Below, one piece after another: positions 1 through 64,000 of a stretch of DNA of 64,000 nt (position 1 is the first letter of the stretch; every line of letters starts with the position of its first letter). The DNA is from Erysipelothrix urinaevulpis (lineage in GTDB: Bacteria > Bacillota_I > Bacilli_A > Erysipelotrichales > Erysipelotrichaceae). The notes beneath the pieces were generated by a model. The model did not search any database. It was not told the origin of the DNA and was given only the letters and a program-made list of their open reading frames with translations. The stretch is taken from assembly GCF_009828835.1 (NCBI RefSeq), contig NZ_WTTB01000002.1, positions 248,001-312,000 on the forward strand, given 5' to 3'. Made by a program: the position numbers and the translations under genes.

Positions 1-1202
1 ATATTCCCAACTTTAACGAGTTCTTCAAAGTCTTCAGCATTTCCGTATTCAATTAAAAGTTCAACGGCACGATTCATCGCCATGATTGGCGCCAATGGAT
101 CCATCGGTTTGCTGAAACGTTGCGAAGCTTCCGAAGATATTCCTAAACGAGTGGAAGTTTGTCGTACTGCAACACGATCAAATGTTGCAACCTCGATCAC
201 GATGGCTTGGGTTGTATCTTGAATCATTGAATTTTCAAGACCCATGATTCCCGCAATTCCAACAGGTGTTGCACCATTCATAATCATTTGATCTTTCGTT
301 GTGATTTGATAGGTATTTCCATCCAACCCAACAACGTCTCCCTCATAATTTGTGACAACTGATAATTCAAGCGGTGATAAAAAGTCTTTTGCATAAAAAT
401 GAATCGGTTGACCTGTTTCTAACATGACGATATTTGAAATATCGACAAGGTTATTAATTGGACGCATCCCTGAAGCAATTAATGCTTCTTTAATCCACTG
501 TGGAGACTCTTTAATTTCAACTTTATTCACAACACGCCCCAAAAATTGTTGAGCCAATTTTGTGTCAAGACTTAGTTTTAATTGACTTTTTGCTTCATTA
601 ACCGATGGCATCTCAAAATTTGGCAATGTTGTTTCTGTTTTATAAAGTGCAGCAACTTCTTTCGCAATAGAACTTAGAGCCATAAAATCAGAACGGTTTG
701 GAGTTTGTTTTATATCCATGACTTCATCATCCATCCCCAATGCTTCAACAGCATTCATTCCAACAACAGCCTCGTCTTCAAAAACATAAATTCCTTCACG
801 CCCATTAGGGTGTGTTTTTTCAGAAATACCTAATTCCCCTAATGAACATATCATTCCAGATGATGCGACACCACGAATAACACTGTCTTTAATTTCGAAG
901 TCACCTGGTAATTGAGCCCCTACTTTCGCAACAATTACTTTTTGTCCTTGCGCAATATTCTTTGCACCACAAACAATTTGTAACGCTTGATCTCCAACAT
1001 CAACTTCACACACATGAAGGTGGTCACTGTCTTCATGTGCCACACAAGTCTTTACAAATCCTACGACGAGATGATTCACATCTAATAAGACATCAATGCC
1101 TTCTACTTCTAATCCAGCATTGGTTAATGTGTCCGCAAGATCATTGGTACTAATATCCTTTAAATCTACATATCTGTTTAATAATTTTCGACTAACTAAC
1201 AT
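1..1202 (-). CDS. pheT: Phenylalanyl-tRNA synthetase beta subunit (3' part missing)
   Basis: Beta subunit of the alpha2-beta2 enzyme that charges tRNA-Phe; it binds tRNA and carries the editing domain. About 400 codons are visible from ATG at 1202 to the window edge, so the C-terminal half or so is missing (family usually near 800 residues). The start MLVSRKLLNRYVDL is typical. An EMAP-like OB-fold tRNA-binding domain follows (around DSDHLHVCEVDVG and VCGAKNIAQGQKVIVAKVG), then the B5/B3-4 region (TPNRSDFMALSSIAKEVA). A strong ribosome site (AGGAGG) lies in the 8-base gap after pheS, so the two are cotranscribed and translated together from the T-box leader upstream. Identity is certain; only the truncation by the window is noteworthy. 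Confidence 0.95.
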   Translation of the reverse strand, partial: MLVSRKLLNRYVDLKDISTNDLADTLTNAGLEVEGIDVLLDVNHLVVGFVKTCVAHEDSDHLHVCEVDVGDQALQIVCGAKNIAQGQKVIVAKVGAQLPGDFEIKDSVIRGVASSGMICSLGELGISEKTHPNGREGIYVFEDEAVVGMNAVEALGMDDEVMDIKQTPNRSDFMALSSIAKEVAALYKTETTLPNFEMPSVNEAKSQLKLSLDTKLAQQFLGRVVNKVEIKESPQWIKEALIASGMRPINNLVDISNIVMLETGQPIHFYAKDFLSPLELSVVTNYEGDVVGLDGNTYQITTKDQMIMNGATPVGIAGIMGLENSMIQDTTQAIVIEVATFDRVAVRQTSTRLGISSEASQRFSKPMDPLAPIMAMNRAVELLIEYGNAEDFEELVKVGN

Positions 1203-1210
1203 ATGGCCTC

Positions 1211-2242
1211 CTAATCAAATCTCTTAAATTGGTCAATAAAACGCATATCATTTGTATAGAACATACGGATATCTTCAATTCCATATTTTAACATTGCAAT
1301 TCGTTCAATTCCAACTCCAAACGCAAAGCCTGTTAGAGTTTCATCGTCATATCCTGCATCTTGTAAGACTTTTGGATGAACCATTCCTCCTCCAAGAATT
1401 TCAATCCAACCTGTTTGTTTACAAACGTTGCAACCCTTGCCATTACAAATATGACACGTAACATCGATTTCAACTGATGGTTCTGTAAATTGGAAATAAC
1501 TTGGTCTGAATCGAATCACTCGATCTTCTCCAAACATACGTTTAGCAAATAAGGATAAGGTTCCCTTTAAATCTGCTAATGTGATGTTATGACCGACAAC
1601 CAATCCTTCAAGTTGCATAAATTGATGAGAATGTGTCGCATCATCATCATCACGACGATACACTTTCCCTGGACAAACCACTTTAATTGGTATCTGTGGT
1701 GCATACTCTTCAAGTGTTCGTGTTTGAATTGCTGTGGTATGTGTTCTTAATAAATTATGTTCATCGATAAAGAATGTATCTTGCATTTCACGAGCCGGGT
1801 GATCTTTTGGTATGTTCGCTTTTTCAAAGTTATATAAATCCAACTCAAGCTCATCACCTTCCACTACTTTGTAACCCATTTCTTGAAAGAACGCTTCCAT
1901 TTCTCTTACCATTAAAATTAAAGGATTTTGTAATCCTGGTTTCAAACTTGTACCTGGTAACGTGATATCGATTGCATTTTTTTTCATTGATTCATTTAAA
2001 GCAATGTCTTTAAGTTCTTGAAATCTGTCTTTTAAAACACTTTCAATCGCTTCTTTTGTTTCATTCACAGCTTTACCAAATGCTGGTTTTTCTTCATTTG
2101 ATAAATCTTTCATTTGTCGCATCGCCAAAGACAAATGACCTTTTTTACTTAAAAATGAAATCCTTACTTCTTCTAAACGTTCTAAGTTATCAGCATCTTT
2201 AATTGCTTGAACCCCTTGGTTCATTATTTCTTTTAAATCCAT
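1211..2242 (-). CDS. pheS: Phenylalanyl-tRNA synthetase alpha subunit
   Basis: Catalytic subunit of cytoplasmic Phe-tRNA synthetase, 343 aa, the normal length. It has an N-terminal coiled-coil arm (about residues 1-85) and a class II catalytic core. Motif 2 is seen around VYRRDDDDATHSHQFMQLEG, and motif 3 around GFAFGVGIERIAMLKYGI. A Cys-rich insert (CHICNGKGCNVCKQTGW), usual in Firmicutes PheS, could hold zinc. The start follows AAGGAGG directly after the T-box terminator. It is the first gene of pheST and is expected to be induced when uncharged tRNA-Phe accumulates. Confidence 0.97.
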   Translation of the reverse strand: MDLKEIMNQGVQAIKDADNLERLEEVRISFLSKKGHLSLAMRQMKDLSNEEKPAFGKAVNETKEAIESVLKDRFQELKDIALNESMKKNAIDITLPGTSLKPGLQNPLILMVREMEAFFQEMGYKVVEGDELELDLYNFEKANIPKDHPAREMQDTFFIDEHNLLRTHTTAIQTRTLEEYAPQIPIKVVCPGKVYRRDDDDATHSHQFMQLEGLVVGHNITLADLKGTLSLFAKRMFGEDRVIRFRPSYFQFTEPSVEIDVTCHICNGKGCNVCKQTGWIEILGGGMVHPKVLQDAGYDDETLTGFAFGVGIERIAMLKYGIEDIRMFYTNDMRFIDQFKRFD

Positions 2243-2261
2243 ATACCTTCCTCCTTAAAAT

Positions 2262-2286
2262 AAAAAAACGTCCCCGTCCAGGAACG
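2262..2286 (-). terminator. T-box regulated terminator before pheS
   Basis: On the minus strand CGTTCC pairs with GGGACG around a short loop and runs into seven T residues (2262-2268), just upstream of the pheS ribosome site. This is the conditional terminator of the T-box. Confidence 0.85.
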
Positions 2287-2479
2287 CTATAGCGTGGTAC
2301 CATCCTGATTTATATACACCTGTATATACATCTTTATAGTTTTTAACGCAAACCTAACGGGAATGATTAGTTCCTCTTCAAGGTGAATTCACGATGAATG
2401 ATTACGAGTGTTCTCAGCTTCCACTCTCTCTGTAGAAATCATTGTCAATCATTACTTAGCCTCTTCGACGATTTATCTC
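2262..2479 (-). promoter_or_regulatory. T-box riboswitch controlling pheST (Phe specifier)
   Basis: Leader RNA of about 215 nt between the promoter and pheS. The T-box bulge sequence AGGATGGTACCACG is at 2293-2306 and is followed at once by the terminator hairpin. Stem I contains an AGAGAG/GCTGAGAA-type segment, and a GAATTCACC stretch places a UUC codon at 2385-2387 as the likely specifier for tRNA-Phe. Uncharged tRNA would pair through the bulge and favour the antiterminator. Family membership is clear; the exact specifier position is inferred from sequence context. Confidence 0.93.
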
Positions 2480-2485
2480 TTGTAT

Positions 2486-2513
2486 ATTATAGCATATTTC
2501 TAGTCTTAAACAA
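2486..2513 (-). promoter_or_regulatory. Promoter of pheST
   Basis: Minus-strand TTGTTT (2508-2513), a 16-base spacer and TATAAT (2486-2491) preceded by TGC, an extended -10. Transcription would begin near 2479, at the 5' end of the T-box leader. Confidence 0.8.
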
Positions 2514-2526
2514 GATTTTAGTCCAT

Positions 2527-2550
2527 ATAAAAAGAGTGCAAATGCACTCT
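2527..2550 (-). terminator. Terminator of ftsK
   Basis: Perfect 8-bp stem AGAGTGCA/TGCACTCT (2533-2550) directly after the ftsK stop codon, followed on the minus strand by CTTTTTATA. Confidence 0.8.
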
Positions 2551-4758
2551 TTACTCAGTTTCTTGAAATAAATCTGTTTCTTTAACAAGAACTTCTCGAG
2601 GTTTGCTGCCTCGTGCTGGTCCAATGACACCATTTTCTTCCATCGCATCAATAATTCTTGCTGCACGATTATATCCGATAGCTAAGCGTCGTTGCAACAG
2701 CGACGTTGACGCTTTTCCATGACTCACAACAAATTCTAATGCTTCTTCATACATCGGATCTGACATGACTCCAACCAATGCAGATGACCCTTCACTATTT
2801 TCTAAGTTAACAAAGGCGTCATGATAATGCGCTTTTTTATTTTGACTCACAAAATCAGTAATCCGTTTAACTTCTTGATCACTGACAAACGCTCCTTGAA
2901 CTCGAACAGGTGTCGGCTCGCCCATAGGAATATAAAGCATATCACCATAACCAAGTAATTTTTCAGCACCAGATATATCTAAAATTGTTCTTGAATCCAC
3001 GGCTGAGGAAACAGCAAATGCAATTCGAGATGGAATATTCGCTTTAATAATCCCTGTAACAACATCAACTGAAGGACGTTGTGTAGCAACAATTAAATGA
3101 ATTCCTGCTGCACGTGCAAGTTGAGTGATTCGCTGAATGCTCACTTCAACGTCTTTTCCAGCAACACTCATTAAATCAGCAAGTTCATCGATGATAACAA
3201 CAATCCAAGGCATACGTTCAAGTCCTTTTTTCTTATTTTTATCAACGTAGTCATTATATGACTGAATATTTCTAACACCAAGTTCCGCAAAATCTTCGTA
3301 ACGATTTTCCATCAAATCAACCAAGACCTTTAACGCCAAACTTGCTTCTTGCGGATCTGATATCACAGGTGAATAGAGGTGTGGAATTTTTGTATACGGT
3401 GTAAATTCCACTTTCTTAGGATCAATTAAGATTAATTTTAATTCATCGGGTGTTTTACTCAAGAGTAAAGAAGTTATGATGCTATTCATACAAACAGACT
3501 TCCCACTTCCAGTTGCTCCTGCCACAAGCAAATGAGGCATCTTATTAATCGATGCTACAATGGGTTTTCCCATTAAGTTTTTACCTAGAACAACATCGAC
3601 ATTTTTTGATGAAAAGAAGTCTGGTGTTCCATCGATAATCTCTTTCATTCGCACAGGAATCATTTCTACGTTTGGAATTTCGATTCCAACTGCACGTTTT
3701 CCTGGAATAGGAGCTTCAATTCTTAACGTTTTTACCGCCAACTCCATCATTAAGTTATCTTGAATTGATGATATTTTACTTATTTTAACATTTGAATCAG
3801 GAATTAGTTCAAATTTCGTCACCGCTGGACCAATGTGTATTTTATCAATCGTTGCATCGATTCCAAATTGTTTTAAGACCGCAATTAATCGATCCCCTTT
3901 TTCTTTAGCAGTCTGTTGATTACTTGTAGCACTCTTTGATGAAGAACTGATATTATCCAACAACTCTAAAGGTGGAAGTGCATAATCATCAGCACCAAGA
4001 TTTGCTTTAATTTGCTCAGGTGGTCGGTTTTGAGCCGTTTGATGATCAATTGCTTCGTCCATCGTAATAAACGAAGCTCGCGCTTCACTCGGTTTTTCAA
4101 GCACTACATTGACCTTTTCCTCTGGCTGTTTAGCTTCTTTACGCTTTAATTGTTTGGCTTGCTTTTCTTGTTTAGCTTCTTTTTGTTTCGCTACTTTAAG
4201 GTCACGATTATTTTGACGTTCTGCTTTTCTTTTTGCAAGTGATTCTTGATGTTCTTTAACTTTTTTTGGCGAGATAACCAAAGCCAGTGCAATCAATAAC
4301 AAAACGACAATTAAAACAAGGACACCTTGCTTATCAACTAAAAAAGACATAAAACCATACAAACAAGCACCAATAAATCCAGAAAATGCATTTGTTTTAG
4401 CATTAATGAGTATTTGAGGTGCTTGATCAAGAAATTGAGTTACAACTTGCATCCCTGTTCCTTGGTACCCGGCATTTAGACTCATCCCTAAAATAAAAGC
4501 ACAAAAGATAAGCGTAGAGGAAACATACACTTTCCAATTTTGTTTCAAAAGACTTGGCTTGATTAACAACACTAACGTTAGAAGTAGAATAATTGATTCA
4601 TAAATAAATGGAAACTCTCCAAATAACAAACGGATACCGTTATTTAAAATAACACCCATTGCTCCAAATCGACCCATACTAATAATTGTAAGACCCACGA
4701 TAAGAAGAAGTACAATAAATCGCAAAACTTCTGGTTGCAATTCATTTTTCTTTGCCAT
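2551..4758 (-). CDS. ftsK: DNA translocase FtsK/SpoIIIE family
   Basis: Membrane-anchored hexameric DNA pump that moves chromosomal DNA through the closing septum. The 735-aa protein has about four hydrophobic N-terminal segments (residues 10-165), a Lys/Glu/Gln-rich linker (165-230) and a RecA-like motor. Walker A is GATGSGKSVCMN near residue 415 and Walker B is near VVIIDELADL. A winged-helix gamma domain at the C-terminus (about 655-720, around STSLLQRRLAIGYNRAARI) reads polar DNA signals. The linker is short, so size is closer to SpoIIIE or SftA than to proteobacterial FtsK. It lies 17 bases downstream of the RNase J-like gene and has its own terminator. There is no sign here of sporulation genes, so a general segregation role is assumed. 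Confidence 0.95.
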   Translation of the reverse strand: MAKKNELQPEVLRFIVLLLIVGLTIISMGRFGAMGVILNNGIRLLFGEFPFIYESIILLLTLVLLIKPSLLKQNWKVYVSSTLIFCAFILGMSLNAGYQGTGMQVVTQFLDQAPQILINAKTNAFSGFIGACLYGFMSFLVDKQGVLVLIVVLLLIALALVISPKKVKEHQESLAKRKAERQNNRDLKVAKQKEAKQEKQAKQLKRKEAKQPEEKVNVVLEKPSEARASFITMDEAIDHQTAQNRPPEQIKANLGADDYALPPLELLDNISSSSKSATSNQQTAKEKGDRLIAVLKQFGIDATIDKIHIGPAVTKFELIPDSNVKISKISSIQDNLMMELAVKTLRIEAPIPGKRAVGIEIPNVEMIPVRMKEIIDGTPDFFSSKNVDVVLGKNLMGKPIVASINKMPHLLVAGATGSGKSVCMNSIITSLLLSKTPDELKLILIDPKKVEFTPYTKIPHLYSPVISDPQEASLALKVLVDLMENRYEDFAELGVRNIQSYNDYVDKNKKKGLERMPWIVVIIDELADLMSVAGKDVEVSIQRITQLARAAGIHLIVATQRPSVDVVTGIIKANIPSRIAFAVSSAVDSRTILDISGAEKLLGYGDMLYIPMGEPTPVRVQGAFVSDQEVKRITDFVSQNKKAHYHDAFVNLENSEGSSALVGVMSDPMYEEALEFVVSHGKASTSLLQRRLAIGYNRAARIIDAMEENGVIGPARGSKPREVLVKETDLFQETE

Positions 4759-4775
4759 TCTAACTCCCCCTTTAA

Positions 4776-6431
4776 TTATCTTAATTCAATGATAACAGGC
4801 ATAATCATTGGTCGTTTTCCCGTTTCCTTGAAAATGAATTTCGATATTTTATCACGTGCTTCATTCCGTGTTTCAATGTGTTCATATTTATTTTCTTTCA
4901 CGTTTTTCTCAATCGTGCTCACTAATATTTTTCCAGCTTCGTTCATGAGATTTTTTGCATCTTTTAAATAAACGACACCCCGTGATTGAACATCAGGTCC
5001 CCCAATAATCTTTTTAGTTCGATGATCCATCACAACTCCAACAGTGATTGCTCCATCCGTCCCTAAAATCTTACGATCACGCAACACTAAACCTGAGGTG
5101 TCAAGATGATCTTTACCATCAATCAAAACTGACTCAAGTTTAAAGGTCTGTGATGTCGATTTTAAACGTCCGTCAACAAACTCAGCGATTTGTCCATTAT
5201 CCAAGACAATAATGTTGGTAGGTGGTATTCCCATATCAAACGCTAAATCAGCATTCGCCGTAAGATCTTGGAATTCACCTTTAATCGGAACATAATACTT
5301 AGGTTTCAATAACGCCATCATCATTTTTAAATCTTCAATCGAAGCGTGCATTGATAAGACTTCTTTGGGATTCATACTTGTGATACTTACCCCATCCTTA
5401 AACAATTCATTCGTCATTTCACTTGCTACACTTTCAGTTCCTGGCACTTGTGGTGATGCGACAATAACATGATCTGTCTCTTTAATCTCAATGACTTGGT
5501 CTTCACCCATTGCAATTTTACCCATTTTTCTGAAAACATCAGGACCAATATCAGATACGACAATCACAACATCTTTCATATCGTTATTAAATTCTTTTGA
5601 ACTAATCTCCATACCTTCAGGCATTTTATAGTAATTTAATGCTTCTAAATGTTTAATTAAACGACGTTGTTTCTCACCATAAATATACACACGTCGTTTG
5701 AATTTTCGAGCCATTTCAATGACTTCAATCAGACGATAAATATTTTGCTCATATAAGGTCACAAAAATTCTTTCCTCTGTGTTTTCAAAAACCTTTTCAA
5801 TTCGTTGTTCTATTCTGTGATGTGGCGATGTAAAGCCTTGACGTTTTGCATAAACTGATTCAGCAAACAACATAAACACACCTTTTTTACCCAATTCTGA
5901 TATGGTTGATAAATCCATTGTGAAAGCTTCCGATGGCACATTAAAGTCCATAATAAACTCACTCGAATGAACAATATAACCTTGATCTGTTTCAATGGCA
6001 ATTCCCATTGAGTCAGGAATTGAATGAGTTAAAGCAAAGGCGACACAATTTCTACCTTGTACTTTAAAACGACCATTCTTTTTAATTCTAAATATTTTTG
6101 TGTTCTTAATTTTATGTTCACGTAATAAATCTTGAATCATCAAAGCAATTAAAGGTGTGGTATAAATAGGTGCTTTTAATTCTTTCATTAAATATGGTAA
6201 AGCTCCCATTACATCATCATGACCATGAGTGATAAAGATTCCTTTTACATTTTCTTTGTTTTTTAGTACATGACTAAAATCTGGAATTTGTGATTCAACT
6301 CCCAGCGTTTCATTCTCCGGATATTTTAATCCTACATCAACAATATAAAGCTCATCGTTAATCTCGATAACTGACATATTACGGCCATCTTCATCAAGAC
6401 CTCCTAAAGCATAAAATTTTATTAAATCCAT
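4776..6431 (-). CDS. rnjB: RNase J family protein, J2-like with degenerate active site
   Basis: Metallo-beta-lactamase/beta-CASP ribonuclease fold of 551 aa, normal RNase J length. The metal motif usually written HxHxDH reads HGHDDV here (near residue 73), so the last His is Val. The later THSIPDS His is kept. The Asp of the usual TGDF motif is replaced by Glu (HSSEF). The SGHG segment of the beta-CASP region is shortened to MHASIEDL, and the late His of the PVHGE motif is Lys (PIKGEF). Bacillus RNase J2 is likewise degraded in its active site and works mainly as a partner of RNase J1. I therefore read this as a J2-type subunit with little or no catalysis, and a full RNase J1 should exist elsewhere in the genome. 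It sits between ftsK and ymdB. Confidence 0.85.
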   Translation of the reverse strand: MDLIKFYALGGLDEDGRNMSVIEINDELYIVDVGLKYPENETLGVESQIPDFSHVLKNKENVKGIFITHGHDDVMGALPYLMKELKAPIYTTPLIALMIQDLLREHKIKNTKIFRIKKNGRFKVQGRNCVAFALTHSIPDSMGIAIETDQGYIVHSSEFIMDFNVPSEAFTMDLSTISELGKKGVFMLFAESVYAKRQGFTSPHHRIEQRIEKVFENTEERIFVTLYEQNIYRLIEVIEMARKFKRRVYIYGEKQRRLIKHLEALNYYKMPEGMEISSKEFNNDMKDVVIVVSDIGPDVFRKMGKIAMGEDQVIEIKETDHVIVASPQVPGTESVASEMTNELFKDGVSITSMNPKEVLSMHASIEDLKMMMALLKPKYYVPIKGEFQDLTANADLAFDMGIPPTNIIVLDNGQIAEFVDGRLKSTSQTFKLESVLIDGKDHLDTSGLVLRDRKILGTDGAITVGVVMDHRTKKIIGGPDVQSRGVVYLKDAKNLMNEAGKILVSTIEKNVKENKYEHIETRNEARDKISKFIFKETGKRPMIMPVIIELR

Positions 6432-6450
6432 AGTTACTCCTTCTTAATTA

Positions 6451-6476
6451 AAAAAACCAAGGTTTGCTTGGTTTTT
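6451..6476 (-). terminator. Terminator after ymdB
   Basis: Stem AAACCAAG/CTTGGTTT (6454-6461 and 6467-6474) followed on the minus strand by a T run. It separates rny-ymdB from the RNase J-like gene. Confidence 0.8.
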
Positions 6477-6484
6477 AAGCACAT

Positions 6485-7249
6485 TTACCAAGCAAGGCGT
6501 TGAATTGATAAACTTGTCATGCTTGATTCATCGATTTCGATCATCACCGCATTAAACATCGCTTCTCCGCTTGCTAATTTATAGTAAGTTTTATTCCCTA
6601 CAACCATATTATCATATAACTCTTCAAAGTCACGGCCAATGACACCATCTTTTGGACCACACATACCAACATCGGTAATATAAGCACACGTACCCATCAT
6701 TTTTTCATCTGCTGTCTGTACATGAGTATGCGTTCCTACGACTGCATCAACTTGAGTTTGATACATCTTTGCAAAGAAAATTTTTTCACTTGTCGATTCT
6801 CCGTGAAAATCAACAAAATAATAATCAGCGTCAACCTCGTCTAGAACTTTATCCATATATTTATAAGGTCGATCACCGACGTTGTTCATAAAAGCTTCTC
6901 CATAAAGATTTACAACACAAATTTTTTTCTCTTTGACAGTGTAAACTTTATAATAATTACCAAAGTCTAAGGGTTCAATATTCGCAGGAACCAACAAATT
7001 AGGACATTCTTCATAATCATCCATAATTTCCCGTTTCGCAAACGTATGATTTCCCATTGTGACACAATCAATCCCTTGTTCCATAAAAAAACGATAAATA
7101 CGTTTTGTGATCCCTTTACCATGGGCTGCATTTTCACCATTTGCTATGATAAAATCAATCGCTTGTTCTGCCTTTAATAGTGGTAAATGGTCAGCGATAA
7201 CCTGCCGACCACTTTTACCTACAATATCACCAATAAATAAAATTTTCAT
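6485..7249 (-). CDS. ymdB: YmdB-type metallophosphoesterase
   Basis: Cytoplasmic calcineurin-like phosphoesterase of the YmdB family, 254 aa, full length. Metal-binding motifs are all visible: GDIVG near the N-terminus, NGENAAHGKG, MGNHTFAKRE, the FHGE segment and GTHTHVQTAD. YmdB acts on cyclic nucleotides and in Bacillus influences biofilm genes and motility, probably through RNA turnover. The gene begins at the base next to the rny stop codon, so it is translationally coupled to RNase Y, the same pairing as in Bacillus. A terminator follows. Confidence 0.93.
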   Translation of the reverse strand: MKILFIGDIVGKSGRQVIADHLPLLKAEQAIDFIIANGENAAHGKGITKRIYRFFMEQGIDCVTMGNHTFAKREIMDDYEECPNLLVPANIEPLDFGNYYKVYTVKEKKICVVNLYGEAFMNNVGDRPYKYMDKVLDEVDADYYFVDFHGESTSEKIFFAKMYQTQVDAVVGTHTHVQTADEKMMGTCAYITDVGMCGPKDGVIGRDFEELYDNMVVGNKTYYKLASGEAMFNAVMIEIDESSMTSLSIQRLAW

Positions 7250-8806
7250 CTATTTTGCCAACTCCACATGACGTAATTCACGAATAATCGTTACCTTGAT
7301 TTGTCCTGGGTAGGTTAACTCTTTTTCAATGTCTTCTTTGATGTCTCTTGCTAATTTCACTGTTTCTAGGTCACTTAACTTATCTGGAACAACCATGACT
7401 CGTAGTTCACGACCAGCAGAAATTGCGAATGCTTGTTGAACACCTTCACGTGTTACAGCCATAGCTTCTAACTCTTCGAGCCGTTGAATATAGGATTCAA
7501 AACTCTCAAAACGAGCACCTGGGCGTGCAGCAGACAAGGTATCCGCAGCAGCAACTAAAACAGCAATTGCCGAGGTCGCATCTGTATCACCATGGTGAGA
7601 CGCGATCGAATTGATGACGATTGGATGTTCACCATATTTTTTAGCCAAACGCACACCTAATTCAACATGGGTTCCTTCCATCTCATAATCAACAGCTTTA
7701 CCAATGTCATGCAATAATCCTGCACGTTTAGCTAAACGTTGATTTAATCCTAATTCTGCCGCCATCATTCCAGCTAGATGTGCAACTTCAATTGAATGTT
7801 GTAAAACATTTTGCCCGTATGAATAACGGTACTTTAACCGACCTAATATATTCACTAACTCTTTGTTCATCTTACTCAAGCCCATTTCAAAGAGTGTATC
7901 TTGACCCACTTTTTGCACTTCATGATGAAGTTCTTTTTGAGCTTTTGTTACCGCATCTTCAATTTTACCAGGCTGTATACGACCATCTGAAATCAATGTT
8001 TCCAATGCCAATCGCGCGACTTCACGACGCACTGGATTAAAACAAGACAAAGTAATCACTTCAGGTGTATCATCTATAATCAAATCGACCCCAGTCGCTT
8101 GTTCAAAGGCACGAATATTTCGACCCTCTCGACCAATAATACGACCTTTCATGTCTTCATTGGGTAAGGTTACAGTTGACGATGTTCGTTGAGACGCATC
8201 CTCTTGAACATAGCGTGATATAGCTAAAGATATAATATTTCTTGCGATGTCTTCAGCACGCTCATGCGCTATTTCTTCTTGTTCACGAATGTATGTTAAA
8301 ACTTCCATCTCCATTTGACGTTCCACAATCGCGAATAATTCATCTTTCGCTTCACTTTGTGGCATTGATGCAATTCTTTCTAGTTCTTGTAATTGAACCT
8401 CAGTACGTTTCTCTAATTCGAATTCCATCTTTTCCAGTTGTTTTGATTTAGACTCTAATTCACGTTGCTTTTTAAGTATATCGTTATCTTTTGAGACAAT
8501 ATTAGCATCTCTTAAATTCAAGTTTTCTTCCCGACGATCTAGACGAGATTCTGACTCTTGAATTTCTTTATTCTTTTCTTTCATTTCACGTTCAGCATTA
8601 AGCTTCAATTCATATGCTTCTGTTTTTGCTTCTAATAACGCTTGACGTACAGTTGTTTCTGCTTTTTCTTCAGCTTCGCTAATTATTGAGTTTGCACGGT
8701 TATGTGCGCTATTTAATCTAACTTTACTAATAATGACCATCGCAATTGCCATCACTATAAACACTAATAAACCGGTTAAGATAGAATATAATAGATATTT
8801 TTCCAT
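7250..8806 (-). CDS. rny: Ribonuclease Y
   Basis: Membrane-anchored endoribonuclease that starts decay of many mRNAs. From ATG 8806 (chosen over GTG 8809 because AGGAG lies 7 bases upstream) the product is 518 aa. Order of parts: one transmembrane helix (about residues 6-26), a long coiled coil (30-180), a KH domain (GRIIGREGRNIRAFE, about residue 215) and an HD phosphohydrolase domain with LLHDIGKAVD (near 364). Length and motifs match the family. It has its own promoter and is cotranscribed with ymdB. Confidence 0.96.
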   Translation of the reverse strand: MEKYLLYSILTGLLVFIVMAIAMVIISKVRLNSAHNRANSIISEAEEKAETTVRQALLEAKTEAYELKLNAEREMKEKNKEIQESESRLDRREENLNLRDANIVSKDNDILKKQRELESKSKQLEKMEFELEKRTEVQLQELERIASMPQSEAKDELFAIVERQMEMEVLTYIREQEEIAHERAEDIARNIISLAISRYVQEDASQRTSSTVTLPNEDMKGRIIGREGRNIRAFEQATGVDLIIDDTPEVITLSCFNPVRREVARLALETLISDGRIQPGKIEDAVTKAQKELHHEVQKVGQDTLFEMGLSKMNKELVNILGRLKYRYSYGQNVLQHSIEVAHLAGMMAAELGLNQRLAKRAGLLHDIGKAVDYEMEGTHVELGVRLAKKYGEHPIVINSIASHHGDTDATSAIAVLVAAADTLSAARPGARFESFESYIQRLEELEAMAVTREGVQQAFAISAGRELRVMVVPDKLSDLETVKLARDIKEDIEKELTYPGQIKVTIIRELRHVELAK

Positions 8807-8855
8807 CACTATACTCCTCTTTCTTATTTAAAAAATTTAAAAACCTAACATATGT

Positions 8856-8884
8856 ATTATACTTTATTTTCACAAATTTCACAA
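8856..8884 (-). promoter_or_regulatory. Promoter of rny-ymdB
   Basis: Minus-strand TTGTGA (8879-8884), 17-base spacer and TATAAT (8856-8861), about 50 bases upstream of the rny start codon. Confidence 0.78.
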
Positions 8885-8911
8885 CAAAAAAAGTTGAGAC
8901 CGCAACGAATT

Positions 8912-8941
8912 AAAACAAGATGCTTGCTTTTGACTTGTTTT
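8912..8941. repeat. Inverted repeat between recA and rny
   Basis: Perfect 8-bp arms AAAACAAG and CTTGTTTT separated by 14 bases, in the 190-bp gap between the recA terminator and the rny promoter. It could be a backup terminator or a protein site; function unknown. The rest of this gap shows nothing else recognisable. Confidence 0.45.
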
Positions 8942-8978
8942 ACCAAGACTTTGAGGAAAACTCATGTCGTTAAGCATA

Positions 8979-9004
8979 AAAAAAGGAATGACTTTCATCA
9001 TTCC
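8979..9004 (-). terminator. Terminator of recA
   Basis: Stem GGAATGA/TCATTCC (8985-8991 and 8998-9004) with a run of seven T on the minus strand. The upstream arm contains the recA stop codon. Confidence 0.85.
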
Positions 9005-9990
9005 TTAGCTGGTAATATTTTAACACGAATATCATTTGCTATTTCTTCTTGTATCGCAGGATTTTCTTCTAAGAATGTACGAACAGCTTCTCGACCTTGA
9101 CCGATTCGTTCTTCTTTATAAGAATACCAAGAACCACTTTTATCAATCAAGTCATATTCAACACCTAAATCAATGACTTCTCCAAGATAACTAATTCCTT
9201 GTCCATACACGATTTCAATTTGAACCTTTTTAAACGGAGGTGCAACTTTGTTTTTTACAACACGAATATTAGCCTTATTACCAAAAACATCTTGGCCTTG
9301 TTTCATTTGTTCTCCACGACGAATGTCTAAGCGTACAGATGAATAGAACTTAAGTGCACGACCACCTGGTGTAGTTTCAGGATTACCAAACATAACCCCA
9401 ACTTTTTCACGTAACTGATTAATAAAAATCGTTGTACATTCAGATCGATTCATTGCCCCTGACAATTTTCTCATTGCCTTGGACATCATACGAGCTTGTA
9501 AACCAACTTGAGCATCGCCCATTTCACCATCAAGTTCAGCTTGAGGCACAAGCGCTGCAACAGAGTCCACTACAATTAAATCAACAGCCCCTGAACGAAC
9601 TAAGACATCAACAATTTCCAAGCCTTGTTCACCACTATCGGGTTGAGAGAGAATTAATTCTTCAATATTGACACCTAAATTTCGAGCGTACAGTGGATCA
9701 ATTGCGTTTTCCGCATCAATAAACGCTGCTTTCCCGCCTGCTTTTTGACACTCAGCAATAGCATGCAAAGCGAGCGTTGTTTTTCCACTTGACTCAGGAC
9801 CAAAAATTTCAATGATCCTTCCTTTTGGATAACCACCAATTCCAAGTGCAGCATCAAGACTTAATGAACCAGAGCTAATCGCATCCACATCAACAGCACT
9901 GCGATCCCCTAACTTCATTATCGATCCCTTACCAAATTGTTTTTCAATTTGTTTTATTGCATCATCTAAAATTTTATCTTTTTTTTCCAT
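8998..9990 (-). CDS. recA: Recombinase RecA
   Basis: Strand-exchange ATPase for homologous recombination and SOS signalling, 330 aa, slightly shorter than the usual 345-350 because the acidic C-terminal tail is reduced. Walker A is GPESSGKT (near residue 64), Walker B is in [11 protein letters not shown], and loop L2 contains the conserved [17 protein letters not shown]. The start ATG has GGAGG upstream. It lies only 46 bases after pgsA and no LexA-type box or strong promoter is apparent in that gap, so it is probably transcribed from the rodZ promoter. The RecA modulator RecX is present elsewhere in the window as part of a fusion protein (48451-50424). Confidence 0.98.
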
Positions 9991-10036
9991 TTATATTGCC
10001 TCCATCATTATGATAAGCATATCTTTATAGTATTCC

Positions 10037-10630
10037 TTAAATTGATTCAACCAAGAATGAACGACTTTGAATAACATATGACGCTCCACTAACAACAGAC
10101 ATTAGGGTTGCAAACCAAACCATAATATTTGCTACTGGAATATTATATAATTCAAATGGTAAATTATTGAGCAAGATTAAGATAATTGCAAACATTTGTG
10201 CAACAGTTTTAACCTTCCCTAAATACCCCGCTGATAACACCATTCCTTTTTGAGCTAACAACATTCTCACTGCATCAACAATCGTATCGCGCCAAATCAT
10301 AATCAAGACTGGCACAATTGATACAGATCCATTATATGCAAAAATAATAAACAAGGTATTCACTAACAATTTATCAGCAATTGGATCTAAAAATTTTCCG
10401 AAAACTGTGATCATATCACGAGACCTTGCTAAATAACCATCTAAAAAGTCAGTAAATGAAGCTACTGCAAACAAACTTAACAATGCAATATTTTTCCATG
10501 TCAAAATAACTGAGTCAATCACCACATATGGTATTTCAATGCCAAAATGGCTATATGGAAACAATTCCACTAAAACGATAATCGGTATTAATATAATTCT
10601 AAAAACAGTTAATTTATTTGCTAAGTTCAT
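10037..10630 (-). CDS. pgsA: CDP-diacylglycerol-glycerol-3-phosphate phosphatidyltransferase
   Basis: Integral membrane enzyme making phosphatidylglycerol phosphate, the first committed step to phosphatidylglycerol. The 197-aa protein has several hydrophobic helices and the full CDP-alcohol phosphotransferase motif D-x2-DG-x2-AR-x8-G-x3-D-x3-D, seen as DFLDGYLARSRDMITVFG followed by KFLDPIAD (about residues 62-88). Its ATG overlaps the rodZ stop by 4 bases. The order rodZ-pgsA-recA is also found in Bacillus. Its substrate is supplied by CdsA, encoded at 35568-36338. Confidence 0.95.
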   Translation of the reverse strand: MNLANKLTVFRIILIPIIVLVELFPYSHFGIEIPYVVIDSVILTWKNIALLSLFAVASFTDFLDGYLARSRDMITVFGKFLDPIADKLLVNTLFIIFAYNGSVSIVPVLIMIWRDTIVDAVRMLLAQKGMVLSAGYLGKVKTVAQMFAIILILLNNLPFELYNIPVANIMVWFATLMSVVSGASYVIQSRSFLVESI

Positions 10631-11508
10631 TCTGTTACTTCTCCTTCAACAAGTTTAAATTCTAAAACTAAACCGGATTGACTTTCACCTGCTTCAGGTG
10701 CTAGTTCAATTTTTTCTTCATTCAAAGTTATGATGTTCCCCTTTACATAACCTATATTTGCAGAAAGAACCTTGTCTTTTTCTGCTTTTAGTATTACTTT
10801 AACATCTTGATCTGTTTCGTAAATCCCTTGAGCTGGCGCATCTAGGACAACGCCATTTTCAGAAAAACGCACCCAGGTTCTATTCACTACTTTCAAGTCG
10901 AAGGTCAATTCATCGCCCTCTTTCCATCCTGTAATTTCATAGTGAAATGGATCCACAGTTTTCACATCAAGTTTCGCAACATCTTCTGGTTTTTCTTCAG
11001 GCTTTTCTTCACCTTCATCCTCAGGTTTTTCTTCATCGGGCACTACAATCACTGGTGGATTAATTGGATCTTTCGCTTGTAATCCAGGCCAAATGACTTT
11101 TTGCCATGCAACCACCAAAAGTGCGCCAATCACGATGACAACACCTACCAAAATAATGCTTGAAAAATCAATTTTACGTCTTGCTTTAGCGCCACGTTTG
11201 GCTTGGGTTAAAACACGTTCATTAATTTCTTCTTGTTTCCTAATTTTTGATAAACTAACAGTATCTGTGTATTGATTAATTGAATCATCTAATTGATTTC
11301 GAATTTCATTATAATCTATCCCCAACGCATTCGCATAGTAACGAACAAAATACGATAGATAAGATAAATCATCTTTGAAAAATTGGATGTCGCCACGTTC
11401 AATCGCTTGTAATTGTACAATTGATAATTTCGTTTGTGCACTCATTTCTTCGAGTGTGTAATTAAGTTGTTGTCGACGTTCCTTTAGTATAGCTCCAATA
11501 TTTTCCAA
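10627..11508 (-). CDS. rodZ: RodZ-like cytoskeletal/cell-shape protein
   Basis: Bitopic membrane protein linking MreB to the elongation machinery. Parts in order: N-terminal HTH_25-type helix-turn-helix (residues 1-75, around LNYTLEEMSAQTKLS), cytoplasmic linker, one transmembrane helix (about 118-138, SIILVGVVIVIGALLVVAW), an extracellular Pro/Glu/Lys-rich stretch (about 150-180) and a C-terminal DUF4115-type beta domain. I place the start at TTG 11508 because AAGGAAGGTGA ends 5 bases before it; an in-frame GTG at 11517 would lie inside that ribosome site. It is the first gene of rodZ-pgsA(-recA). Confidence 0.88.
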   Translation of the reverse strand: MENIGAILKERRQQLNYTLEEMSAQTKLSIVQLQAIERGDIQFFKDDLSYLSYFVRYYANALGIDYNEIRNQLDDSINQYTDTVSLSKIRKQEEINERVLTQAKRGAKARRKIDFSSIILVGVVIVIGALLVVAWQKVIWPGLQAKDPINPPVIVVPDEEKPEDEGEEKPEEKPEDVAKLDVKTVDPFHYEITGWKEGDELTFDLKVVNRTWVRFSENGVVLDAPAQGIYETDQDVKVILKAEKDKVLSANIGYVKGNIITLNEEKIELAPEAGESQSGLVLEFKLVEGEVTE

Positions 11509-11534
11509 GCTGGTCACCTTCCTTACTATTGTTA

Positions 11535-11563
11535 ATTATAACAAGGTCCATACCTTAATACAA
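11535..11563 (-). promoter_or_regulatory. Promoter of rodZ-pgsA-recA
   Basis: Minus-strand TTGTAT (11558-11563), 17-base spacer ending in TGT, and TATAAT (11535-11540), an extended -10 site 27 bases upstream of rodZ. Confidence 0.8.
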
Positions 11564-11595
11564 TCACTTGCTTAAGTCTTTAACTTTTTACATAT

Positions 11596-11618
11596 AAAAA
11601 AAACCGAATAGGTCGGTT
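11596..11618 (-). terminator. Terminator of rnpB
   Basis: Stem AACCGA/TCGGTT (11602-11607 and 11613-11618) followed on the minus strand by a run of T. Confidence 0.82.
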
Positions 11619-11624
11619 AATTTT

Positions 11625-11976
11625 AGTGCATTGACACTCAATAAGCCATGTTCTGTTACGATAATCATTTATCTACACCGAAGTGTCCGTTCTTTGCTTC
11701 ATTTTGCATTGAACAGTTCCCCTACCTAATTTGGGTTTCTCGCTTATGGGGTTTACCAACGTTCCACTTCTTATATTTCTATAAGACCTCGTCTCTGTGG
11801 CACTTTTACAGTAAAATTCCATAGCCTAAGCCTTAGGGATTTTAACAGCCGTTACGGATGCCTCCGTACCTCGTCTTGATTTTTCGACCGAGCACAAACA
11901 CTACTGTCATCGCAGACAGTGCGAGCATGGACTTTCCTCTACTTTTAAAAAGCAGCGATTATCTTTTGTGTCATTT
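11625..11976 (-). ncRNA. rnpB: RNase P RNA, class B
   Basis: Catalytic RNA that trims tRNA 5' ends. The minus strand has AATCGCTGC, then GAGGAAAGTCCATGCTCGCA and later CGGTCGAAAAATC and GACGAGGTACGGAGGC, which match the Bacillus-type (class B) RNA core. TGACAC at 11968-11973 pairs with GTGTCA at 11632-11637 to close helix P1, which fixes the ends to within several bases. It explains most of the 460-base gap between rodZ and gpsB. Confidence 0.95.
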
Positions 11977-11980
11977 AGTT

Positions 11981-12292
11981 TTATTCTTTATTAAAAACAG
12001 CTTCCTCTAATTTTGAAACTCGTTTGAGAAGATCGACATGATTTACTTCTTTGGGTGAATCCTCAGAAGCTCTTTCTCGCCCTTCATACTCTAAGAGCAA
12101 ACGTTTTTGTTGACTTAAGGCATCTTCGTATTTATTCAACAAGTCTTTTTGTTGTTGAATAATACTTGAAAAATACTCATAATCATGAAGTACAAGATCC
12201 AAAAATTGGTCCACTTCTAAAGCACTATACCCTTTAAAATCGACATGAAATTCTTTATTAAAAATGTCATCGATTTTTAGTTTTTGCTTCAT
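11981..12292 (-). CDS. gpsB: Cell-division coordinator GpsB (DivIVA family)
   Basis: Small cytoplasmic adaptor of 103 aa that links class A PBPs to the division and elongation machinery. The N-terminal DivIVA membrane-binding region is clear (IFNKEFHVDFKGYSALEVDQ, residues 10-29). A coiled coil follows (about 30-70), then a short C-terminal helix bundle. The ribosome site AGAGGTGAT precedes the ATG. It lies beside recU and the class A PBP gene on the opposite strand, the same neighbourhood as in Bacillus and streptococci, where GpsB binds the PBP cytoplasmic tail. Confidence 0.92.
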   Translation of the reverse strand: MKQKLKIDDIFNKEFHVDFKGYSALEVDQFLDLVLHDYEYFSSIIQQQKDLLNKYEDALSQQKRLLLEYEGRERASEDSPKEVNHVDLLKRVSKLEEAVFNKE

Positions 12293-12310
12293 ACAATCAC
12301 CTCTAGCATC

Positions 12311-12339
12311 ATTATCTCAAATTTAAGGCTAAGTTTCAA
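12311..12339 (-). promoter_or_regulatory. Promoter of gpsB
   Basis: Minus-strand TTGAAA (12334-12339), 17-base spacer ending in TGA, and GATAAT (12311-12316), close to the gpsB ribosome site. Confidence 0.65.
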
Positions 12340-12437
12340 GATAATAAGTCTTTATCATTAATTCTTTCACTTCTCTCAAAAGTAAACAGTATTATCCTTT
12401 TAATTGTACCCTTAACTTTTGTAATTTATGTGATTTC

Positions 12438-12466
12438 GTGAATTCAATTAAATTTTATAGTATAAT
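12438..12466 (+). promoter_or_regulatory. Promoter of recU-PBP operon
   Basis: TATAAT at 12461-12466 with a weak -35 (GTGAAT, 12438-12443) 17 bases upstream. The expected transcription start is only about 9 bases before the recU ATG, so the mRNA leader would be very short. Confidence 0.55.
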
Positions 12467-12481
12467 ACCTATGGTGATTCA

Positions 12482-13063
12482 ATGATTAAATATCCTGGTG
12501 GAAAAAAAAGTTATAAAAAACCTGACTCGTTTGCATTAACCAGTCGGCGAGGTATGAGCCTTGAAGAAGACATCAACAAAACAAACGATTACTATTTATT
12601 TATGGATATCGGTGTGGTTCACAAAAAACCAACGCCAATCCAGATTGTGAATGTTGACTATCCTTCTCGAAACAAAGCCAAAATTACTGAAGCTTATTTT
12701 AGACAAGCATCAACCACCGATTACCAAGGGGTTTACAAAAGCATTGCCCTGGATTTTGAAGCAAAAGAGACAAAAAACAAGACTTTATTTCCACTGGCGG
12801 CTTTGCATCAACACCAACTTGATCACCTTCGTGCTGTTAACAAGCATGGAGCCGTAGCATTTTTAATCATTCGTTTTAACACACTTGATGAAACATACCT
12901 GATTTTTGCAAAAGATTTTCTACAGTATATTGATACTTCAGAGCAACGTTCTCTTCCTATTAAATGGATTAGAGATGTTGGCTACCTTGTTGAATCAACA
13001 TTCAAAAAACCATGTGACTATCTAAGCATTATCGAAGATGTTTGTATAAAGGAGAAAGTATGA
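12482..13063 (+). CDS. recU: Holliday junction resolvase RecU
   Basis: Homodimeric endonuclease that resolves recombination intermediates and promotes chromosome segregation, 193 aa, normal length. The N-terminus MIKYPGGKK resembles other RecU proteins. The nuclease core is seen in MSLEEDINKTNDYY, HKKPTPIQIVNVDYP, and FEAKETKNKTLFPL, which holds the catalytic Glu-x-Lys. Its TGA overlaps the ATG of the class A PBP gene (ATGA), the pairing known from Bacillus recU-ponA. Identity is secure. Confidence 0.95.
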   Translation: MIKYPGGKKSYKKPDSFALTSRRGMSLEEDINKTNDYYLFMDIGVVHKKPTPIQIVNVDYPSRNKAKITEAYFRQASTTDYQGVYKSIALDFEAKETKNKTLFPLAALHQHQLDHLRAVNKHGAVAFLIIRFNTLDETYLIFAKDFLQYIDTSEQRSLPIKWIRDVGYLVESTFKKPCDYLSIIEDVCIKEKV

Positions 13064-16023
13064 CTAACAAAAAAACAAAAAAACCTAAGGTCAAAAGTCC
13101 ATTTCACACACAGCGAATTATCGCGAAGATATTAGTGGTGATTGTCGCTTTAGGACTTATCGTAACAAGTGCCTTTTCAGTCTATGCCTTTGGCGTAATA
13201 CGAAAAGCACCTGAACTATATGTCGAAGATTTCATTCAACCAGAATCGACAAAAATATATGATAGCGATAACAACGAAATCTATGATACTGGATTGAAAA
13301 TCCGTGAGAACATTACTTATGATGATCTTCCTCAATCGTTGGTTGATGCCTTCATCGCAACAGAAGATTCGCGTTACTTTACACATAGCGGATTTGATGT
13401 TCCTCGTTTTACTAAAGCTGCACTTGAGAACTTACTCTCATCATTGAGACATGGAAGAATAAGTTTTGGTCAAGGGGGGTCTACCTTTACAATGCAGTTG
13501 ATCAAAAACACTCACTTTATGTATGAAAATCCTGAGACTGGTGAAGTCGTGTTACCTGAAGGTGGCGTTAAAGGGATTGATCGTAAAGTACAAGAAATTT
13601 ATTTATCACAAAAACTTGAGAAGTCTCAATTATTAAGTAAAAAAGTTATATTCGAGCTCTACCTCAATATGATTAACTTTGGAGCGGGCAACAATATTTT
13701 AGGTGTTCAAAACTCTGCCGAAGCCTATTTCGGAAAAGAAGTTTCAGAGTTAAACTTGATTGAATCTGCATTTTTAGCTGGAGTTATTAATGCTCCGTCT
13801 GTGAACTCACCTTATTACTCAATTAAAAACGCAACCGAAAGAACACATGATGTTTTAAACTTGATGAACAGACACGGCTATATTTCAGATGATGAATATA
13901 AATTAGCGCTTGCCGTTAAACTTGAAAATATTTTTTCCGATAACACAACTGCCATTGGTGATGCACTTCCATATCAAGCTTATATAGATGTGGTTATCGA
14001 TGAAGTTACAGAGCTAACAGGTCTGAACCCTACTGTTGTTCCAATGAAAATCTATACATCAATGGACCCTGACATTCAAGATGGCATCGATAAATTCCAA
14101 CGTCGTGAAATTGAATCCTTAGATCAAGATCGTGGCGGAGAAAAAACTCATATCCAAGTCGGGTCAGCCGTAATTGGAAATAAAACGGGTGAAATCATTG
14201 GGATTGTTGGTGGTTATGATTATAATGGACGCCTTATTCATAATCGCGCCCTTTCAAAATCATTCCAACCTGCCTCAGTTATCAAACCTGTTGTTGATTA
14301 TGCCTTAGCCTTTGAATATTTAGGTTGGTCAACAAGTCATGTCCTTGTCGATGAGCCTTGGGTCTATCCTGGAACAAACTTCCTTGTCAGCAACTATGAC
14401 AGTCGCTACTGGGGTGAAACCACAATTATGGATGCCGTAGCAGATTCTCGAAACGTTCCCGCTCTTAAAACATTGCAAGAATCCGTTGAAACAATTGGAC
14501 GTGAAGGCGTGATTGAGTATCTCAACAAAATTGGTTATTCTCAAGTAAATAGTGAAAACTTTGACCTTGGTTATGGAATTGGGGGTTCAAGTTTTATAAC
14601 ATCCCCTATTGAAATTGCTGGATCGTATACTATGTTGATGAATGGTGGTAACTATACAGAACCACACACTGTACGTAAAATTGAATTTTCTGATGGAAGA
14701 GAACCATTGATTCCACAATATTCAAGTGTACCCGTCATTTCTGATGCTGCCGCTTATTTAACAACTCGAACAATGAAGTATGCTGTTGAGGGTCCATACC
14801 CTGGTTACTTAACCGGAATCCGAAAACCTTATACAGTCTTTGGTAAAACAGGAACTAATAACTGGGGAGAAAACAGACCGAGTTACATTCCACGTAATGC
14901 GATGAGTGACCGTCTCATGGTCGCAGCGACCGATCAATTCTCAATGGCAACATGGATTGGTTTTGATAAAAAAGATGAAAAATACAAACCTTGGTTCTCT
15001 CCTCAGGAAGCTCAATTCAATCTTCCAGGTAAATTGAACTCATACATTCTAGACTTACTCAGCGAAAAATATGGTAGTGGAAAAGATATTGCTCGACCAT
15101 CAGGTGTCGCTGAATTCAAACATATTATCGGGACATTCCCTTATCAAAAACCATTGAATGATATGAACCCAGAACTTATCACAACTGGCTTAATTAAAAA
15201 AGAGTTCTTGAATTTAACGGATGCGCAGCCGCAAGAACTTAAAGATTTGAAATCACAAACAGTTAAAGCAAGTCAAGAAAATCGTCAACTAAATATTGAT
15301 GTTGAATTAACACCTTATCCAGACAAAGATAAGCTAAAAGTCGCTGAAAAAACTTTAGTCATGAAATATCCTGGCGGAGGCAATTCAGCAAGCGGACGAA
15401 AACTATATGATGAATCATGGCTCTTTGGAGCAGTTCGTTATAAATCCGAACTTGTCGTTGATGGTAAGGTTGTTAAAGAAATTATGGGCGATAATCCAAA
15501 ACAATCAATCAGTTATACTCTGAATGGTAATGAAAAAAATGTTGAAGTGGTTTCCTATTACACCTATGAATTAAGTGAAAGTAGAAAATCAAACATTAAA
15601 AAACATACTGTTAAAATTTCAGAGATTAAAGATCAAGGACCATCCTCCAACGATCTGGATGACATTTTAGATTGGGCCGATGACAACGATATTGACAATG
15701 TCTATTTAAATTGGTTAGAAGATACTCGAATCAATCGATTCGAAACAGTCCAAAGCACCAATCCTAAGGTGATTAACACATCTGTTGATTTAGCTTCCCT
15801 TCAAAGAAACGGACTCAACATTGATGTGTATGATTATATTTTTACTCTAAACAACAAACGTCCTTATACCGACTTCCCACGTGAAGTAGCAAATTATATG
15901 GATGTCGAAACACAAGGCACTGGTACTCACATTGTGGAAATGAAACTTGATGGAAACTCCATCAATAAACTAGTGCTTTCAAAACACAGAAATAGTACCC
16001 TACGTTTAGTTCTTGGAAACTAA
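13060..16023 (+). CDS. ponA: Class A penicillin-binding protein (bifunctional transglycosylase/transpeptidase)
   Basis: Membrane-bound peptidoglycan polymerase and cross-linker, 987 aa from ATG 13060, which has GGAGAAAGT upstream and overlaps the recU stop. Parts: basic cytoplasmic tail (1-23), one transmembrane helix (about 24-48), GT51 transglycosylase (EDSRYFTHSGFD and GGSTFTMQLIKN), and a transpeptidase with the active Ser in ASVIKP, SRN as the SxN motif and FGKTGTNN as KTG. A long C-terminal region (about 700-987) beyond the transpeptidase resembles no domain I can name. The tail is a candidate GpsB-binding site, since gpsB is adjacent. A terminator follows. Confidence 0.95.
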   Translation: MTNKKTKKPKVKSPFHTQRIIAKILVVIVALGLIVTSAFSVYAFGVIRKAPELYVEDFIQPESTKIYDSDNNEIYDTGLKIRENITYDDLPQSLVDAFIATEDSRYFTHSGFDVPRFTKAALENLLSSLRHGRISFGQGGSTFTMQLIKNTHFMYENPETGEVVLPEGGVKGIDRKVQEIYLSQKLEKSQLLSKKVIFELYLNMINFGAGNNILGVQNSAEAYFGKEVSELNLIESAFLAGVINAPSVNSPYYSIKNATERTHDVLNLMNRHGYISDDEYKLALAVKLENIFSDNTTAIGDALPYQAYIDVVIDEVTELTGLNPTVVPMKIYTSMDPDIQDGIDKFQRREIESLDQDRGGEKTHIQVGSAVIGNKTGEIIGIVGGYDYNGRLIHNRALSKSFQPASVIKPVVDYALAFEYLGWSTSHVLVDEPWVYPGTNFLVSNYDSRYWGETTIMDAVADSRNVPALKTLQESVETIGREGVIEYLNKIGYSQVNSENFDLGYGIGGSSFITSPIEIAGSYTMLMNGGNYTEPHTVRKIEFSDGREPLIPQYSSVPVISDAAAYLTTRTMKYAVEGPYPGYLTGIRKPYTVFGKTGTNNWGENRPSYIPRNAMSDRLMVAATDQFSMATWIGFDKKDEKYKPWFSPQEAQFNLPGKLNSYILDLLSEKYGSGKDIARPSGVAEFKHIIGTFPYQKPLNDMNPELITTGLIKKEFLNLTDAQPQELKDLKSQTVKASQENRQLNIDVELTPYPDKDKLKVAEKTLVMKYPGGGNSASGRKLYDESWLFGAVRYKSELVVDGKVVKEIMGDNPKQSISYTLNGNEKNVEVVSYYTYELSESRKSNIKKHTVKISEIKDQGPSSNDLDDILDWADDNDIDNVYLNWLEDTRINRFETVQSTNPKVINTSVDLASLQRNGLNIDVYDYIFTLNNKRPYTDFPREVANYMDVETQGTGTHIVEMKLDGNSINKLVLSKHRNSTLRLVLGN

Positions 16024-16033
16024 TTATTATCAA

Positions 16034-16058
16034 AGAACCCGCCCAGCGGGTTCTTCTA
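16034..16058 (+). terminator. Terminator after the class A PBP gene
   Basis: Perfect 9-bp stem AGAACCCGC/GCGGGTTCT with a CCA loop (16034-16054). The following T run is short, so read-through into the next gene is likely. Confidence 0.7.
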
Positions 16059-16075
16059 TTTTAAAGGAGTTTATG

Positions 16076-16804
16076 ATGAAAACAATTTTATTAAGCCCTG
16101 AATGGGAAACATATTATTCCAATATAGAAGAACGATTGAATGTCGTAAAAGTTGATATGATGGCTAAAGAGTCAAAAGATTCCTATCCTCATAGTTTGTT
16201 TATCCGAATTGATTACCCCTTACAAGAACAATGGCCCAATGAAAACGAAACAGCTCAAATCGTTAAGTATTTAGAACATCTTGAAGCGGCATTAATTCAT
16301 GAAAAAATAGATCTAAAGTATGTTGGTTCAACGCAAAATAACGAGCAAATCGACCTCGTATTTGTCGCTGATGAAAAACATGACTTAAGTTCAATTCTAT
16401 CTGTAATCATCCATGATCCGTTTCAACATTCATGGTTACACAATGATCACTTTAGCCTTTATGAAACTTTACTTTATCCAAGCGATCTTGATTTAATTTA
16501 CATTTACAACAGAAGTCTTTTGAAGGAGTATTATCAAAGTCATGATGAAGAATCTCATGACATTTATTTTTACTCAGTATTTCATACAAAAAAAACTGCA
16601 CAAGATTTTATAACGGCAGTTCATCAAGATTTTGAAATTTTAGAAACTATTTTAACAAAAGACTTACAATACATTGTCCAAATAAAACGTGTTGAAACAA
16701 TGAGTTTTATTAGTTTAAATGAAGTTGCGGTGCATCTGCATCATCTCGCTTCACAATTTAGCGGGCATTACATATCACTTCATTATCAAGCAATCCAAAA
16801 TTAA
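16076..16804 (+). CDS. Uncharacterised protein, DUF695/RraB-like
   Basis: 242-aa soluble, acidic protein without a signal peptide. The start is ATG 16076, 6 bases after AAGGAG; an ATG at 16073 is too close. The N-terminal part (residues 1-120, beginning ILLSPEWETYY) resembles DUF695. The C-terminal part (about 160-240, TKKTAQDFITAVHQDFEIL to the aromatic HYISLHYQ end) resembles the RraB fold, a regulator of RNase E in proteobacteria. This organism should use RNase Y instead of RNase E, so an RNase-inhibitor role is only a guess. The gene follows the PBP gene after a weak terminator and ends at a bidirectional terminator. Function unknown. Confidence 0.6.
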   Translation: MKTILLSPEWETYYSNIEERLNVVKVDMMAKESKDSYPHSLFIRIDYPLQEQWPNENETAQIVKYLEHLEAALIHEKIDLKYVGSTQNNEQIDLVFVADEKHDLSSILSVIIHDPFQHSWLHNDHFSLYETLLYPSDLDLIYIYNRSLLKEYYQSHDEESHDIYFYSVFHTKKTAQDFITAVHQDFEILETILTKDLQYIVQIKRVETMSFISLNEVAVHLHHLASQFSGHYISLHYQAIQN

Positions 16805-16840
16805 AAGAAGTCGTGCACTACTCTGCACGGCTTCTTTTTT
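16804..16840. terminator. Bidirectional terminator between the DUF695 gene and alr
   Basis: Long stem AAAGAAGTCGTGCA/TGCACGGCTTCTTT (16804-16817 and 16824-16837, one mismatch) with T runs on both strands, between convergent genes. Confidence 0.88.
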
Positions 16841-16846
16841 CTTAAA

Positions 16847-17965
16847 CTATTTAACGTATATTCTTGGAATCGAATAACGAATATGACTTATTAATTCATT
16901 TATCGTTTGACCAGTATGCTTGATGTAATCATAAATTGTTTGATCATCTGTTCCAAAAAGAACAACTTCATCCTCTGGTTTACAAACGACATCAGTAACA
17001 TCAACCATAAATTGAGACATGGCTATATCTCCTAAAATACTGCATTTTGTCCCATTAACTATAACTTGACCACCACTTTTTGTAAATGTCTTCATAATGC
17101 CGTCAACATAACCACTTGAAATTGTAGCAATTGTCATGTCTTTTTTTGCTTGAAATTCTCGTCCATAACCAACATATTCGCCTTCTTTTATTTCTTTGAT
17201 CATCGCAATTCGCAAACGCATTTCAATTACGGATTCATATCCCATTGATTTCGATTCTTCGAGCTGAGAAGGATGAAACAAACCAAACAAGACCATACCA
17301 CATCTAACTGCTGAGTACCCTAAATCACCGAAATTTAAAATTGAAGGTGTATTTTGCATATGAGTCATTCTAGGATTGATACCAGAAATAATCAAATGAT
17401 CTAATACAGCATTAAAGCGCTCTATTTGAAGCTTGGAAAAGTCAAGGTCATCCTTATCGTAGGATTGTGATGCAACAAAGTGAGAGTATATCCCTTCAAC
17501 ATCAAGACCTTCCATTGAAAATATTGATTGAATATGATCCAGTTCATGGTATTTCAATCCTAAGCGATTCAAGCCAGTATCAACCTTTATATGAACCTTT
17601 ATATTTTTTCTTTGACCTTTAGCAAACTCAGCAAGGTCAAGTGCGTACTGATAATTAACCGCTGCTTGAATTACATCATACTCAAGTAAATATTTAAAAT
17701 TCGAATGCAGTGTAACCCCTAAAAGTAAGATAGGTGCCTTAACGCCTGCTTTACGAAGTTCTATTGCTTGATCGATACTCAAAACAGCTAAAACATCAAT
17801 ACCCATACGTTCACACAGTAATGCTGATTGAACTAAGTCACAGCCATAGCCATTTGCTTTAATCACTGCAATAATCTTACTTTCATCATTTAAATTAGTT
17901 CTTAAAATTCGTGTATTTTCTTTTATTTTTGTCTCATTAATATAAAGTGTTGCATTGTCTAACAT
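16847..17965 (-). CDS. alr: Alanine racemase (PLP, fold III)
   Basis: Converts L-Ala to D-Ala for the wall, 372 aa, soluble. The PLP lysine is in VIKANGYG (near residue 36). The C-terminal Tyr that in Bacillus Alr opposes the lysine is kept (RYSIPRIY), which argues for alanine over serine racemase. The usual GRICMDQ motif is altered to GDIAMSQ and the usual GYADG is GYVDG, so it is a divergent member. There is no membrane domain as in VanT. It overlaps ddl by 7 bases, so both D-Ala steps and MurF are made together. Serine racemase activity cannot be excluded, given the unusual Ddl. Confidence 0.9.
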   Translation of the reverse strand: MLDNATLYINETKIKENTRILRTNLNDESKIIAVIKANGYGCDLVQSALLCERMGIDVLAVLSIDQAIELRKAGVKAPILLLGVTLHSNFKYLLEYDVIQAAVNYQYALDLAEFAKGQRKNIKVHIKVDTGLNRLGLKYHELDHIQSIFSMEGLDVEGIYSHFVASQSYDKDDLDFSKLQIERFNAVLDHLIISGINPRMTHMQNTPSILNFGDLGYSAVRCGMVLFGLFHPSQLEESKSMGYESVIEMRLRIAMIKEIKEGEYVGYGREFQAKKDMTIATISSGYVDGIMKTFTKSGGQVIVNGTKCSILGDIAMSQFMVDVTDVVCKPEDEVVLFGTDDQTIYDYIKHTGQTINELISHIRYSIPRIYVK

Positions 17966-18975
17966 AAGGAATCCTCAATTAAACGTTGAATCAAGTCAGT
18001 ATAGTCTACGCCAACATTTTCCATCATTTTGGGATAACGAGAATTGGCGGTAAAACCTGGAATTGTATTAACTTCATTAAAATATATCTCATTATTTTTT
18101 GTGACAAAGAAATCAAGGCGTGAGAATTGATCACAATAAAGTGCATCAAATACTTTTGATCCCATTTCTTTAATTTCATCTAAAACAATTTTTGGGAAAA
18201 GCGATTCCTTTAGAGTTTCAGTATTGTGTGGGTGATATTTTTCTTGGAAATCAAAAACTTCACCACTCACATTCACTTGGTCAACCTCTGAGATGATGCG
18301 ACCTTCTTTTGTATCTAGAATTGACATTCCAACCTCAGTACCATCAATATACTCTTCGATTAAAACACGATCATCAAATTCAAGGGCAACGTTAATTGCT
18401 TTTTCTAAATCTTGTGCAGTCTTAACATAACTAACACCAAATGAACTTCCTTCACGACTGGGCTTCACGATACATGGATAAGCTATCAACGTATGATTAA
18501 CCTCTTTGAAGGATGAAATCAATTGATACTGGGCCATCGGAATTCCGGCATGCTCACAAATAATATGAGTATAGGCTTTATCCATACAAAGTGCTGATGA
18601 TAGAAGATTGCACCCTGTGAACGGAATGTGTGCTAAGGCTAGTAGTCCTTGAACATAGCCGCCTTCTCCTGTTTTCCCATGCAACATTAAAAATGCTCCG
18701 TCGATCGTCAATTTTTCATTTTTTTCTACATTATAAAAACCTGGACTTTGTTGATCAAAGCGAAGATAAAGTTCTTCATGATTTTCAAGTTTTAATGCCG
18801 TCATTTCATCAAGCGTATACAAGCCATGGTACCATTTTCCATCTTGGCCAATATAAATCAGCTGACAATTATAATCATCATGTGGAAAATTCTCATAAAC
18901 CGATGCTGCCGAAGCAACAGAAACATCGTGTTCACTATCCATCGATCCAAAAATTAATGCAATATTTTTTTTCAT
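17959..18975 (-). CDS. ddl: D-Ala-D-X ligase (Ddl, VanC/VanG-like features)
   Basis: ATP-grasp ligase joining D-Ala to a second D-residue for the peptidoglycan stem, 338 aa, cytoplasmic. The N-terminus is MKKNIALIFGSMDSEHDVS, with a Ser-Ser loop (EGSSFGVSYV) and the metal site NEVNTIPGFT. Two positions differ from ordinary Ddl and match VanC-type D-Ala-D-Ser ligases: Phe before the DFQEKY segment where Ddl has Tyr, and Arg in SRYP where Ddl has Met or Leu. LSSALCMDK and NTIPGFTANSRYPKMM also resemble VanG. It lies between murF and alr. Specificity for D-Ser or another residue is inference; the family itself is certain. Confidence 0.9.
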   Translation of the reverse strand: MKKNIALIFGSMDSEHDVSVASAASVYENFPHDDYNCQLIYIGQDGKWYHGLYTLDEMTALKLENHEELYLRFDQQSPGFYNVEKNEKLTIDGAFLMLHGKTGEGGYVQGLLALAHIPFTGCNLLSSALCMDKAYTHIICEHAGIPMAQYQLISSFKEVNHTLIAYPCIVKPSREGSSFGVSYVKTAQDLEKAINVALEFDDRVLIEEYIDGTEVGMSILDTKEGRIISEVDQVNVSGEVFDFQEKYHPHNTETLKESLFPKIVLDEIKEMGSKVFDALYCDQFSRLDFFVTKNNEIYFNEVNTIPGFTANSRYPKMMENVGVDYTDLIQRLIEDSLC

Positions 18976-18977
18976 AG

Positions 18978-20285
18978 TTAATCATCCTTCCTGACAAGGC
19001 GTTCAAGTGCATATGAACGTGATCCTTTAATTAGTATTAGTGCTTTTTCTTCAAATAAACATTGAACCTGGTGATCAAGTGATTCAAAATCATCAAACAC
19101 TTCGATATCATAAAAGTTTGATAATTTCTTAAACTCATCCCCAAGTGTATAAACTTTCGTTACTTTAGATTGTTTTAGTGCATCTAAAACTTGACGGTGT
19201 GCAGCATCGCTTTCAAATCCTAACTCAACCATCTCTGATAGGACACAATAACGAGGCCCTTCAAATGTATAAGCATCCATCAATTCAAGTGCATACAACG
19301 TACTTGATGGATTAGACTTGTATGCATCTAATATTAGCGTACTATTTTTATGTTGTAGAATCTCAGTGCGTAGCCCTGTCAGTTCAACATTGTTAAGACC
19401 TTCTTTTATTGTTTCTTCATCAATCCCCATGGCCAAACATAGCGCAATAACACCCGCAGCATTACTTGCTTGATGAGACCCCATTAAATTAGTTGAATAG
19501 AACTCATTATTTACACTAAATTCCACACCAAAGTTCCCTAGTTTTATGTCTTTTACAATAAAATCATTGGATTCATCGAATCCATACGACTTGAATTTTC
19601 GACCAATTCTTGATTTATAATGATCAAAGTCTCCTTGGTAATAAGCAAGGTTAGGATTCTGTATACTGTCAAAAATCTTAACCTTTTCGTCTGCGATATG
19701 ATCAATGTCTTTAAAATTGACCATGTGAGCAGGCGCCAATGAGGTTAAAAGTGCCCCATCAGCCTTCATGAGATTAACCATGTTGGAAACCTCTCCTGGC
19801 TTATCAAGACCAAATTCAAACACTCCATAATCATAGGAATCATCTAAATTAAATAAGTTTAGATAAGTGCCAATTTCTGTATTCTGATTTGAATGGGTTG
19901 CCCATGTTTTACCCTTTAACGATAAAATCGAATGAAGCATATCTTTCGTCGATGTCTTTCCATTACTTCCGGTAATGCCAATGACAAATAAATCTAATGT
20001 ATTACGATAGGAAGTTGCTATTTTATTTAATGCAATCAGTGTATCATCAACAACGATTTGCGGGAAATCTAAATCCATTTGATGATTAACTAACAACGCA
20101 CTGGCGCCATTTGAAATTGCCGTCTCAGCAAACAAATGACCATCTACTTTTTCTCCCACTAAACATACAAATAAATCATCTTTTTTCACGAGTCGTGAAT
20201 CAACAGCAACGCCGGTAATGCTCGTTTCAAGAATGGCTTTCCCTTGTGCCCAGTTTGCGATAATATCTAAGCTTGTTTTTCTCAT
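18978..20285 (-). CDS. murF: UDP-MurNAc-tripeptide--D-Ala-D-X ligase
   Basis: Adds the Ddl dipeptide to UDP-MurNAc-tripeptide in the cytoplasm, completing the stem pentapeptide. The 435-aa protein has an N-terminal MurF domain (SITGVAVDSRLVKKDDLFVC, residues 23-42), the ATP loop GITGSNGKTSTKDM (near residue 105), a central Mur ligase domain and the C-terminal domain (LILDAYKSNPSSTLYALE). The order murF-ddl-alr with 2-base and overlapping junctions groups the steps from D-amino-acid supply to pentapeptide. Its ATG overlaps the nth stop codon. Confidence 0.96.
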   Translation of the reverse strand: MRKTSLDIIANWAQGKAILETSITGVAVDSRLVKKDDLFVCLVGEKVDGHLFAETAISNGASALLVNHQMDLDFPQIVVDDTLIALNKIATSYRNTLDLFVIGITGSNGKTSTKDMLHSILSLKGKTWATHSNQNTEIGTYLNLFNLDDSYDYGVFEFGLDKPGEVSNMVNLMKADGALLTSLAPAHMVNFKDIDHIADEKVKIFDSIQNPNLAYYQGDFDHYKSRIGRKFKSYGFDESNDFIVKDIKLGNFGVEFSVNNEFYSTNLMGSHQASNAAGVIALCLAMGIDEETIKEGLNNVELTGLRTEILQHKNSTLILDAYKSNPSSTLYALELMDAYTFEGPRYCVLSEMVELGFESDAAHRQVLDALKQSKVTKVYTLGDEFKKLSNFYDIEVFDDFESLDHQVQCLFEEKALILIKGSRSYALERLVRKDD

Positions 20286-20911
20286 AATTGGTGTTTCTCC
20301 TTAAGTTCTTCCAACAATTTAAAGGCATCTTCGTTATTTCTTGCTGTCGAATGATAACGTCCAAACAATAGAAGTAAATGATGTGCTCGATGCCAATCTT
20401 CGCGTTTAATTTTACGCTGTAACTTTTGTTCAACTTGTAACACGGTATCATCAGGCTTTGCTAATTTTAAACGTTTTGCAACCCTTTCAACATGTGTGTC
20501 GACCGCAATTGCCGGGATTCCAAACCCTTCAGACAAGACAACATTCGCCGTCTTACGTCCAACACCACTTAATTTCATCAGCGATGTTCTAGTTTGAGGA
20601 ACTTCACCCTCAAAATCATCCATAATTTGTTGAGAACACTGTTTAATAAATTTAGCTTTGTTTCGATATAAACCAATCGTCTTTAAATAGTCTTCCAAAT
20701 CTTCAAGAGTAGCTTGCGCCATTAACTCAGGAGTTGGATAAGCGGAAAACAAATCTTTAGTGACTTTGTTGACAGCGATATCCGTTGTTTGAGCCGATAA
20801 AATTACGGCAATCAGCAATTCAAAAGGATTGTTGTAATCTAACTCAGAATGAGCACCAGGATATTCATGATTTAAAATCCATAATATTTCATCAACTTTC
20901 ACTGTTTTCAC
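20282..20911 (-). CDS. nth: Endonuclease III lacking the iron-sulfur cluster ligands
   Basis: Base-excision repair glycosylase/AP lyase for oxidised pyrimidines, 209 aa. The helix-hairpin-helix holds the catalytic Lys (LSGVGRKTANVVL) and the Asp follows in AIAVDTHVERVAKRL. Most Nth proteins end in a C-x6-C-x2-C-x5-C cluster loop; here the corresponding region reads LFGRYHSTARNNEDAF and has no cysteine at all, so no 4Fe-4S cluster can form. The reading frame runs on normally to its stop, so this is a natural variant and no frameshift is evident. It overlaps dnaD and murF by 4 bases each. The ypmB-dnaD-nth order is known in Bacillus. Confidence 0.92.
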   Translation of the reverse strand: MKTVKVDEILWILNHEYPGAHSELDYNNPFELLIAVILSAQTTDIAVNKVTKDLFSAYPTPELMAQATLEDLEDYLKTIGLYRNKAKFIKQCSQQIMDDFEGEVPQTRTSLMKLSGVGRKTANVVLSEGFGIPAIAVDTHVERVAKRLKLAKPDDTVLQVEQKLQRKIKREDWHRAHHLLLLFGRYHSTARNNEDAFKLLEELKEKHQL

Positions 20912-21405
20912 TTTCCTTCCTGACGTTTATTCACAAGTATTGCATTAATATAATTCATTGAAGCCTTTTGGTAAATCAGCGCCTGTCTTAAGGCATCAAT
21001 AATCTCTTCTTGAGTATATGTACTCAACCACTCATTCAACATAACCAATTCATTTTGTGACAAAAGTCGACCAAATTCAGATTCAAAAACTTCAAAAATA
21101 TCCTCATCGACATATTCATACATTAAACCATTAGAGAACAATGCATCTAGATTAAATGCAATTCGATCACGATCAGGTTTAACACTTAACACTTGACTTT
21201 GAACAAGCGATTGAATCGTCTCATCCACTTCAGAAAGTTCCAAATTACAACTCTTCGCAAAACTTGGTAAATCAATGACACGATTATGAGAATTATAATA
21301 ATCAATCATTAAAACAACAACCGTTTGTTTAGGACTTAATTCAAGTCCTCCTAAATTTTCTAAAACCCAATCTCTACGATTGACATAAGGTTTATTCCAC
21401 CACAT
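20908..21405 (-). CDS. dnaD: DnaD-family replication initiation protein (short)
   Basis: Primosomal protein that remodels DNA at origins and restart sites. The N-terminal winged-helix oligomerisation domain (around WVLENLGGLELSPKQTVVVL, residues 13-32) and the C-terminal DnaB2/DnaD helical domain (ESEFGRLLSQNELVML, then YINAILVN) are both visible. At 165 aa it is shorter than Bacillus DnaD (about 230), mainly because the linker and the tail are reduced. Its stop overlaps the nth start by 4 bases, and its start overlaps the ypmB stop. The gene order supports the call. Confidence 0.88.
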   Translation of the reverse strand: MWWNKPYVNRRDWVLENLGGLELSPKQTVVVLMIDYYNSHNRVIDLPSFAKSCNLELSEVDETIQSLVQSQVLSVKPDRDRIAFNLDALFSNGLMYEYVDEDIFEVFESEFGRLLSQNELVMLNEWLSTYTQEEIIDALRQALIYQKASMNYINAILVNKRQEGK

Positions 21406-21869
21406 TAAAAATCACTCCCTAAATGAAACACAACATCTAACGTATCTACATCTAAATACGTTTCAAATTTATTTCCTTTTAACACATAAACTAACGTATC
21501 CTCATAAACACCATAGGATATTTTTTCTTTACTAACACCTAACTTTTTAGCAGCTTCATAGGCTCGATCTATTTCATAGACATCATTTTCTTCAACCTTT
21601 GACAAATCTTTGTTAAACCAAACAATTTTGTGGCCATCTTCTGTTTTAACATTGGTTATATAGTAGACATCATCAAGAGAAAAACGACTCAATAAGCGAG
21701 CTTCATTATACCCTTCTTTTTTCATCATTGCTTCGATAAAGAGACGGTCTTCACGCTCATATGCACGTTTAGGTCCTCCGATAAAAATTACATATGACAG
21801 TAAAATCAAAAGCGATATGATTACAAATAGAATCAAGTTTTTAGATATCTGTTTAATATTAATATTCAT
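21405..21869 (-). CDS. ypmB: YpmB-like membrane-anchored protein (DUF5590)
   Basis: 154-aa protein with one N-terminal transmembrane helix (about residues 13-32, LILFVIISLLILLSYVIFIG) and an extracytoplasmic part made of two PepSY-like alpha-beta units, the second around RAYEAAKKLGVSKEKISYGV. Such proteins are found upstream of dnaD in Bacillus as ypmB; their function is unknown. It is the first gene of the ypmB-dnaD-nth-murF-ddl-alr run on the minus strand. No convincing promoter was found in the 80 bases upstream apart from an A/T-rich GGTAAAAT box. Confidence 0.75.
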   Translation of the reverse strand: MNINIKQISKNLILFVIISLLILLSYVIFIGGPKRAYEREDRLFIEAMMKKEGYNEARLLSRFSLDDVYYITNVKTEDGHKIVWFNKDLSKVEENDVYEIDRAYEAAKKLGVSKEKISYGVYEDTLVYVLKGNKFETYLDVDTLDVVFHLGSDF

Positions 21870-21938
21870 TACGACACCTCACTGTTTATTTTACCACATT
21901 TTATGAGTTCGGGGATGGTATTCCGCTAATATAGCATA

Positions 21939-21964
21939 AAAAAACTTCATCCGTAGATGAAGTT
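21939..21964 (-). terminator. Terminator after the membrane-anchored surface protein gene
   Basis: Perfect 9-bp stem AACTTCATC/GATGAAGTT (21943-21964) with a CGTA loop and a T run on the minus strand. Confidence 0.88.
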
Positions 21965-21974
21965 AATTAACGCC

Positions 21975-23510
21975 TTAGTGAAATTGTGATCGTGTCTTTT
22001 TCAAAACATACAAAAGAACAAAACAAATGATAAGTAACATCACAGATATCCCTGTTGCAATCAGTGCATACAATTGGAAATTCCCTGTTGTCGCCTGGTC
22101 AAATGATAACATCATAACTGTTGCTAAATCCTTTGAATCATTATTATTCAATAGATCAAACTCCCCATCATCCTTCGCAGCAAAAACAATTTCATTGACT
22201 TCTTTCTCTCCATCAGCTGAAACAGCCCATGAATCAAATACCGAAAGTTTTTCCTCTTCAACAAGTGTCCAAGATTTATAGGTTTTCTCAAACACTAAAC
22301 TCTTGTCCATGTCGATAATCGCTTTATCAATTTCATAATTTTTAGCGGTATACCCTTCACCACGAATTTTCTCAAATTTCATGTCATCAGACACTTCAGC
22401 CACAATCAATAATTTATCAGCAGCATTTTTGACTAAATCGACCTCAAATTGAACGTTGTTTTGTTCATCAATCGAAACCCATTTAGCATTATTTTGATCA
22501 TCAACCAGTAAAATAAGTTCTAGTTTATTCTTTTTAAACTTAACAGTTTCTACATCGCCAAGTTTAAACTTAACGGCTTCAAATCCATTCTCTTTCATAT
22601 ACTTATCTAATAAATCATCTTTATAGACCGTATATGCACTATCCTCTAATTTAAACTCAGCATCAATTTCATCATTTTTCTTAACCTCAAGGGTAATATC
22701 TTGACTAATATCACCTTGCTTTGCCTTAATTGGAATCTTTATGCTTTTTTCATCCTCTTTAAAGGTAAATTCTTTATCATACGTAAGTGTCACATCTTTT
22801 TCCAATTCCTTTAATTCAAGTGAGAATGAGTCAATCCGTTTAGGTAAAGTATAAGTATAGTCAAAAATACTTTTTTCTGACTTAATCGTTTCAATGACTT
22901 CATTTTTATTTCGATCAGACATTGATGTTATCTTCATTTCACTAAACAAAGGTGTATTTTTCTTTTCTTCTTTTTCAGCTTCCTCTTCAGCTTTTTTTAA
23001 TTCCTCAGCTTTTTCCGGATCATTTTTAGCATTTTGTTTCTCTTCTTCTTCCCTTTGGCCCCCCGAACTTGGTCCGCCTGTCCCTGGTTTTGTTGGTTTA
23101 GGGTCTGGATTTGGTTTCGGTTTTGGTGGTTGAACATTATCAGGGACATTTACCCGAAAATGGCTTGTAAATTCATCACTTTTGGTGCCATTACTTATTT
23201 TTCCTCTTAATGTTATTGTAGCCTCTCCTGGTTTATTTGCTCGAATATTAATTGTCGTAGATGAATTAAACGTTACTACATTTCCACCGTTATAATCTGA
23301 TCCTCCAGTGATTGAAACTACAGAATTATTAGAACTTGAGACAGTTCCTTGAATACCATAGTTCGAATCTGTAACATAAAACGTTACATTACCATTTGAG
23401 TTTATTTTTAGTGACGAAGTACCTTTTGCATTAACTGAAGCCGAAAACACGGTAAATACAGTGCTAATTAATAACACGAGAACTATAATTATTGATTTTG
23501 TTTTTTTCAT
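21975..23510 (-). CDS. Membrane-anchored surface protein with N-terminal beta-sandwich (possible cohesin-like) domain
   Basis: 511 aa. An N-terminal signal peptide (about residues 1-28) is followed by a roughly 100-residue beta-rich domain (NVTFYVTDSNYGIQGTVS to NKPGEATITLRG). This has the hydrophobic pattern of cohesin/Big-type domains. Next come a Pro/Lys linker (PPKPKPNPDPKPTKPG), a charged Glu/Lys segment, an Asp/Glu/Lys-rich middle of unknown fold, and a C-terminal transmembrane helix (about 482-504) with a short basic tail KKTRSQFH. It should therefore sit in the membrane and face outwards. It lies 8 bases after the dockerin protein gene, in the same operon, so it may be the tether for that enzyme. 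The cohesin assignment is tentative; there is no LPXTG motif. Confidence 0.65.
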   Translation of the reverse strand: MKKTKSIIIVLVLLISTVFTVFSASVNAKGTSSLKINSNGNVTFYVTDSNYGIQGTVSSSNNSVVSITGGSDYNGGNVVTFNSSTTINIRANKPGEATITLRGKISNGTKSDEFTSHFRVNVPDNVQPPKPKPNPDPKPTKPGTGGPSSGGQREEEEKQNAKNDPEKAEELKKAEEEAEKEEKKNTPLFSEMKITSMSDRNKNEVIETIKSEKSIFDYTYTLPKRIDSFSLELKELEKDVTLTYDKEFTFKEDEKSIKIPIKAKQGDISQDITLEVKKNDEIDAEFKLEDSAYTVYKDDLLDKYMKENGFEAVKFKLGDVETVKFKKNKLELILLVDDQNNAKWVSIDEQNNVQFEVDLVKNAADKLLIVAEVSDDMKFEKIRGEGYTAKNYEIDKAIIDMDKSLVFEKTYKSWTLVEEEKLSVFDSWAVSADGEKEVNEIVFAAKDDGEFDLLNNNDSKDLATVMMLSFDQATTGNFQLYALIATGISVMLLIICFVLLYVLKKTRSQFH

Positions 23511-23518
23511 AAGACTCC

Positions 23519-25816
23519 TTATCTATTTAGGTTAATTTTTCCTAACATATGGTTTTTAATTTGCATCAAATCAGATATATCAATCAAACCGTCCTCGTTT
23601 GTATCAGCGTTATTATAGTATTTTTTATCCAACAGTTTTTTTCCTAACATATGATTTTTCACTTGCATTAAATCAGTTATATCAATAACTTTATCACCAT
23701 TCACATCACCTTTAAGATGTTTATCGGGATCTGTTGGTATTTCTGGTTTAGTCTTGCTTACATAGTCTGCATGGACATACCCTACTTTGTTATTAGGAAG
23801 TTCTATTTCATACCAAGACGCATTGTATTTAATCGCCATAATTTTGTCACCATGATTTAATGTAGAAACAATGGCCGATGATGTATTGGCTTGCTCACGG
23901 ACATTTAAATAAGCAACATTATCTGGTAAATCAATGTAATGAACTGTTTTGTTTTCAACAGGTTTTCCTGGGTCTTTATCTGTTACACTTGCTTTTGGAA
24001 CATAACCGAAAAGCCCTTTGTAGGAGACTTTAACCCAACCGTTTGTTGAGTCCCAAGCATCAACCTTTGTTCCTTTTGGAATTGTCATTAAGGTTCGGCT
24101 GTTTGATTGCCATACTGACTTCATCGCTGTATTGGAACTTAGATAATACTGTTTTTTAGTGTTTGATGTTGAGACGCGTGGTGAATTTATTGTTCCTTTT
24201 TTCTGAGTACCACTATCAGCCTTTTTAAGTTGTGATGTTAAGATATAACCGAATTCTTTGGTTAAATCACCTTCAACATAGTTTGTATCAAAATCTAATA
24301 CTGCTTTTCCATTGAGGACAGATGTATAGAGATTTGTTTTTGTATAGTTACCAGATTTCCCTAGATTCACAATCATTTGTTTTGTTAATGGGGAACCTTC
24401 TGTTTTATACCATTCACTACTATTTGAAGCATTCTTATAAACCGGTGTTTTTGTGCGGTCTGGGGTCATATTGAGCTCGTAAGCGTTGTAATCTTTAAAC
24501 CCTAATAGTTTATCGGCAGAGTAGGCATGACCTGCTACTTTCTCCCCATAATAAGGATCTGATGCATACAGAACAGTAATTCCTGAATCTTTGTTTCCAA
24601 AACTTGGACCATAATGAAAACTAAATCCTGGTCGAGTATAGTTTTTCAAGTGGACACCAGCCTGTTCTGAAATTGAATCAAAGACACTATCATATTCCTT
24701 AGCATTATCAGGATTACTATCGACTGCACCGTAGCCAAATAGATTATTATATTTGTTTGCGATATTTGATTGTGCCCAGTCCGATTCATGAATGGCTTGA
24801 GCAAACAGTAGCAATGGATTAATACCGTATTTATCACCAGCATCTCTAAAGCTTTGTTCTTTATTTGTGATGGCTGTTGATGTCTTTCCATTGATACTCA
24901 TAACTTTATTAAAGTCATCGCCGTTATAATTAGAACGAGACTTAATGGGTAACCATTGGTAATAGGCATAAAATTCTTTACCCTTAGCGACTTCTTGTTT
25001 CAAATCAAGGTCTTTGTAGAAACGAATACCATCCGCAGAATAATACTTCCCTTCAGGTAGCCAGTCAGGTGCTAAAGCATAACGCAAACCACTGTGACCA
25101 AGTGAAGGATGTGTTCTTCGATAATGAAGACTTAATTCACGATAGCCATTGCTATCTTTTTGGACACGATATTCAACAGGCGATACGACCATTGAGTAAG
25201 GTTTTTCAGGATTACTGCCATAGTAAGTCTCATTTCCACCCATTCTAAACGAAACTTGCTTTTCAACATAAAGCATTGGAATAATATCACCTTTATCTGC
25301 TTCCATGTAACCTTCTTTACCAGCAAGTTCAATATGAAAAATCATTCGATTACTATAGATTTCTGTCCCGTAGTATTGCATAAGATAATGTGATGCAACA
25401 TACGTACTTCCGTTTGCTAATGCTTTATCACGATAATAATTCATCGTCACTCCATGATTTGACTTTGAACCCTTCCGATAAGGATAGGTTTGAACATATC
25501 CACGATCAGCTGCAACTATTTTTTCTGGACTTAAACTTTTCGTTGACTTTACAACATAGTTCGCTTCTTTTTTGCTTAATTCTTTCATTTTATTATTTGC
25601 AGTATTAAAATTAGTACTTGTTAATAAACTTGGTCCATACGTTATTTTTTTTGTACTTGCATTATAATTAAGTTTATGAACAGAGTAACTGGCTCCTTTG
25701 TCATCAACAAAAGCCGCAACATTACTTTTTCCAATCAATGTCCCTACCATTAGTGTCAAAGCAATAACAAAAAGGAAACTTGTCTTCGCTGCTTTTTTGA
25801 ATGTTATTTTATTCAA
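23519..25816 (-). CDS. Secreted glucosaminidase-type autolysin with SH3 repeats and C-terminal dockerin
   Basis: 765 aa. Signal peptide or anchor (about 12-33), an N-terminal region of unknown fold (40-340), a GH73-type N-acetylglucosaminidase domain (LLLFAQAIHESDWAQSNIA and YNNLFGYGA, about 345-460), two bacterial SH3 domains (about 555-620 and 630-690, ending GYVPKASV and GYVHADYVSK), and a type I dockerin (about 700-765). The dockerin has two calcium-loop repeats, GDVNGDKVIDITDLMQVK and ADTNEDGLIDISDLMQIK, with Asp/Asn at the ligand positions. The start is TTG 25816, 8 bases after AGAGG; no usable ATG exists. It probably cleaves peptidoglycan at the cell surface. Cohesin partner candidate: the next gene downstream. 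Confidence 0.88.
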   Translation of the reverse strand: MNKITFKKAAKTSFLFVIALTLMVGTLIGKSNVAAFVDDKGASYSVHKLNYNASTKKITYGPSLLTSTNFNTANNKMKELSKKEANYVVKSTKSLSPEKIVAADRGYVQTYPYRKGSKSNHGVTMNYYRDKALANGSTYVASHYLMQYYGTEIYSNRMIFHIELAGKEGYMEADKGDIIPMLYVEKQVSFRMGGNETYYGSNPEKPYSMVVSPVEYRVQKDSNGYRELSLHYRRTHPSLGHSGLRYALAPDWLPEGKYYSADGIRFYKDLDLKQEVAKGKEFYAYYQWLPIKSRSNYNGDDFNKVMSINGKTSTAITNKEQSFRDAGDKYGINPLLLFAQAIHESDWAQSNIANKYNNLFGYGAVDSNPDNAKEYDSVFDSISEQAGVHLKNYTRPGFSFHYGPSFGNKDSGITVLYASDPYYGEKVAGHAYSADKLLGFKDYNAYELNMTPDRTKTPVYKNASNSSEWYKTEGSPLTKQMIVNLGKSGNYTKTNLYTSVLNGKAVLDFDTNYVEGDLTKEFGYILTSQLKKADSGTQKKGTINSPRVSTSNTKKQYYLSSNTAMKSVWQSNSRTLMTIPKGTKVDAWDSTNGWVKVSYKGLFGYVPKASVTDKDPGKPVENKTVHYIDLPDNVAYLNVREQANTSSAIVSTLNHGDKIMAIKYNASWYEIELPNNKVGYVHADYVSKTKPEIPTDPDKHLKGDVNGDKVIDITDLMQVKNHMLGKKLLDKKYYNNADTNEDGLIDISDLMQIKNHMLGKINLNR

Positions 25817-25922
25817 ATGAATACCTCTTTTCCCAATAAAGTCATAGTATATATGAGTTAATTCTTTTGTGTTTGAAATAGTCTTAAAACTGATAGTTTA
25901 TGTCTAAATTGTACCTATAATC

Positions 25923-25951
25923 ATTATAAAGCATCAAATGGGCTTTGTAAA
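25923..25951 (-). promoter_or_regulatory. Promoter of the dockerin autolysin operon
   Basis: Minus-strand TTTACA (25946-25951), 17-base spacer and TATAAT (25923-25928). The leader to the TTG start is about 100 nt. Confidence 0.75.
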
Positions 25952-26073
25952 ACATTTACATTCTTCATTTGTATCTTTTTGGCGCTTTAAAAATAAAATA
26001 GTTTGAAAGTCGAATTAATACCTTTAATTTTAATTGGTTTATGGTATCATTAAAAAGATTGGAGTATAAAAAA

Positions 26074-26733
26074 ATGTCAAATATTAAAGAAACAGCAAAA
26101 CAAAAATTAAAATTATCTTTTGGCGAAGAAGTTGCGAATTCAACAAGCCATGGTCTCATGTCACTTTTAGCACTTTTCGCTTTACCATATGTCGCCGTCA
26201 AAGCCTACCTTAGTGGTGGAGTTTTACTATCAGCATCAAGTTCAATCTTTGTGATTTCTATTTTTATGATGTTTTTAGGTTCTACACTTTACCATGCAAT
26301 GGCCTTTGACACACAGCATAAATTTGTATTTAGAATTTTAGATCATATCTTTATTTATGTTGCAATTGCTGGCACCTATACGCCTATTGCTTTATATGCA
26401 ATTGGAGGTAAATTAGGATGGTTTATTGTCATTGTTCAGTGGTTAATGGTTCTATTTGGTATTCTTTATAAATCATTGTCACGAAAATCCATTCCGACAA
26501 TATCAGTCACAATCTATTTGGTTATGGGGTGGATGGCTGTATTGCTCATTCCAAGTCTAATTAAAAATACGAGCTCGCTTTTCTTGGCATTAATCGTCTT
26601 AGGTGGCGTGTTGTACAGCATTGGAACTTGGTTTTATATGCGACAAGAAAGACCTTATTATCATACTGTATGGCATTTATTTATTAATCTTGCCGCTACG
26701 GCTCATTTCATCGCCATTGTCTTTGTGATGTAG
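26074..26733 (+). CDS. Hemolysin III / PAQR family membrane protein
   Basis: 219 aa with seven hydrophobic helices. Family marks are present: an N-terminal HGLMSLLALFALP, GSTLYHAMAF with the first conserved His, the Asp-containing DHIFIYVAIAGTYTP, and the C-terminal WHLFINLAATAHF with two His. These His/Asp residues probably bind a metal, as in adiponectin-receptor-like proteins. The actual role in bacteria is poorly known; the hemolysin name comes from a Bacillus homologue. The start is ATG 26074, 9 bases after GGAG. It stands alone between two divergent or convergent units and has its own terminator. Confidence 0.9.
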   Translation: MSNIKETAKQKLKLSFGEEVANSTSHGLMSLLALFALPYVAVKAYLSGGVLLSASSSIFVISIFMMFLGSTLYHAMAFDTQHKFVFRILDHIFIYVAIAGTYTPIALYAIGGKLGWFIVIVQWLMVLFGILYKSLSRKSIPTISVTIYLVMGWMAVLLIPSLIKNTSSLFLALIVLGGVLYSIGTWFYMRQERPYYHTVWHLFINLAATAHFIAIVFVM

Positions 26734-26755
26734 ACCAAACATATACTTTCTTCTA

Positions 26756-26781
26756 AAAGTGCTGACTTTAGCACTTTTTTT
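26756..26781 (+). terminator. Terminator of the hemolysin III family gene
   Basis: Stem AAAGTGCT/AGCACTTT (26756-26763 and 26770-26777) followed by TTTT. Confidence 0.85.
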
Positions 26782-26784
26782 GTT

Positions 26785-26814
26785 TGAAAAAACACTGCGT
26801 TTTAAACGCAGTGT
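26785..26814 (-). terminator. Terminator of the salvage operon / deoR gene
   Basis: Near-perfect palindrome ACACTGCGTTT/AAACGCAGTGT (26792-26814) with a run of T on the minus strand, 4 bases after the regulator stop codon. Confidence 0.88.
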
Positions 26815-26818
26815 CAAT

Positions 26819-27598
26819 TTATTCATAGTTTGTGAAGGCATCATTGTCAATATATCGAATCGATAATTCATTCAATTTGTCTTTCCATTCTTGGGGAAGA
26901 CTATTATCTGTGATGATTGTATCCACTCGATCAAGATTTGCTAAATGGACAAATGACACTTTATCAAATTTAGAGTGATCTGCGACAATTATTTTCTCAG
27001 CGCCACGATTCAAAACAGTCCGATTCAACATCACAATATCCTCATCAATATCTGTAAAACCAGCCTTAATGTCCATCGATTTGGGTGAAATGAAAACCTT
27101 GTCAAAATGATAACGCTCAACTTGTTGAATTGCATTCGGTCCCACAAAACTTCTATTTTGAGACAAATAGTTTCCACCAATTCCTACAAGATCAATTGTT
27201 TTACTACTACTAAGAAAATGAAGAATATCAATTGAATTTGTCACTACAATTAGATTTTCATTAAGAATTGACTCGGCAATACTCAATGAGGTTGTCGATG
27301 AATCTAAAAATATACAGTCACCTGAATTAAGGTTTTTTCGCACTCGTCGGGCAATGATTTCCTTATTTTCCTTGAAGATTGTTCTTAGAACAGTATTGTC
27401 GACATAACTTTGAACTCGATTTGATAAAACAGCACCACCATGAATTTTATCCAAAAAACCCTCTTTTTCTAAATCATTTAAATCACGTCTAATCGTTTCT
27501 TCACTCACATTAAACTGTTTTGATAATTTTGAAACGTGGACTGTCTTTTTCTCTAATAAAATCGACTTTATCATTTCTCTTCTGGTAATTTGTAACAT
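26819..27598 (-). CDS. DeoR-family transcriptional regulator
   Basis: 259-aa sugar-phosphate-responsive regulator. An N-terminal DeoR helix-turn-helix (KTVHVSKLSKQFNVSEETIR, about residues 18-37, then GFLDKIHGGAVL) is followed by the DeoRC effector domain, related to ribose-5-phosphate isomerase (IFLDSSTTSLSIAESI and LVVTNSIDIL). The start is ATG 27598, 7 bases after GGAGG; an upstream in-frame TTG is less likely. It is the last gene of the deoxypentose/methylthioribose operon and probably controls it, sensing a phosphorylated intermediate. The phased repeats at 33767-33817 are candidate binding sites. Confidence 0.9.
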   Translation of the reverse strand: MLQITRREMIKSILLEKKTVHVSKLSKQFNVSEETIRRDLNDLEKEGFLDKIHGGAVLSNRVQSYVDNTVLRTIFKENKEIIARRVRKNLNSGDCIFLDSSTTSLSIAESILNENLIVVTNSIDILHFLSSSKTIDLVGIGGNYLSQNRSFVGPNAIQQVERYHFDKVFISPKSMDIKAGFTDIDEDIVMLNRTVLNRGAEKIIVADHSKFDKVSFVHLANLDRVDTIITDNSLPQEWKDKLNELSIRYIDNDAFTNYE

Positions 27599-27623
27599 GA
27601 ACAATCCTCCTTCTAACTCTTAT

Positions 27624-27629
27624 AGTATA
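27624..27629 (-). promoter_or_regulatory. Possible own -10 of the deoR gene
   Basis: Minus-strand TGC TATACT extended -10 in the 62-bp gap between the isomerase and regulator genes. The -35 is poor (TTCATC, 17 bases upstream). It would give some regulator independent of the operon promoter. Confidence 0.45.
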
Positions 27630-27660
27630 GCATTAATACAGTAGAAGATGAATGCTCCTC

Positions 27661-28701
27661 CTATTTGAAATAACTATCTAAATCAAAGGGTGAAAATATT
27701 CCTTTTTCAGTAATCACACCGCTACAAAATTGTGGAGGCGTAATATCGAATGCTGGATAGTATGCTTTCACACCATCCATTGTAGCTTTTTTACCTAAAT
27801 GAGTCAGTACATCGTTATGATCTCTTTCTTCAATTTCAATGGTTTCAAGATCTTTATGGATGGTACTTGGGGCTCCCGTAACATAATAAGGGATGCCATG
27901 ATAATGTGCTAAGACAGCAATTTGAAATGTTCCAACTTTATTAATAACATGACCATCTTGAGTTATCATATCAGATGCAGATGTAAATAAATCAACCTTC
28001 TTTTCTTTCATAATATAACCTGGCATATTATCGGTAATGACATGAACATCAAATCCCATATCATTGATTACACTTGCTGTTAATCGAGCACCTTGTAAAT
28101 AAGGTCGTGTTTCAGGTGTTATAAATTTAACATCTTCTTTTCCTTGTAACTTCAAATGTCGACATAACATCCCCACAATCGTTTCTGCAAAACATTGGGT
28201 CATAACTGTTCCGCCTTTAGGAACCTTCGTTGCTAATTGCTCTCCCATTTTCTCAATCCTGGAATAGCGACCACTTACTTCTTCAATCGCGTATTCTTTA
28301 ACAAGTTCAATTAGAGCATCATGATTGTGCCAGTCATTTTCAATTACTTTTGCATATGATTGGTCAACAATATTTTTCATCCTGCTTGATGTTGTTGGAC
28401 GGGCATTCGCAATTGCATCTGCTGCTTCACGCATAAAAGCAATGGTTTCTTTTTTATCTAAGTTTTTTATTTTACATTCATGCGCAGCAAGGACCATTCC
28501 CATCGATGCAGCAAGATAGGGTCCACCACTTTGTGTTACCATGTCTTGAATCGCTTTCACCACATCATGATGAGTATGACAAACAACATATTCAGTTTCC
28601 ATCGGATAAATTCTTCGATCTAAAATTCGAACGACACCATCTTCAAACCACGCAACATTTTCGAACTGCAAAATAAAAGCTAAATCTTTATCAACTCTCA
28701 T
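27661..28701 (-). CDS. mtnA: MtnA/DrdI-type aldose-ketose isomerase (eIF2B family)
   Basis: 346-aa member of the eIF2B/MtnA isomerase family, which turns 5-methylthioribose-1-phosphate (or 5-deoxyribose-1-phosphate) into the ribulose-1-phosphate. The catalytic Cys lies in TVMTQCFAET and the Asp in FTSASDMI; the C-terminal region has NKVGTFQIAVLAHYHGIPYY and FDITPP as in MtnA. The N-terminus differs from classical MtnA. The gene follows mtnK after 2 bases, and an aldolase gene lies upstream in the operon. The absence of mtnB/mtnW/mtnD favours the short aldolase route over full methionine salvage. Exact substrate (deoxyribose or methylthioribose form) is undecided. Confidence 0.85.
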   Translation of the reverse strand: MRVDKDLAFILQFENVAWFEDGVVRILDRRIYPMETEYVVCHTHHDVVKAIQDMVTQSGGPYLAASMGMVLAAHECKIKNLDKKETIAFMREAADAIANARPTTSSRMKNIVDQSYAKVIENDWHNHDALIELVKEYAIEEVSGRYSRIEKMGEQLATKVPKGGTVMTQCFAETIVGMLCRHLKLQGKEDVKFITPETRPYLQGARLTASVINDMGFDVHVITDNMPGYIMKEKKVDLFTSASDMITQDGHVINKVGTFQIAVLAHYHGIPYYVTGAPSTIHKDLETIEIEERDHNDVLTHLGKKATMDGVKAYYPAFDITPPQFCSGVITEKGIFSPFDLDSYFK

Positions 28702-28703
28702 CT

Positions 28704-29900
28704 TTACACCTGCACACTTTCATTTATAATTGACGTAAAATCATTACCTACTTGGATTTTATCACGATTTAAGATAAGGTCTTTACCGATTGATAGTATT
28801 GATCGTTCTATCTCAGCAATTTTCTCATGGTCTTGTACTCGATCTAAATCCCAAACCTTAGCAACACCAACAGTTCTTCGAATCATCTCTGTTCCAGCAT
28901 AACCGGCGGTATCACTCATTATTTTTTCTAGATAATAATCTTTAAAGTCACTATTGTTGAACATATAAGTCGTTACATCTTTTTCATATTCATTGTGATA
29001 AATCACAATAAACTCATCGATCATTTCTTTGATTGAATCAAGCAACCATTCTTGATAGTTTTCATGTTCACTCTTATTTTCATATTTAGAAACGACATAC
29101 GAAATTGTTAAACTTGCTATAACATTACCAATGTCATATCCCATCGGTCCATAAAATGAAAACTCTGGGTCAAATACTTTGAAATCATCATGACTTATAA
29201 AAATTGAACCTGAATGGAGATCACCATGAATCATAGACTCCGTGTTATTCATAAATTGATTTTTTAATTTTGCTACTTCTAATTTAAGTTTGTCATTTTT
29301 GTATAGTTCCTTTGTAACGAAATCTTCATTCGATGCATGATAACGATTTAATTTTTGATTATTTAAATAAGGCTCTGTAAAAACTAATCGCTCAGAGATC
29401 TCACACATATCAACATTCACCAAGTGACCTGCCAAATTCTTTTTTTCTTCCTCATCCATCACTAAATCAGTTGTTTTAAATAGTACATCATACAGAAAAC
29501 GACTTAGTTTTTTTGCAAGATGTGGATAGGTTTTATATTCTTTTAATCCTTCACGTAGCACATCAAAACTTGATAAATCTTCCATAATAATACAATTCAT
29601 ATCCGAAGAATAATGATAAACTACCGGTACAGAACCAGGGCTTAATTGGTTTTGTCTTGTTAAAATTTCATATTCTATTTCATTTCGCTTCGTTGATAAC
29701 TCTCGTGTGTCTGAATCTCGAATAAAGCTATTTGCGAATTTAACAATAACCGAATGGTCTTCATCATTCACCCGATAGATATAGTTAACATTGCCATCCC
29801 CCACTTCACTAATCTCAAGTTTGGCGTCCTTAGGGAAAATTGATGTGTTTTCCTCAACTAATTGTAATAATTTTGTTTCTAATTCAATATTTTTACTCAT
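28704..29900 (-). CDS. mtnK: 5-methylthioribose kinase family protein
   Basis: 398-aa kinase with a choline-kinase/APH fold. It phosphorylates the anomeric hydroxyl of methylthioribose, or of 5-deoxyribose in related salvage routes. The N-lobe starts ISEVGDGNVNYIYRV and VIVKFA supplies the ATP Lys. The catalytic loop is MIHGDLHSGSIFI (near 235), and the metal-binding segment is FDPEFSFYGPMGYDIGNV, highly typical of MtnK. Length matches the family. Its ATG overlaps the acetyltransferase stop by 4 bases. In this operon it should feed the isomerase encoded immediately after it. Confidence 0.92.
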   Translation of the reverse strand: MSKNIELETKLLQLVEENTSIFPKDAKLEISEVGDGNVNYIYRVNDEDHSVIVKFANSFIRDSDTRELSTKRNEIEYEILTRQNQLSPGSVPVVYHYSSDMNCIIMEDLSSFDVLREGLKEYKTYPHLAKKLSRFLYDVLFKTTDLVMDEEEKKNLAGHLVNVDMCEISERLVFTEPYLNNQKLNRYHASNEDFVTKELYKNDKLKLEVAKLKNQFMNNTESMIHGDLHSGSIFISHDDFKVFDPEFSFYGPMGYDIGNVIASLTISYVVSKYENKSEHENYQEWLLDSIKEMIDEFIVIYHNEYEKDVTTYMFNNSDFKDYYLEKIMSDTAGYAGTEMIRRTVGVAKVWDLDRVQDHEKIAEIERSILSIGKDLILNRDKIQVGNDFTSIINESVQV

Positions 29901-30400
29901 TTTTCCTCCTTATTTTTAAGCATTAATCCCATATAATAAACGTCTTCATACGTTCCATTCACAATCGTATCTTCTTTAAAGTCACCTTCTATCACAAAAC
30001 CAAGCTTTTTGTATAACTGCACAGCTGGTGTATTAGACTGTAATACTGTTAAATCAAGTTTATGTAAATCAAGCCATTTATCGCCAATTTCAATGATTTC
30101 CTTCATTAGATGATAACCTATTTTCTTACGATAATGATCTGGATGCACTGCGATTGAAATTTGAGCTTTATGTTTTTTTCGAACATTTTTACTCAATCGC
30201 AATTGTGCATAAGCTATAGCTTTACCATCAACAACGGCAAGTGTATTAAACTTGTTTTTTCCCTCAAAGTACGCCTGAGTCTCTGCCTCAGATTCATAAG
30301 GCATCGACAATAAATTAGGGTAGACATCCTTACATGTTCTTACTTTATTGAGATCTTTAGAATATTCATTTGAGTAAGGAACAATTGTGAATTCATTCAT
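29897..30400 (-). CDS. GNAT-family N-acetyltransferase
   Basis: 167-aa acetyltransferase with the acetyl-CoA loop AVHPDHYRKKIGYHLMKE (motif A, about residues 85-102) and the C-terminal NTPAVQLYKKLGFVIEGD (motif B). Substrate unknown. It sits tightly inside the salvage operon, 2 bases after the alcohol dehydrogenase gene and overlapping mtnK by 4, so it probably acts on a compound of the same pathway or on a by-product. Similar proteins act on amino groups of amino acids, sugars or aminoglycosides. Confidence 0.85.
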   Translation of the reverse strand: MNEFTIVPYSNEYSKDLNKVRTCKDVYPNLLSMPYESEAETQAYFEGKNKFNTLAVVDGKAIAYAQLRLSKNVRKKHKAQISIAVHPDHYRKKIGYHLMKEIIEIGDKWLDLHKLDLTVLQSNTPAVQLYKKLGFVIEGDFKEDTIVNGTYEDVYYMGLMLKNKEEK

Positions 30401-30402
30401 AT

Positions 30403-31545
30403 TCAGTACACTCTTTCGTATATCTCAAGTATCTCTTTTTTTGTCGGCTGGATTGGATTTCTTGGTAAATTACCATCCTCCAGTGCTTTATCAGCAAGTA
30501 TATCTAGACCATCTATACTTACACCCAATTCATTTAACGGGGTCTTTGTTTTTACCCTGATAGACAATTCATTCACTTTTTCAATGAGATAAACTGCTTT
30601 TTCTGATGTTGTCATCATTAATCCTGGATATAAGTAATCGGTAATTTCAGCATACTCAGCTTCAACTTTTTTATTATTATAAACCATGACTTCAGGTAGT
30701 AAAATTGCATTGCATAAACCATGCGGAAGATTATAAACGCCACCCAGCGCATGAGCCATCGAATGCACAAGTCCCAACCCAGCATTAGCAAAAGCAATTC
30801 CTGCAAGTGTTTGTGCATAGATCATATTATCTCTTGCTTCAACATTTTTACCATTTTCACAAGCTTCTACCAAGTTTTCAAAAACCAGTTTGATTGCTGA
30901 TAAGGACAACTCTTTTGTTAAACGATATGCACCCACCGATACATAACTTTCAATCGCATGAGTTAGTGCGTCCATTCCCGTTGATGCTGTAATTGATGCT
31001 GGCAAATTAATCATCATATCTGCATCATTAAAGGAGCAATACGGTAAGGCATTGATATCTTTAAAGATAAGCTTTTCTTGTTTATCTGGATCTGATATCA
31101 AATATGCTCGTGATATTTCACTCGCAGTCCCTGCTGTTGTATTCACTAAAAATGTTAAAGGTGCAGGGTGATTCGATTGATTAAATCCTTCATAATCCTT
31201 AATATCGCCACCATTACTTGCTAATATCCCTACTGCTTTTGAACAATCGTTGGGTGAACCACCACCAACTCCAACAATGAAATCACAAGCATAGTCATGA
31301 TAAAGTGCAGTTGCTTCATTGACATTGGTAATGGTTGGATTTGGGTGTACATTATCATAAACAACATATGCAATATTATGATTTTCTAAACTTGTATAAA
31401 CGCCATTTAAGACACCTAATTTGTTTAGATTTTCATCCGTAATAATTAATGCTTTCTTAAGTTTTTTTTCTTTTGCCATTTCACCCAGTAATGAAATACA
31501 TCCTGAACCAAATTTATTAATCGCTGGTAATACAAGTTCTTTCAT
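30403..31545 (-). CDS. Iron-containing alcohol dehydrogenase
   Basis: 380-aa group III dehydrogenase. The NAD-binding loop is in GVGGGSPNDCSKAVGIL (about residue 95), GTASEISRAYLIS follows, and metal ligands lie in GMDALTHAIESYVS and HSMAHALGGVYNLPHG. In the operon it most plausibly reduces the aldehyde released by the aldolase (acetaldehyde from 5-deoxyribulose-1-phosphate, or methylthioacetaldehyde) and so regenerates NAD. The true start is ATG 31545, 4 bases after AGGAGG; an upstream ATG at 31563 lies ahead of that site. Substrate is inferred from context only. Confidence 0.9.
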   Translation of the reverse strand: MKELVLPAINKFGSGCISLLGEMAKEKKLKKALIITDENLNKLGVLNGVYTSLENHNIAYVVYDNVHPNPTITNVNEATALYHDYACDFIVGVGGGSPNDCSKAVGILASNGGDIKDYEGFNQSNHPAPLTFLVNTTAGTASEISRAYLISDPDKQEKLIFKDINALPYCSFNDADMMINLPASITASTGMDALTHAIESYVSVGAYRLTKELSLSAIKLVFENLVEACENGKNVEARDNMIYAQTLAGIAFANAGLGLVHSMAHALGGVYNLPHGLCNAILLPEVMVYNNKKVEAEYAEITDYLYPGLMMTTSEKAVYLIEKVNELSIRVKTKTPLNELGVSIDGLDILADKALEDGNLPRNPIQPTKKEILEIYERVY

Positions 31546-31563
31546 AGTTCCTCCTTGAATCAT

Positions 31564-31586
31564 AAAGGTAGCATTAAGCTACCTTT
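31564..31586 (-). other. Intra-operon hairpin between aldolase and dehydrogenase genes
   Basis: Perfect 9-bp stem AAAGGTAGC/GCTACCTTT (31564-31572 and 31578-31586) overlapping the aldolase stop codon. No T run follows on the minus strand, so it is more likely an mRNA stability or processing element than a strong terminator. Confidence 0.6.
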
Positions 31587-32223
31587 TGTATTTTTCTTTC
31601 ATTTTTTCTTGATCTTTTTCAGAGACAATAACTGGATGACCTACTTGTCGTGCATAGTGATAGATTGTAGCTGCATCTTCAACATAAACAGCACGAATGT
31701 AAGCTTGTTCTACTGTAGAACCTACAGCGACAACACCATGATTTTCCAAAAGACATGCATTTCGCTCTTGCAATGCAGCAACTGCTGATTTTCCTAATGC
31801 ATCAGTCCCAGGTAACGCAAATTTAGCTCGTGGAATATCGCCTCCTAGAAAAGGCAACATTTCAACTAATATTAACGGTATATCCTGATGAACAACTGCA
31901 AAACTTGTCGCTCTTGGGGAATGGGTATGAATGACTGAATTGACATTCTCTAACCCTTTGTAGATTTCCGCATGCATTTGCCATTCTGATGAAGGTTTGT
32001 GAATATCTCGATTATAAAGAATTTCACCATCTAACTTCATCAACACAATATCTTCTGTTTCCATAATTTCATAATCTAAGTTTGACGCAGTAATAGCCAT
32101 AACTTCATGATCTCTATCATAAAAACTTACATTACCACTTGTTCCAGCAACTAAGTTATTACGATATGATTTTTGAGCAATGTCCTTAACACTTTTTTGT
32201 ATACTTCTATAAACTTTTTCCAT
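31579..32223 (-). CDS. Class II aldolase (fuculose-phosphate aldolase family)
   Basis: 214-aa zinc aldolase of the fuculose-phosphate/ribulose-phosphate epimerase family. The phosphate loop is AGTSGNVSF, and the catalytic Glu lies in PSSEWQMHAEIY. Zinc His residues are in VIHTHSPRA, and the third His is in LENHGV. In 5-deoxyribose and methylthioribose shunts such an aldolase (DrdA/Ald2 type) splits the ribulose-1-phosphate into dihydroxyacetone phosphate and an aldehyde. The operon mates (kinase, isomerase, alcohol dehydrogenase) fit that reaction. L-fuculose or L-rhamnulose phosphate would be the alternative, but no isomerase or kinase for those sugars is nearby. Confidence 0.88.
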   Translation of the reverse strand: MEKVYRSIQKSVKDIAQKSYRNNLVAGTSGNVSFYDRDHEVMAITASNLDYEIMETEDIVLMKLDGEILYNRDIHKPSSEWQMHAEIYKGLENVNSVIHTHSPRATSFAVVHQDIPLILVEMLPFLGGDIPRAKFALPGTDALGKSAVAALQERNACLLENHGVVAVGSTVEQAYIRAVYVEDAATIYHYARQVGHPVIVSEKDQEKMKEKYKR

Positions 32224-32243
32224 TACAATCTCCTAACTAAAAC

Positions 32244-33653
32244 CTAATATCCAATAATGACCGCTACCGCCAATAAGATCCAAGACAACACAAACATAAG
32301 TGCTGTTAATTTAAGTGCGAATTTCATCCATTTATCAATAGGTACTCGTGCTATACCAAGCATTGCCATCGTAGCCCCAACTGTAGGGAAGATATAGTTT
32401 GGTATGGTTGCTCCGAATTGGAAAGCAAGCACGGTTGTTTGTTGTGTAACACCAACGATTGTACCAAGTGGTGAAAGAACAGGCATTAATGATACGGCTA
32501 ATCCACTACCTGATGGAATGAAGAAATGAACAATCGCAGTAACGATTGACATCATAATCGCTCCAAAGGTTGGACCAAAATTAGCAAGAGGTGCTGATAA
32601 GGCATTGATGATTGTATCCATGATCATTCCTTGTTCCAACGTAATTTGAATTCCACGTGCAATCCCTAATATTAATGCAACACTAGCTGCAGAACTTACA
32701 CCCTTAATGAACAAATCAATGATTTCATCGGTTGTAAATCCATAAACAAATCCAGCGAGTAGACCACCAATTAAGAAGACTGTCGACATTTCATCTAAAT
32801 ACCATCCAAGCTTACTTGAACCATAAATGATTGCGACAAAAATACCTAATAAAATTACGAGAACTGAAATATGTTTTCCTTCAATCTTGTATTCATGCAA
32901 TTCTTTAGAAAGTCCCAGACCCTCTGTCGATACATCTTTAACCAAACTTTTATCAGGATTCGCTTCAATTCGTTTAGCATAAATTGACACAACTGTTGCT
33001 ACAAGTGCAGTTGCTAAAAATGCTGTCAAGAATCGGAAACCCATACCTGAGAAAATAGGCAATCCGGTTATTTCGTGAGCAGTTCCAACAATGGATGCGT
33101 TAATAGGGCTAAAGTTCCAACCCGCATAACCACCACCCATAATCATCCCTAACCCAACAATTAAATCAAAACCAAGTCCCAGCGCTATACTGACCCCAAT
33201 TAAAGTAAATGGTATCTGTATTTCTGGACCAACAATAATACCAATGGCAGAGAATAGGAATGTAATCACCCAAATGACTGCCGTCTTAGGAATTTTAGAA
33301 GTTTCTACTTTATTAAGCAAAACCCCCATCCCATTTTCTAACGCCCCTGTTTCAGTAATAATACCAAACGCAGCTGTAGAAATCATAATTAAGAAAATAA
33401 TTGAGCTTGCTCCAACCATTCCCTCAGGAATCGATTTAAAAACACCCCAAATACCAACACCACTTTGCTCAACTGTGTGATATGATCCCGGTACAACAAC
33501 AGGTCTTGAAAGCCCCTCAACATCCACTCTTTCAAACTGTCCAGCAGGTAGTACCCATGTTAAGACTGCTGCGATAACTATCATTAAAAACAAAATCACA
33601 TATGTATGCGGGATTTTTTCCCACCATCTTTTTTTATTAACTTTGCTATCCAT
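32244..33653 (-). CDS. YfcC/DcuC-family membrane transporter
   Basis: 469-aa membrane protein with about 12 hydrophobic segments. The start WWEKIPHTYVILFLMIVIAA and the motifs FSAIGIIVGPEIQIPF, GGGYAGWNFSPINASIVG and FFIPSGSGLAVSLMPV place it in the YfcC/C4-dicarboxylate anaerobic carrier family (PF03606). Members move di-acids or amino acids, often by exchange; substrate here is unknown. As first gene of the salvage operon, it may import the pentose or export an end product. It has AGGAGG 6 bases before its ATG and follows the main operon promoter. Confidence 0.85.
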   Translation of the reverse strand: MDSKVNKKRWWEKIPHTYVILFLMIVIAAVLTWVLPAGQFERVDVEGLSRPVVVPGSYHTVEQSGVGIWGVFKSIPEGMVGASSIIFLIMISTAAFGIITETGALENGMGVLLNKVETSKIPKTAVIWVITFLFSAIGIIVGPEIQIPFTLIGVSIALGLGFDLIVGLGMIMGGGYAGWNFSPINASIVGTAHEITGLPIFSGMGFRFLTAFLATALVATVVSIYAKRIEANPDKSLVKDVSTEGLGLSKELHEYKIEGKHISVLVILLGIFVAIIYGSSKLGWYLDEMSTVFLIGGLLAGFVYGFTTDEIIDLFIKGVSSAASVALILGIARGIQITLEQGMIMDTIINALSAPLANFGPTFGAIMMSIVTAIVHFFIPSGSGLAVSLMPVLSPLGTIVGVTQQTTVLAFQFGATIPNYIFPTVGATMAMLGIARVPIDKWMKFALKLTALMFVLSWILLAVAVIIGY

Positions 33654-33731
33654 TATATTCCTCCTTATATTTTAATAGCTATACAAAACACAAGCAAATA
33701 TTCTTAAACTATGATTTCTCCTTTCGACTAT

Positions 33732-33760
33732 AATATAGCACAAGTGTAAAGCGCTTACAA
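33732..33760 (-). promoter_or_regulatory. Main promoter of the salvage operon
   Basis: Minus-strand TTGTAA (33755-33760), 17-base spacer ending in TGC, and TATATT (33732-33737). The expected start is about 70 bases before the transporter ATG. Confidence 0.75.
33745..33759. promoter_or_regulatory. cre-like palindrome over the salvage operon promoter
   Basis: TGTAAAGCGCTTACA, a palindrome around GCGC, resembles a CcpA catabolite-responsive element with two mismatches at one end. It overlaps the -35 and the spacer, where binding would block RNA polymerase. Confidence 0.6.
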
Positions 33761-33766
33761 TGGTTA

Positions 33767-33817
33767 TTTGTTGTTTTCTGTTGGTTATTGCAGGATATAT
33801 GTTGTTTTATGTTGTTT
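33767..33817. repeat. Four phased 10-bp direct repeats, likely DeoR-family operator
   Basis: TATGTTGTTT occurs twice in tandem, exactly, at 33798-33817. A related pair, TTTGTTGTTT and TCTGTTGGTT, lies at 33767-33786. Unit starts are spaced 10, 21 and 10 bases, so all lie on one helix face. The array sits directly upstream of the salvage operon -35 box. DeoR-type regulators often bind such short A/T-rich repeats containing CAACA, and one is encoded in the operon. Confidence 0.65.
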
Positions 33818-33904
33818 ACTGCGGCTATATTGTGTGGAAATAAGAGTTTTTCATGAAGTTTACTCGAGGTGTTTTAAAAAAAATGGATCGATTGTACAGA
33901 AAAA

Positions 33905-33943
33905 CCATAAGAATCTCTCATCTTTAATGTGATATTCTTATGG
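33905..33943. repeat. 10-bp inverted repeat in the gap before the GyrI-like gene
   Basis: CCATAAGAAT (33905-33914) and ATTCTTATGG (33934-33943), a perfect inverted repeat with a 19-base centre. Neither strand has a clear T run beside it. The 357-base gap 33654-34010 otherwise holds the promoter, the operators and the terminator listed separately; no gene is evident in it. Confidence 0.5.
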
Positions 33944-33975
33944 CAATGAATGACTTGTTTTCAATTATATTTTAG

Positions 33976-34002
33976 ATAAAAAAAAGAAGCCGAAGCTTCT
34001 TT
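33976..34002 (-). terminator. Terminator of the GyrI-like gene
   Basis: Perfect 8-bp stem AAAGAAGC/GCTTCTTT with a CGAA loop (33983-34002), followed by a T run on the minus strand. Confidence 0.88.
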
Positions 34003-34010
34003 AACATTAT

Positions 34011-34457
34011 TTAATCTTCTGACGGTTTGTAAGGACAGTCGTAAACATAAATATCTTCACTGCTTAGAACTCTTCTCAAGTTCCCATCAGCTTCATATCC
34101 ATTATCATGCAACCATTCCGCAATCCCTGTGTGGATATCCATAAATTCATCCGCTTTAATACGAATCATGAGAGGTTCCTCATCAAATTGTTTGAATTTA
34201 ATAATATTTGTATCAACACCTGGATTTACAACCGCAACAGCAAGCTCTACATCGATCAATTCAATTTTCGATGATTTTTCTTCTGCCATAGTAAAATTGT
34301 ATTCAGGATTTTGTATTTCAACCCCCATTTGTTGTAACTCTTTTGTTAACGTCTTTAAAGCACGCTCATAAAGATCAACTGAATATTCAGGGATTGTCAT
34401 TTTCATTGTTGCTGCCCAAAACGTGGGCAGTGGGTTTTCCTCAATTTTATACGCCAT
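34011..34457 (-). CDS. GyrI-like/effector-binding domain protein
   Basis: 148-aa single-domain protein resembling the SOUL/GyrI-like small-molecule-binding fold found at the end of AraC and MerR regulators. The pattern is an initial beta strand with AATMKMTIPEYSVDLYERAL, a central IELIDVELAVAV strand, and a C-terminal helix IAEWLHDNGYEADGN followed by YVYDCPYKP. No DNA-binding domain is attached. It lies 32 bases downstream of rseP and may be cotranscribed. Function unknown; ligand binding is a family-level guess. Confidence 0.65.
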   Translation of the reverse strand: MAYKIEENPLPTFWAATMKMTIPEYSVDLYERALKTLTKELQQMGVEIQNPEYNFTMAEEKSSKIELIDVELAVAVVNPGVDTNIIKFKQFDEEPLMIRIKADEFMDIHTGIAEWLHDNGYEADGNLRRVLSSEDIYVYDCPYKPSED

Positions 34458-34489
34458 ATTTTACTCCTTTTAAACTATTATACCATATT

Positions 34490-35551
34490 TTAGAAAAGCT
34501 TTCGTATATCATTTAACATGATAAAGATAAACAATGCAAAAATTAAGACAACACCAATCATCATAATCACTTCCTCAAGTTTTTTATTAATTGGTTTGCC
34601 TGTGATCATCTCAATCAATGTAAGTATAGCACGTCCACCATCCATCACTGGAATTGGCAATAAATTAACAACCGCTAGGTTAACAGAAAGTAAAGCCACT
34701 AAATTTAAAAAGAATAAAAATCCATAAGTTCTAACCTGCGACGTTACTTCAAATATCCCGATAGGTCCTCCAACATTATTTAAACCAATGCCTCTGAACA
34801 ATCGTGTAATAATAAAGAAGAATTGTACGATAACTGTTTTAATCTCAAGCAGTGCCACCGGAATTGCTGAAAAGACTGTTAAATCACGATGTTTACCCGC
34901 TGGTGCAGTGATCCCCATAATATAACGCTCATCCTTCTCATCGCGTTCTGGATGAATCGTGGTTGTGAATGTCTCACCTTGACGATCAACTGTCACATCA
35001 AAGCCATATTGACCATATGTCTCTAAGGCAATAAAAACTTCATTAAATGTTTTAGGTTTTAAATGAGTTCCATCATGAAAATTAAACTCAACAAATTTAT
35101 CATTGGCTTGAAGTCCTGCTTCAGCTGCTGGAGAGTTTTCTTGTACCGTTGCGATTTCCGCTTTTGGCATATCAACGGTCCCATTGTAAGTACTCATCCC
35201 CCAGAAAATCAAGAATGCTAAAATAAAGTTCATGGTGACACCTGCGAGCATCACAATCAGTCTTTTCCATGGTTTTATCCCATTAATTGTCCGTTCTTCA
35301 GGAACCTCAATATTATCTTCTACTGGTGCATCTTCACCTGCCATCGCAACAAATCCACCTAATGGAAATGCACGGATGCTGTAAGTTGTTTCCCATTCAG
35401 GTTTCTTCAGTTTGAACAGAACTGGTCCCATTCCAATTGCAAATTCATGACAGTATACGCCAAACTTCTTAGCGGCAAGTAGGTGTCCTAGTTCATGAAT
35501 CAAAACAATTATTCCCATAACCAACGCAAAAACAAGTATATTAAAAATCAT
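34490..35551 (-). CDS. rseP: Site-2 metalloprotease RseP/RasP
   Basis: Intramembrane zinc protease, 353 aa, that cleaves anti-sigma factors and leftover signal peptides. The first transmembrane helix carries HELGH (residues 20-24). A PDZ domain lies about 120-200 (around QENSPAAEAGLQANDKFVEF). The second metal motif is NLLPIPVMDGGRA near residue 300, followed by the last helices. Length is somewhat under the usual 420 because only one PDZ domain is present. It ends the uppS-cdsA block; dxr, which lies between cdsA and rseP in Bacillus, is absent here. Confidence 0.95.
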   Translation of the reverse strand: MIFNILVFALVMGIIVLIHELGHLLAAKKFGVYCHEFAIGMGPVLFKLKKPEWETTYSIRAFPLGGFVAMAGEDAPVEDNIEVPEERTINGIKPWKRLIVMLAGVTMNFILAFLIFWGMSTYNGTVDMPKAEIATVQENSPAAEAGLQANDKFVEFNFHDGTHLKPKTFNEVFIALETYGQYGFDVTVDRQGETFTTTIHPERDEKDERYIMGITAPAGKHRDLTVFSAIPVALLEIKTVIVQFFFIITRLFRGIGLNNVGGPIGIFEVTSQVRTYGFLFFLNLVALLSVNLAVVNLLPIPVMDGGRAILTLIEMITGKPINKKLEEVIMMIGVVLIFALFIFIMLNDIRKLF

Positions 35552-35567
35552 AAGTAAACACCCTCTC

Positions 35568-36338
35568 TTACCCTACCAAAACTGATAGTACTATATTAAG
35601 TGTTAAAATTGCAAATACGAGTGAATCAATCCGATCCAAAACTCCACCATGTCCTGGAAAGATATGGCCGAAGTCTTTAATGTCATAGCGTCTTTTTACT
35701 AAACTAAAGGATAAATCCCCCAATTGTGAAAGGATCGGCATTAATAATGAAGCAACAACAAGTGGAATTAAATCAATGTGTGCTTGAACAACGAAGTAAG
35801 CAAAGACAAATGATAGGATGACACCCCCAACATAGCCTGCAATTGCTCCCTCTACTGTTTTATTAGGTGATAATCTTGGAATGAGTTTCGTCTTTCCAAA
35901 CATTTTTCCACCAAAAAATGCACACGTATCTGCACCAAAAGCAGCAATCATTGGATAGATTAATACAACCATGTCAATTTCAAGCAAGCGCTTAAACGCA
36001 ACAGCTGTTGTTACCAACATAACAATCATTAAGAATGAAAATGAAAGTTCATCCAGTGTATACCATTTGAACACAACTGCCATGATAAAAAACACTAAAA
36101 GTATTGCTGAAACATAAACCACATACAATGATTCTGGAATAAGCATAGCTCCTAAGACAAACAACACATAGGGTATCAATACAATCGGTGCAACTTTCGT
36201 TCTTCGGGTTCGATACACTTCATAAGCACCAACCGCTAAAAACAAGGAAACTAATGCTTGAACTGCAATCGGTCCCAAAAAAACACTTCCTAGTAATACA
36301 GCAATTAGAACAACTGCTGTAATAATTCTTTCCTTCAT
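35568..36338 (-). CDS. cdsA: Phosphatidate cytidylyltransferase
   Basis: Makes CDP-diacylglycerol from phosphatidate and CTP, the precursor of phospholipids and of the PgsA reaction. The 256-aa membrane protein has about eight hydrophobic helices and the family signature near the C-terminus, SQLGDLSFSLVKRRYDIKDF then PGHGGVLDRIDS. The start is ATG 36338, shortly after a GGGGG ribosome site formed by the last uppS codons; a longer frame reaching into uppS is rejected. It is translationally coupled to uppS. Confidence 0.96.
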   Translation of the reverse strand: MKERIITAVVLIAVLLGSVFLGPIAVQALVSLFLAVGAYEVYRTRRTKVAPIVLIPYVLFVLGAMLIPESLYVVYVSAILLVFFIMAVVFKWYTLDELSFSFLMIVMLVTTAVAFKRLLEIDMVVLIYPMIAAFGADTCAFFGGKMFGKTKLIPRLSPNKTVEGAIAGYVGGVILSFVFAYFVVQAHIDLIPLVVASLLMPILSQLGDLSFSLVKRRYDIKDFGHIFPGHGGVLDRIDSLVFAILTLNIVLSVLVG

Positions 36339-36339
36339 C

Positions 36340-37014
36340 TTATAAACCCCCAAACGTACGTTCTCGAGCTTCAAACTCACTGATACATTTTCTAAATTCA
36401 TCACGTGTAAAATCTGGCCATGCCAAGTCTAAAAAAACCAACTCTGCATAGGCTAACTGCCATAATAAATAATTCGACAAACGCTTATCGCCACCTGTAC
36501 GAATTAATACATCCACTTCAGGAAAATCAGACGTATCCAAATAACTGGAAAAAACCTCTTCAGTTATTTCTACTGGTTGATCACGAACCAATTCTCTTGT
36601 TGCACGAACAATTTCATCACGCGAACCGTAGTTCAACGCAAAATTCAAGGTCAACTTGGAATTATGTTTCGTTTTCTCTACAGCATTTTCCATGACTTTA
36701 CGTGTTTTTTCAGGTATTCTTGACAAATCACCAATCGTAGATATCGCAATACCTTTTTCCATTAATTCATCTAAGAATTTATCAAAAAATACAGCCGGCA
36801 ATTTCATTAGGTACTCAATCTCTTTTTCTGGTCTTTTCCAGTTTTCAGTTGAGAAAGCATAAAGGGTAATCACTTCGATCCCCATATCTAAAGCTTCAAG
36901 GGCAATATTACGAACGTTTTCACTTCCGTAATAATGCCCTACAGTTCTTTTTTTATTTCTCTTTTGAGCCCAACGACCATTGCCATCCATAATAATAGCA
37001 ACGTGTTTAACCAT
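36340..37014 (-). CDS. uppS: Undecaprenyl diphosphate synthase
   Basis: Cytoplasmic cis-prenyltransferase making the C55 lipid carrier for wall and polymer synthesis, 224 aa. Substrate-binding motif HVAIIMDGNGRWAQKR at residues 4-19 includes the catalytic Asp. TLYAFSTENWKRPEKEIEYL and the C-terminal RTGGDKRLSNYLLWQLAYAE are diagnostic. Usual length is 230-260, so it is on the short side but complete. It lies 2 bases after frr and next to cdsA, the standard Firmicutes arrangement. Confidence 0.97.
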   Translation of the reverse strand: MVKHVAIIMDGNGRWAQKRNKKRTVGHYYGSENVRNIALEALDMGIEVITLYAFSTENWKRPEKEIEYLMKLPAVFFDKFLDELMEKGIAISTIGDLSRIPEKTRKVMENAVEKTKHNSKLTLNFALNYGSRDEIVRATRELVRDQPVEITEEVFSSYLDTSDFPEVDVLIRTGGDKRLSNYLLWQLAYAELVFLDLAWPDFTRDEFRKCISEFEARERTFGGL

Positions 37015-37016
37015 GA

Positions 37017-37550
37017 TTAAACCGTCATTATTTCATCAACTTTAGCTTTTGAAATATCATCAATTTTTTTAATGAATTCATTCGTTAAAGTTTGAATATC
37101 TTCAAGCATCTTTTTTTCTTGATCTTCAGGTAATCCTTCTGTCTCTTTAACATCGTCATTCAAATCACGACGAATATTTCTAATTTGAACCTTGGCCTCT
37201 TCCGCAAAAACACCCACGTTTTTAGATTCAGCACGACGTGTTTCTTCTGTTAATGCAGGAACATTAATACGGACATTGGTTCCATCATTTTGTGCTAATA
37301 AATTTAAATGCGATTCATTAATCTCGCGCTCAATTTCTTTTAAAATTGATGGATCAAATGGTTTAATAGCAATTTGAGTTCCTTCAACGACAGATATTTG
37401 TGCAATTTGATCTAAAGGAGTTGGCGTACCATAGTACTCAACATTAACACCATAAAGGATTGATGCATTTGCACGTCCAGTTCTGAGTGTCGCTAATCTT
37501 CCTTCAAAATCACTAATTACTTCTTCCATTAATAATTTACCTTCTTGCAT
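37017..37550 (-). CDS. frr: Ribosome recycling factor
   Basis: Splits the ribosome after termination together with EF-G. The 177-aa protein is a few residues shorter than the usual 185 at the N-terminus. Key regions: LATLRTGRANASIL (residues 19-32), VEYYGTPTPLDQIA, and the C-terminal helix RNIRRDLNDDVKE. Its ATG comes straight after the pyrH TAA, and the ribosome site GGAGG is formed by the last pyrH codons, so the two are coupled. Confidence 0.97.
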   Translation of the reverse strand: MQEGKLLMEEVISDFEGRLATLRTGRANASILYGVNVEYYGTPTPLDQIAQISVVEGTQIAIKPFDPSILKEIEREINESHLNLLAQNDGTNVRINVPALTEETRRAESKNVGVFAEEAKVQIRNIRRDLNDDVKETEGLPEDQEKKMLEDIQTLTNEFIKKIDDISKAKVDEIMTV

Positions 37551-38273
37551 TTAGTTTCCTCCTTTAGAAATACGGGTTGCCTCAGCTTCCCCTTTTACTG
37601 CTTTAATTATATTATTTTTCTCATTCATATTAAAGACAATTAAATCAATATCATTATCCATACACATTGAAGTTGCTGTAGAATCCATGACTTCAAGCCC
37701 TTTTTGTAATAAATCCATATACGTAAGGCTATCAAACTTCGTAGCTGTTTTAACGACATTAGGATCCGCATCGTACACACCATCAACACCGTTTTTAGCC
37801 ATTAAAATAACATCCGCTTTAATCTCAGATGCACGTAACGCAGCAGTTGTATCTGTTGAAAAGAATGCAGAACCTGTTCCAGCGCCAAAGACCACTACTC
37901 GACCTTTTTCCATGTGTCGAATGGCTCTACGTGGTATAAATGGTTCAGCTACTTTTGTCATATCGATTGCTGTTTGGACACGTGTTTCAACACCATTTCT
38001 TTCAAGAGCACCTTGAATCGCTAGAGCATTAATCACAGTTCCTAGCATACCCATATAATCAACTTGGATACGATCAATCCCTAAATCTTCTGCCATACGA
38101 CCTCGAACAAAGTTACCACCACCAACAACAATTGCTACCTCAACACCTGAATCAACAATTGTCTTAATTTGAGAGGATAAATCATCTAATACCTCACGGA
38201 CAAATATTTCATCATGGTTAGATAACGCTTCACCACTTAGTTTTAATAAAATTCTTTTATACATGCTGTCCAT
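37551..38273 (-). CDS. pyrH: UMP kinase
   Basis: Hexameric bacterial UMP kinase converting UMP to UDP for RNA and for UDP-sugars, 240 aa. N-terminal [12 protein letters not shown] binds phosphate. [14 protein letters not shown] and [20 protein letters not shown] are the nucleotide-binding segments. It belongs to the rpsB-tsf-pyrH-frr set; a hairpin with a T run separates it from tsf, so its level may be lower than that of the two translation genes. No fusion or truncation. Confidence 0.97.
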
Positions 38274-38277
38274 CCTT

Positions 38278-38304
38278 TCAAAAAGGACACAAAATGTGTC
38301 CTTT
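38278..38304 (-). terminator. Terminator or attenuator after tsf
   Basis: Perfect 10-bp stem AAAGGACACA/TGTGTCCTTT (38282-38304) followed by CCTTTTTG on the minus strand, between tsf and pyrH. The T run is short, so partial read-through is probable. Confidence 0.75.
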
Positions 38305-38317
38305 AGTTAGTTTGTTA

Positions 38318-39202
38318 TTAATTAACTTTTGAAGCTTTTGCAACTTCTTCAGCGAAGTCTTCTTCACGTTTTTCAATTCCTTCACCAACTGCAAAACGAA
38401 CAAATGAAACAACATCTGCATTTTGGTCTTTAAGAACTTGAGCAACTTTAACGTTTGGATCTTTAAAGAATGGTTGATCAACTAATGAAACATCTTGCAA
38501 TGTTTTATTAACACGTCCTTCAACAATCCCTTTAACAACCTTTTCAGGTTTGTCAGCTAAAGCTGGATCATTCTTGATAATTTCAATTTGAATATTTCTC
38601 TCATGTTCCATAACTTCTGCTGGAACTTCTTTACGTGAAACATAAATTGGTGACATTGATGCAACTTGCATTGCGATATCACGTGCAAATTCTTCTGATC
38701 CTTCAACAACTGTAACAGCTGAAATACGACCACCCATGTGGATATACTCACCAAATACTTGATCATCAGTTTTTGTTACAATTTCAAATCGACGCAATGA
38801 AATTTTTTCGCCAATTTTTGCTGTTGCTTGAGTAATTGCATCTGCAACACTTGAACCATTGTAATCAAGTGCTAATGCAGCATCTAAATCTTTTGGTTCT
38901 TCATTAAGAATCAATGTTGATAATCCATTAACTAAATTAAGGAACTCTTCGTTTTTAGCAACAAAATCAGTTTCTGAGTTTACTTCAATAACAACTGCTT
39001 TATTTCCATCAACCACCAAGTTTGACAATCCATCAGCAGCAATACGTCCTGATTTCTTCTCTGCACTTGAGATTCCTTTTTCACGTAACCAGTCAATAGC
39101 TTTTGTGATATCGCCTTCAGTCGCTTCAAGCGCCTTTTTGCAATCCATCATCCCTGCTCCTGTACGATCACGTAATTCTTTAACAAGTTTTGCTGTAATC
39201 AT
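38318..39202 (-). CDS. tsf: Elongation factor Ts
   Basis: Guanine-nucleotide exchange factor for EF-Tu, 294 aa. The N-terminal UBA-like domain (ITAKLVKELRDRTGAGMMDC and KKALEATEGDITKAIDWLRE) is followed by the core that contacts EF-Tu with NSETDFVAKNEEF. The C-terminal part ends in REEDFAEEVAKASKV. It lies 40 bases after rpsB as usual, without sign of a separate promoter. Confidence 0.97.
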   Translation of the reverse strand: MITAKLVKELRDRTGAGMMDCKKALEATEGDITKAIDWLREKGISSAEKKSGRIAADGLSNLVVDGNKAVVIEVNSETDFVAKNEEFLNLVNGLSTLILNEEPKDLDAALALDYNGSSVADAITQATAKIGEKISLRRFEIVTKTDDQVFGEYIHMGGRISAVTVVEGSEEFARDIAMQVASMSPIYVSRKEVPAEVMEHERNIQIEIIKNDPALADKPEKVVKGIVEGRVNKTLQDVSLVDQPFFKDPNVKVAQVLKDQNADVVSFVRFAVGEGIEKREEDFAEEVAKASKVN

Positions 39203-39242
39203 ATAAAATTCCTCTCTATCTTTATATTTTATTAGATCTTAA

Positions 39243-40151
39243 TTATTTTTCTTCTGTTTTTTCTGTTTTAACTTCTGGTCTACGGTTACCTTGTCCTCTA
39301 TTTTGTCCTTGGTAACGGTTTTGACGACGACGTTCATTACGTTGACGACGTTCTTCGAAACGTTGACGACGACGACGTTCGTTTTCTGCATTTTGTTGTT
39401 CTACATTAACAATAACATCTTCCATTGTAATGTCATTTTCTTGATCACCTTGGTGAGCAACTGTTAAGATACCATTTTTTGGTTCAATCATTGCGTCTGC
39501 CATTAAAGCTGACACTAAACGAATTGAGCGAATTGCATCATCATTACCAGGAATTGCAAAGTCAACTGCATCTGGATCACAGTTTGTATCAACAATTCCA
39601 AAAACTGGAATATTTAATTTACGTGCTTCCGCTACTGCGTTAGCATCTTCGATTGGATCAACAACAAATACTGCATCAGGAAGTTTTTTCATTTCCTTAA
39701 TTCCACCTAAGAAATTCTCTAAACGATCTTTTTCTTTAAGTAGTAATGCAACTTCTTTCTTTGTATAAACGTTTATTGAACCTGAGTTTTCCATTTCCTC
39801 AATTTCTAATAAACGACGAATGCTTTTTTGAATTGTTCTAAAGTTAGTTAAAGTTCCACCTAACCAACGTTGGTTCATAAAGAATGAACCTGAACGTAAT
39901 GCTTCTTCAAGTACAATTGTTTTCGCTTGTTTCTTTGTACCTACCATTAATAACTTACCGTTATTTTCAGCGATTTCTAATAACGCTGCATAAGCCTCAT
40001 CGATTTTACTTTGTGTTTTATTCAAATCGATAATGTGTACGCGGTTTTTTGCCGTATAAATGAATGGTTTCATTTTCGGATTCCAACGACGTGTTTGGTG
40101 TCCATAATGGACTCCACTTTCTAATAATTGCTTCATTGTCACAACTGACAT
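39243..40151 (-). CDS. rpsB: 30S ribosomal protein S2 with basic C-terminal extension
   Basis: Small-subunit protein needed for S1 attachment and start-site binding, 302 aa against the usual 230-260. The core is standard ([40 protein letters not shown], and [20 protein letters not shown]). After residue 246 comes a tail of Arg, Gln, Asn and Glu blocks with [16 protein letters not shown] and [13 protein letters not shown], ending in a Lys/Glu segment. The tail is probably disordered and may bind RNA. A structured leader and a promoter lie upstream. Translation genes rpsB and tsf share the transcript. Confidence 0.97.
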
Positions 40152-40262
40152 AACTAAACTCCTACCTTTCCGTTAGTCCTCCACCACTTCCACAAAACAA
40201 CAACTCTACTTGAGCACGGGTTGTTCCATCCATGGTGTGTGAATAAGGGCTTTATTGCCCAT
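40152..40262 (-). promoter_or_regulatory. Structured 5' leader of rpsB (candidate autoregulatory element)
   Basis: The leader of about 110 nt includes a hairpin GGGC/GCCC with an AATAAA loop, and a longer stem AACAA...TTGTT enclosing CTC-AAGTA-GAG. Leaders of ribosomal protein operons often bind the protein product, so S2 feedback is plausible. No known family was assigned with certainty. Confidence 0.45.
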
Positions 40263-40267
40263 TGATA

Positions 40268-40296
40268 ATAATATCATAAAAAAACAGCCTAGACAA
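40268..40296 (-). promoter_or_regulatory. Promoter of rpsB-tsf
   Basis: Minus-strand TTGTCT (40291-40296), 17-base spacer ending in TGA, and TATTAT (40268-40273). The -35 lies inside the terminator of the aminotransferase gene. Confidence 0.7.
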
Positions 40297-40306
40297 GTCT
40301 AAGCTG
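40278..40306 (-). terminator. Terminator of the aminotransferase gene
   Basis: Stem CAGCCTAGAC/GTCTAAGCTG (40285-40306, one mismatch) followed by seven T on the minus strand. Confidence 0.82.
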
Positions 40307-40337
40307 TGCTTTATTATGATGAGCCGACAATCATTTT

Positions 40338-41468
40338 TTATAATCGCTGAGTTATAAAACTTTCTAAACGATCCATCCCTTTTCGCAATTCTTCCATCGG
40401 AAGACCAAACGACAATCGCATAAACCCATCCGTCCCAAAATAAACTCCTGGAATTAAAACTAAACCAACAGTTTCTGCAAGTTGGCGACCAAATTCAAAA
40501 GAGGTTAGACCATACTCTTTAATAGAGAAGAAAACATACAAACCACCTTCAGGTTTGACATAGTTTATCCCCATTTCTGTTAAGCGTTGGCAGACATAAT
40601 GACTCCTAGCTTTAAACGTCTCAACCATTTCAACCATTTCAATCTCAAGTGCTTTCTCAGCACCTTTTTGAGAAAGTGTCGAAATTCCTGTCACCATGTT
40701 TTGATGTAATTTGTGCATAACATCCATTACGTTCTCTTCCGCTAAAACATACCCTATTCTCCATCCTGTCATGGCATGGGATTTTGAAAAACTTTGAACA
40801 ACGATAATTCGGTCTGTAAGATTTGGATACTCTCGCATTGATGGGTAATCATCACCAAAAACCATCGCACGATAGACTTCATCAATAATGAGATAGACTC
40901 CAGGGTTTTCTTCTAAAAACAATTTCATTGCCTCATTGGATTCCTTTGAGAAAATAGTACCCGTTGGATTATTAGGCGTCGTAATAAGAAGCGCCTTAGT
41001 TTTGTCACTTACATGGGCATCTAACATTGCTTTAGTAATTTGAAAATCATGAGTGCTCGTATCCAATAAACAAGCTTTTGCCCCAACTAATTGAACCTGT
41101 GTTTGATACAAAGGAAAACTTGGGATCGGCACAATCACTTCATCTCCATATTCAAGGATCGACCACAACGCTAACGCTAATGACTCCGTCGCCCCGTTGG
41201 TTATGATACAGTGATTACTTGTATAATTTGTCTTATATAATTTGTTTTCATGACTCACTATTTTTTCTCGAAGTTGATTCAGACCCATTGCCGGTGGATA
41301 ATGAGTTATATTATCATCAAGTGCCTTCTTGGCAGCATCCTTAATTTCAATCGGTGTATCAAAATCAGGTTCACCAATCGTCATGAATAATGTATCTTTT
41401 TGATCTTTATACCGTTCAGAGAACGCTCTGATTCCACTTAACTCAATTTGCTCTAGTTCTAATTTCAT
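40338..41468 (-). CDS. PLP-dependent class I/II aminotransferase (PatA/aspartate type)
   Basis: 376-aa fold I aminotransferase. The PLP lysine is in VQSFSKSHAMTGWRIGYV (near 230). TTPNNPTGT, IIDEVYRAMVF and the C-terminal RLSFGLP with the carboxylate-binding Arg are all seen. Similar proteins act on aspartate, acetyl-diaminopimelate or aromatic amino acids; substrate cannot be fixed. The start is ATG 41468 after GGGGGT, inside the last 26 bases of the unknown gene upstream, so the two are coupled. It ends at the terminator in front of the rpsB promoter. Confidence 0.9.
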   Translation of the reverse strand: MKLELEQIELSGIRAFSERYKDQKDTLFMTIGEPDFDTPIEIKDAAKKALDDNITHYPPAMGLNQLREKIVSHENKLYKTNYTSNHCIITNGATESLALALWSILEYGDEVIVPIPSFPLYQTQVQLVGAKACLLDTSTHDFQITKAMLDAHVSDKTKALLITTPNNPTGTIFSKESNEAMKLFLEENPGVYLIIDEVYRAMVFGDDYPSMREYPNLTDRIIVVQSFSKSHAMTGWRIGYVLAEENVMDVMHKLHQNMVTGISTLSQKGAEKALEIEMVEMVETFKARSHYVCQRLTEMGINYVKPEGGLYVFFSIKEYGLTSFEFGRQLAETVGLVLIPGVYFGTDGFMRLSFGLPMEELRKGMDRLESFITQRL

Positions 41469-41835
41469 CAATATACCCCCAGTCTTTAATTGTATCTATC
41501 GCAAGTAGATTCACATCATTACCATTAATATTTAGTTTTGTTTTTCCATGATCATTTTCATACTGACCTAACCACGAATTAAATTGGCCAAAACAACGAC
41601 AAACAATTGTCGCTACCCAACGATACCCTTCAAGCTCCCCGACCACGACGATATCTTTAGGATCCATCAATTCTATTTTCTCTCTTAATTCCTTAATTTT
41701 ACTTGGTTCAATTGTTTCATAAAGATCCATTAAATCAACATTTTTATCATCATCTCTCAAGTCAATCGTATCAAATGGTTCATCAAGAAATGATAAATCT
41801 AATGGACCATCCGCAATAACAAGCAATTTTCTCAT
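41443..41835 (-). CDS. Unknown small acidic protein
   Basis: 130 aa from ATG 41835, which has GGAGGG 6 bases upstream; a longer frame reaching left-to-right neighbour dacA is rejected. The sequence is rich in Asp and Glu (TIDLRDDDKNVDLMDLYETI near the middle). It has no signal peptide or membrane helix. It includes IVVVGELEGYRWVATIVCRC and a Trp-rich NSWLGQYEN patch. I do not recognise a family. It overlaps the aminotransferase gene by 26 bases and diverges from dacA, with 61 bases between the start codons. Confidence 0.7.
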   Translation of the reverse strand: MRKLLVIADGPLDLSFLDEPFDTIDLRDDDKNVDLMDLYETIEPSKIKELREKIELMDPKDIVVVGELEGYRWVATIVCRCFGQFNSWLGQYENDHGKTKLNINGNDVNLLAIDTIKDWGYIDEIRTRAN

Positions 41836-41896
41836 ACAAAGCCCTCCATAATTTGGTATACTTATTTTAGCACATTTTTCAAAGGAAGTGACATCT

Positions 41897-43171
41897 ATGA
41901 AACGCATATCATTATTAATCATAAGCTTCATTATTTTTCTTTCATTTACACCAGGAATAGTTCTTGCTGAAAGCGACGATATAATTCCACTGGATGAACA
42001 AGGTATTAGTAGCAAGCATTACATTCTCTACGACCCACTCACCAAAACAGTCTTGAGTCAGGCTTTAAGCCACGAAAAAATTGCACCTGCTTCAATTACA
42101 AAAGCACTCACGCTCATTACTGCATTAGAGCTTATTGATCAAGACCCTTCATCGATTGAAATAAAAGTTCCTGCTGCTGTTTACGACGGACTAACCCCTA
42201 TCGCATCAATTGCTGGTTTTGAAATCGACGAAGTCATTACACTCGAAGATGCATTTTATGGTCTTATGTTGCCTTCTGGTGCAGATGCTAGTCGTATTAT
42301 TTCTTGGTATTTAACCCAATCTCCTGAAGGTCTCGCTAGTGAAATGAATAAAAAAGCACAAGCGATTGGAATGAAAAACAGTCTGTTTATGAATACATCT
42401 GGCTTAGACCAAGATAATCACTATTCAACAGCTTATGATTTAGCACTCTTGATTGATTACGCATTACAAAACGAAGACTTTAAGACGATTTACGATGCTG
42501 AAAATTACACAACCTCTAAAACCTCACACCATCCTGAGGGTATAAAATTAGTTGATCGTAATTTAGAATATGCACGTAAGGATAAAAACAATTATATTTT
42601 GGGAGCAAAATCAGGCTATACCGAAAATGCACAACGCTCCTTATCCAGTTACGCTCAAAAAGATAATAAGCAACTTATATTCATTAGCACTTATAACACA
42701 AACAAACTGGCCAGTGAAAACGGTCCAGTAGAAGACGCTAACTTAGCTTATGCCCGAGCATTTGAAGACTACAAGAACATAACAATTCTTTCAAAAAACA
42801 CCGTCTTTGACACTCTAGCAATCGAAAATGCCAAAGCATTTGAATACCTTTCAAGTGAAGATATTAACATTTATATCCCCAAAGATTTAGATCCAAACGA
42901 TATTAAAATAGAAATAAAAGATCAACCCCACAATTTGGTTGCGCCGGTCGAAGCCAATACTTCTATGGGAAATTTAGAAATATCATACAATGACAAAGTG
43001 GTCTATCGAACCCCTTACACCAATCAAGATTTGATTCCAGTTCGTTTATTATCAGTTATTTGGGATTTTTCAAAAGTTTTATTTATCATCATTTCTCTGG
43101 CTCTATTCATTGTTTTTGCTTTCTTATATATACACTCAACAGTTCAGAAATATAAACACTTTAACCGTTAG
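41897..43171 (+). CDS. dacA: D-alanyl-D-alanine carboxypeptidase (PBP5-like)
   Basis: Low-molecular-weight PBP that trims the last residue of the stem peptide, 424 aa. Signal peptide MKRISLLIISFIIFLSF and on to about residue 26; the start is ATG 41897, 8 bases after GGAAG. Active Ser and Lys lie in APASITKALTL. The SxN motif reads PSGADAS, so Asn is not in the common place, as in some Firmicutes members. KSGYTENA replaces KTG. A C-terminal transmembrane helix (about 388-412) anchors it in the membrane, unlike the amphipathic anchor of E. coli PBP5. It may act on pentapeptides from the unusual Ddl. A terminator overlaps the stop. Confidence 0.9.
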   Translation: MKRISLLIISFIIFLSFTPGIVLAESDDIIPLDEQGISSKHYILYDPLTKTVLSQALSHEKIAPASITKALTLITALELIDQDPSSIEIKVPAAVYDGLTPIASIAGFEIDEVITLEDAFYGLMLPSGADASRIISWYLTQSPEGLASEMNKKAQAIGMKNSLFMNTSGLDQDNHYSTAYDLALLIDYALQNEDFKTIYDAENYTTSKTSHHPEGIKLVDRNLEYARKDKNNYILGAKSGYTENAQRSLSSYAQKDNKQLIFISTYNTNKLASENGPVEDANLAYARAFEDYKNITILSKNTVFDTLAIENAKAFEYLSSEDINIYIPKDLDPNDIKIEIKDQPHNLVAPVEANTSMGNLEISYNDKVVYRTPYTNQDLIPVRLLSVIWDFSKVLFIIISLALFIVFAFLYIHSTVQKYKHFNR

Positions 43172-43192
43172 GCATAAGCTTAACGGTTTTTT
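43163..43192 (+). terminator. Terminator of dacA
   Basis: Stem AACCGTTA/TAACGGTT (43163-43170 and 43181-43188) followed by T; the first arm runs into the dacA stop codon. Confidence 0.82.
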
Positions 43193-43193
43193 A

Positions 43194-43222
43194 TTGTATA
43201 AGTCCTAAAGTAATGCTAAAAT
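43194..43222 (+). promoter_or_regulatory. Promoter of the ABC exporter pair
   Basis: TTGTAT (43194-43199), 17-base spacer ending in TGC, and TAAAAT (43217-43222), about 38 bases upstream of the start codon. Confidence 0.72.
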
Positions 43223-43259
43223 GTTGTTGTATGTCAGTAACACAACAGGAGGAAAGAAT

Positions 43260-43976
43260 ATGATTGAATTAACAAATTTACGTAAGGTTTATGGGAAAGA
43301 CCACGTGGCTGTCGATGACTTAAGCCTCGAAATTAAACCTGGTCAAATCATCGGTTTTATCGGACCAAATGGTGCAGGTAAAACAACAACGATTAAAATG
43401 ATGACCGGAATCTTGAAACCCAATAACGGAACTGTCACCATCAACGGCTTTGACATTTCACAAAATCCTATCGAAGCAAAAAAAGCATTTGGTTATGTTT
43501 CAGATAGTCCAAATTCATTCTTAAAATTAAAAGGAATTGAATACTTGAATTTTGTGGCTGATATGTACGAAATCGACAAAGAAACTCGTGTACAACGGAT
43601 CGAGCAGTACACAAAAGCATTGAAAATCGACACTGTTCTTCAACAAAAAATAGCGTCATACTCACACGGTATGCGTCAAAAAATCATGGTGGTAGGAAGT
43701 TTAATCCATGATCCTTACCTATTAATTTTAGATGAACCTTTGACAGGTCTAGACCCTCAATCAGCGTTCACGCTCAAAGAAATTATGCGCCAACGAGCAG
43801 ACCAAGGTAAGATCGTCTTTTTCTCAACTCACGTTTTGGAAGTTGCGGAAAAGCTATGTGATGAAATCTCAATCATTAATCATGGAAAAATCGTCTATAA
43901 CGGTACATTAAATTCACTTAAAGATGAATACGCTAACCTTTCGCTTGAAGAAATTTTCTTAGAGGTTACAGCATGA
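43260..43976 (+). CDS. ABC transporter ATP-binding protein
   Basis: 238-aa nucleotide-binding subunit. Walker A FIGPNGAGKTTTIKMM (near 37), signature YSHGMRQKIMV (usual LSGGQ altered, as in many drug and lipid exporters), Walker B LLILDEPLTGLDP, and the switch His in STHVLEVAEKL. ATG 43260 follows AGGAGGAAAGA. Its stop overlaps the permease start by 4 bases. It probably powers export of an unknown compound through the next gene product. There is no periplasmic or lipoprotein binding component, which supports export. Confidence 0.93.
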   Translation: MIELTNLRKVYGKDHVAVDDLSLEIKPGQIIGFIGPNGAGKTTTIKMMTGILKPNNGTVTINGFDISQNPIEAKKAFGYVSDSPNSFLKLKGIEYLNFVADMYEIDKETRVQRIEQYTKALKIDTVLQQKIASYSHGMRQKIMVVGSLIHDPYLLILDEPLTGLDPQSAFTLKEIMRQRADQGKIVFFSTHVLEVAEKLCDEISIINHGKIVYNGTLNSLKDEYANLSLEEIFLEVTA

Positions 43977-45649
43977 AAAAAATACTAAGCCTTTCAAAAG
44001 TCATGTTAAAGAGTTCATTTGGGGCTCAGTTTAATGATAAAAAAGAGCTCACTAAAGGAAGGAAAATCCTTAGAATAATTGGAATGGGAATTTTTGGAGT
44101 TTATCTGGTTGGTATCACATTTTTTATGACACAATCAACGATTGAACAACTCGTTGCAATTAATCAAGAGTCATTATTAATTTATACCTCTTTGAGTGGA
44201 TTAAGCATTTATTTGTTTGTGACGTTACTCATGTCGATTCCAACTATTTTATATTTTGCGGATGACATTGATAGCTTACTCCCAATGCCCCTCACACCAC
44301 GCCAAATATTATCAGCCAAATTATTCACGATTTACATGATGGGGTTAATCTCTTTATCATTTTTATACTTACCCCTTGGTTTTAATTACTTTTGGCAAGT
44401 TGACCGCTCTGTATTTTTCTTAATTAATTATGTAATTGTTGGATTATTATTACCGATAATTCCAATGATGATTTCGAGTTTATTTATCGTTTGTTTGTTC
44501 TCCTTTATCCCTAAGGTCAATAACAAGGATGCATTTACTTATGTTACATCAATCTTTGCATTTGTACTCATTTTTTATTTTAGTTTTTCTTCTGGAATGA
44601 ATGGTGAGCAAGGTGCTTGGGTTGCAACAATTGTTAGCAGCGATGGACCTTTAATTAACTCTATATCAAACCTTATACCAAACATCACGATGTATGCGCG
44701 CTTTATTACTCAAGGAAATCTATTATTAGGTCTACTAGGCCTTTCAATCTCACTCGTAATCTTCCTTGCTACCCTGTTCATCATGGAAAAAATATATTTC
44801 AAAGGATTACTTGCTACAGGTGAAGTTGGAAAATCTAAGAAAAAAATTAAACATAGTACACTTAAAAAGCAAAGCAGAACACGAACACCGTTTAAAGCTT
44901 TATTCAATGCAGACATGAGAAACATCTTTCGAACACCTGCATTAGCCATTAACTACCTTGTCGTCTTGATTATTTTCCCAGTTTCGATTGCAATTCCGCT
45001 TGGAATTGGGTTTACAAAAGAAGCAGGTACTGGCGAAGTGCTCATGATTTTAGAATTTATCCAAGAATACTTGCGTGGAATTGAACCTATGTTAGTTTTA
45101 ATGGGAACTGTTGTTATTAGTTTTACACTTTCATACTTTATGAGTTCCATGTCAACCATTGCCTCAACATCATTTACACGTGAAGGCGAAAACATGTTAC
45201 ATTATCAAGTGTTTCCCATCAATTTAGTCGAATACATGCATGTGAAAATGGTTGTGGCAAATATAGTAACAGTCATTCCTGGAGTGATTATAAGTTTCGC
45301 TATTTTATTTATTTTAAAATTGAATCCAGTCTTGTATGTCGTTTCATTGTTTGCGAATTTACTTGCAACAAATTTAAGTACTCTTGAAGGGATTCTCACC
45401 GATACACTCGCCCCTAAATTAGTATGGGAAGATGTGACTCAGGCCTTGAAGCAGAATTTCACATCTGTCATCCCTGTGTTTACAACTTTTATTGTCTTGG
45501 GTGGATTAGGATTTGTCCTCTTTAAAAACCCTAGCGTGATAACTGCAGCGATCCTTATGTTAGTTGTCATCATCATTGAAATAGTTCTATATTTACTCAT
45601 TAGTAAAAAGACAATTTTCAAACTAGAAAAAGCAATAGAAGCAATCTAA
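43973..45649 (+). CDS. ABC transporter permease, large exporter type
   Basis: 558-aa membrane partner of the preceding ATPase, with about 11-12 hydrophobic segments. The motif SLLPMPLTPRQILSAKLF after the second segment is typical of the EcsB/YthQ-like permeases that lack a recognisable domain in most tools. A hydrophilic Lys-rich loop (KSKKKIKHSTLKKQSRTRTP near 290) separates two halves. The pair ends at a strong bidirectional terminator. Substrate unknown. Confidence 0.85.
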   Translation: MKKILSLSKVMLKSSFGAQFNDKKELTKGRKILRIIGMGIFGVYLVGITFFMTQSTIEQLVAINQESLLIYTSLSGLSIYLFVTLLMSIPTILYFADDIDSLLPMPLTPRQILSAKLFTIYMMGLISLSFLYLPLGFNYFWQVDRSVFFLINYVIVGLLLPIIPMMISSLFIVCLFSFIPKVNNKDAFTYVTSIFAFVLIFYFSFSSGMNGEQGAWVATIVSSDGPLINSISNLIPNITMYARFITQGNLLLGLLGLSISLVIFLATLFIMEKIYFKGLLATGEVGKSKKKIKHSTLKKQSRTRTPFKALFNADMRNIFRTPALAINYLVVLIIFPVSIAIPLGIGFTKEAGTGEVLMILEFIQEYLRGIEPMLVLMGTVVISFTLSYFMSSMSTIASTSFTREGENMLHYQVFPINLVEYMHVKMVVANIVTVIPGVIISFAILFILKLNPVLYVVSLFANLLATNLSTLEGILTDTLAPKLVWEDVTQALKQNFTSVIPVFTTFIVLGGLGFVLFKNPSVITAAILMLVVIIIEIVLYLLISKKTIFKLEKAIEAI

Positions 45650-45689
45650 AAAAAATAACACTGCATGTTGATGCGGTGTTATTTTTTTA
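45648..45689. terminator. Bidirectional terminator between ABC permease and trmD
   Basis: Long stem AATAACACTGCAT/ATGCGGTGTTATT (45654-45683) with A and T runs on both sides, between convergent genes. The trmD stop lies inside it. Confidence 0.88.
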
Positions 45690-46392
45690 GTTTTTCCATT
45701 ATTTTTTGTTCTTCCTTTGTAAAGTCTCGTCCCTCTAAAAGATCGGGTCTATTCATCAATGTTTTCTCTAACGATTTCTCTAACCTAAATTGACGAATAT
45801 TTTCATGATGACCGCTTAATAGAACTTCTGGCACTTCTTTCCCTTCATAAACTCTTGGACGGGTATAATGCGGATACTCGAGGAGTCCGTTTGAAAACGA
45901 GTCATCTTCATGTGATTCTTGAGTGATTACACCGTCAACAAGACGAATTATCGCATCACTTACAACCATCGCTGCCACTTCACCACCGGTAAGGACATAA
46001 TCTCCTATCGATAGTTCCATATCGATATAATCTCTAATTCTTTCATCAAACCCCTCATAATGACCACAGATCAAAACGAGATCTTTTTCTTCTGATAAAT
46101 CATAAGCCATGGCTTGATTTAAGGTTGGGCCTTGTGGTGATAAAAGAATGACCTTGGAGTCCTTTGTTCGCACTGATTTTAAGGCATCTAAAACTGGCTG
46201 ACACATTAAAACTAAACCAGCACCACCTCCGAAAGGATAATCATCTACACGATTGTGTTTATCTTCAGTAAATGCACGCATATCGACGATGTTCAGTTCA
46301 ACCAAATCTTTAAGTCGGGCTTTTTTTATGATTGATGTTTCAATGAAGCCTGTAAACATGTCTGGAAAAAGAGTTAGAATGCTTATTTTCAT
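45679..46392 (-). CDS. trmD: tRNA (guanine-37-N1) methyltransferase
   Basis: Uses S-adenosylmethionine to methylate G37 of tRNAs, preventing frameshifts. The 237-aa protein has the SPOUT trefoil knot: ILLSPQGPTLNQA, LICGHYEGFDERIRDY, and LSIGDYVLTGGEVAAM (about 130-148). The ATG at 46392 overlaps the rimM stop as TAATG and follows GGAGGG. An upstream in-frame start at 46410 is less likely. It sits in the rpsP-khpA-rimM-trmD cluster common in Firmicutes; rplS, often next, is absent here. Confidence 0.97.
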   Translation of the reverse strand: MKISILTLFPDMFTGFIETSIIKKARLKDLVELNIVDMRAFTEDKHNRVDDYPFGGGAGLVLMCQPVLDALKSVRTKDSKVILLSPQGPTLNQAMAYDLSEEKDLVLICGHYEGFDERIRDYIDMELSIGDYVLTGGEVAAMVVSDAIIRLVDGVITQESHEDDSFSNGLLEYPHYTRPRVYEGKEVPEVLLSGHHENIRQFRLEKSLEKTLMNRPDLLEGRDFTKEEQKIMEKLKK

Positions 46393-46889
46393 TACAAGCC
46401 CTCCAACCAATCGATATCCATACGATTTTCTTCTAGATTTACTTTTTTTACAAAGCGATCCACATAAGGAATCATCAGTTCTCTATCGTTTGTCTTTACT
46501 TTAATAATAGGATGCGCTGGCATATCTAATATTTCTGTAATAACACCAATTTTATTGTTTTCAACAAAAACATCCAGTCCGACCAAATCAACAAAATAAT
46601 ACTGGCCTTCAGGTAAATCATGCAGATCCTGATAATCTATCTTAATCAACGCATTCCTTAAATGATCAACCTGGTTAAGATTACTGATACCTTCGAATTG
46701 GACAAGAAAGATATCTTTATGTTTTCGCATTGATTTTAATGTGTATTCAACAAGCGAGTCATTAACTTCAACAAAAACCGACTCCCCAATCTTGAATCGT
46801 TCTTCGATAAACTCCGTATAAACACTGACGCGTAATTCCCCCATAACGCCATGGGGCTTATTTATTCTTCCAATTACAATTTTTTCCAT
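46392..46889 (-). CDS. rimM: 16S rRNA processing protein RimM
   Basis: Assembly factor for the head of the 30S subunit, 165 aa. Two domains: N-terminal barrel (VIGRINKPHGVMGELRV) and C-terminal PRC barrel (EGQYYFVDLVGLDVFVENN, then IMVPY-like ELMIPYVDRFVKKVN). Length is typical. It is separated from khpA by a hairpin terminator, and its stop overlaps trmD by one base, so RimM and TrmD are coupled. Confidence 0.95.
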   Translation of the reverse strand: MEKIVIGRINKPHGVMGELRVSVYTEFIEERFKIGESVFVEVNDSLVEYTLKSMRKHKDIFLVQFEGISNLNQVDHLRNALIKIDYQDLHDLPEGQYYFVDLVGLDVFVENNKIGVITEILDMPAHPIIKVKTNDRELMIPYVDRFVKKVNLEENRMDIDWLEGL

Positions 46890-46901
46890 AAATTTCCTTT
46901 C

Positions 46902-46928
46902 AAAAAAAGGATGTTGTTAGACATCCTT
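46902..46928 (-). terminator. Terminator between khpA and rimM
   Basis: Perfect 8-bp stem AAGGATGT/ACATCCTT (46907-46914 and 46921-46928) followed by TTTTTTT on the minus strand. It contains the khpA stop and ends within 20 bases of the rimM ATG, so rimM-trmD expression depends on read-through. Confidence 0.85.
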
Positions 46929-47175
46929 AATATGATTCAAACTTAATATTTAAACGCTTGTCTAAAACTCTAGATCCAATTGACATTGTTTGGCGAATGG
47001 CTTGTGCCATAAAACCTTGACGACCAATTAGACGAGCAATATCTGCGCTTTCAGCATAGATTGTTAAAATGATTTCATTTTCATCTAAGCTTGCTAATCT
47101 TTGGACACTCAAACTCTTTTCGTCTTCCACAAGTGGAAGCACTAAATCGTAAAGAACATCTTCAATTGTTTTCAT
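46927..47175 (-). CDS. khpA: KhpA-family KH-domain RNA-binding protein
   Basis: 82-aa protein consisting of one KH domain (VQRLASLDENEIILTIYA, then ARLIGRQGFMAQAIRQTM with the GRQG loop, residues 50-53). Works with KhpB/Jag in RNA binding and cell elongation in streptococci. It lies 2 bases after rpsP, the usual place between S16 and RimM. KhpB is not in the window. Confidence 0.93.
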   Translation of the reverse strand: MKTIEDVLYDLVLPLVEDEKSLSVQRLASLDENEIILTIYAESADIARLIGRQGFMAQAIRQTMSIGSRVLDKRLNIKFESY

Positions 47176-47177
47176 GA

Positions 47178-47450
47178 TTACTTCTTAAGTTTTTCGTCAT
47201 GGAAACGTTTCATAATACCGTTTCTTGATAAGATACTACGCACTGTGTCCGATGGTTGCGCTCCAACATTTAGCCATTTCATAGCTAATTCTTCGTCAAC
47301 CTTCACAACTGCTGGTGACGTAGTTGGATCATAGTATCCAATAATTTCGATAAAACGACCATCACGTGGTGCACGTGAATCTGCCGCTACAATACGGTAG
47401 AAAGGTTTTTGTTTTGAACCCATTCTTCTTAAACGTAATTTAACTGCCAT
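47178..47450 (-). CDS. rpsP: 30S ribosomal protein S16
   Basis: 90-aa ribosomal protein of the small-subunit body, opening with [20 protein letters not shown] and continuing [19 protein letters not shown]. Full length. It is the first gene of rpsP-khpA(-rimM-trmD) and has a strong promoter. Confidence 0.97.
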
Positions 47451-47488
47451 TTCGTAATTCCTCCTAGAATATTTATTTTTACTTTATT

Positions 47489-47516
47489 AGTATAGCATAA
47501 CTCAATGCGGTGTCAA
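47489..47516 (-). promoter_or_regulatory. Strong promoter of rpsP operon
   Basis: Minus-strand TTGACA (47511-47516), a 16-base spacer ending in TGC, and TATACT (47489-47494), near-consensus, as expected for a ribosomal operon. It begins just after the yhaM stop. Confidence 0.88.
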
Positions 47517-47522
47517 GTGTTT

Positions 47523-48461
47523 TTACTTAACACCTTTTGCTTTATAAAAATTTCGATTTCCTAACGCAAACATTCTTGGACTAAAACTTCCCTCTTCTTG
47601 ATCATCATAGAACTTTTCAAACATATTGGTTCGAGCGTCCATGTTATCAATGAAGTTCAGCATCTCGGCTTCTTTTGTTAACGGAACAACAGGTGAACCG
47701 TATTCCATCTCTCCGTGATGGGATAAGAGTAAGTGGCGCAACAAGAGTGTTTGTTCAGTATCTTCAAGCCCCAAATTACGAGCAATGTGAACAAGATTCG
47801 CATGCATGATTGAGATGTGACCCACAAGTTTACCTAACGGTGTGTACTCACTTAAAATCGGTGCGCTATATTCGTCAATTTTACCCATGTCATGAATTAA
47901 GACTCCCGCCATCAATAAGTCACGATTATAAATTGGATAGAGTTCACAAATTGAATTTGCTAATTTTGCCATACCATAGACATGACTTGCCAACCCTCCT
48001 ACAAAATCATGGTGATTTCGAGTCGCCGCTGGATATTGAAAGAACTTATCCCCATAAAACGCAAAACATCCGACAACTAAATCCTTTAAGATAGGATCTT
48101 CAATCGATTCGACAAATCCTGCAATTTCCTTTTTTAAAAATGTAATATCATACGAAGATGATTGCACAAATTCACTAAGATCAAAAGCATCTTGATCCAA
48201 AGACTTTGCCTGGTGAACGCGTAATTGTAAATTTTGTCGATACATCAGTACATCAGCATCAACCTCAACAATCATACCAACCTTTAAGATTTCTTCTTGT
48301 TCTGGCTTAACATCCCATAGTTTTCCTTCAATTTCACCAGTGTTATCTTGGAAATTAACTGATAAATAAGGCGCTCCATTTTGGGTCACACCTTTTGTGA
48401 CTTGTCCAACTAAAAGAGCAATCGTAACACGTTCTCCTTTTGTAAATTCTTTAATTTTCAT
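47523..48461 (-). CDS. yhaM: 3'-5' exoribonuclease YhaM
   Basis: 312-aa nuclease with an N-terminal OB fold (residues 1-95, around YLSVNFQDNTGEIEGKLWD) and a C-terminal HD domain (FVGGLASHVYGMAKLA, LIHDMGKIDEY, LLRHLLLSHHGEMEYG). It trims RNA 3' ends and single-stranded DNA in Bacillus and Staphylococcus. The start ATG 48461 lies inside the last codons of the glycosyltransferase-RecX gene, which provide AAGGAG, so the two are coupled. Length matches the family. Confidence 0.95.
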   Translation of the reverse strand: MKIKEFTKGERVTIALLVGQVTKGVTQNGAPYLSVNFQDNTGEIEGKLWDVKPEQEEILKVGMIVEVDADVLMYRQNLQLRVHQAKSLDQDAFDLSEFVQSSSYDITFLKKEIAGFVESIEDPILKDLVVGCFAFYGDKFFQYPAATRNHHDFVGGLASHVYGMAKLANSICELYPIYNRDLLMAGVLIHDMGKIDEYSAPILSEYTPLGKLVGHISIMHANLVHIARNLGLEDTEQTLLLRHLLLSHHGEMEYGSPVVPLTKEAEMLNFIDNMDARTNMFEKFYDDQEEGSFSPRMFALGNRNFYKAKGVK

Positions 48462-50424
48462 TCTCAAACTCCTTCATAATCTCTAAAACCATATCATAGT
48501 CATAGCCTTTTGATAAGGCATGGCGTATGACTCGGTTCTTCACTTCTTTTCCTTCATAGCGTCGCTCAAATCTGCTTTGAGCTTTAATCATTAAATCTCT
48601 AAGACTTTCTAACTCAAGTTCTTTTCCATAATCATCTGTTAAGTTATTAAGTATTTGACCAACATCATCAAAGCCATAACCCTGACGGACTAAATGTTGT
48701 TTTAAACGATCTTCACGTTGGCGAATTGACCCTGATGTTTGAGCTTGCATAAAGTTTTCTGCCCTTCTTACACCACGTTCAATATAGTTGTCATAGTCCT
48801 CGTTCTCTAAAATAGATAAGACTTCTTCTTCCTCATAACCTCGTTTGATCATATCTTCTAATATCCAATGATTTCCTCTGTTTTGATCCCGTAAATAATC
48901 AACACGATCATAAAGATATCGTTCATCATCAATAAAGCGTCGCTTCTCTAATAATTGAATAACGACCTTGATTTGATCTGGACTTAGTTCAGTCTTTTTG
49001 CTTAAGTACTCACTCATTTCAAAACTTGTGAAATCTTTCATACTAATTCTCTTTAACGCTAACTGATAACCTTCATAAATATTTTGATCTGCTTGTATTT
49101 CATCAATCTCATGACGAGACATTTCTTGACCAACCTCCAATTCTCTTTTTTCAAAAAGGATTGGGTCAACATACATTATTTCTTCATTCCCTTTTGAATC
49201 AAGTGTAATCGATACTTCATCACCCAAATCTTCAATTTCCGTAATTTCATAACGACCATAAAATACATCTAAAGCTTTTTGATAAACGTCTAATACCGCT
49301 AAACCAAACGCTTCACTGGAAAAACTTCCTGCTTTATTTAAAGCATTTTGTCTAAATACAGGTTCTAATTCTTCTTGGTTCTCAATATACTCCTGTGCTT
49401 TCACAACAAATTCATCACATGTTTCAAATAGAAACCCTGTTTCTTGATCAATAATAATTCCTTCCAAGGGTTCATCTGGGCGTGCAAAGACAGGCTTTCC
49501 ACACGCCAACGCTTCAATAAAGGTTAAACCTTGAGTTTCTGTTAAGGACGCTGAGGTAAATGCATCAGCAATGTGATAGTAATACGGAACATCATCGGAT
49601 GGAACAGCGCCAATAAACTCGACATCTTTTGATAGACCGCGTTTCTTCACATCAGCTTGTAAATCATCCATTGAAGGTCCTGCACCCACAATCAATAAGC
49701 GTGCTTTAGTCTTTGTTTTCAGCAAGGCATCAAACCCTTCAAGCACTACATCAATTCCCTTTTCTTTTGCTAATCGTCCAATATAGACAAAATGAAAAAT
49801 ACCCTCTTTAACATATTGAGATTTAATATCAAGAAGCTTTTCTTCATCAATATTTCTAAACCGTTCTAAATCTAATCCTGTTGGAATCACAACAATTTCT
49901 TTTTTAATGTCATAACCCATAAGCATCAACTTCGTTTTTTCAGAAGGTGCAATAATAATTTGTGATGATTTCGATAATGACCGACTCATTTTCGCTACCG
50001 CTTTTTTGGAAAATTGATCCATAATCTTCGATCCTAGAATATTGACATAATGAGTATAGTCTTCATAAGTTGTATGATACGTAGAAATCAGCGGAATACT
50101 CAACGTATTGGAAACATAGCGGGCAAATAAACCCACCCCAAATTCTGAGTGAACATGAATGACATCCAAATCCATTTCTTCAATAAAATCCATTGCTTGC
50201 ATATGGAGTGGACTCGACATCACATAACCATATAAAAACTTTAACTCTACACCTGGCAACCTTAAAATGTTATTGTCATACGATGTTTGAGTAATAGAGG
50301 GCTGATTCGTAACGATATAAACCGTGTGTCCCAACTTCTCCAATGCATTTTTCAGTGTCTTAATCGATATAACAACTCCGTTTATATCAGGTTCATAGGT
50401 ATCCGTAAATAATCCAATTCTCAT
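48451..50424 (-). CDS. GT4 glycosyltransferase-RecX fusion protein
   Basis: Single 657-codon frame holding two complete proteins. Residues 1-390 are a GT4 glycosyltransferase of the diacylglycerol glucosyltransferase type (MRIGLFTDTYEPDINGVVIS, GRLAKEKGIDVVLEGF, ASLTETQGLTFIEALACGKP). Residues 391-657 (nucleotides 48451-49254) match RecX, with the typical opening ITEIEDLGDEVSITLD, ALKRISMKDFTSFEMSEYL, RRFIDDERYLYDRVDYLRDQ, and a repeat of three-helix units to the end. RecX controls RecA filaments; GT4 enzymes of this kind add glucose to membrane lipid. No stop, frameshift signal or ribosome site is seen at the junction. It is coupled to yhaM and lies 57 bases after pyrR. Confidence 0.9.
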   Translation of the reverse strand: MRIGLFTDTYEPDINGVVISIKTLKNALEKLGHTVYIVTNQPSITQTSYDNNILRLPGVELKFLYGYVMSSPLHMQAMDFIEEMDLDVIHVHSEFGVGLFARYVSNTLSIPLISTYHTTYEDYTHYVNILGSKIMDQFSKKAVAKMSRSLSKSSQIIIAPSEKTKLMLMGYDIKKEIVVIPTGLDLERFRNIDEEKLLDIKSQYVKEGIFHFVYIGRLAKEKGIDVVLEGFDALLKTKTKARLLIVGAGPSMDDLQADVKKRGLSKDVEFIGAVPSDDVPYYYHIADAFTSASLTETQGLTFIEALACGKPVFARPDEPLEGIIIDQETGFLFETCDEFVVKAQEYIENQEELEPVFRQNALNKAGSFSSEAFGLAVLDVYQKALDVFYGRYEITEIEDLGDEVSITLDSKGNEEIMYVDPILFEKRELEVGQEMSRHEIDEIQADQNIYEGYQLALKRISMKDFTSFEMSEYLSKKTELSPDQIKVVIQLLEKRRFIDDERYLYDRVDYLRDQNRGNHWILEDMIKRGYEEEEVLSILENEDYDNYIERGVRRAENFMQAQTSGSIRQREDRLKQHLVRQGYGFDDVGQILNNLTDDYGKELELESLRDLMIKAQSRFERRYEGKEVKNRVIRHALSKGYDYDMVLEIMKEFENEN

Positions 50425-50439
50425 TATTTCCCTTCCTCT

Positions 50440-50478
50440 CTTGAAATAAAACCCCTGTTCATATCATAGGGGTTTTAT
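50440..50478 (-). terminator. Terminator of pyrR
   Basis: Perfect 11-bp stem ATAAAACCCCT/AGGGGTTTTAT (50446-50456 and 50468-50478); a T run of modest length on the minus strand follows. Confidence 0.8.
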
Positions 50479-50480
50479 AT

Positions 50481-50987
50481 TTAGAATAATAAAACTGCTT
50501 CGTCTTTATCATCTTCCACAAGTTTAACCCGAACTTTTTCATTTAAACTTGTTGGAATATTTTTCCCCACAAAATCAGCCCTTATTGGCAACTCACGATG
50601 ACCACGATCAACAAGTACTGCCAACTGAATTTGACGTGGACGACCATTGTAGACAATGCCATCCATCGCTGCCCGTGCCGTTCTTCCTTTATATAAGACA
50701 TCGTCAACTAAAACAACCACTCGATCTTGGACCGAAATTGGTAAACGAAATGCTTCACTGTCTGATTTCATATCATCTCGCCAATAACTAACATCTAAAG
50801 AAGCCACTGGCACATCTACATTTTCAAATTCTTTTAATAGTTTTGCCATTCTGAATGCTAAAGTTGCACCCCGAGTTTCAATCCCAAGTAAAACGACCTT
50901 CTCTAACCCTCTATTTTTTTCAATAATTTCATGGCACATACGTACCATTGAGCGTTTGATTGCATGCTCATCCATAATGATTTTCAT
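50481..50987 (-). CDS. pyrR: PyrR bifunctional regulator/uracil phosphoribosyltransferase
   Basis: 168-aa phosphoribosyltransferase-fold protein. In Bacillus it binds pyr mRNA in response to UMP and causes termination. The PRPP loop is VVLVDDVLYKGRTARAAMD (about 90-108), and LGIETRGATLA and DVSYWRDDM are also typical. Here it stands alone with a short leader of about 15 nt that has no room for a PyrR-binding attenuator, so it is probably not self-regulated that way. Its pyrimidine targets are outside the window. Confidence 0.93.
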   Translation of the reverse strand: MKIIMDEHAIKRSMVRMCHEIIEKNRGLEKVVLLGIETRGATLAFRMAKLLKEFENVDVPVASLDVSYWRDDMKSDSEAFRLPISVQDRVVVLVDDVLYKGRTARAAMDGIVYNGRPRQIQLAVLVDRGHRELPIRADFVGKNIPTSLNEKVRVKLVEDDKDEAVLLF

Positions 50988-51007
50988 ATATAAACACCTC
51001 TTTAAAT

Positions 51008-51013
51008 ATTATA
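51008..51013 (-). promoter_or_regulatory. -10 box of pyrR
   Basis: TATAAT on the minus strand with TGC before it (extended -10), 20 bases upstream of pyrR and divergent from the tRNA-Trp promoter; no clear -35. Confidence 0.65.
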
Positions 51014-51024
51014 GCAAAATCATC

Positions 51025-51053
51025 TTGAAATTGATATATCGTTATGTTATTAT
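51025..51053 (+). promoter_or_regulatory. Promoter of tRNA-Trp
   Basis: TTGAAA (51025-51030), 17-base spacer ending in TGT, and TATTAT (51048-51053), 18 bases before the tRNA. Confidence 0.78.
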
Positions 51054-51070
51054 TTATAGGCAGCAAATAC

Positions 51071-51144
51071 AGGGGTATAGTTCAATGGTAGAGCAACGGT
51101 CTCCAAAACCGTTAATGTGGGTTCGAGTCCTGCTACCCCTGCCA
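51071..51144 (+). tRNA. trnW: tRNA-Trp (CCA anticodon)
   Basis: The acceptor stem AGGGGTA pairs with TACCCCT (51071-51077 and 51134-51140). D arm TAGTTCAATGGTAGAGCA. Anticodon arm ACGGT-CTCCAAA-ACCGT with CCA. T arm GGGTTCGAGTCC. G discriminator followed by encoded CCA. All bases fit a canonical cloverleaf. Confidence 0.97.
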
Positions 51145-51154
51145 ATAGATAATC

Positions 51155-51179
51155 AAAGCCACTCTAGAGTGGCTTTTTT
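51155..51179 (+). terminator. Terminator of tRNA-Trp
   Basis: Perfect 10-bp stem AAAGCCACTC/GAGTGGCTTT (51155-51176) followed by TTT. Confidence 0.88.
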
Positions 51180-51256
51180 CATAGCTAAAGTAAAATAAAT
51201 ACATACAAAACACATACAAGTCAAAAATTTAAAGATACTACCTGAAGATAAAACAT

Positions 51257-51296
51257 AGAAAAGCAAGTTGAATAAGTATCAACCTGCTTTTTGTAA
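51257..51296. terminator. Terminator at the end of the lipoprotein/membrane pair
   Basis: Stem AAAAGCAAGTTGA/TCAACCTGCTTTT (about 51259-51292, one mismatch) with a T run after it on the plus strand and TTTT on the minus strand. It closes the leftward pair and may act both ways. The 51180-51300 gap otherwise shows nothing. Confidence 0.75.
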
Positions 51297-51304
51297 TAAC
51301 CATC

Positions 51305-51649
51305 TCATTCTTTCTTCATCTTGGCAAACGCAACAAATGTTAAAATCATTTGGATAATGACAAACATAAAGTAAAATGGAAATAATAGCATCGCAACTCC
51401 ATACATAATCCCAGAAGTTAAAGCAAAGCCTCGACGCCCCATACTCCAAGCTAAGACATTAAATAAAAGAGCAATTCCAGTCGCCAAAATATGTGGAAGG
51501 ATAAGAGCCGAAGCAATAGCAGCACCTGCCTGCTCAGCTGAACTCCCCGCACCTAAATTTCCTGCCATATAGTAAATAATATAAATTATATAAAGGACTG
51601 TTAAAATACTAGAAACTAATAAAAGTTTGTTTTTCTTGTTCTTTGTCAT
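51305..51649 (-). CDS. Unknown small membrane protein, three or four helices
   Basis: 114 aa. Hydrophobic segments at about residues 9-29 (LLVSSILTVLYIIYIIYYMA), 40-65 and 75-108, with a short charged end AKMKKE. A Gly/Ala/Ser-rich segment lies between the first two. No family recognised. Its ATG overlaps the stop of the lipoprotein gene by 4 bases, so both are made together; the pair may form a membrane complex. Confidence 0.75.
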   Translation of the reverse strand: MTKNKKNKLLLVSSILTVLYIIYIIYYMAGNLGAGSSAEQAGAAIASALILPHILATGIALLFNVLAWSMGRRGFALTSGIMYGVAMLLFPFYFMFVIIQMILTFVAFAKMKKE

Positions 51650-52113
51650 TTTACAATAAATTTAAGAGGATCTTTACTGCTAAAACTTGGTTTATAATAA
51701 GCATTCAATGCCTTTTCATCGCCTGTAACAACGAACCCCTTTTCTCCTCTCATCTTTTCTCCAGGAAGGATATCACCATCTAGATTACCATCATTATCTC
51801 CCCAAATATTTACTTCCTTTTCTCTACCCTCGTCATCCTTTAGAGTTATATCCATAATTCCAGCAATATATACCGATTCATCACTTGTATTTTCAAATGT
51901 AAAATCTAAAGCAAGCCACTCTGTACCTTCTTCAGGTTTCAAAAATTCATCCCCTTTAACTGTTCTCATCGAATTCAATGTAATCTTAATGTCATCGATG
52001 ACTGCGGTTTCCCCAACTTTAAATTCAGTTTTTACAGGTTCTTTTTCACGCTCTTCACTAGCACAAGCACTCATTAAAATAAGTACTAAAAGAGCAAGCA
52101 ATATTCTTTTCAT
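51646..52113 (-). CDS. DUF4352-type lipoprotein
   Basis: 155 aa with a lipoprotein signal (LVLILMSAC, Cys at residue 17) and a single beta-sandwich like DUF4352 (TAVIDDIKITLNSMRTVKG, EWLALDFTFENTSDESVYIA, PGEKMRGEKGFVVTGDE). These are extracellular Ig-like domains of unknown role, common in Firmicutes, often telokin-like. Upstream are two palindromes (52142-52178). The kinase gene is the next gene on the same strand. Confidence 0.82.
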   Translation of the reverse strand: MKRILLALLVLILMSACASEEREKEPVKTEFKVGETAVIDDIKITLNSMRTVKGDEFLKPEEGTEWLALDFTFENTSDESVYIAGIMDITLKDDEGREKEVNIWGDNDGNLDGDILPGEKMRGEKGFVVTGDEKALNAYYKPSFSSKDPLKFIVK

Positions 52114-52141
52114 ATTGACCTCCGTTCGTTATAAACTATAT

Positions 52142-52178
52142 CAATATCTGAAATCATATTGGTATGCTGAGAGCATAC
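52142..52178. repeat. Two palindromes upstream of the DUF4352 lipoprotein gene
   Basis: CAATAT-8-ATATTG at 52142-52161 and GTATGCT-GAG-AGCATAC at 52162-52178, side by side in the 66-bp gap between the kinase and lipoprotein genes. No T run follows on the minus strand, so they look like operator sites rather than terminators. Confidence 0.5.
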
Positions 52179-52179
52179 A

Positions 52180-53196
52180 TTATAAAAAAGGAGATAAAAA
52201 CATTAAAATTACAAATACTAGAAAGTAATACATTCCGATTAGCATAAAATTTGTGATGAACTTATGCTTCTTAATATTTCTTGGCGCAAAGCGGTGAACA
52301 TTAAGATAATTTGTGGGAATAAACAAAAATGGAAGCATGAGAAAAGCAAATCCTATTTTCGCAGAAAGATGATTCTTAGGACCATTGCCTTCACTACCAT
52401 CTTCAGCAACCAAAACTAAAAGAATAAAAATGATATACACAATACTTGCTATAATTTTATTCTTTTTAATTCCTCGTCTAAATCCTGGTAATGCATATTG
52501 GGACTTACCTAGTTTAATTCTTTCCAAATCTAATTTTAATTCATTAACATCACCGTAACGCTCGTCTGGATTGATTTCCATACATCGATCAACAATAGGC
52601 TTCAAGGGGTTTTTCTTAGATATCGGTTGATTTTGGTCTCCTGTCATAAGATACTGAGCTAATGCACCAAAACTATAGATATCACTTCTTTCATCCGTCC
52701 TTGAAAAACCATATTGTTCTGGCGCAGCAAATCCAACACTGCCAAACATATGCGTATCTTTATTCCTATGTTTATTTTCATCAATTTTAGCAATATCAAA
52801 GTCATTGATAATAACATTTCCATTCAAGTAATAAATATTATCAGGTTTCAAATCACGGTGAATGATCTCATGGCTATGGAGAAATAGTAGTCCATCACAA
52901 ATCTGCAATAACACATTTAATAACATATCATGGTTATTAATTGGTAATATATCCGATAATGTGATATCTCCTATATACTTCTCGTGAACAATAATCTTTG
53001 TTTCATCTCGATCAACTTTATATATTGGGACAATATTAGGATGACTGTATTTTAAAAGAATTTGATAAATATTTTCATTGTCATGCTGATAATATTCTTT
53101 AACAACATGTTTAAAGCTATCAGTCTCAATTAAATAGATTTTCTTAGCATAGTTTTCTTTTATTAGTGTTTTTGCTTGTTTTGTGTTATTTTTCAT
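52180..53196 (-). CDS. Membrane-bound Ser/Thr protein kinase
   Basis: 338 aa. A Hanks-type kinase domain (about 20-225) has the ATP lysine in HVVKEYY, the catalytic loop HRDLKPDNIYY, and DFDIAK in place of DFG. The activation segment is GSVGFAAPEQYG, and the alpha F motif is SDIYSFG. The Gly-rich loop is weak. The C-terminal region (about 240-338) has three transmembrane helices and no PASTA or other sensor domain. It differs from PrkC and may have limited specificity. Divergent to it, with only 34 bases between start codons, is the HTH-like gene, a pairing that suggests a joint system. Confidence 0.87.
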   Translation of the reverse strand: MKNNTKQAKTLIKENYAKKIYLIETDSFKHVVKEYYQHDNENIYQILLKYSHPNIVPIYKVDRDETKIIVHEKYIGDITLSDILPINNHDMLLNVLLQICDGLLFLHSHEIIHRDLKPDNIYYLNGNVIINDFDIAKIDENKHRNKDTHMFGSVGFAAPEQYGFSRTDERSDIYSFGALAQYLMTGDQNQPISKKNPLKPIVDRCMEINPDERYGDVNELKLDLERIKLGKSQYALPGFRRGIKKNKIIASIVYIIFILLVLVAEDGSEGNGPKNHLSAKIGFAFLMLPFLFIPTNYLNVHRFAPRNIKKHKFITNFMLIGMYYFLVFVILMFLSPFL

Positions 53197-53230
53197 ATAA
53201 ACATTGTATCATAAGATTATACTAAGGGAG

Positions 53231-53653
53231 ATGATTGAAATTAAAAACGATACCGAAAATTTGCTACATGCCTTAAAACATTCTTCAAGAGATGATTTAG
53301 ACACAATTGAAAAAAACATCAAATCTCTATCTTTTCTAGACTTATTGAATAGTTTTTATCAAGATTTAAACTATAACAAAGCAGATGTAATACAGCAAAC
53401 CACCATAGATCGCACCTATGCCTATCAGATATTTGATGGTTCAAAAAAACCTGGTCGCGATAAAGTCATTCAGCTTTGCCTCGTAGCGAAATGTAATGTG
53501 GAGAATACTAATCGTATTTTGACATTGAGTGGTAATGCGCCTCTCTATCCAAAAGTAAAACGGGATTTATACATTATTTTTTGTATCAATAACCATTACT
53601 GTGTTTCGGAAACTAATTACTTGTTATATCAAGAAGAGTACGGTACTTTATAA
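53231..53653 (+). CDS. HTH-like protein paired with the Ser/Thr kinase
   Basis: 140 aa, cytoplasmic. The middle holds an XRE-like helix-turn-helix (around TTIDRTYAYQIFDGSKKPG, residues 58-76, then RDKVIQLCLVAKCNVENTNR). A C-terminal LYPKVKRDLYIIFCI segment is conserved in similar small proteins beside protein kinases. The start at ATG 53231 is tight: GGGAG lies directly before it, with no spacer, and a possible -10 (TATACT, 53217-53222) would make the message nearly leaderless. TTG 53204 is an alternative start. It may regulate the kinase locus or be its substrate; function not known. Confidence 0.62.
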   Translation: MIEIKNDTENLLHALKHSSRDDLDTIEKNIKSLSFLDLLNSFYQDLNYNKADVIQQTTIDRTYAYQIFDGSKKPGRDKVIQLCLVAKCNVENTNRILTLSGNAPLYPKVKRDLYIIFCINNHYCVSETNYLLYQEEYGTL

Positions 53654-53677
53654 TTTAAGTATCGAACTTTTTATATG

Positions 53678-53706
53678 AAAAAGACCCTCACGTTAACGTG
53701 AGAGTC
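53678..53706 (-). terminator. Terminator of the NADH oxidase gene
   Basis: Stem GACCCTCACG/CGTGAGAGTC (53683-53706, one mismatch) with a TTAA loop and TTTTT after it on the minus strand. Confidence 0.82.
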
Positions 53707-53710
53707 TGAA

Positions 53711-53720
53711 GGGGGGGGGG
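53711..53720. repeat. Poly-G tract of ten bases
   Basis: Ten consecutive G on the plus strand (C on the transcript strand) between the NADH oxidase stop and its terminator, in a genome that is otherwise A/T rich. Such runs slip readily in replication and in sequencing. Confidence 0.9.
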
Positions 53721-53725
53721 ATATT

Positions 53726-55060
53726 TTATTCGCTTGCTGAGAGTGCAGCCATTGTAATGTAATTATATGGCTGGTTAAAATGTGGCAAGAAAAAAATGTC
53801 TAAGAGTTGAATTTCTTCAATCGTCACTTCTTTCATAATTGCGAGCGAGAACATATGGATGGCCATTGATATATCCGTATATGAAGCAAGTTGAGCTCCT
53901 AAAAGACGACGAGAGTTTCGATCATATAAAATCTTAATCATGACGTCATTGTTATCATCCATGAATCCTGGTTTTTGTAAATCTTTAAATTCTGTTGAAA
54001 CGACATCAAAACCTGCATCTTTTGCAGCTTGAGTGTTTAAACCGGTTGAAACCATGTTGTATCCATAAATTGAGATTCCATTTGACCCTTGGACACCTAG
54101 TGATTTTAAAGGCGTACCTCCAACATTATGGCCCGCTACAATACCTGAACGAACTGCGTTTGTAGCCAGTGCGATATAGGTCGTTTTTTGAAGTGCATTG
54201 GAGTAAATTGTTGCACAATCTCCAACCGCATAAACATCATCATCACTTGTTTGTTGATGTAAATCTACAAGATAAGCACCATTATCAAAAAGTGTTAAAT
54301 GATCTTTCCCTAATTCGTTGTTTGGTCTAAATCCAATGGCAAGAATAACAAGTTCAGCATCGTAGGTCCCTTTATCAGTTACCACATGCGATACTTGGTC
54401 ATCGCCTTTGAATTCCACAACTTTTTCACCATAATTTAATTTGATACCTTGCTTTGACATTGCTTTGTTCATTTCATCAGAAATCTCTTCGTCGTAATAT
54501 GAACTCAAGCACGTATTTGCTGCTTCAATAACACGAACATTTTTTCCGCGTCGTCGGGCAGCTTCTGCCATTTCAACTCCAATGTATCCAGCACCAACAA
54601 CCACGACATTATTAACATGTTTCTGATCAAGGAGTGCATCCACTTTTTGTGAATCTTGGAATAGTTTTACAAAATGGATCCCTTCTTTATCATTACCTTC
54701 GATATGAGGCGCAATCGGAATTGAACCGGTTGCTAAAATTAACTTATCATAATCAATGCTTGTCTCGTTATTATCTTTATCACTATAACGGACTTTTTTA
54801 TTAGTAAAGTCAATTTCTTTTACATCGGTTTCCATCTTAATGTTTGCACCTTTTGCAATGAAGTCATCTTTATTTGTATAGAACAACGCATCCGATGACG
54901 GAATTTGATGCCCTACCCATAAAGCCGTTCCACATCCTAGATAACTAAGGTTTGTATTTCGATCTAAGATTGTCAGTTCACAGTCTTTATATGTATCCAA
55001 CAGAGTATTTGCAGCAGCTATTCCTGCATGATTCGCTCCAATCAAAACAACTTTTTTCAT
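53726..55060 (-). CDS. nox: NADH oxidase (FAD, pyridine-nucleotide-disulfide family)
   Basis: 444-aa flavoprotein. FAD loop VVLIGANHAGIAAANTLL, the single redox Cys in SYLGCGTALWVG (residue 43), NAD loop VVVVGAGYIGVEMAE, FAD motif VYAVGDCATI, and a C-terminal dimerisation domain. This is the water-forming NADH oxidase/CoA-disulfide reductase type; one active cysteine is kept. In fermenting bacteria it oxidises NADH and removes oxygen. Substrate oxygen or CoA-disulfide cannot be separated by sequence. It is a single gene with its own terminator. Confidence 0.93.
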   Translation of the reverse strand: MKKVVLIGANHAGIAAANTLLDTYKDCELTILDRNTNLSYLGCGTALWVGHQIPSSDALFYTNKDDFIAKGANIKMETDVKEIDFTNKKVRYSDKDNNETSIDYDKLILATGSIPIAPHIEGNDKEGIHFVKLFQDSQKVDALLDQKHVNNVVVVGAGYIGVEMAEAARRRGKNVRVIEAANTCLSSYYDEEISDEMNKAMSKQGIKLNYGEKVVEFKGDDQVSHVVTDKGTYDAELVILAIGFRPNNELGKDHLTLFDNGAYLVDLHQQTSDDDVYAVGDCATIYSNALQKTTYIALATNAVRSGIVAGHNVGGTPLKSLGVQGSNGISIYGYNMVSTGLNTQAAKDAGFDVVSTEFKDLQKPGFMDDNNDVMIKILYDRNSRRLLGAQLASYTDISMAIHMFSLAIMKEVTIEEIQLLDIFFLPHFNQPYNYITMAALSASE

Positions 55061-55215
55061 TTACTGTCTCCTATCTTTATGTATAAATTCTACAAATCGT
55101 TTTATTACATCTTTATTATCGTTTAAAAAATCCTTTCCAAGCGGAAATTGTCATGAATGAAGTCGTGTATGCTATAAATTAACACCTTAACACAAAACTT
55201 TCACATTCACTTTAT

Positions 55216-55244
55216 TTGCTAGTCTTTCGTTAATTGTTTACAAT
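55216..55244 (+). promoter_or_regulatory. Promoter of the amidohydrolase-ankyrin pair
   Basis: TTGCTA (55216-55221), 17-base spacer and TACAAT (55239-55244), about 22 bases before the start codon. Confidence 0.6.
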
Positions 55245-55266
55245 TTTCTTAAAGAGAGAGGAAAGG

Positions 55267-56445
55267 ATGATCGTTATGTGGTATACAAATTTACGTTTAG
55301 AAGAAAGTCTAAGCAATAATCAAACAAATACAACTTACATGTCGCTTTTTATCGAACAGGGTCTTATTAAAGACATTAAAGAAGGCTTTGTTGAGGGGGG
55401 CGTTGATATGAATGGCTATTTAGCATTGCCTGCCTTAAAAGATCACCACATTCATTTAGATAAGATTCATTATGGCGGTCCTTGGCAATCAGTTATCGAT
55501 CTAAATTCTGTTGAAGAACGAATTAAAGAGGAAGAACTTTTTTTGAATGATTTTTTAGAAACAAGTAAAGAACGAGCTCAAGCCTTAATCGATCTCGTTT
55601 GTTCTTTTGGAGCAACTTATTTAAAAGTTCATGTTAACGTCGACCCCATTATTCAGTTACAAAATCTAGAAAAAATTTACTCAGTATTAGAAGATAACCG
55701 TTACAAACTAGACTACGACCTTGTCGTGTTCCCTCAACATGGCTTTCTAAAATCTGTTCATCTTATAGAAGAAGCCTTAGCATTACCCTATGTAAGTACA
55801 CTTGGGGGTGTTGATCCAGCAAGTTTAGATGGTGACGCCATTCAAGTATTAGATACGACCTTTTCTTTAGCAAAGAAATACGATAAAAAAATTGATATTC
55901 ATTTGCATGACCGGGGAACTTTAGGTTTGTGGCAAATCAACGAGATTATTAAACGAACTCAAGCACACAGTTTTGAAGGTAAAGTCGCAATTAGTCATGC
56001 CTATTGTCTAGGCGACTTCAATGAACAAGATTTGAAGGCAACGCTTCAATCATTAAGTTCATTAAACATCACTATTAATACAACGGTTCCGCTTAACACT
56101 TCAAAGCCTCCTTTGCCTCTTTTAGATAAATATAATGTTAAGTGTAATATCATTAACGATAACATTAATGATCATTGGTCCCCTTTTGGAAGCGGTGATT
56201 TAATTGAGCGAAGCAGTCGAGGAGCCGAGGTTTTTCAAAGAGTTGATGAGTTTGGCCTTTCACAAAGCCTAAAATATGTCACCGGAGGTGTAACACCTCT
56301 TGATAAAAACGGCGTAAGACAATGGCCTGTTTTAAATGACGAAGCAAGTATTTTATTTACCAACGCATCATGCAGTGCCGAGCTTATTGCCCGTATAAAA
56401 TTTGATCGAAAAGTTATGGTTAAAGGAACTTTAATCAATGAATAA
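55267..56445 (+). CDS. Cytosine deaminase-like amidohydrolase
   Basis: 392-aa metal hydrolase of the amidohydrolase superfamily, CodA-like branch. Metal and substrate residues: ALKDHHIHLDKIHYGG (His-x-His near residue 60), DIHLHDRGTLGLW (His), VAISHAYCLGDF (His), and NDNINDHWSPFGSGD with the catalytic Asp. Such enzymes deaminate cytosine, or remove a group from similar rings; the exact substrate is open. Start at ATG 55267 preceded by GAGAGGAAAGG; ATG 55276 is also possible. It overlaps the ankyrin gene by 8 bases, so both belong to one unit. Confidence 0.82.
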   Translation: MIVMWYTNLRLEESLSNNQTNTTYMSLFIEQGLIKDIKEGFVEGGVDMNGYLALPALKDHHIHLDKIHYGGPWQSVIDLNSVEERIKEEELFLNDFLETSKERAQALIDLVCSFGATYLKVHVNVDPIIQLQNLEKIYSVLEDNRYKLDYDLVVFPQHGFLKSVHLIEEALALPYVSTLGGVDPASLDGDAIQVLDTTFSLAKKYDKKIDIHLHDRGTLGLWQINEIIKRTQAHSFEGKVAISHAYCLGDFNEQDLKATLQSLSSLNITINTTVPLNTSKPPLPLLDKYNVKCNIINDNINDHWSPFGSGDLIERSSRGAEVFQRVDEFGLSQSLKYVTGGVTPLDKNGVRQWPVLNDEASILFTNASCSAELIARIKFDRKVMVKGTLINE

Positions 56446-57055
56446 GGTATTTATATTTTTATCACTTTTCTTAATCATACTGGTGTTTGGAATATATTTT
56501 TATACAAATCATAATAAGGAGGACGTTATTGTGTCAAACACACAGAATATAAACACTCAGAACAAATCAGATGCTTTAATGATTGCTGTTCAAAGTAATG
56601 ATATTGAAACAGCAAAATATCTTATTGACCAAGGGGCAAACGTTAATATGCTCGATTCACTCCACGACACGCCATATCTTTATGCAGGCGCTGAAGGTCG
56701 TCTTGAGATTTTGGACTATATGTATCAAAATGCTGAAATTGATTATGATATCCGTAATCGTTATGGCGGAAACACATTGATTCCTGCTGCCGAAAAAGGT
56801 CATATTGACACTGTTCGTCTAATTTTAGATTATGGAAAAGAGCCCATCGACCTTCAAAATAATTTCGGATATACCGCACTAATTGAAGCTGTAGCATTGG
56901 GGGATGGTTCTGAAGTATATCAAGATATTGTAAAGTTACTCATAGAACATGGTGCTGATCCGACTCTTCAAGACAATAGCCAAAAAAGTGCCATTGATTA
57001 TGCTGAACAATACAACTATACATCTATATTAGAAAGTCTAAAATCTCAACAATAA
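56438..57055 (+). CDS. Membrane-anchored ankyrin-repeat protein
   Basis: 205 aa. The N-terminal helix (FIFLSLFLIILVFGIYFY, about residues 5-22) is a signal anchor, and a short linker follows. Four ankyrin repeats cover about 45-200 (DALMIAVQSNDIETAKYLID, NTLIPAAEKGHIDTVRLIL, and TALIEAV...DIVKLLIEHGADP). The protein would face the outside of the membrane. It overlaps the amidohydrolase stop by 8 bases. Bacterial ankyrin proteins of this kind often guard or bind a partner enzyme; the partner may be that hydrolase, but location differs unless the hydrolase is surface-bound. Confidence 0.85.
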   Translation: MNKVFIFLSLFLIILVFGIYFYTNHNKEDVIVSNTQNINTQNKSDALMIAVQSNDIETAKYLIDQGANVNMLDSLHDTPYLYAGAEGRLEILDYMYQNAEIDYDIRNRYGGNTLIPAAEKGHIDTVRLILDYGKEPIDLQNNFGYTALIEAVALGDGSEVYQDIVKLLIEHGADPTLQDNSQKSAIDYAEQYNYTSILESLKSQQ

Positions 57056-57092
57056 AAAAAACACGAAGCCAAATTTTATCCTTGACTTCGTG
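57051..57092 (-). terminator. Terminator of the 273-aa membrane protein gene
   Basis: Stem CACGAAG/CTTCGTG (57062-57068 and 57086-57092) followed by eight T on the minus strand; it covers the convergent ankyrin stop codon region. Confidence 0.82.
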
Positions 57093-57897
57093 ATTTTAGT
57101 ATATTTTTTAGGATTATAGAAATAACCATGACGATTAATAACGTTAATGTAAACGGATTGATAATTGATATATTGACCTGGGCCGCAAGTCCTGGATCTA
57201 TCTTATTTAAAAGCCCCTTCGCAATCAATGAGGTGCCAAGATTCAGCAGGAATGCTAAGCCTGCAATCAACCCAAAGGATTGAAGTATTTTCTTTAATTC
57301 CCTATTGATAAAAATGATTAATACCATCGAAACCATGGTGATGATACCGCTCATCAACCGAATGTCTTTTATATTTGCAAAGAAAAAGTCAATGGCTTTA
57401 ATCATTTTAAGTTTATCAGGTCCAGTTTTTTCCTTTACAGTTTCTAAACCTTGACGATAAGCATCATCAAAATCTATTCGTTTCACGACTTGATCTATAA
57501 TGATTTCACTGTATGCTGGATTGATTAAATCTCCAGTTAACCCGACTATCTCTTTATTATATTCTTTTAAAACACCTTGGACATCCTCATTGATCGATGT
57601 ATCAATTTCTTCTCTTGCAAGGTCATGAATGATAATTAATGAATATTTATCAATTAATGAATTCACGGCAGGATCTTCTTTAATTTTCGTTTTTAGCGTA
57701 AGCACAGATTCTTCCTGTTGCAAGGGAATAATGGCATTAATTTCTGCGACTAAGCGATCAATTCCTTGATCAATAGCCTTCTCAACTAAAGCATGAGACG
57801 CTTCAGTGCGAAGATCATTCACAGTATACGTATTAATAAATACCACCATTGAAAGTGATGCGAGTAAAATAATAATTGATGTCATAATTTTTTTCAT
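57076..57897 (-). CDS. Unknown membrane protein with extracytoplasmic helical domain
   Basis: 273 aa. One N-terminal helix (about 5-23), a soluble, Asp/Glu/Ile-rich helical part (about 25-175, with DRLVAEINAIIPLQQ), then three transmembrane segments in the last 95 residues (about 178-195, 205-225 and 245-265). No family recognised. The start overlaps the VanZ-like gene stop by 4 bases, so the two are one operon. Function unknown. Confidence 0.7.
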   Translation of the reverse strand: MKKIMTSIIILLASLSMVVFINTYTVNDLRTEASHALVEKAIDQGIDRLVAEINAIIPLQQEESVLTLKTKIKEDPAVNSLIDKYSLIIIHDLAREEIDTSINEDVQGVLKEYNKEIVGLTGDLINPAYSEIIIDQVVKRIDFDDAYRQGLETVKEKTGPDKLKMIKAIDFFFANIKDIRLMSGIITMVSMVLIIFINRELKKILQSFGLIAGLAFLLNLGTSLIAKGLLNKIDPGLAAQVNISIINPFTLTLLIVMVISIILKNILKSRSQG

Positions 57898-58421
57898 ATT
57901 TTATTCTCCCCTTTTAGTTCATTTAGCAGCGGTTTTGCGATAATAAAGTATAGCATATAGCCAATGACTCCACCGATCGTATTGGTTATTAAATCTGTGA
58001 TATCACTTGATCTTGATGTGTTAAACATCTGTAAAAATTCGATAAGTAAACTAAACATCAATGAATAGACCGTTATTTTAGGAAAGGTAACTTTTTTATG
58101 TTTAAGTTCACTTTGAACTATTGGGAATAAAAAACCAAACGGCATAAACATGATTATATTAAGTAACACTTCGCGCATTGCCGGCCCTCGAGAATTGATA
58201 ACATCACCGAAAGCTTCAGTATGCAATGAAAAAGAAAAACCTGATGACCAAAGATGACTCAAGGGTCTAAACGGCATTAACGTAACGGCATAAACACCAA
58301 TCAAATAAGCGCTAAAAAGAAAGAGCAGCACCTGTTCTTTCCTATCTAATCTTGCCATTTTGGGTCTAACACCATAAAAAATAATTAAAAGAATGACCAC
58401 ATAATCTAAAAAATACCTCAT
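57894..58421 (-). CDS. VanZ-like membrane protein
   Basis: 175 aa with about five transmembrane helices. The motif VTLMPFRPLSHLW and the later LLNIIMFMPFGFLFPI, then SLLIEFLQMF and SSDITDLITNTIGGVIGYML, fit the VanZ family (PF04892). VanZ proteins give low-level teicoplanin resistance in some bacteria; most family members have unknown roles. ATG 58421 is chosen because AGGTGATG lies before it and the -10 (58444-58449) lies within a possible longer frame. It is the first gene of a two-gene operon. Confidence 0.88.
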   Translation of the reverse strand: MRYFLDYVVILLIIFYGVRPKMARLDRKEQVLLFLFSAYLIGVYAVTLMPFRPLSHLWSSGFSFSLHTEAFGDVINSRGPAMREVLLNIIMFMPFGFLFPIVQSELKHKKVTFPKITVYSLMFSLLIEFLQMFNTSRSSDITDLITNTIGGVIGYMLYFIIAKPLLNELKGENKI

Positions 58422-58443
58422 CTCATCACCTAAACCTGTGCTA

Positions 58444-58449
58444 ATTATA
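58444..58449 (-). promoter_or_regulatory. -10 of the VanZ-like operon
   Basis: TATAAT on the minus strand after TGG (extended -10), 22 bases before the start codon; no clear -35. Confidence 0.6.
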
Positions 58450-58483
58450 CCATATCTAAAGGATACAATTGTAAAAAGAAAAT

Positions 58484-58506
58484 GAAAAAGGAGCATCAGC
58501 TCCTTT
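58484..58506 (-). terminator. Terminator of wrbA
   Basis: Perfect 8-bp stem AAAGGAGC/GCTCCTTT with an ATCA loop (58487-58506) and TTTTTC after it on the minus strand. Confidence 0.88.
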
Positions 58507-58511
58507 AATTA

Positions 58512-59111
58512 TTATTTAACTTTATTGGCAATTTCAAGAGTTCTAACAGTTTGATGATAAACTGCATCTTTAACATCTTCAATCATTTGACCATTTTGAT
58601 CCACCGTAACACTTGTTCCGTATGGATTTCCACCTGCTTTATAGATTACTTCATCTGTATATGCAGGTGGTACTATAATTGCACCCCAGTGCATCATACT
58701 TGTATAAAGAGAGACAATTGTTGCTTCATGACCGCCGTGCATATTGCCAGCACTTGTCATTGCTGAAACAACTTTATTCATTGTTTTACCTTGACTCCAA
58801 ATTGGACCTTGAATATCAATGAATTGCTTTAATTGTGATGGAACATTTCCAAAACGTGTTGGTGCTGAGAAAATAATAGCATCTGCCCATTCAATATCAT
58901 CTGATGAAGCAAGTGCAACATCTTTCATCATTTCAGTTGTATTTTTCCAAACTTCATTCCCTTGAACTACTGCGTCAGGTGCTAGTTCTTGAACTTTTAC
59001 AAGTCTGACATTTGCCCCTTTTTCTTCGGCTGCTGCCTTGGCCCATTTTGCCATTTGATAATTTGTTCCACTCATTGAGTAAACAATAATTGCTAAATTT
59101 GTATTTTTCAT
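58512..59111 (-). CDS. wrbA: WrbA-type NAD(P)H:quinone oxidoreductase
   Basis: 199-aa flavodoxin-like protein. FMN phosphate loop IVYSMSGTNYQMAKW, then AIIFSAPTRFGNVPSQLKQF with the isoalloxazine contacts, and VSAMTSAGNMHGGHEATIVS, the typical WrbA segment. It reduces quinones by two electrons and protects from oxidative or electrophile stress. It lies downstream of marR with 29 bases between, so MarR probably controls both. Alternative: a nitro- or azoreductase of the same fold. Confidence 0.92.
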   Translation of the reverse strand: MKNTNLAIIVYSMSGTNYQMAKWAKAAAEEKGANVRLVKVQELAPDAVVQGNEVWKNTTEMMKDVALASSDDIEWADAIIFSAPTRFGNVPSQLKQFIDIQGPIWSQGKTMNKVVSAMTSAGNMHGGHEATIVSLYTSMMHWGAIIVPPAYTDEVIYKAGGNPYGTSVTVDQNGQMIEDVKDAVYHQTVRTLEIANKVK

Positions 59112-59140
59112 ACAATCTCCTTTTCAAATATATTGAAGTT

Positions 59141-59563
59141 TCAGATCGATAAACCTAGTTTTTTTAATGATTCTATCATTGTTTTCTTTTCATCATCATT
59201 GAGCACAGAAAATATTCTAACTAAATCTTGTTTATGTTTTATAAAAACATCGTCCATTAAATTTAACCCATTCATCGATAAACTTATGTGAAATACACGG
59301 CCATCGACATTGCATTTTCGGCGCTTGATTAAATTTTTAGTTTCAAGTTGTTTTAGTGTATAAGCAATACGACTACTGGATATTAGGATTTTTTCAGCAA
59401 TCTCTTGCACTGGCAGCTCCCCTTTATGATACAGGACTTCCAAAATACCAAACTCACTTGGACTTATACCTAGTTTTTTTATTTCTTTTTCAACAGCTTG
59501 TTCAACTGATTTCATCGCTTTTGACATGACAACAAATAGTTTTAAACTTAAGGTCTCGTCCAT
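59141..59563 (-). CDS. MarR-family transcriptional regulator
   Basis: 140-aa winged-helix dimer. Dimer helices at both ends; recognition region VQEIAEKILISSSRIAYTLK (about 53-72) followed by the wing LIKRRKCNVDGRVFHISL. ATG 59563 is chosen, with GGAG 7 bases upstream. A single cysteine (CNVDGR) lies at the wing, a possible redox sensor as in OhrR-type relatives, though OhrR uses a different position. An 18-base palindrome overlaps its promoter. It precedes wrbA and should repress both. Confidence 0.93.
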   Translation of the reverse strand: MDETLSLKLFVVMSKAMKSVEQAVEKEIKKLGISPSEFGILEVLYHKGELPVQEIAEKILISSSRIAYTLKQLETKNLIKRRKCNVDGRVFHISLSMNGLNLMDDVFIKHKQDLVRIFSVLNDDEKKTMIESLKKLGLSI

Positions 59564-59584
59564 CTTCTTCTCCAATCTAGTTTG

Positions 59585-59613
59585 ATAATATCTAAAATTT
59601 GAGATACTTTCAA
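59585..59613 (-). promoter_or_regulatory. marR-wrbA promoter with MarR operator
   Basis: TTGAAA (59608-59613), 17-base spacer and TATTAT (59585-59590) on the minus strand. The palindrome TATCTAAAATTTGAGATA (59589-59606; 8 of 9 pairs) lies across the spacer and the edge of the -10, the expected place for autorepression by MarR. Confidence 0.8.
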
Positions 59614-59626
59614 ATCATATGCTCTC

Positions 59627-60775
59627 TTATAAGATAAATAATAAATTTAGTGTTTGATCATAGACTGCATAGCCAACTTCCTTATGATGAATTTTACCGG
59701 TAACATCTCTAACAATCAGCCAATCTTCATAAAGATCTGCTTCAAAATCCTCTGTCCAAGAACTAAAAACATAGTAATTTGAATCAAAAGCTATAAATGT
59801 ATCTTTGAGTCCATGTTCGATTGGATGATAGTCTCTGTCAATAAACACAGTGTTGCCCTCATCGAAATAAACAAATTCATTTTGAACAAAGGCTAAGTCC
59901 ATCAATTGAGGAACTTGCGTATAATTAAATGCTTTCCCTGTTTCTTGATATTCTCCATGTTCAATTTTACATGATTTAACCACTTTGTCTTTAAAGTTAT
60001 AGTATAAATATCCTTGATTATTATTTTCAAAAACAAACTCATACGCCTGCAATTCTTTTATTATATCTAAACTTAATTCTTTCGCTTGATCTTTGAGTGA
60101 TTCAATTAATGTTTTTATATCGATTGAACAAATAACATCGTTTGACCCTTGATTATTGTGGAAATTAATTTCCTCTTCGTAAGGGTCTTTATTATAAGGT
60201 ACATGCATGAGATGAATCGAATTGTTATGCTTGGATAAAAAATAATTATACTTTGTAAAAAACGAATCCTTAAGGCGATGATCAAGTATCTCATAGCTCT
60301 CTTTGCTCAAAACATCATGGAGATAAATATGTTCTTTTTCCAGATCATAATGCCATGTATCCGCTTCAAAAAATCCTGCTTCACGCGCATTTTTAACCAA
60401 CACATAGTTTGGTGATAAAACCAAAACTTCTTCATCCTCTTTTGTTTGATACAATTCTTCCTTTGAATTTTTTATCCAATCAATCACACCCACAGACAGG
60501 ACATCTTCGTTAAAATATTCATAAGTTAAAAGAGAATCATTAAGATAATCAATGCGAAGGCTGTCAAGGTCCCCTTCTTCAAACTGTGTTAACACTTTAT
60601 ATTCGTTTTGTTTCACATAACAAATGAACACTTTTGCTTGATTTTCTCCTTTAACTAATACAATCTTTTTATCCTGGTCTGAATAAATCGGAACAATTTC
60701 TTCCAAATCTAAGTCTAAGTCATCTCGAAGACGGACAACTTTAATTTCTGTATTTCCTAATTTTTGTATATTCAC
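59627..60775 (-). CDS. Unknown beta-rich protein, 382 aa
   Basis: Soluble, acidic, with no signal peptide or membrane helix. Repeated short strands with aromatic residues (VLVLSPNYVLVKN, YNYFLSKHNNSIHLMHVP, FVYFDEGNTVFIDRDYH, YYVFSSWTEDF) suggest a beta-propeller-like fold. No recognised motif or catalytic set. It lies 16 bases after the HAD phosphatase gene on the same strand and ends 64 bases before the marR start codon. Function unknown; it could be an accessory to the phosphatase. Confidence 0.75.
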   Translation of the reverse strand: MNIQKLGNTEIKVVRLRDDLDLDLEEIVPIYSDQDKKIVLVKGENQAKVFICYVKQNEYKVLTQFEEGDLDSLRIDYLNDSLLTYEYFNEDVLSVGVIDWIKNSKEELYQTKEDEEVLVLSPNYVLVKNAREAGFFEADTWHYDLEKEHIYLHDVLSKESYEILDHRLKDSFFTKYNYFLSKHNNSIHLMHVPYNKDPYEEEINFHNNQGSNDVICSIDIKTLIESLKDQAKELSLDIIKELQAYEFVFENNNQGYLYYNFKDKVVKSCKIEHGEYQETGKAFNYTQVPQLMDLAFVQNEFVYFDEGNTVFIDRDYHPIEHGLKDTFIAFDSNYYVFSSWTEDFEADLYEDWLIVRDVTGKIHHKEVGYAVYDQTLNLLFIL

Positions 60776-60791
60776 GTTTTTTCCTCTTTTT

Positions 60792-61619
60792 CTATTTCAA
60801 TAAAAACTTTGCAATTCCTTGGTCATCATTGGATTCACAGATATAGTCTGCATAGTGCTTAACTTCTTGAGGTGCGTTTTCCATTGCAACCGATACAGAA
60901 ACTCGTTTGAGTAAACTGATATCATTCATACCATCACCAAAAGCTATGGTCTCTTTGTTATTAGTTTTAAGGTAATCTAAGAGGTGGTCGAAGGCTTGCC
61001 CCTTGTCTGCACCAATCGCTGTGTATTCATAATAAAACGACCCAGTAAATCCACACGTGTACTTTTGAATGAATGGCAAAGCCAGGTCATCCTGAACTGT
61101 TTGTAAATACGTTTCGTCTCCTGCTACCAATACTTTATAACAAGGGCTCTTCACCCAGTCTTGAAGGGAAGCCTGTTCAAAGAGCAAGAACCCTCCACCT
61201 CGAGACTCATATTCAATCACGTTAAATGTTAGATCCCCTTCAATTTCAATTGTTTTAAACACATCTTCAACAACCATATACCTATCGTCATTTAGCATTG
61301 GGATGACGTCAAATTGTTCTAAATGAGCCAGTATTTCTTTGACTTCATTAATTTGTAAGTATCGATCCCAAATAATTCTATCTTCTTTCATCGAGTACAA
61401 ACAAGCACCATTGTAAGAAATAAGGTAACCATCAAAACGATCCATTTCTAATTCAAGTGCATAATCATACATTCCTTTTGTTGGTCTCCCTGAAGCTAAG
61501 ACAATCCGTGTTCCTGCAGCTTGCATTTTTTTTAGAACGTTTTTTGTTTCATTGTCAATTTTTTTATCTGAATTTAACAAAGTACCATCCATATCCATTA
61601 ATATCATTTTATACATCAT
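60792..61619 (-). CDS. HAD-superfamily phosphatase, Cof type
   Basis: 275-aa type IIB HAD hydrolase. Motif I MILMDMDGTLLNSDKK (near the N-terminus), motif II ASGRPTKGMYDYAL, and motif IV IAFGDGMNDISLLKRVSVSV with VAMENAPQEVK after. A C2 cap lies in the middle. Such enzymes remove phosphate from sugar phosphates, FMN or PLP; the substrate is open. ATG 61619 is chosen, with GGAG 6 bases before it. It shares a divergent promoter region with the second ABC exporter. Confidence 0.92.
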   Translation of the reverse strand: MMYKMILMDMDGTLLNSDKKIDNETKNVLKKMQAAGTRIVLASGRPTKGMYDYALELEMDRFDGYLISYNGACLYSMKEDRIIWDRYLQINEVKEILAHLEQFDVIPMLNDDRYMVVEDVFKTIEIEGDLTFNVIEYESRGGGFLLFEQASLQDWVKSPCYKVLVAGDETYLQTVQDDLALPFIQKYTCGFTGSFYYEYTAIGADKGQAFDHLLDYLKTNNKETIAFGDGMNDISLLKRVSVSVAMENAPQEVKHYADYICESNDDQGIAKFLLK

Positions 61620-61655
61620 ACTCTGCTCCACTTCTATTTTAGTTGTTCATATTCT

Positions 61656-61661
61656 ATTATA
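61656..61661 (-). promoter_or_regulatory. -10 of the HAD phosphatase gene
   Basis: TATAAT on the minus strand with TGC before it; no good -35. Confidence 0.6.
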
Positions 61662-61692
61662 GCAATAAATCCAACAATTTAATCGCTTATTA

Positions 61693-61721
61693 TTGATGAT
61701 TAGAGGATATTATTGTATCAT
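61693..61721 (+). promoter_or_regulatory. Promoter of the second ABC exporter pair
   Basis: TTGATG (61693-61698), 17-base spacer and TATCAT (61716-61721), about 30 bases before the ATPase start. Confidence 0.6.
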
Positions 61722-61752
61722 TGTCTTAGTTAAGTAAGTAAAGGGAGAACAT

Positions 61753-62448
61753 ATGAAACTTATAATTGAAAATTTAAATAAACGTTTTGATCAACACCAC
61801 GTCTTGAATGACGTGAATTTTTCATTTGAACAAGGCAAAATTTATGGTTTATTGGGGCGAAATGGTTCTGGTAAAACAACGCTCTTTAATTGCATAAGTC
61901 AAGAAATCAAGTGTGATAGCGGAAGAATCTACTTTGATGATAATCAAGACATCACAAATCAAGATGTTGGTTTTGTTTATACAACCCCCATGTTACCAGA
62001 CTTTATGACTGGCTATGAATTCATGGTGTTTTTTGCCGATATACACGAATCTAAAGGATTAAATAGAAATGATATCGATGTGTATTTTGATCGTATTCAA
62101 TTTACAACAGATGATCGCCATCGTTTAATTAAAGATTACTCGACTGGGATGAAAAACAAACTTCAGATGTTATGTTTAATCTTAATTAAACCAAAAATCT
62201 TATTATTGGATGAACCCCTCACCTCTTTCGATGTTGTTGCATCTATGGAAATGAAAAAAGAATTAATAAACATTAAAGAATCGTGCATTATGATTTTATC
62301 AACTCACATCCTGCAAATTGCAACGGATATCTGTGATAAAATTGTAATTCTTCATAATGGTCAATTAGAGGAACTTGAAGTTGATCGTTTAAGCAATGAA
62401 GAATTTGAAGCTGAAATTATGGAGAAACTAAACCATGAATCACAATAA
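61753..62448 (+). CDS. ABC transporter ATP-binding protein (second pair)
   Basis: 231-aa nucleotide-binding subunit. Walker A LLGRNGSGKTTLFNCI, signature YSTGMKNKLQML (again not LSGGQ), Walker B ILLLDEPLTSFD, switch His in STHILQIATDI. GGGAG is upstream of the ATG. It overlaps the permease by 14 bases and differs in sequence from the other ATPase at 43260, with a short C-terminal tail. Substrate unknown; the missing binding protein points to an exporter. Confidence 0.92.
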   Translation: MKLIIENLNKRFDQHHVLNDVNFSFEQGKIYGLLGRNGSGKTTLFNCISQEIKCDSGRIYFDDNQDITNQDVGFVYTTPMLPDFMTGYEFMVFFADIHESKGLNRNDIDVYFDRIQFTTDDRHRLIKDYSTGMKNKLQMLCLILIKPKILLLDEPLTSFDVVASMEMKKELINIKESCIMILSTHILQIATDICDKIVILHNGQLEELEVDRLSNEEFEAEIMEKLNHESQ

Positions 62449-64000
62449 AACTATCCAAAAGATCCATGATCGCTTAGGCGTGAACACGTTCTTATATTAT
62501 TTAAGTAAATTTTTTCTTACAAAACCCTTTGTTTCTCCTTATGTCTATTCAGATTATTCAAAAAAGGATAGCTATGTCAAAGTCTATAAGGTTTTGTCAA
62601 TAATTAAATTGTTTGTTTTTAAATTTTTTTATATGCTAATGGTGCTATTCATTGCCTCTACCCTTGACTCACTCATCAAGTCGATGTCTTTCTTTAATCA
62701 AAGTTGGCTAAATTTAAACCAGAAAAATATTCTTTTTTCGGTTTGGTTAACGTTTTTATATTTAGGTAATTATGAGAGTAAAGCCTTGCAGTTTTCCAAA
62801 ACAAAAAAACTTTGTCTCTTATCCTTTAAAATTCCTTTTTTAGAAGTGTATCAAGCGAGCTTATTTCAAATTTTCGTCGATCGAATCGTGTATGCTTGTA
62901 TTGTGTTTTTTGCATTTATAATTCTAGGTAAAAGTTTCCCCCTTGCACTAGCAGGTGTGATATTTGTAGCGTTTTTTTGTTATTATGGCGAAATTGATAC
63001 TCTCTCATATTTCCACAAACACAAAAAGGGTCGGACAACCTTATTAAAAACAGGACAAATGATTCTCTTTAGTTGTTTTATATTTTTATTGTCTTTATCA
63101 AAATTGAACACTTATCTAAAATTTTCAATCGCTTTGATGAGTATGTTACTTTACATCTTACGAAAACAACATGATTATCAACAGTTAAAAACATCAGAAT
63201 TTATCAATACAATTATGATACAAAATATTCGAAATGCGGATGAACTATTAGCGACAGTCAGTAATCAGTCACTTACTCATGTCCAAGTGGATCAAGAGGT
63301 AGATGTTGAGGCAAGTCAATCTTATCTGACTCAATCAAAAGGCTATTCATACTTTAATAATTTATTTATGAATCGACATCGACGGATTTGGTTAAAACCT
63401 TTAAAAATATTAACATTTCTTGTTTTTTCCTTTGCATGTTTATTAACTGGTCTACTCTTTTATATACAAAACATTGACCCGAATGCTAAAGCAATTTTGG
63501 GCGATGGTGACGTGTTTGAATCAGTCTATTTTTTATTTACCAAAGCTTTTCTACTCTTTTATTACTTTACGAATATCGGTGAAAAAATCACACAAGCTTA
63601 TTATATAAACGCTGACTATAGCCTTTTACATTATTCTTTTTATCGTCGTAAGGAAGTGATTTGGAGACAGTACCTCTCAAGGGTTAAATCCTCTATCTAC
63701 ATTGGAATTGTTCCTGTGATGACCTTAACAGTCTTCTTAATCATTTGGAAAGTTATGGTTCCAAGTTCCAGTACCCTTAACCTTTTCTCATTTATTATCA
63801 ATCTCTTCATCATTTCAATGTTTTTTAATCTCCATTACTTGTTTATGTATTACCTACTTTCTCCTTTCAATTTAAAACTAGAGGCTAAATCTATTCCGTA
63901 TAATTTATCAAAAATTATCATTTATCTCTTTGTATTTAATAGTTCAGAATTTCTTGCGAAACCCCAAAGTTTTATTTATATGAGTGTTTTCTTTGTTTTA
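62435..64000 (+). CDS. ABC transporter permease, cut by window end
   Basis: ATG 62435 lies inside the last codons of the ATPase and the frame stays open to the last base, giving 522 codons with no stop. The start NHNKTIQKIHDRLGVNTFLY leads into several strongly hydrophobic stretches (for example LVFSFACLLTGLLFYI around residue 325) typical of an exporter subunit. A basic hydrophilic loop precedes HRRIWLKPLKILTF. It is the partner of the ATPase at 61753. The 3' end is outside the window. Confidence 0.85.
   Translation, partial: MNHNKTIQKIHDRLGVNTFLYYLSKFFLTKPFVSPYVYSDYSKKDSYVKVYKVLSIIKLFVFKFFYMLMVLFIASTLDSLIKSMSFFNQSWLNLNQKNILFSVWLTFLYLGNYESKALQFSKTKKLCLLSFKIPFLEVYQASLFQIFVDRIVYACIVFFAFIILGKSFPLALAGVIFVAFFCYYGEIDTLSYFHKHKKGRTTLLKTGQMILFSCFIFLLSLSKLNTYLKFSIALMSMLLYILRKQHDYQQLKTSEFINTIMIQNIRNADELLATVSNQSLTHVQVDQEVDVEASQSYLTQSKGYSYFNNLFMNRHRRIWLKPLKILTFLVFSFACLLTGLLFYIQNIDPNAKAILGDGDVFESVYFLFTKAFLLFYYFTNIGEKITQAYYINADYSLLHYSFYRRKEVIWRQYLSRVKSSIYIGIVPVMTLTVFLIIWKVMVPSSSTLNLFSFIINLFIISMFFNLHYLFMYYLLSPFNLKLEAKSIPYNLSKIIIYLFVFNSSEFLAKPQSFIYMSVFFVL

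Follow-up and report, generated by a model that had tools for sequence, protein, structure and literature searches.

Glycosyltransferases of the monoglucosyldiacylglycerol synthase family act on the inner face of the membrane. Proteins of the RecX family limit RecA filaments. Fusion of neighbouring genes, with later fission, is a general kind of event known in bacteria. A first reading of the locus described here held that glycolipid synthesis and RecA control have no known link. That statement is too strong, as Escherichia coli RecA is itself reported to associate with anionic inner-membrane phospholipids (PMC6363387). The Mycoplasma glycolipid synthase MG517 is reported to adhere to membranes and to be under regulation by anionic lipid vesicles (PMC6506492). 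The RecX proteins treated in another paper come from other bacteria (PMC11676981). As judged by titles and the beginnings of abstracts, no paper listed in our searches of the open-licence literature describes a fusion of a glycosyltransferase (GT) to RecX. One may nevertheless have been published, and public domain databases may already show this architecture.

Architecture and neighbourhood of the mgs-recX gene

The gene lies in a 64,000-nucleotide stretch of DNA from Erysipelothrix urinaevulpis (the window), the relevant features of which are listed in Table 1. The initial annotation had proposed a single 657-codon frame joining a full GT4 enzyme to a full-length RecX. Both points were borne out: the frame lies on the minus strand, and domain searches find GT4 on residues 1-385 and the RecX model on residues 393-654. 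The N-terminal half matches Pfam Glyco_transf_4 (PF13439) on residues 14-188 (95 bits, gathering score 28.5) and Glycos_transf_1 (PF00534) on residues 207-361 (117 bits, gathering score 26.4), and GT4 enzymes match it in a PDB sequence search. In addition, residues 1-384 align with positions 1-387 of the 398 in the NCBIfam alpha-monoglucosyldiacylglycerol synthase model NF049988, which we take to be alMGS, a GT4 monoglucosyldiacylglycerol synthase. The score of 261 bits is below the equivalog cut-off of 400 for this model, as is that of the unfused GT of a tandem locus in a related family (L066, 242 bits). Residues H117, R217, K222, E296, and E304 (EX7E) are conserved in all 71 fused proteins compared, and correspond to the EX7E and donor-site residues of GT4 enzymes. 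Model coverage and the retained EX7E motif liken this half to GT4 monoglucosyldiacylglycerol synthases, as does an iagA/bgsA-type GT gene nearby in the operon of the relative L085, whereas the score under the cut-off and the attached RecX half set it apart.

The C-terminal half covers positions 6-264 of the 267 in the NCBIfam RecX model NF010733 with 114.5 bits, below an equivalog cut-off of 240 that is reached in none of the 296 genomes surveyed in the class. A RecX structure (3e3v) matches residues 437-596 in the PDB sequence search (E 7e-7), and Pfam RecX_HTH3 matches residues 603-649 (39.7 bits, gathering score 26). The HTH1 and HTH2 Pfam models gave no match in the window's protein; in L085, HTH1 and HTH3 are above the cut-off and HTH2 is below it. 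The fusion is the sole RecX found in its own genome (93% complete), where the RecX model gives one match and a search for a second copy of the RecX half found none. The recA gene of this genome, which is the presumed target, scores 545 bits (cut-off 325.3). This half thus resembles RecX (NF010733; 3e3v) in covering nearly the whole model and in being the only one found in the genome. It differs in scoring below the cut-off, in having no separate start at the junction, in not being recognized by the HTH1 and HTH2 models, and in being attached to a membrane-lipid enzyme. With both scores under the naming cut-offs, the names GT and RecX are used here at the level of families, to which sequence homology is clear.

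In the 71 fused proteins, the GT4 half passes into RecX without a flexible linker. Junction residues 386-396 are free of insertions, and three of them are missing from a single protein (L103), which is also the only one with gaps in residues 375-400, a segment that likewise lacks insertions. This fixed length is weak proof that the two halves form a rigid functional unit, as 44% of 26-residue segments are as poor in indels, and so are 26% of those that are poorly conserved.

The yhaM-like gene downstream scores 335 bits on a 3'-5' exoribonuclease model (cut-off 460), and its ATG sits within the last codons of the fusion. The coupling to yhaM that had been noted initially could be confirmed as a gene overlap (11 nt) with a Shine-Dalgarno (SD)-like AAGGAG. 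In 70 of the 71 fused loci yhaM is directly downstream, mostly overlapping, and the 71st has only 140 bases of downstream sequence. The upstream neighbour is presumably pyrR. The inverted repeat that separates it from the fusion is a probable terminator or attenuator, and is missing from the list produced by our hairpin scan, which admits loops of 3-8 only. In L085, a gene for an iagA/bgsA-type glycolipid GT that scores above its cut-off comes first, followed by one for a flippase-like membrane protein, then the fusion and yhaM. A membrane protein with a similar start is found immediately upstream in many other fused loci (assessed by eye), and the tandem locus L066 has a flippase-like membrane protein too. 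In the window's own genome, the gene for the iagA/bgsA-type partner enzyme (505 bits, cut-off 460) is away from the fusion, and a search for the flippase-like family found no member.

Table 1. Positions in the window of the mgs-recX fusion gene, its parts, and associated features
Feature	Position	Strand	Remarks
mgs-recX fusion gene	48451..50424	minus	one frame, 657 codons plus stop
GT4 half, monoglucosyldiacylglycerol-synthase-like	49270..50424	minus	residues 1-385; Pfam, NCBIfam
Junction	49237..49269	minus	residues 386-396; holds the stop place of the GT gene in unfused tandem relatives
RecX half	48454..49254	minus	residues 391-657; Pfam, NCBIfam, PDB sequences
Possible internal start	49120..49138	minus	GGAGGT and, 10 nt on, an in-frame ATG at codon 435; putative 223-aa RecX without the N-terminal part
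SD-like AGAGGAAGGG upstream of the fusion's ATG	50430..50439	minus	read in sequence
yhaM-like gene (OB fold, HD domain)	47523..48461	minus	overlaps the 3' end of the fusion by 11 nt
AAGGAG, SD-like site of yhaM	48469..48474	minus	inside the fusion gene
Inverted repeat, then T-rich stretch	50447..50477	minus	separates the pyrR-like gene from the fusion; read in sequence
pyrR-like phosphoribosyltransferase gene	50481..50987	minus	upstream neighbour; Pfam Pribosyltran
recA, presumed target of RecX	9025..9981	minus	same window, ~40 kb off; G000:C17:257025-257981

Distribution, origin, and reversals of the fusion

Full-length matches to the fusion are found in 52 of 60 relatives, own genome included (counted by eye). 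When 296 genomes of the class were surveyed, all 35 full-length matches fell in the two families of the window's order, f1 (that of the window) and f2, and outside the order no match in these genomes extended beyond query residue 411. Similarly, a RecX search of the class and phylum revealed, among the matches listed, no open frame of more than 349 codons outside the order. A search of genome contigs returned a single remote GT and nothing else. In viral contigs, two stretches of GT were found, one matching residues 1-314 and one residues 5-334, and no fusion was seen. That the same fusion occurs across the genomes of relatives, a point raised by the initial annotation, is clear within the order, where 163 of 195 genomes have the open fused frame (148 from one search, plus 10 and 5 full-length ones from others; four of the 148 two-half matches end at residue 601-632). 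The GT4-RecX join is genuine and old. The 32 genomes not counted as fused are of several kinds. In 19, RecX has its own frame and no neighbouring GT of this type; this was seen by inspection of 14 loci, and is inferred for the other five (G538, G601, G607, G609, and G612), in which no strong GT match was found. Adjacent split genes are found in four genomes (G555, G585, G588, and G593), and in three the locus is cut by contig ends (G011, G566, and G057). In G515 the GT frame is broken, in G523 RecX is attached to what is probably a GT remnant, and in G544 a GT is present but no RecX was found. Neither GT nor RecX was found in G018, and no part of the fusion, nor recA, in G028 and G283, which are perhaps not readable. 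Persistence in 163 of 195 genomes would also be expected under selection for a joint function.

Outside the order, a GT of this type is present in 88 genomes, 80 of which were searched for RecX. In 30 of these, recX immediately follows the GT gene in the same direction; in 46 it lies at another place, and in four none was found. Tandem GT-recX pairs are the rule in three families (23/24 in f8, 4/4 in f10, and 3/3 in f19) and absent from the other families (0/49); one of the eight unsearched genomes (G109) has a tandem pair as well. In all 12 tandem loci that were read, recX overlaps the open frame of the GT and is itself followed by yhaM. In nine of these 12, GAGG is followed 7-9 bases on by GTG within the 3'-terminal codons of the GT gene, which is likely to represent the ribosome-binding site and start of recX; the pattern is missing from the remaining three. 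At the place of this old recX start, which the fused genes read through in one frame, an SD-like 4-mer is found in two of the 71, an SD together with a start in none, and the GAGG-GTG pattern is absent from codons 375-394 in all 71.

A GT tree built by a quick method places all 71 fused rows in a single clade (SH-aLRT 85) that adjoins the 12 tandem rows, with fused and tandem rows apart from GT genes that do not neighbour recX. The tree of the RecX half is noisier and shows the fused rows in several pieces. In a RecX topology test, one clade of fused and stand-alone rows was not rejected (p-AU 0.33), and one of the fused rows by themselves was borderline (0.061). Because tandem pairs occur in sister families and the old start signals are lost in all 71 fused genes, the fusion most likely arose once, when overlapping genes were brought into one frame, and the old internal recX start most likely decayed after the joining. 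Lineage-specific gene joining, which had been offered initially as one explanation, is strongly supported by these findings, with the overlapping GT-recX pair of sister families as its likely source.

The fusion also appears to have been undone. On the RecX tree, unfused f1 rows are nested among fused ones, and the halves are therefore separable. With the remnant in G027 counted as unfused, this quick tree needs seven fused/unfused changes, at least three of them forced by starred branches, and their direction would be loss of the fusion rather than gain. Overlap persists between the split genes in G555 and in three g45 genomes. What is left of the GT in G027 (26.5 bits over GT model positions 79-152) lies ahead of a whole RecX. 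In G523, RecX is preceded by ~110 residues beginning MRIG, a GT remnant by eye that gives no GT-model match of 15 bits. RecX is the part most often retained, and the converse was seen only in G544. Taken together, these loci suggest that the fusion was undone several times, either by re-splitting or by shrinkage or loss of the GT half while RecX stayed.

Product and possible function of the fusion

We think it fairly likely that the gene encodes one bifunctional polypeptide, of single origin from an overlapping mgs-recX pair before yhaM, the two modules of which probably act independently. The N-terminal half would carry out the first step of glucosyl-diacylglycerol (lipoteichoic-acid anchor) synthesis, and the C-terminal half would be the RecX of the cell. 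In the ancestor of the order, an overlapping mgs-recX pair with yhaM next to it would have been put into one frame once, after which the internal ribosome-binding site of recX would have decayed. The coupled translation of two proteins would have become fixed 1:1 synthesis, and the fusion would be kept mainly because co-translation was locked, with the placement of RecX at the membrane a by-product and possibly a bonus. Whereas the fused frame, the ancestral-type pair, the lost start signals, and the intact GT motifs are seen in the sequences, production as a single protein, enzyme activity, RecA inhibition, membrane placement, and independence of the halves are inferred.

Alternatively, in line with the tie to the membrane suggested initially, the GT half might anchor RecX at the inner membrane and relay the lipid state, so that RecA filaments or stores would be controlled there. 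Because MG517 adheres to membranes and RecA is reported at anionic lipids, a RecX placed at the membrane would make sense: MG517 is reported to be membrane-bound and regulated by anionic lipid vesicles (PMC6506492), and storage structures and bundles of E. coli RecA to associate with anionic phospholipids (PMC6363387). Retention of the fusion in most genomes of the order and the absence of a flexible linker are also in keeping with this possibility. However, re-split genes exist, only a GT remnant is left in G027 and probably in G523, and RecX does without this GT beside it in the 19 genomes described above. Since RecX has been retained after loss of the GT half in some lineages, a tie between RecA and the membrane is not essential, and we regard membrane coupling as unlikely to be what the fusion is for. 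A more specific version, in which the GT half would sense the lipid state (e.g. anionic lipid or diacylglycerol) and set where and how strongly a membrane-tethered RecX dismantles RecA filaments, is slightly more doubtful still. If true, such a lipid-sensing RecX would link envelope synthesis to recombination and SOS control.

Another possibility is that one gene yields two proteins, through cleavage by a protease or because a short RecX is also translated internally. The main start is preceded by a 4-base SD-like match in 64 of the 71 fused genes. At codons 375-410, an in-frame start with an SD-like 4-mer is found in three of 71, which is not above background, as 50 windows taken along the gene have 6.6 on average (sd 3.8). 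With the old recX start signals also gone from all 71, internal initiation at the junction is unlikely to be the rule. Farther downstream the picture is more favourable: windows starting at codons 404-428 have such a combination in 14-18 of 71 genes, the highest of the 50 save two near the main start (15 each). Over codons 404-451 it is found in 19 of 71, at many different codons, with six of the 19 in the window's genus (n = 11). The commonest site is codon 435, present in eight of 71, six of which belong to the window's genus and two, L020 and L021, do not. At that codon, six of the 11 genus sequences, four of them close mutual relatives, combine ATG or TTG with an SD match of 6 bases, and in the window itself GGAGGT precedes an in-frame ATG. 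Furthermore, the RecX frame of the re-split G555 starts past the N-terminal part, which suggests that the remainder can stand alone. Translation from within, as proposed initially, is hence unlikely as a general rule (0/71 keep the old SD and start), while a second, short RecX from codon 435 is possible in the window's genus. Considering that the codon-435 site is limited to eight of the 71 sequences, two products from one gene seem improbable.

The RecX half could also be a passenger that is losing its function. Indeed, it diverges more quickly than the GT half, with a mean pairwise identity in fused proteins of 0.28 against 0.47, and the window's genus has a long branch (1.29) on the RecX-half tree, given which its RecX may have changed in function. 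However, RecX evolves faster than GT in fused and unfused tandem pairs alike. At a given GT identity, RecX identities in fused and tandem pairs are similar (0.21/0.22, 0.24/0.25, and 0.34/0.30 in the three bins with at least seven tandem pairs). In addition, D500 is identical in all 71 fused proteins, and undoing of the fusion usually leaves RecX as the surviving half. As judged by these comparisons, both halves are under continued constraint, and a passenger RecX is very improbable. Finally, an artefact of sequencing or assembly, such as a missed stop or a frameshift, has practically no chance of being the explanation, since nothing in the window favours it, the one broken GT frame is in another genome of the order (G515), all 71 distinct fused proteins are open frames, and the counts across the order effectively refute it, which also makes the error at codons 385-395 envisaged initially very unlikely.

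Comparison with unfused gene pairs and other gene fusions

The reading that we prefer, a single bifunctional protein with probably independent modules, makes this a clear case of two overlapping genes of unrelated processes becoming one protein, with an ancestral-type pair, a decayed internal start, and several reversals all kept in living relatives. It also makes RecA control tied to the membrane testable in a natural setting. For annotators, it means that in the window's order RecX is often hidden in a "glycosyltransferase". Compared with the unfused overlapping mgs-recX-yhaM loci of related families, the fused locus has the same partners in the same order, but the unfused loci have two overlapping frames, with recX apparently starting at a GTG or ATG inside the 3' end of the GT gene. 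Like other fusions of neighbouring genes in bacteria, it joins adjacent co-directional genes and was later reversed. As a fusion of this kind it is unusual, in that its history is unusually complete and that it unites glycolipid synthesis and RecA control, which are unrelated processes rather than steps of one pathway.

Reduced and broken forms of the glycosyltransferase half

Two relatives of the mgs-recX fusion carry a glycosyltransferase (GT) half that is reduced to roughly 165 residues (L080, genome G027) or roughly 110 residues (L136, genome G523), in each case in frame with a whole RecX. Both GT remnants, of which the longer scores 26.5 bits and the shorter was read as such by eye only, have kept the MRIG start, and these two loci form a natural deletion series of the GT half. 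At a third locus (L130, genome G515, which is a single contig), the GT part of the fusion is split into separate frames, which may reflect either gene decay or a sequencing error.

Locations of features with coordinates
Feature	Locus	Coordinates
Reduced GT half in frame with RecX	L080	2299-3618
GT4 with C-terminal VTT domain	L151	1277-3115
Inverted repeat with T-rich tail	window	50447-50477

Surroundings of the fusion and of stand-alone RecX

As read from the sequence, the inverted repeat in the window lies only ∼20 bases upstream of the fusion start; it may be the terminator of the upstream pyrR-like gene or an attenuator. In three genomes of family f1 in which RecX stands alone (L077, L079, and L082), the upstream place is held by a HAD-family gene (Pfam HAD in L077, the other two judged alike by eye), and yhaM is still found downstream. 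Genome searches for the fusion, RecX, and recA gave no candidate for any of them in G028 and G283 (∼2.3 Mb each, listed completeness 98-99%), possibly owing to withheld or unusual sequence.

Other fusions and an unfused copy of the GT4 enzyme

A different fusion is found in genus g98 of family f8, outside the order, where a GT4 of the fusion type has an N-terminal part of ∼255 residues (L083, genome G117, and L084, genome G325). In L084, this part gives weak alpha/beta-hydrolase matches (Hydrolase_4 and Abhydrolase_2), both below cut-offs, and in both genomes recX is at another place. In genome G560 (L151), a GT4 of the same type is fused to a VTT membrane domain (residues 481-596), and RecX is stand-alone. 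Finally, three loci of genus g29 (L105, L106, and L107), from the other family of the order (f2), harbor an extra, unfused GT copy. In a quick tree, this copy clusters with three GT genes of f12, a family outside the order, a grouping that points to possible horizontal gain.
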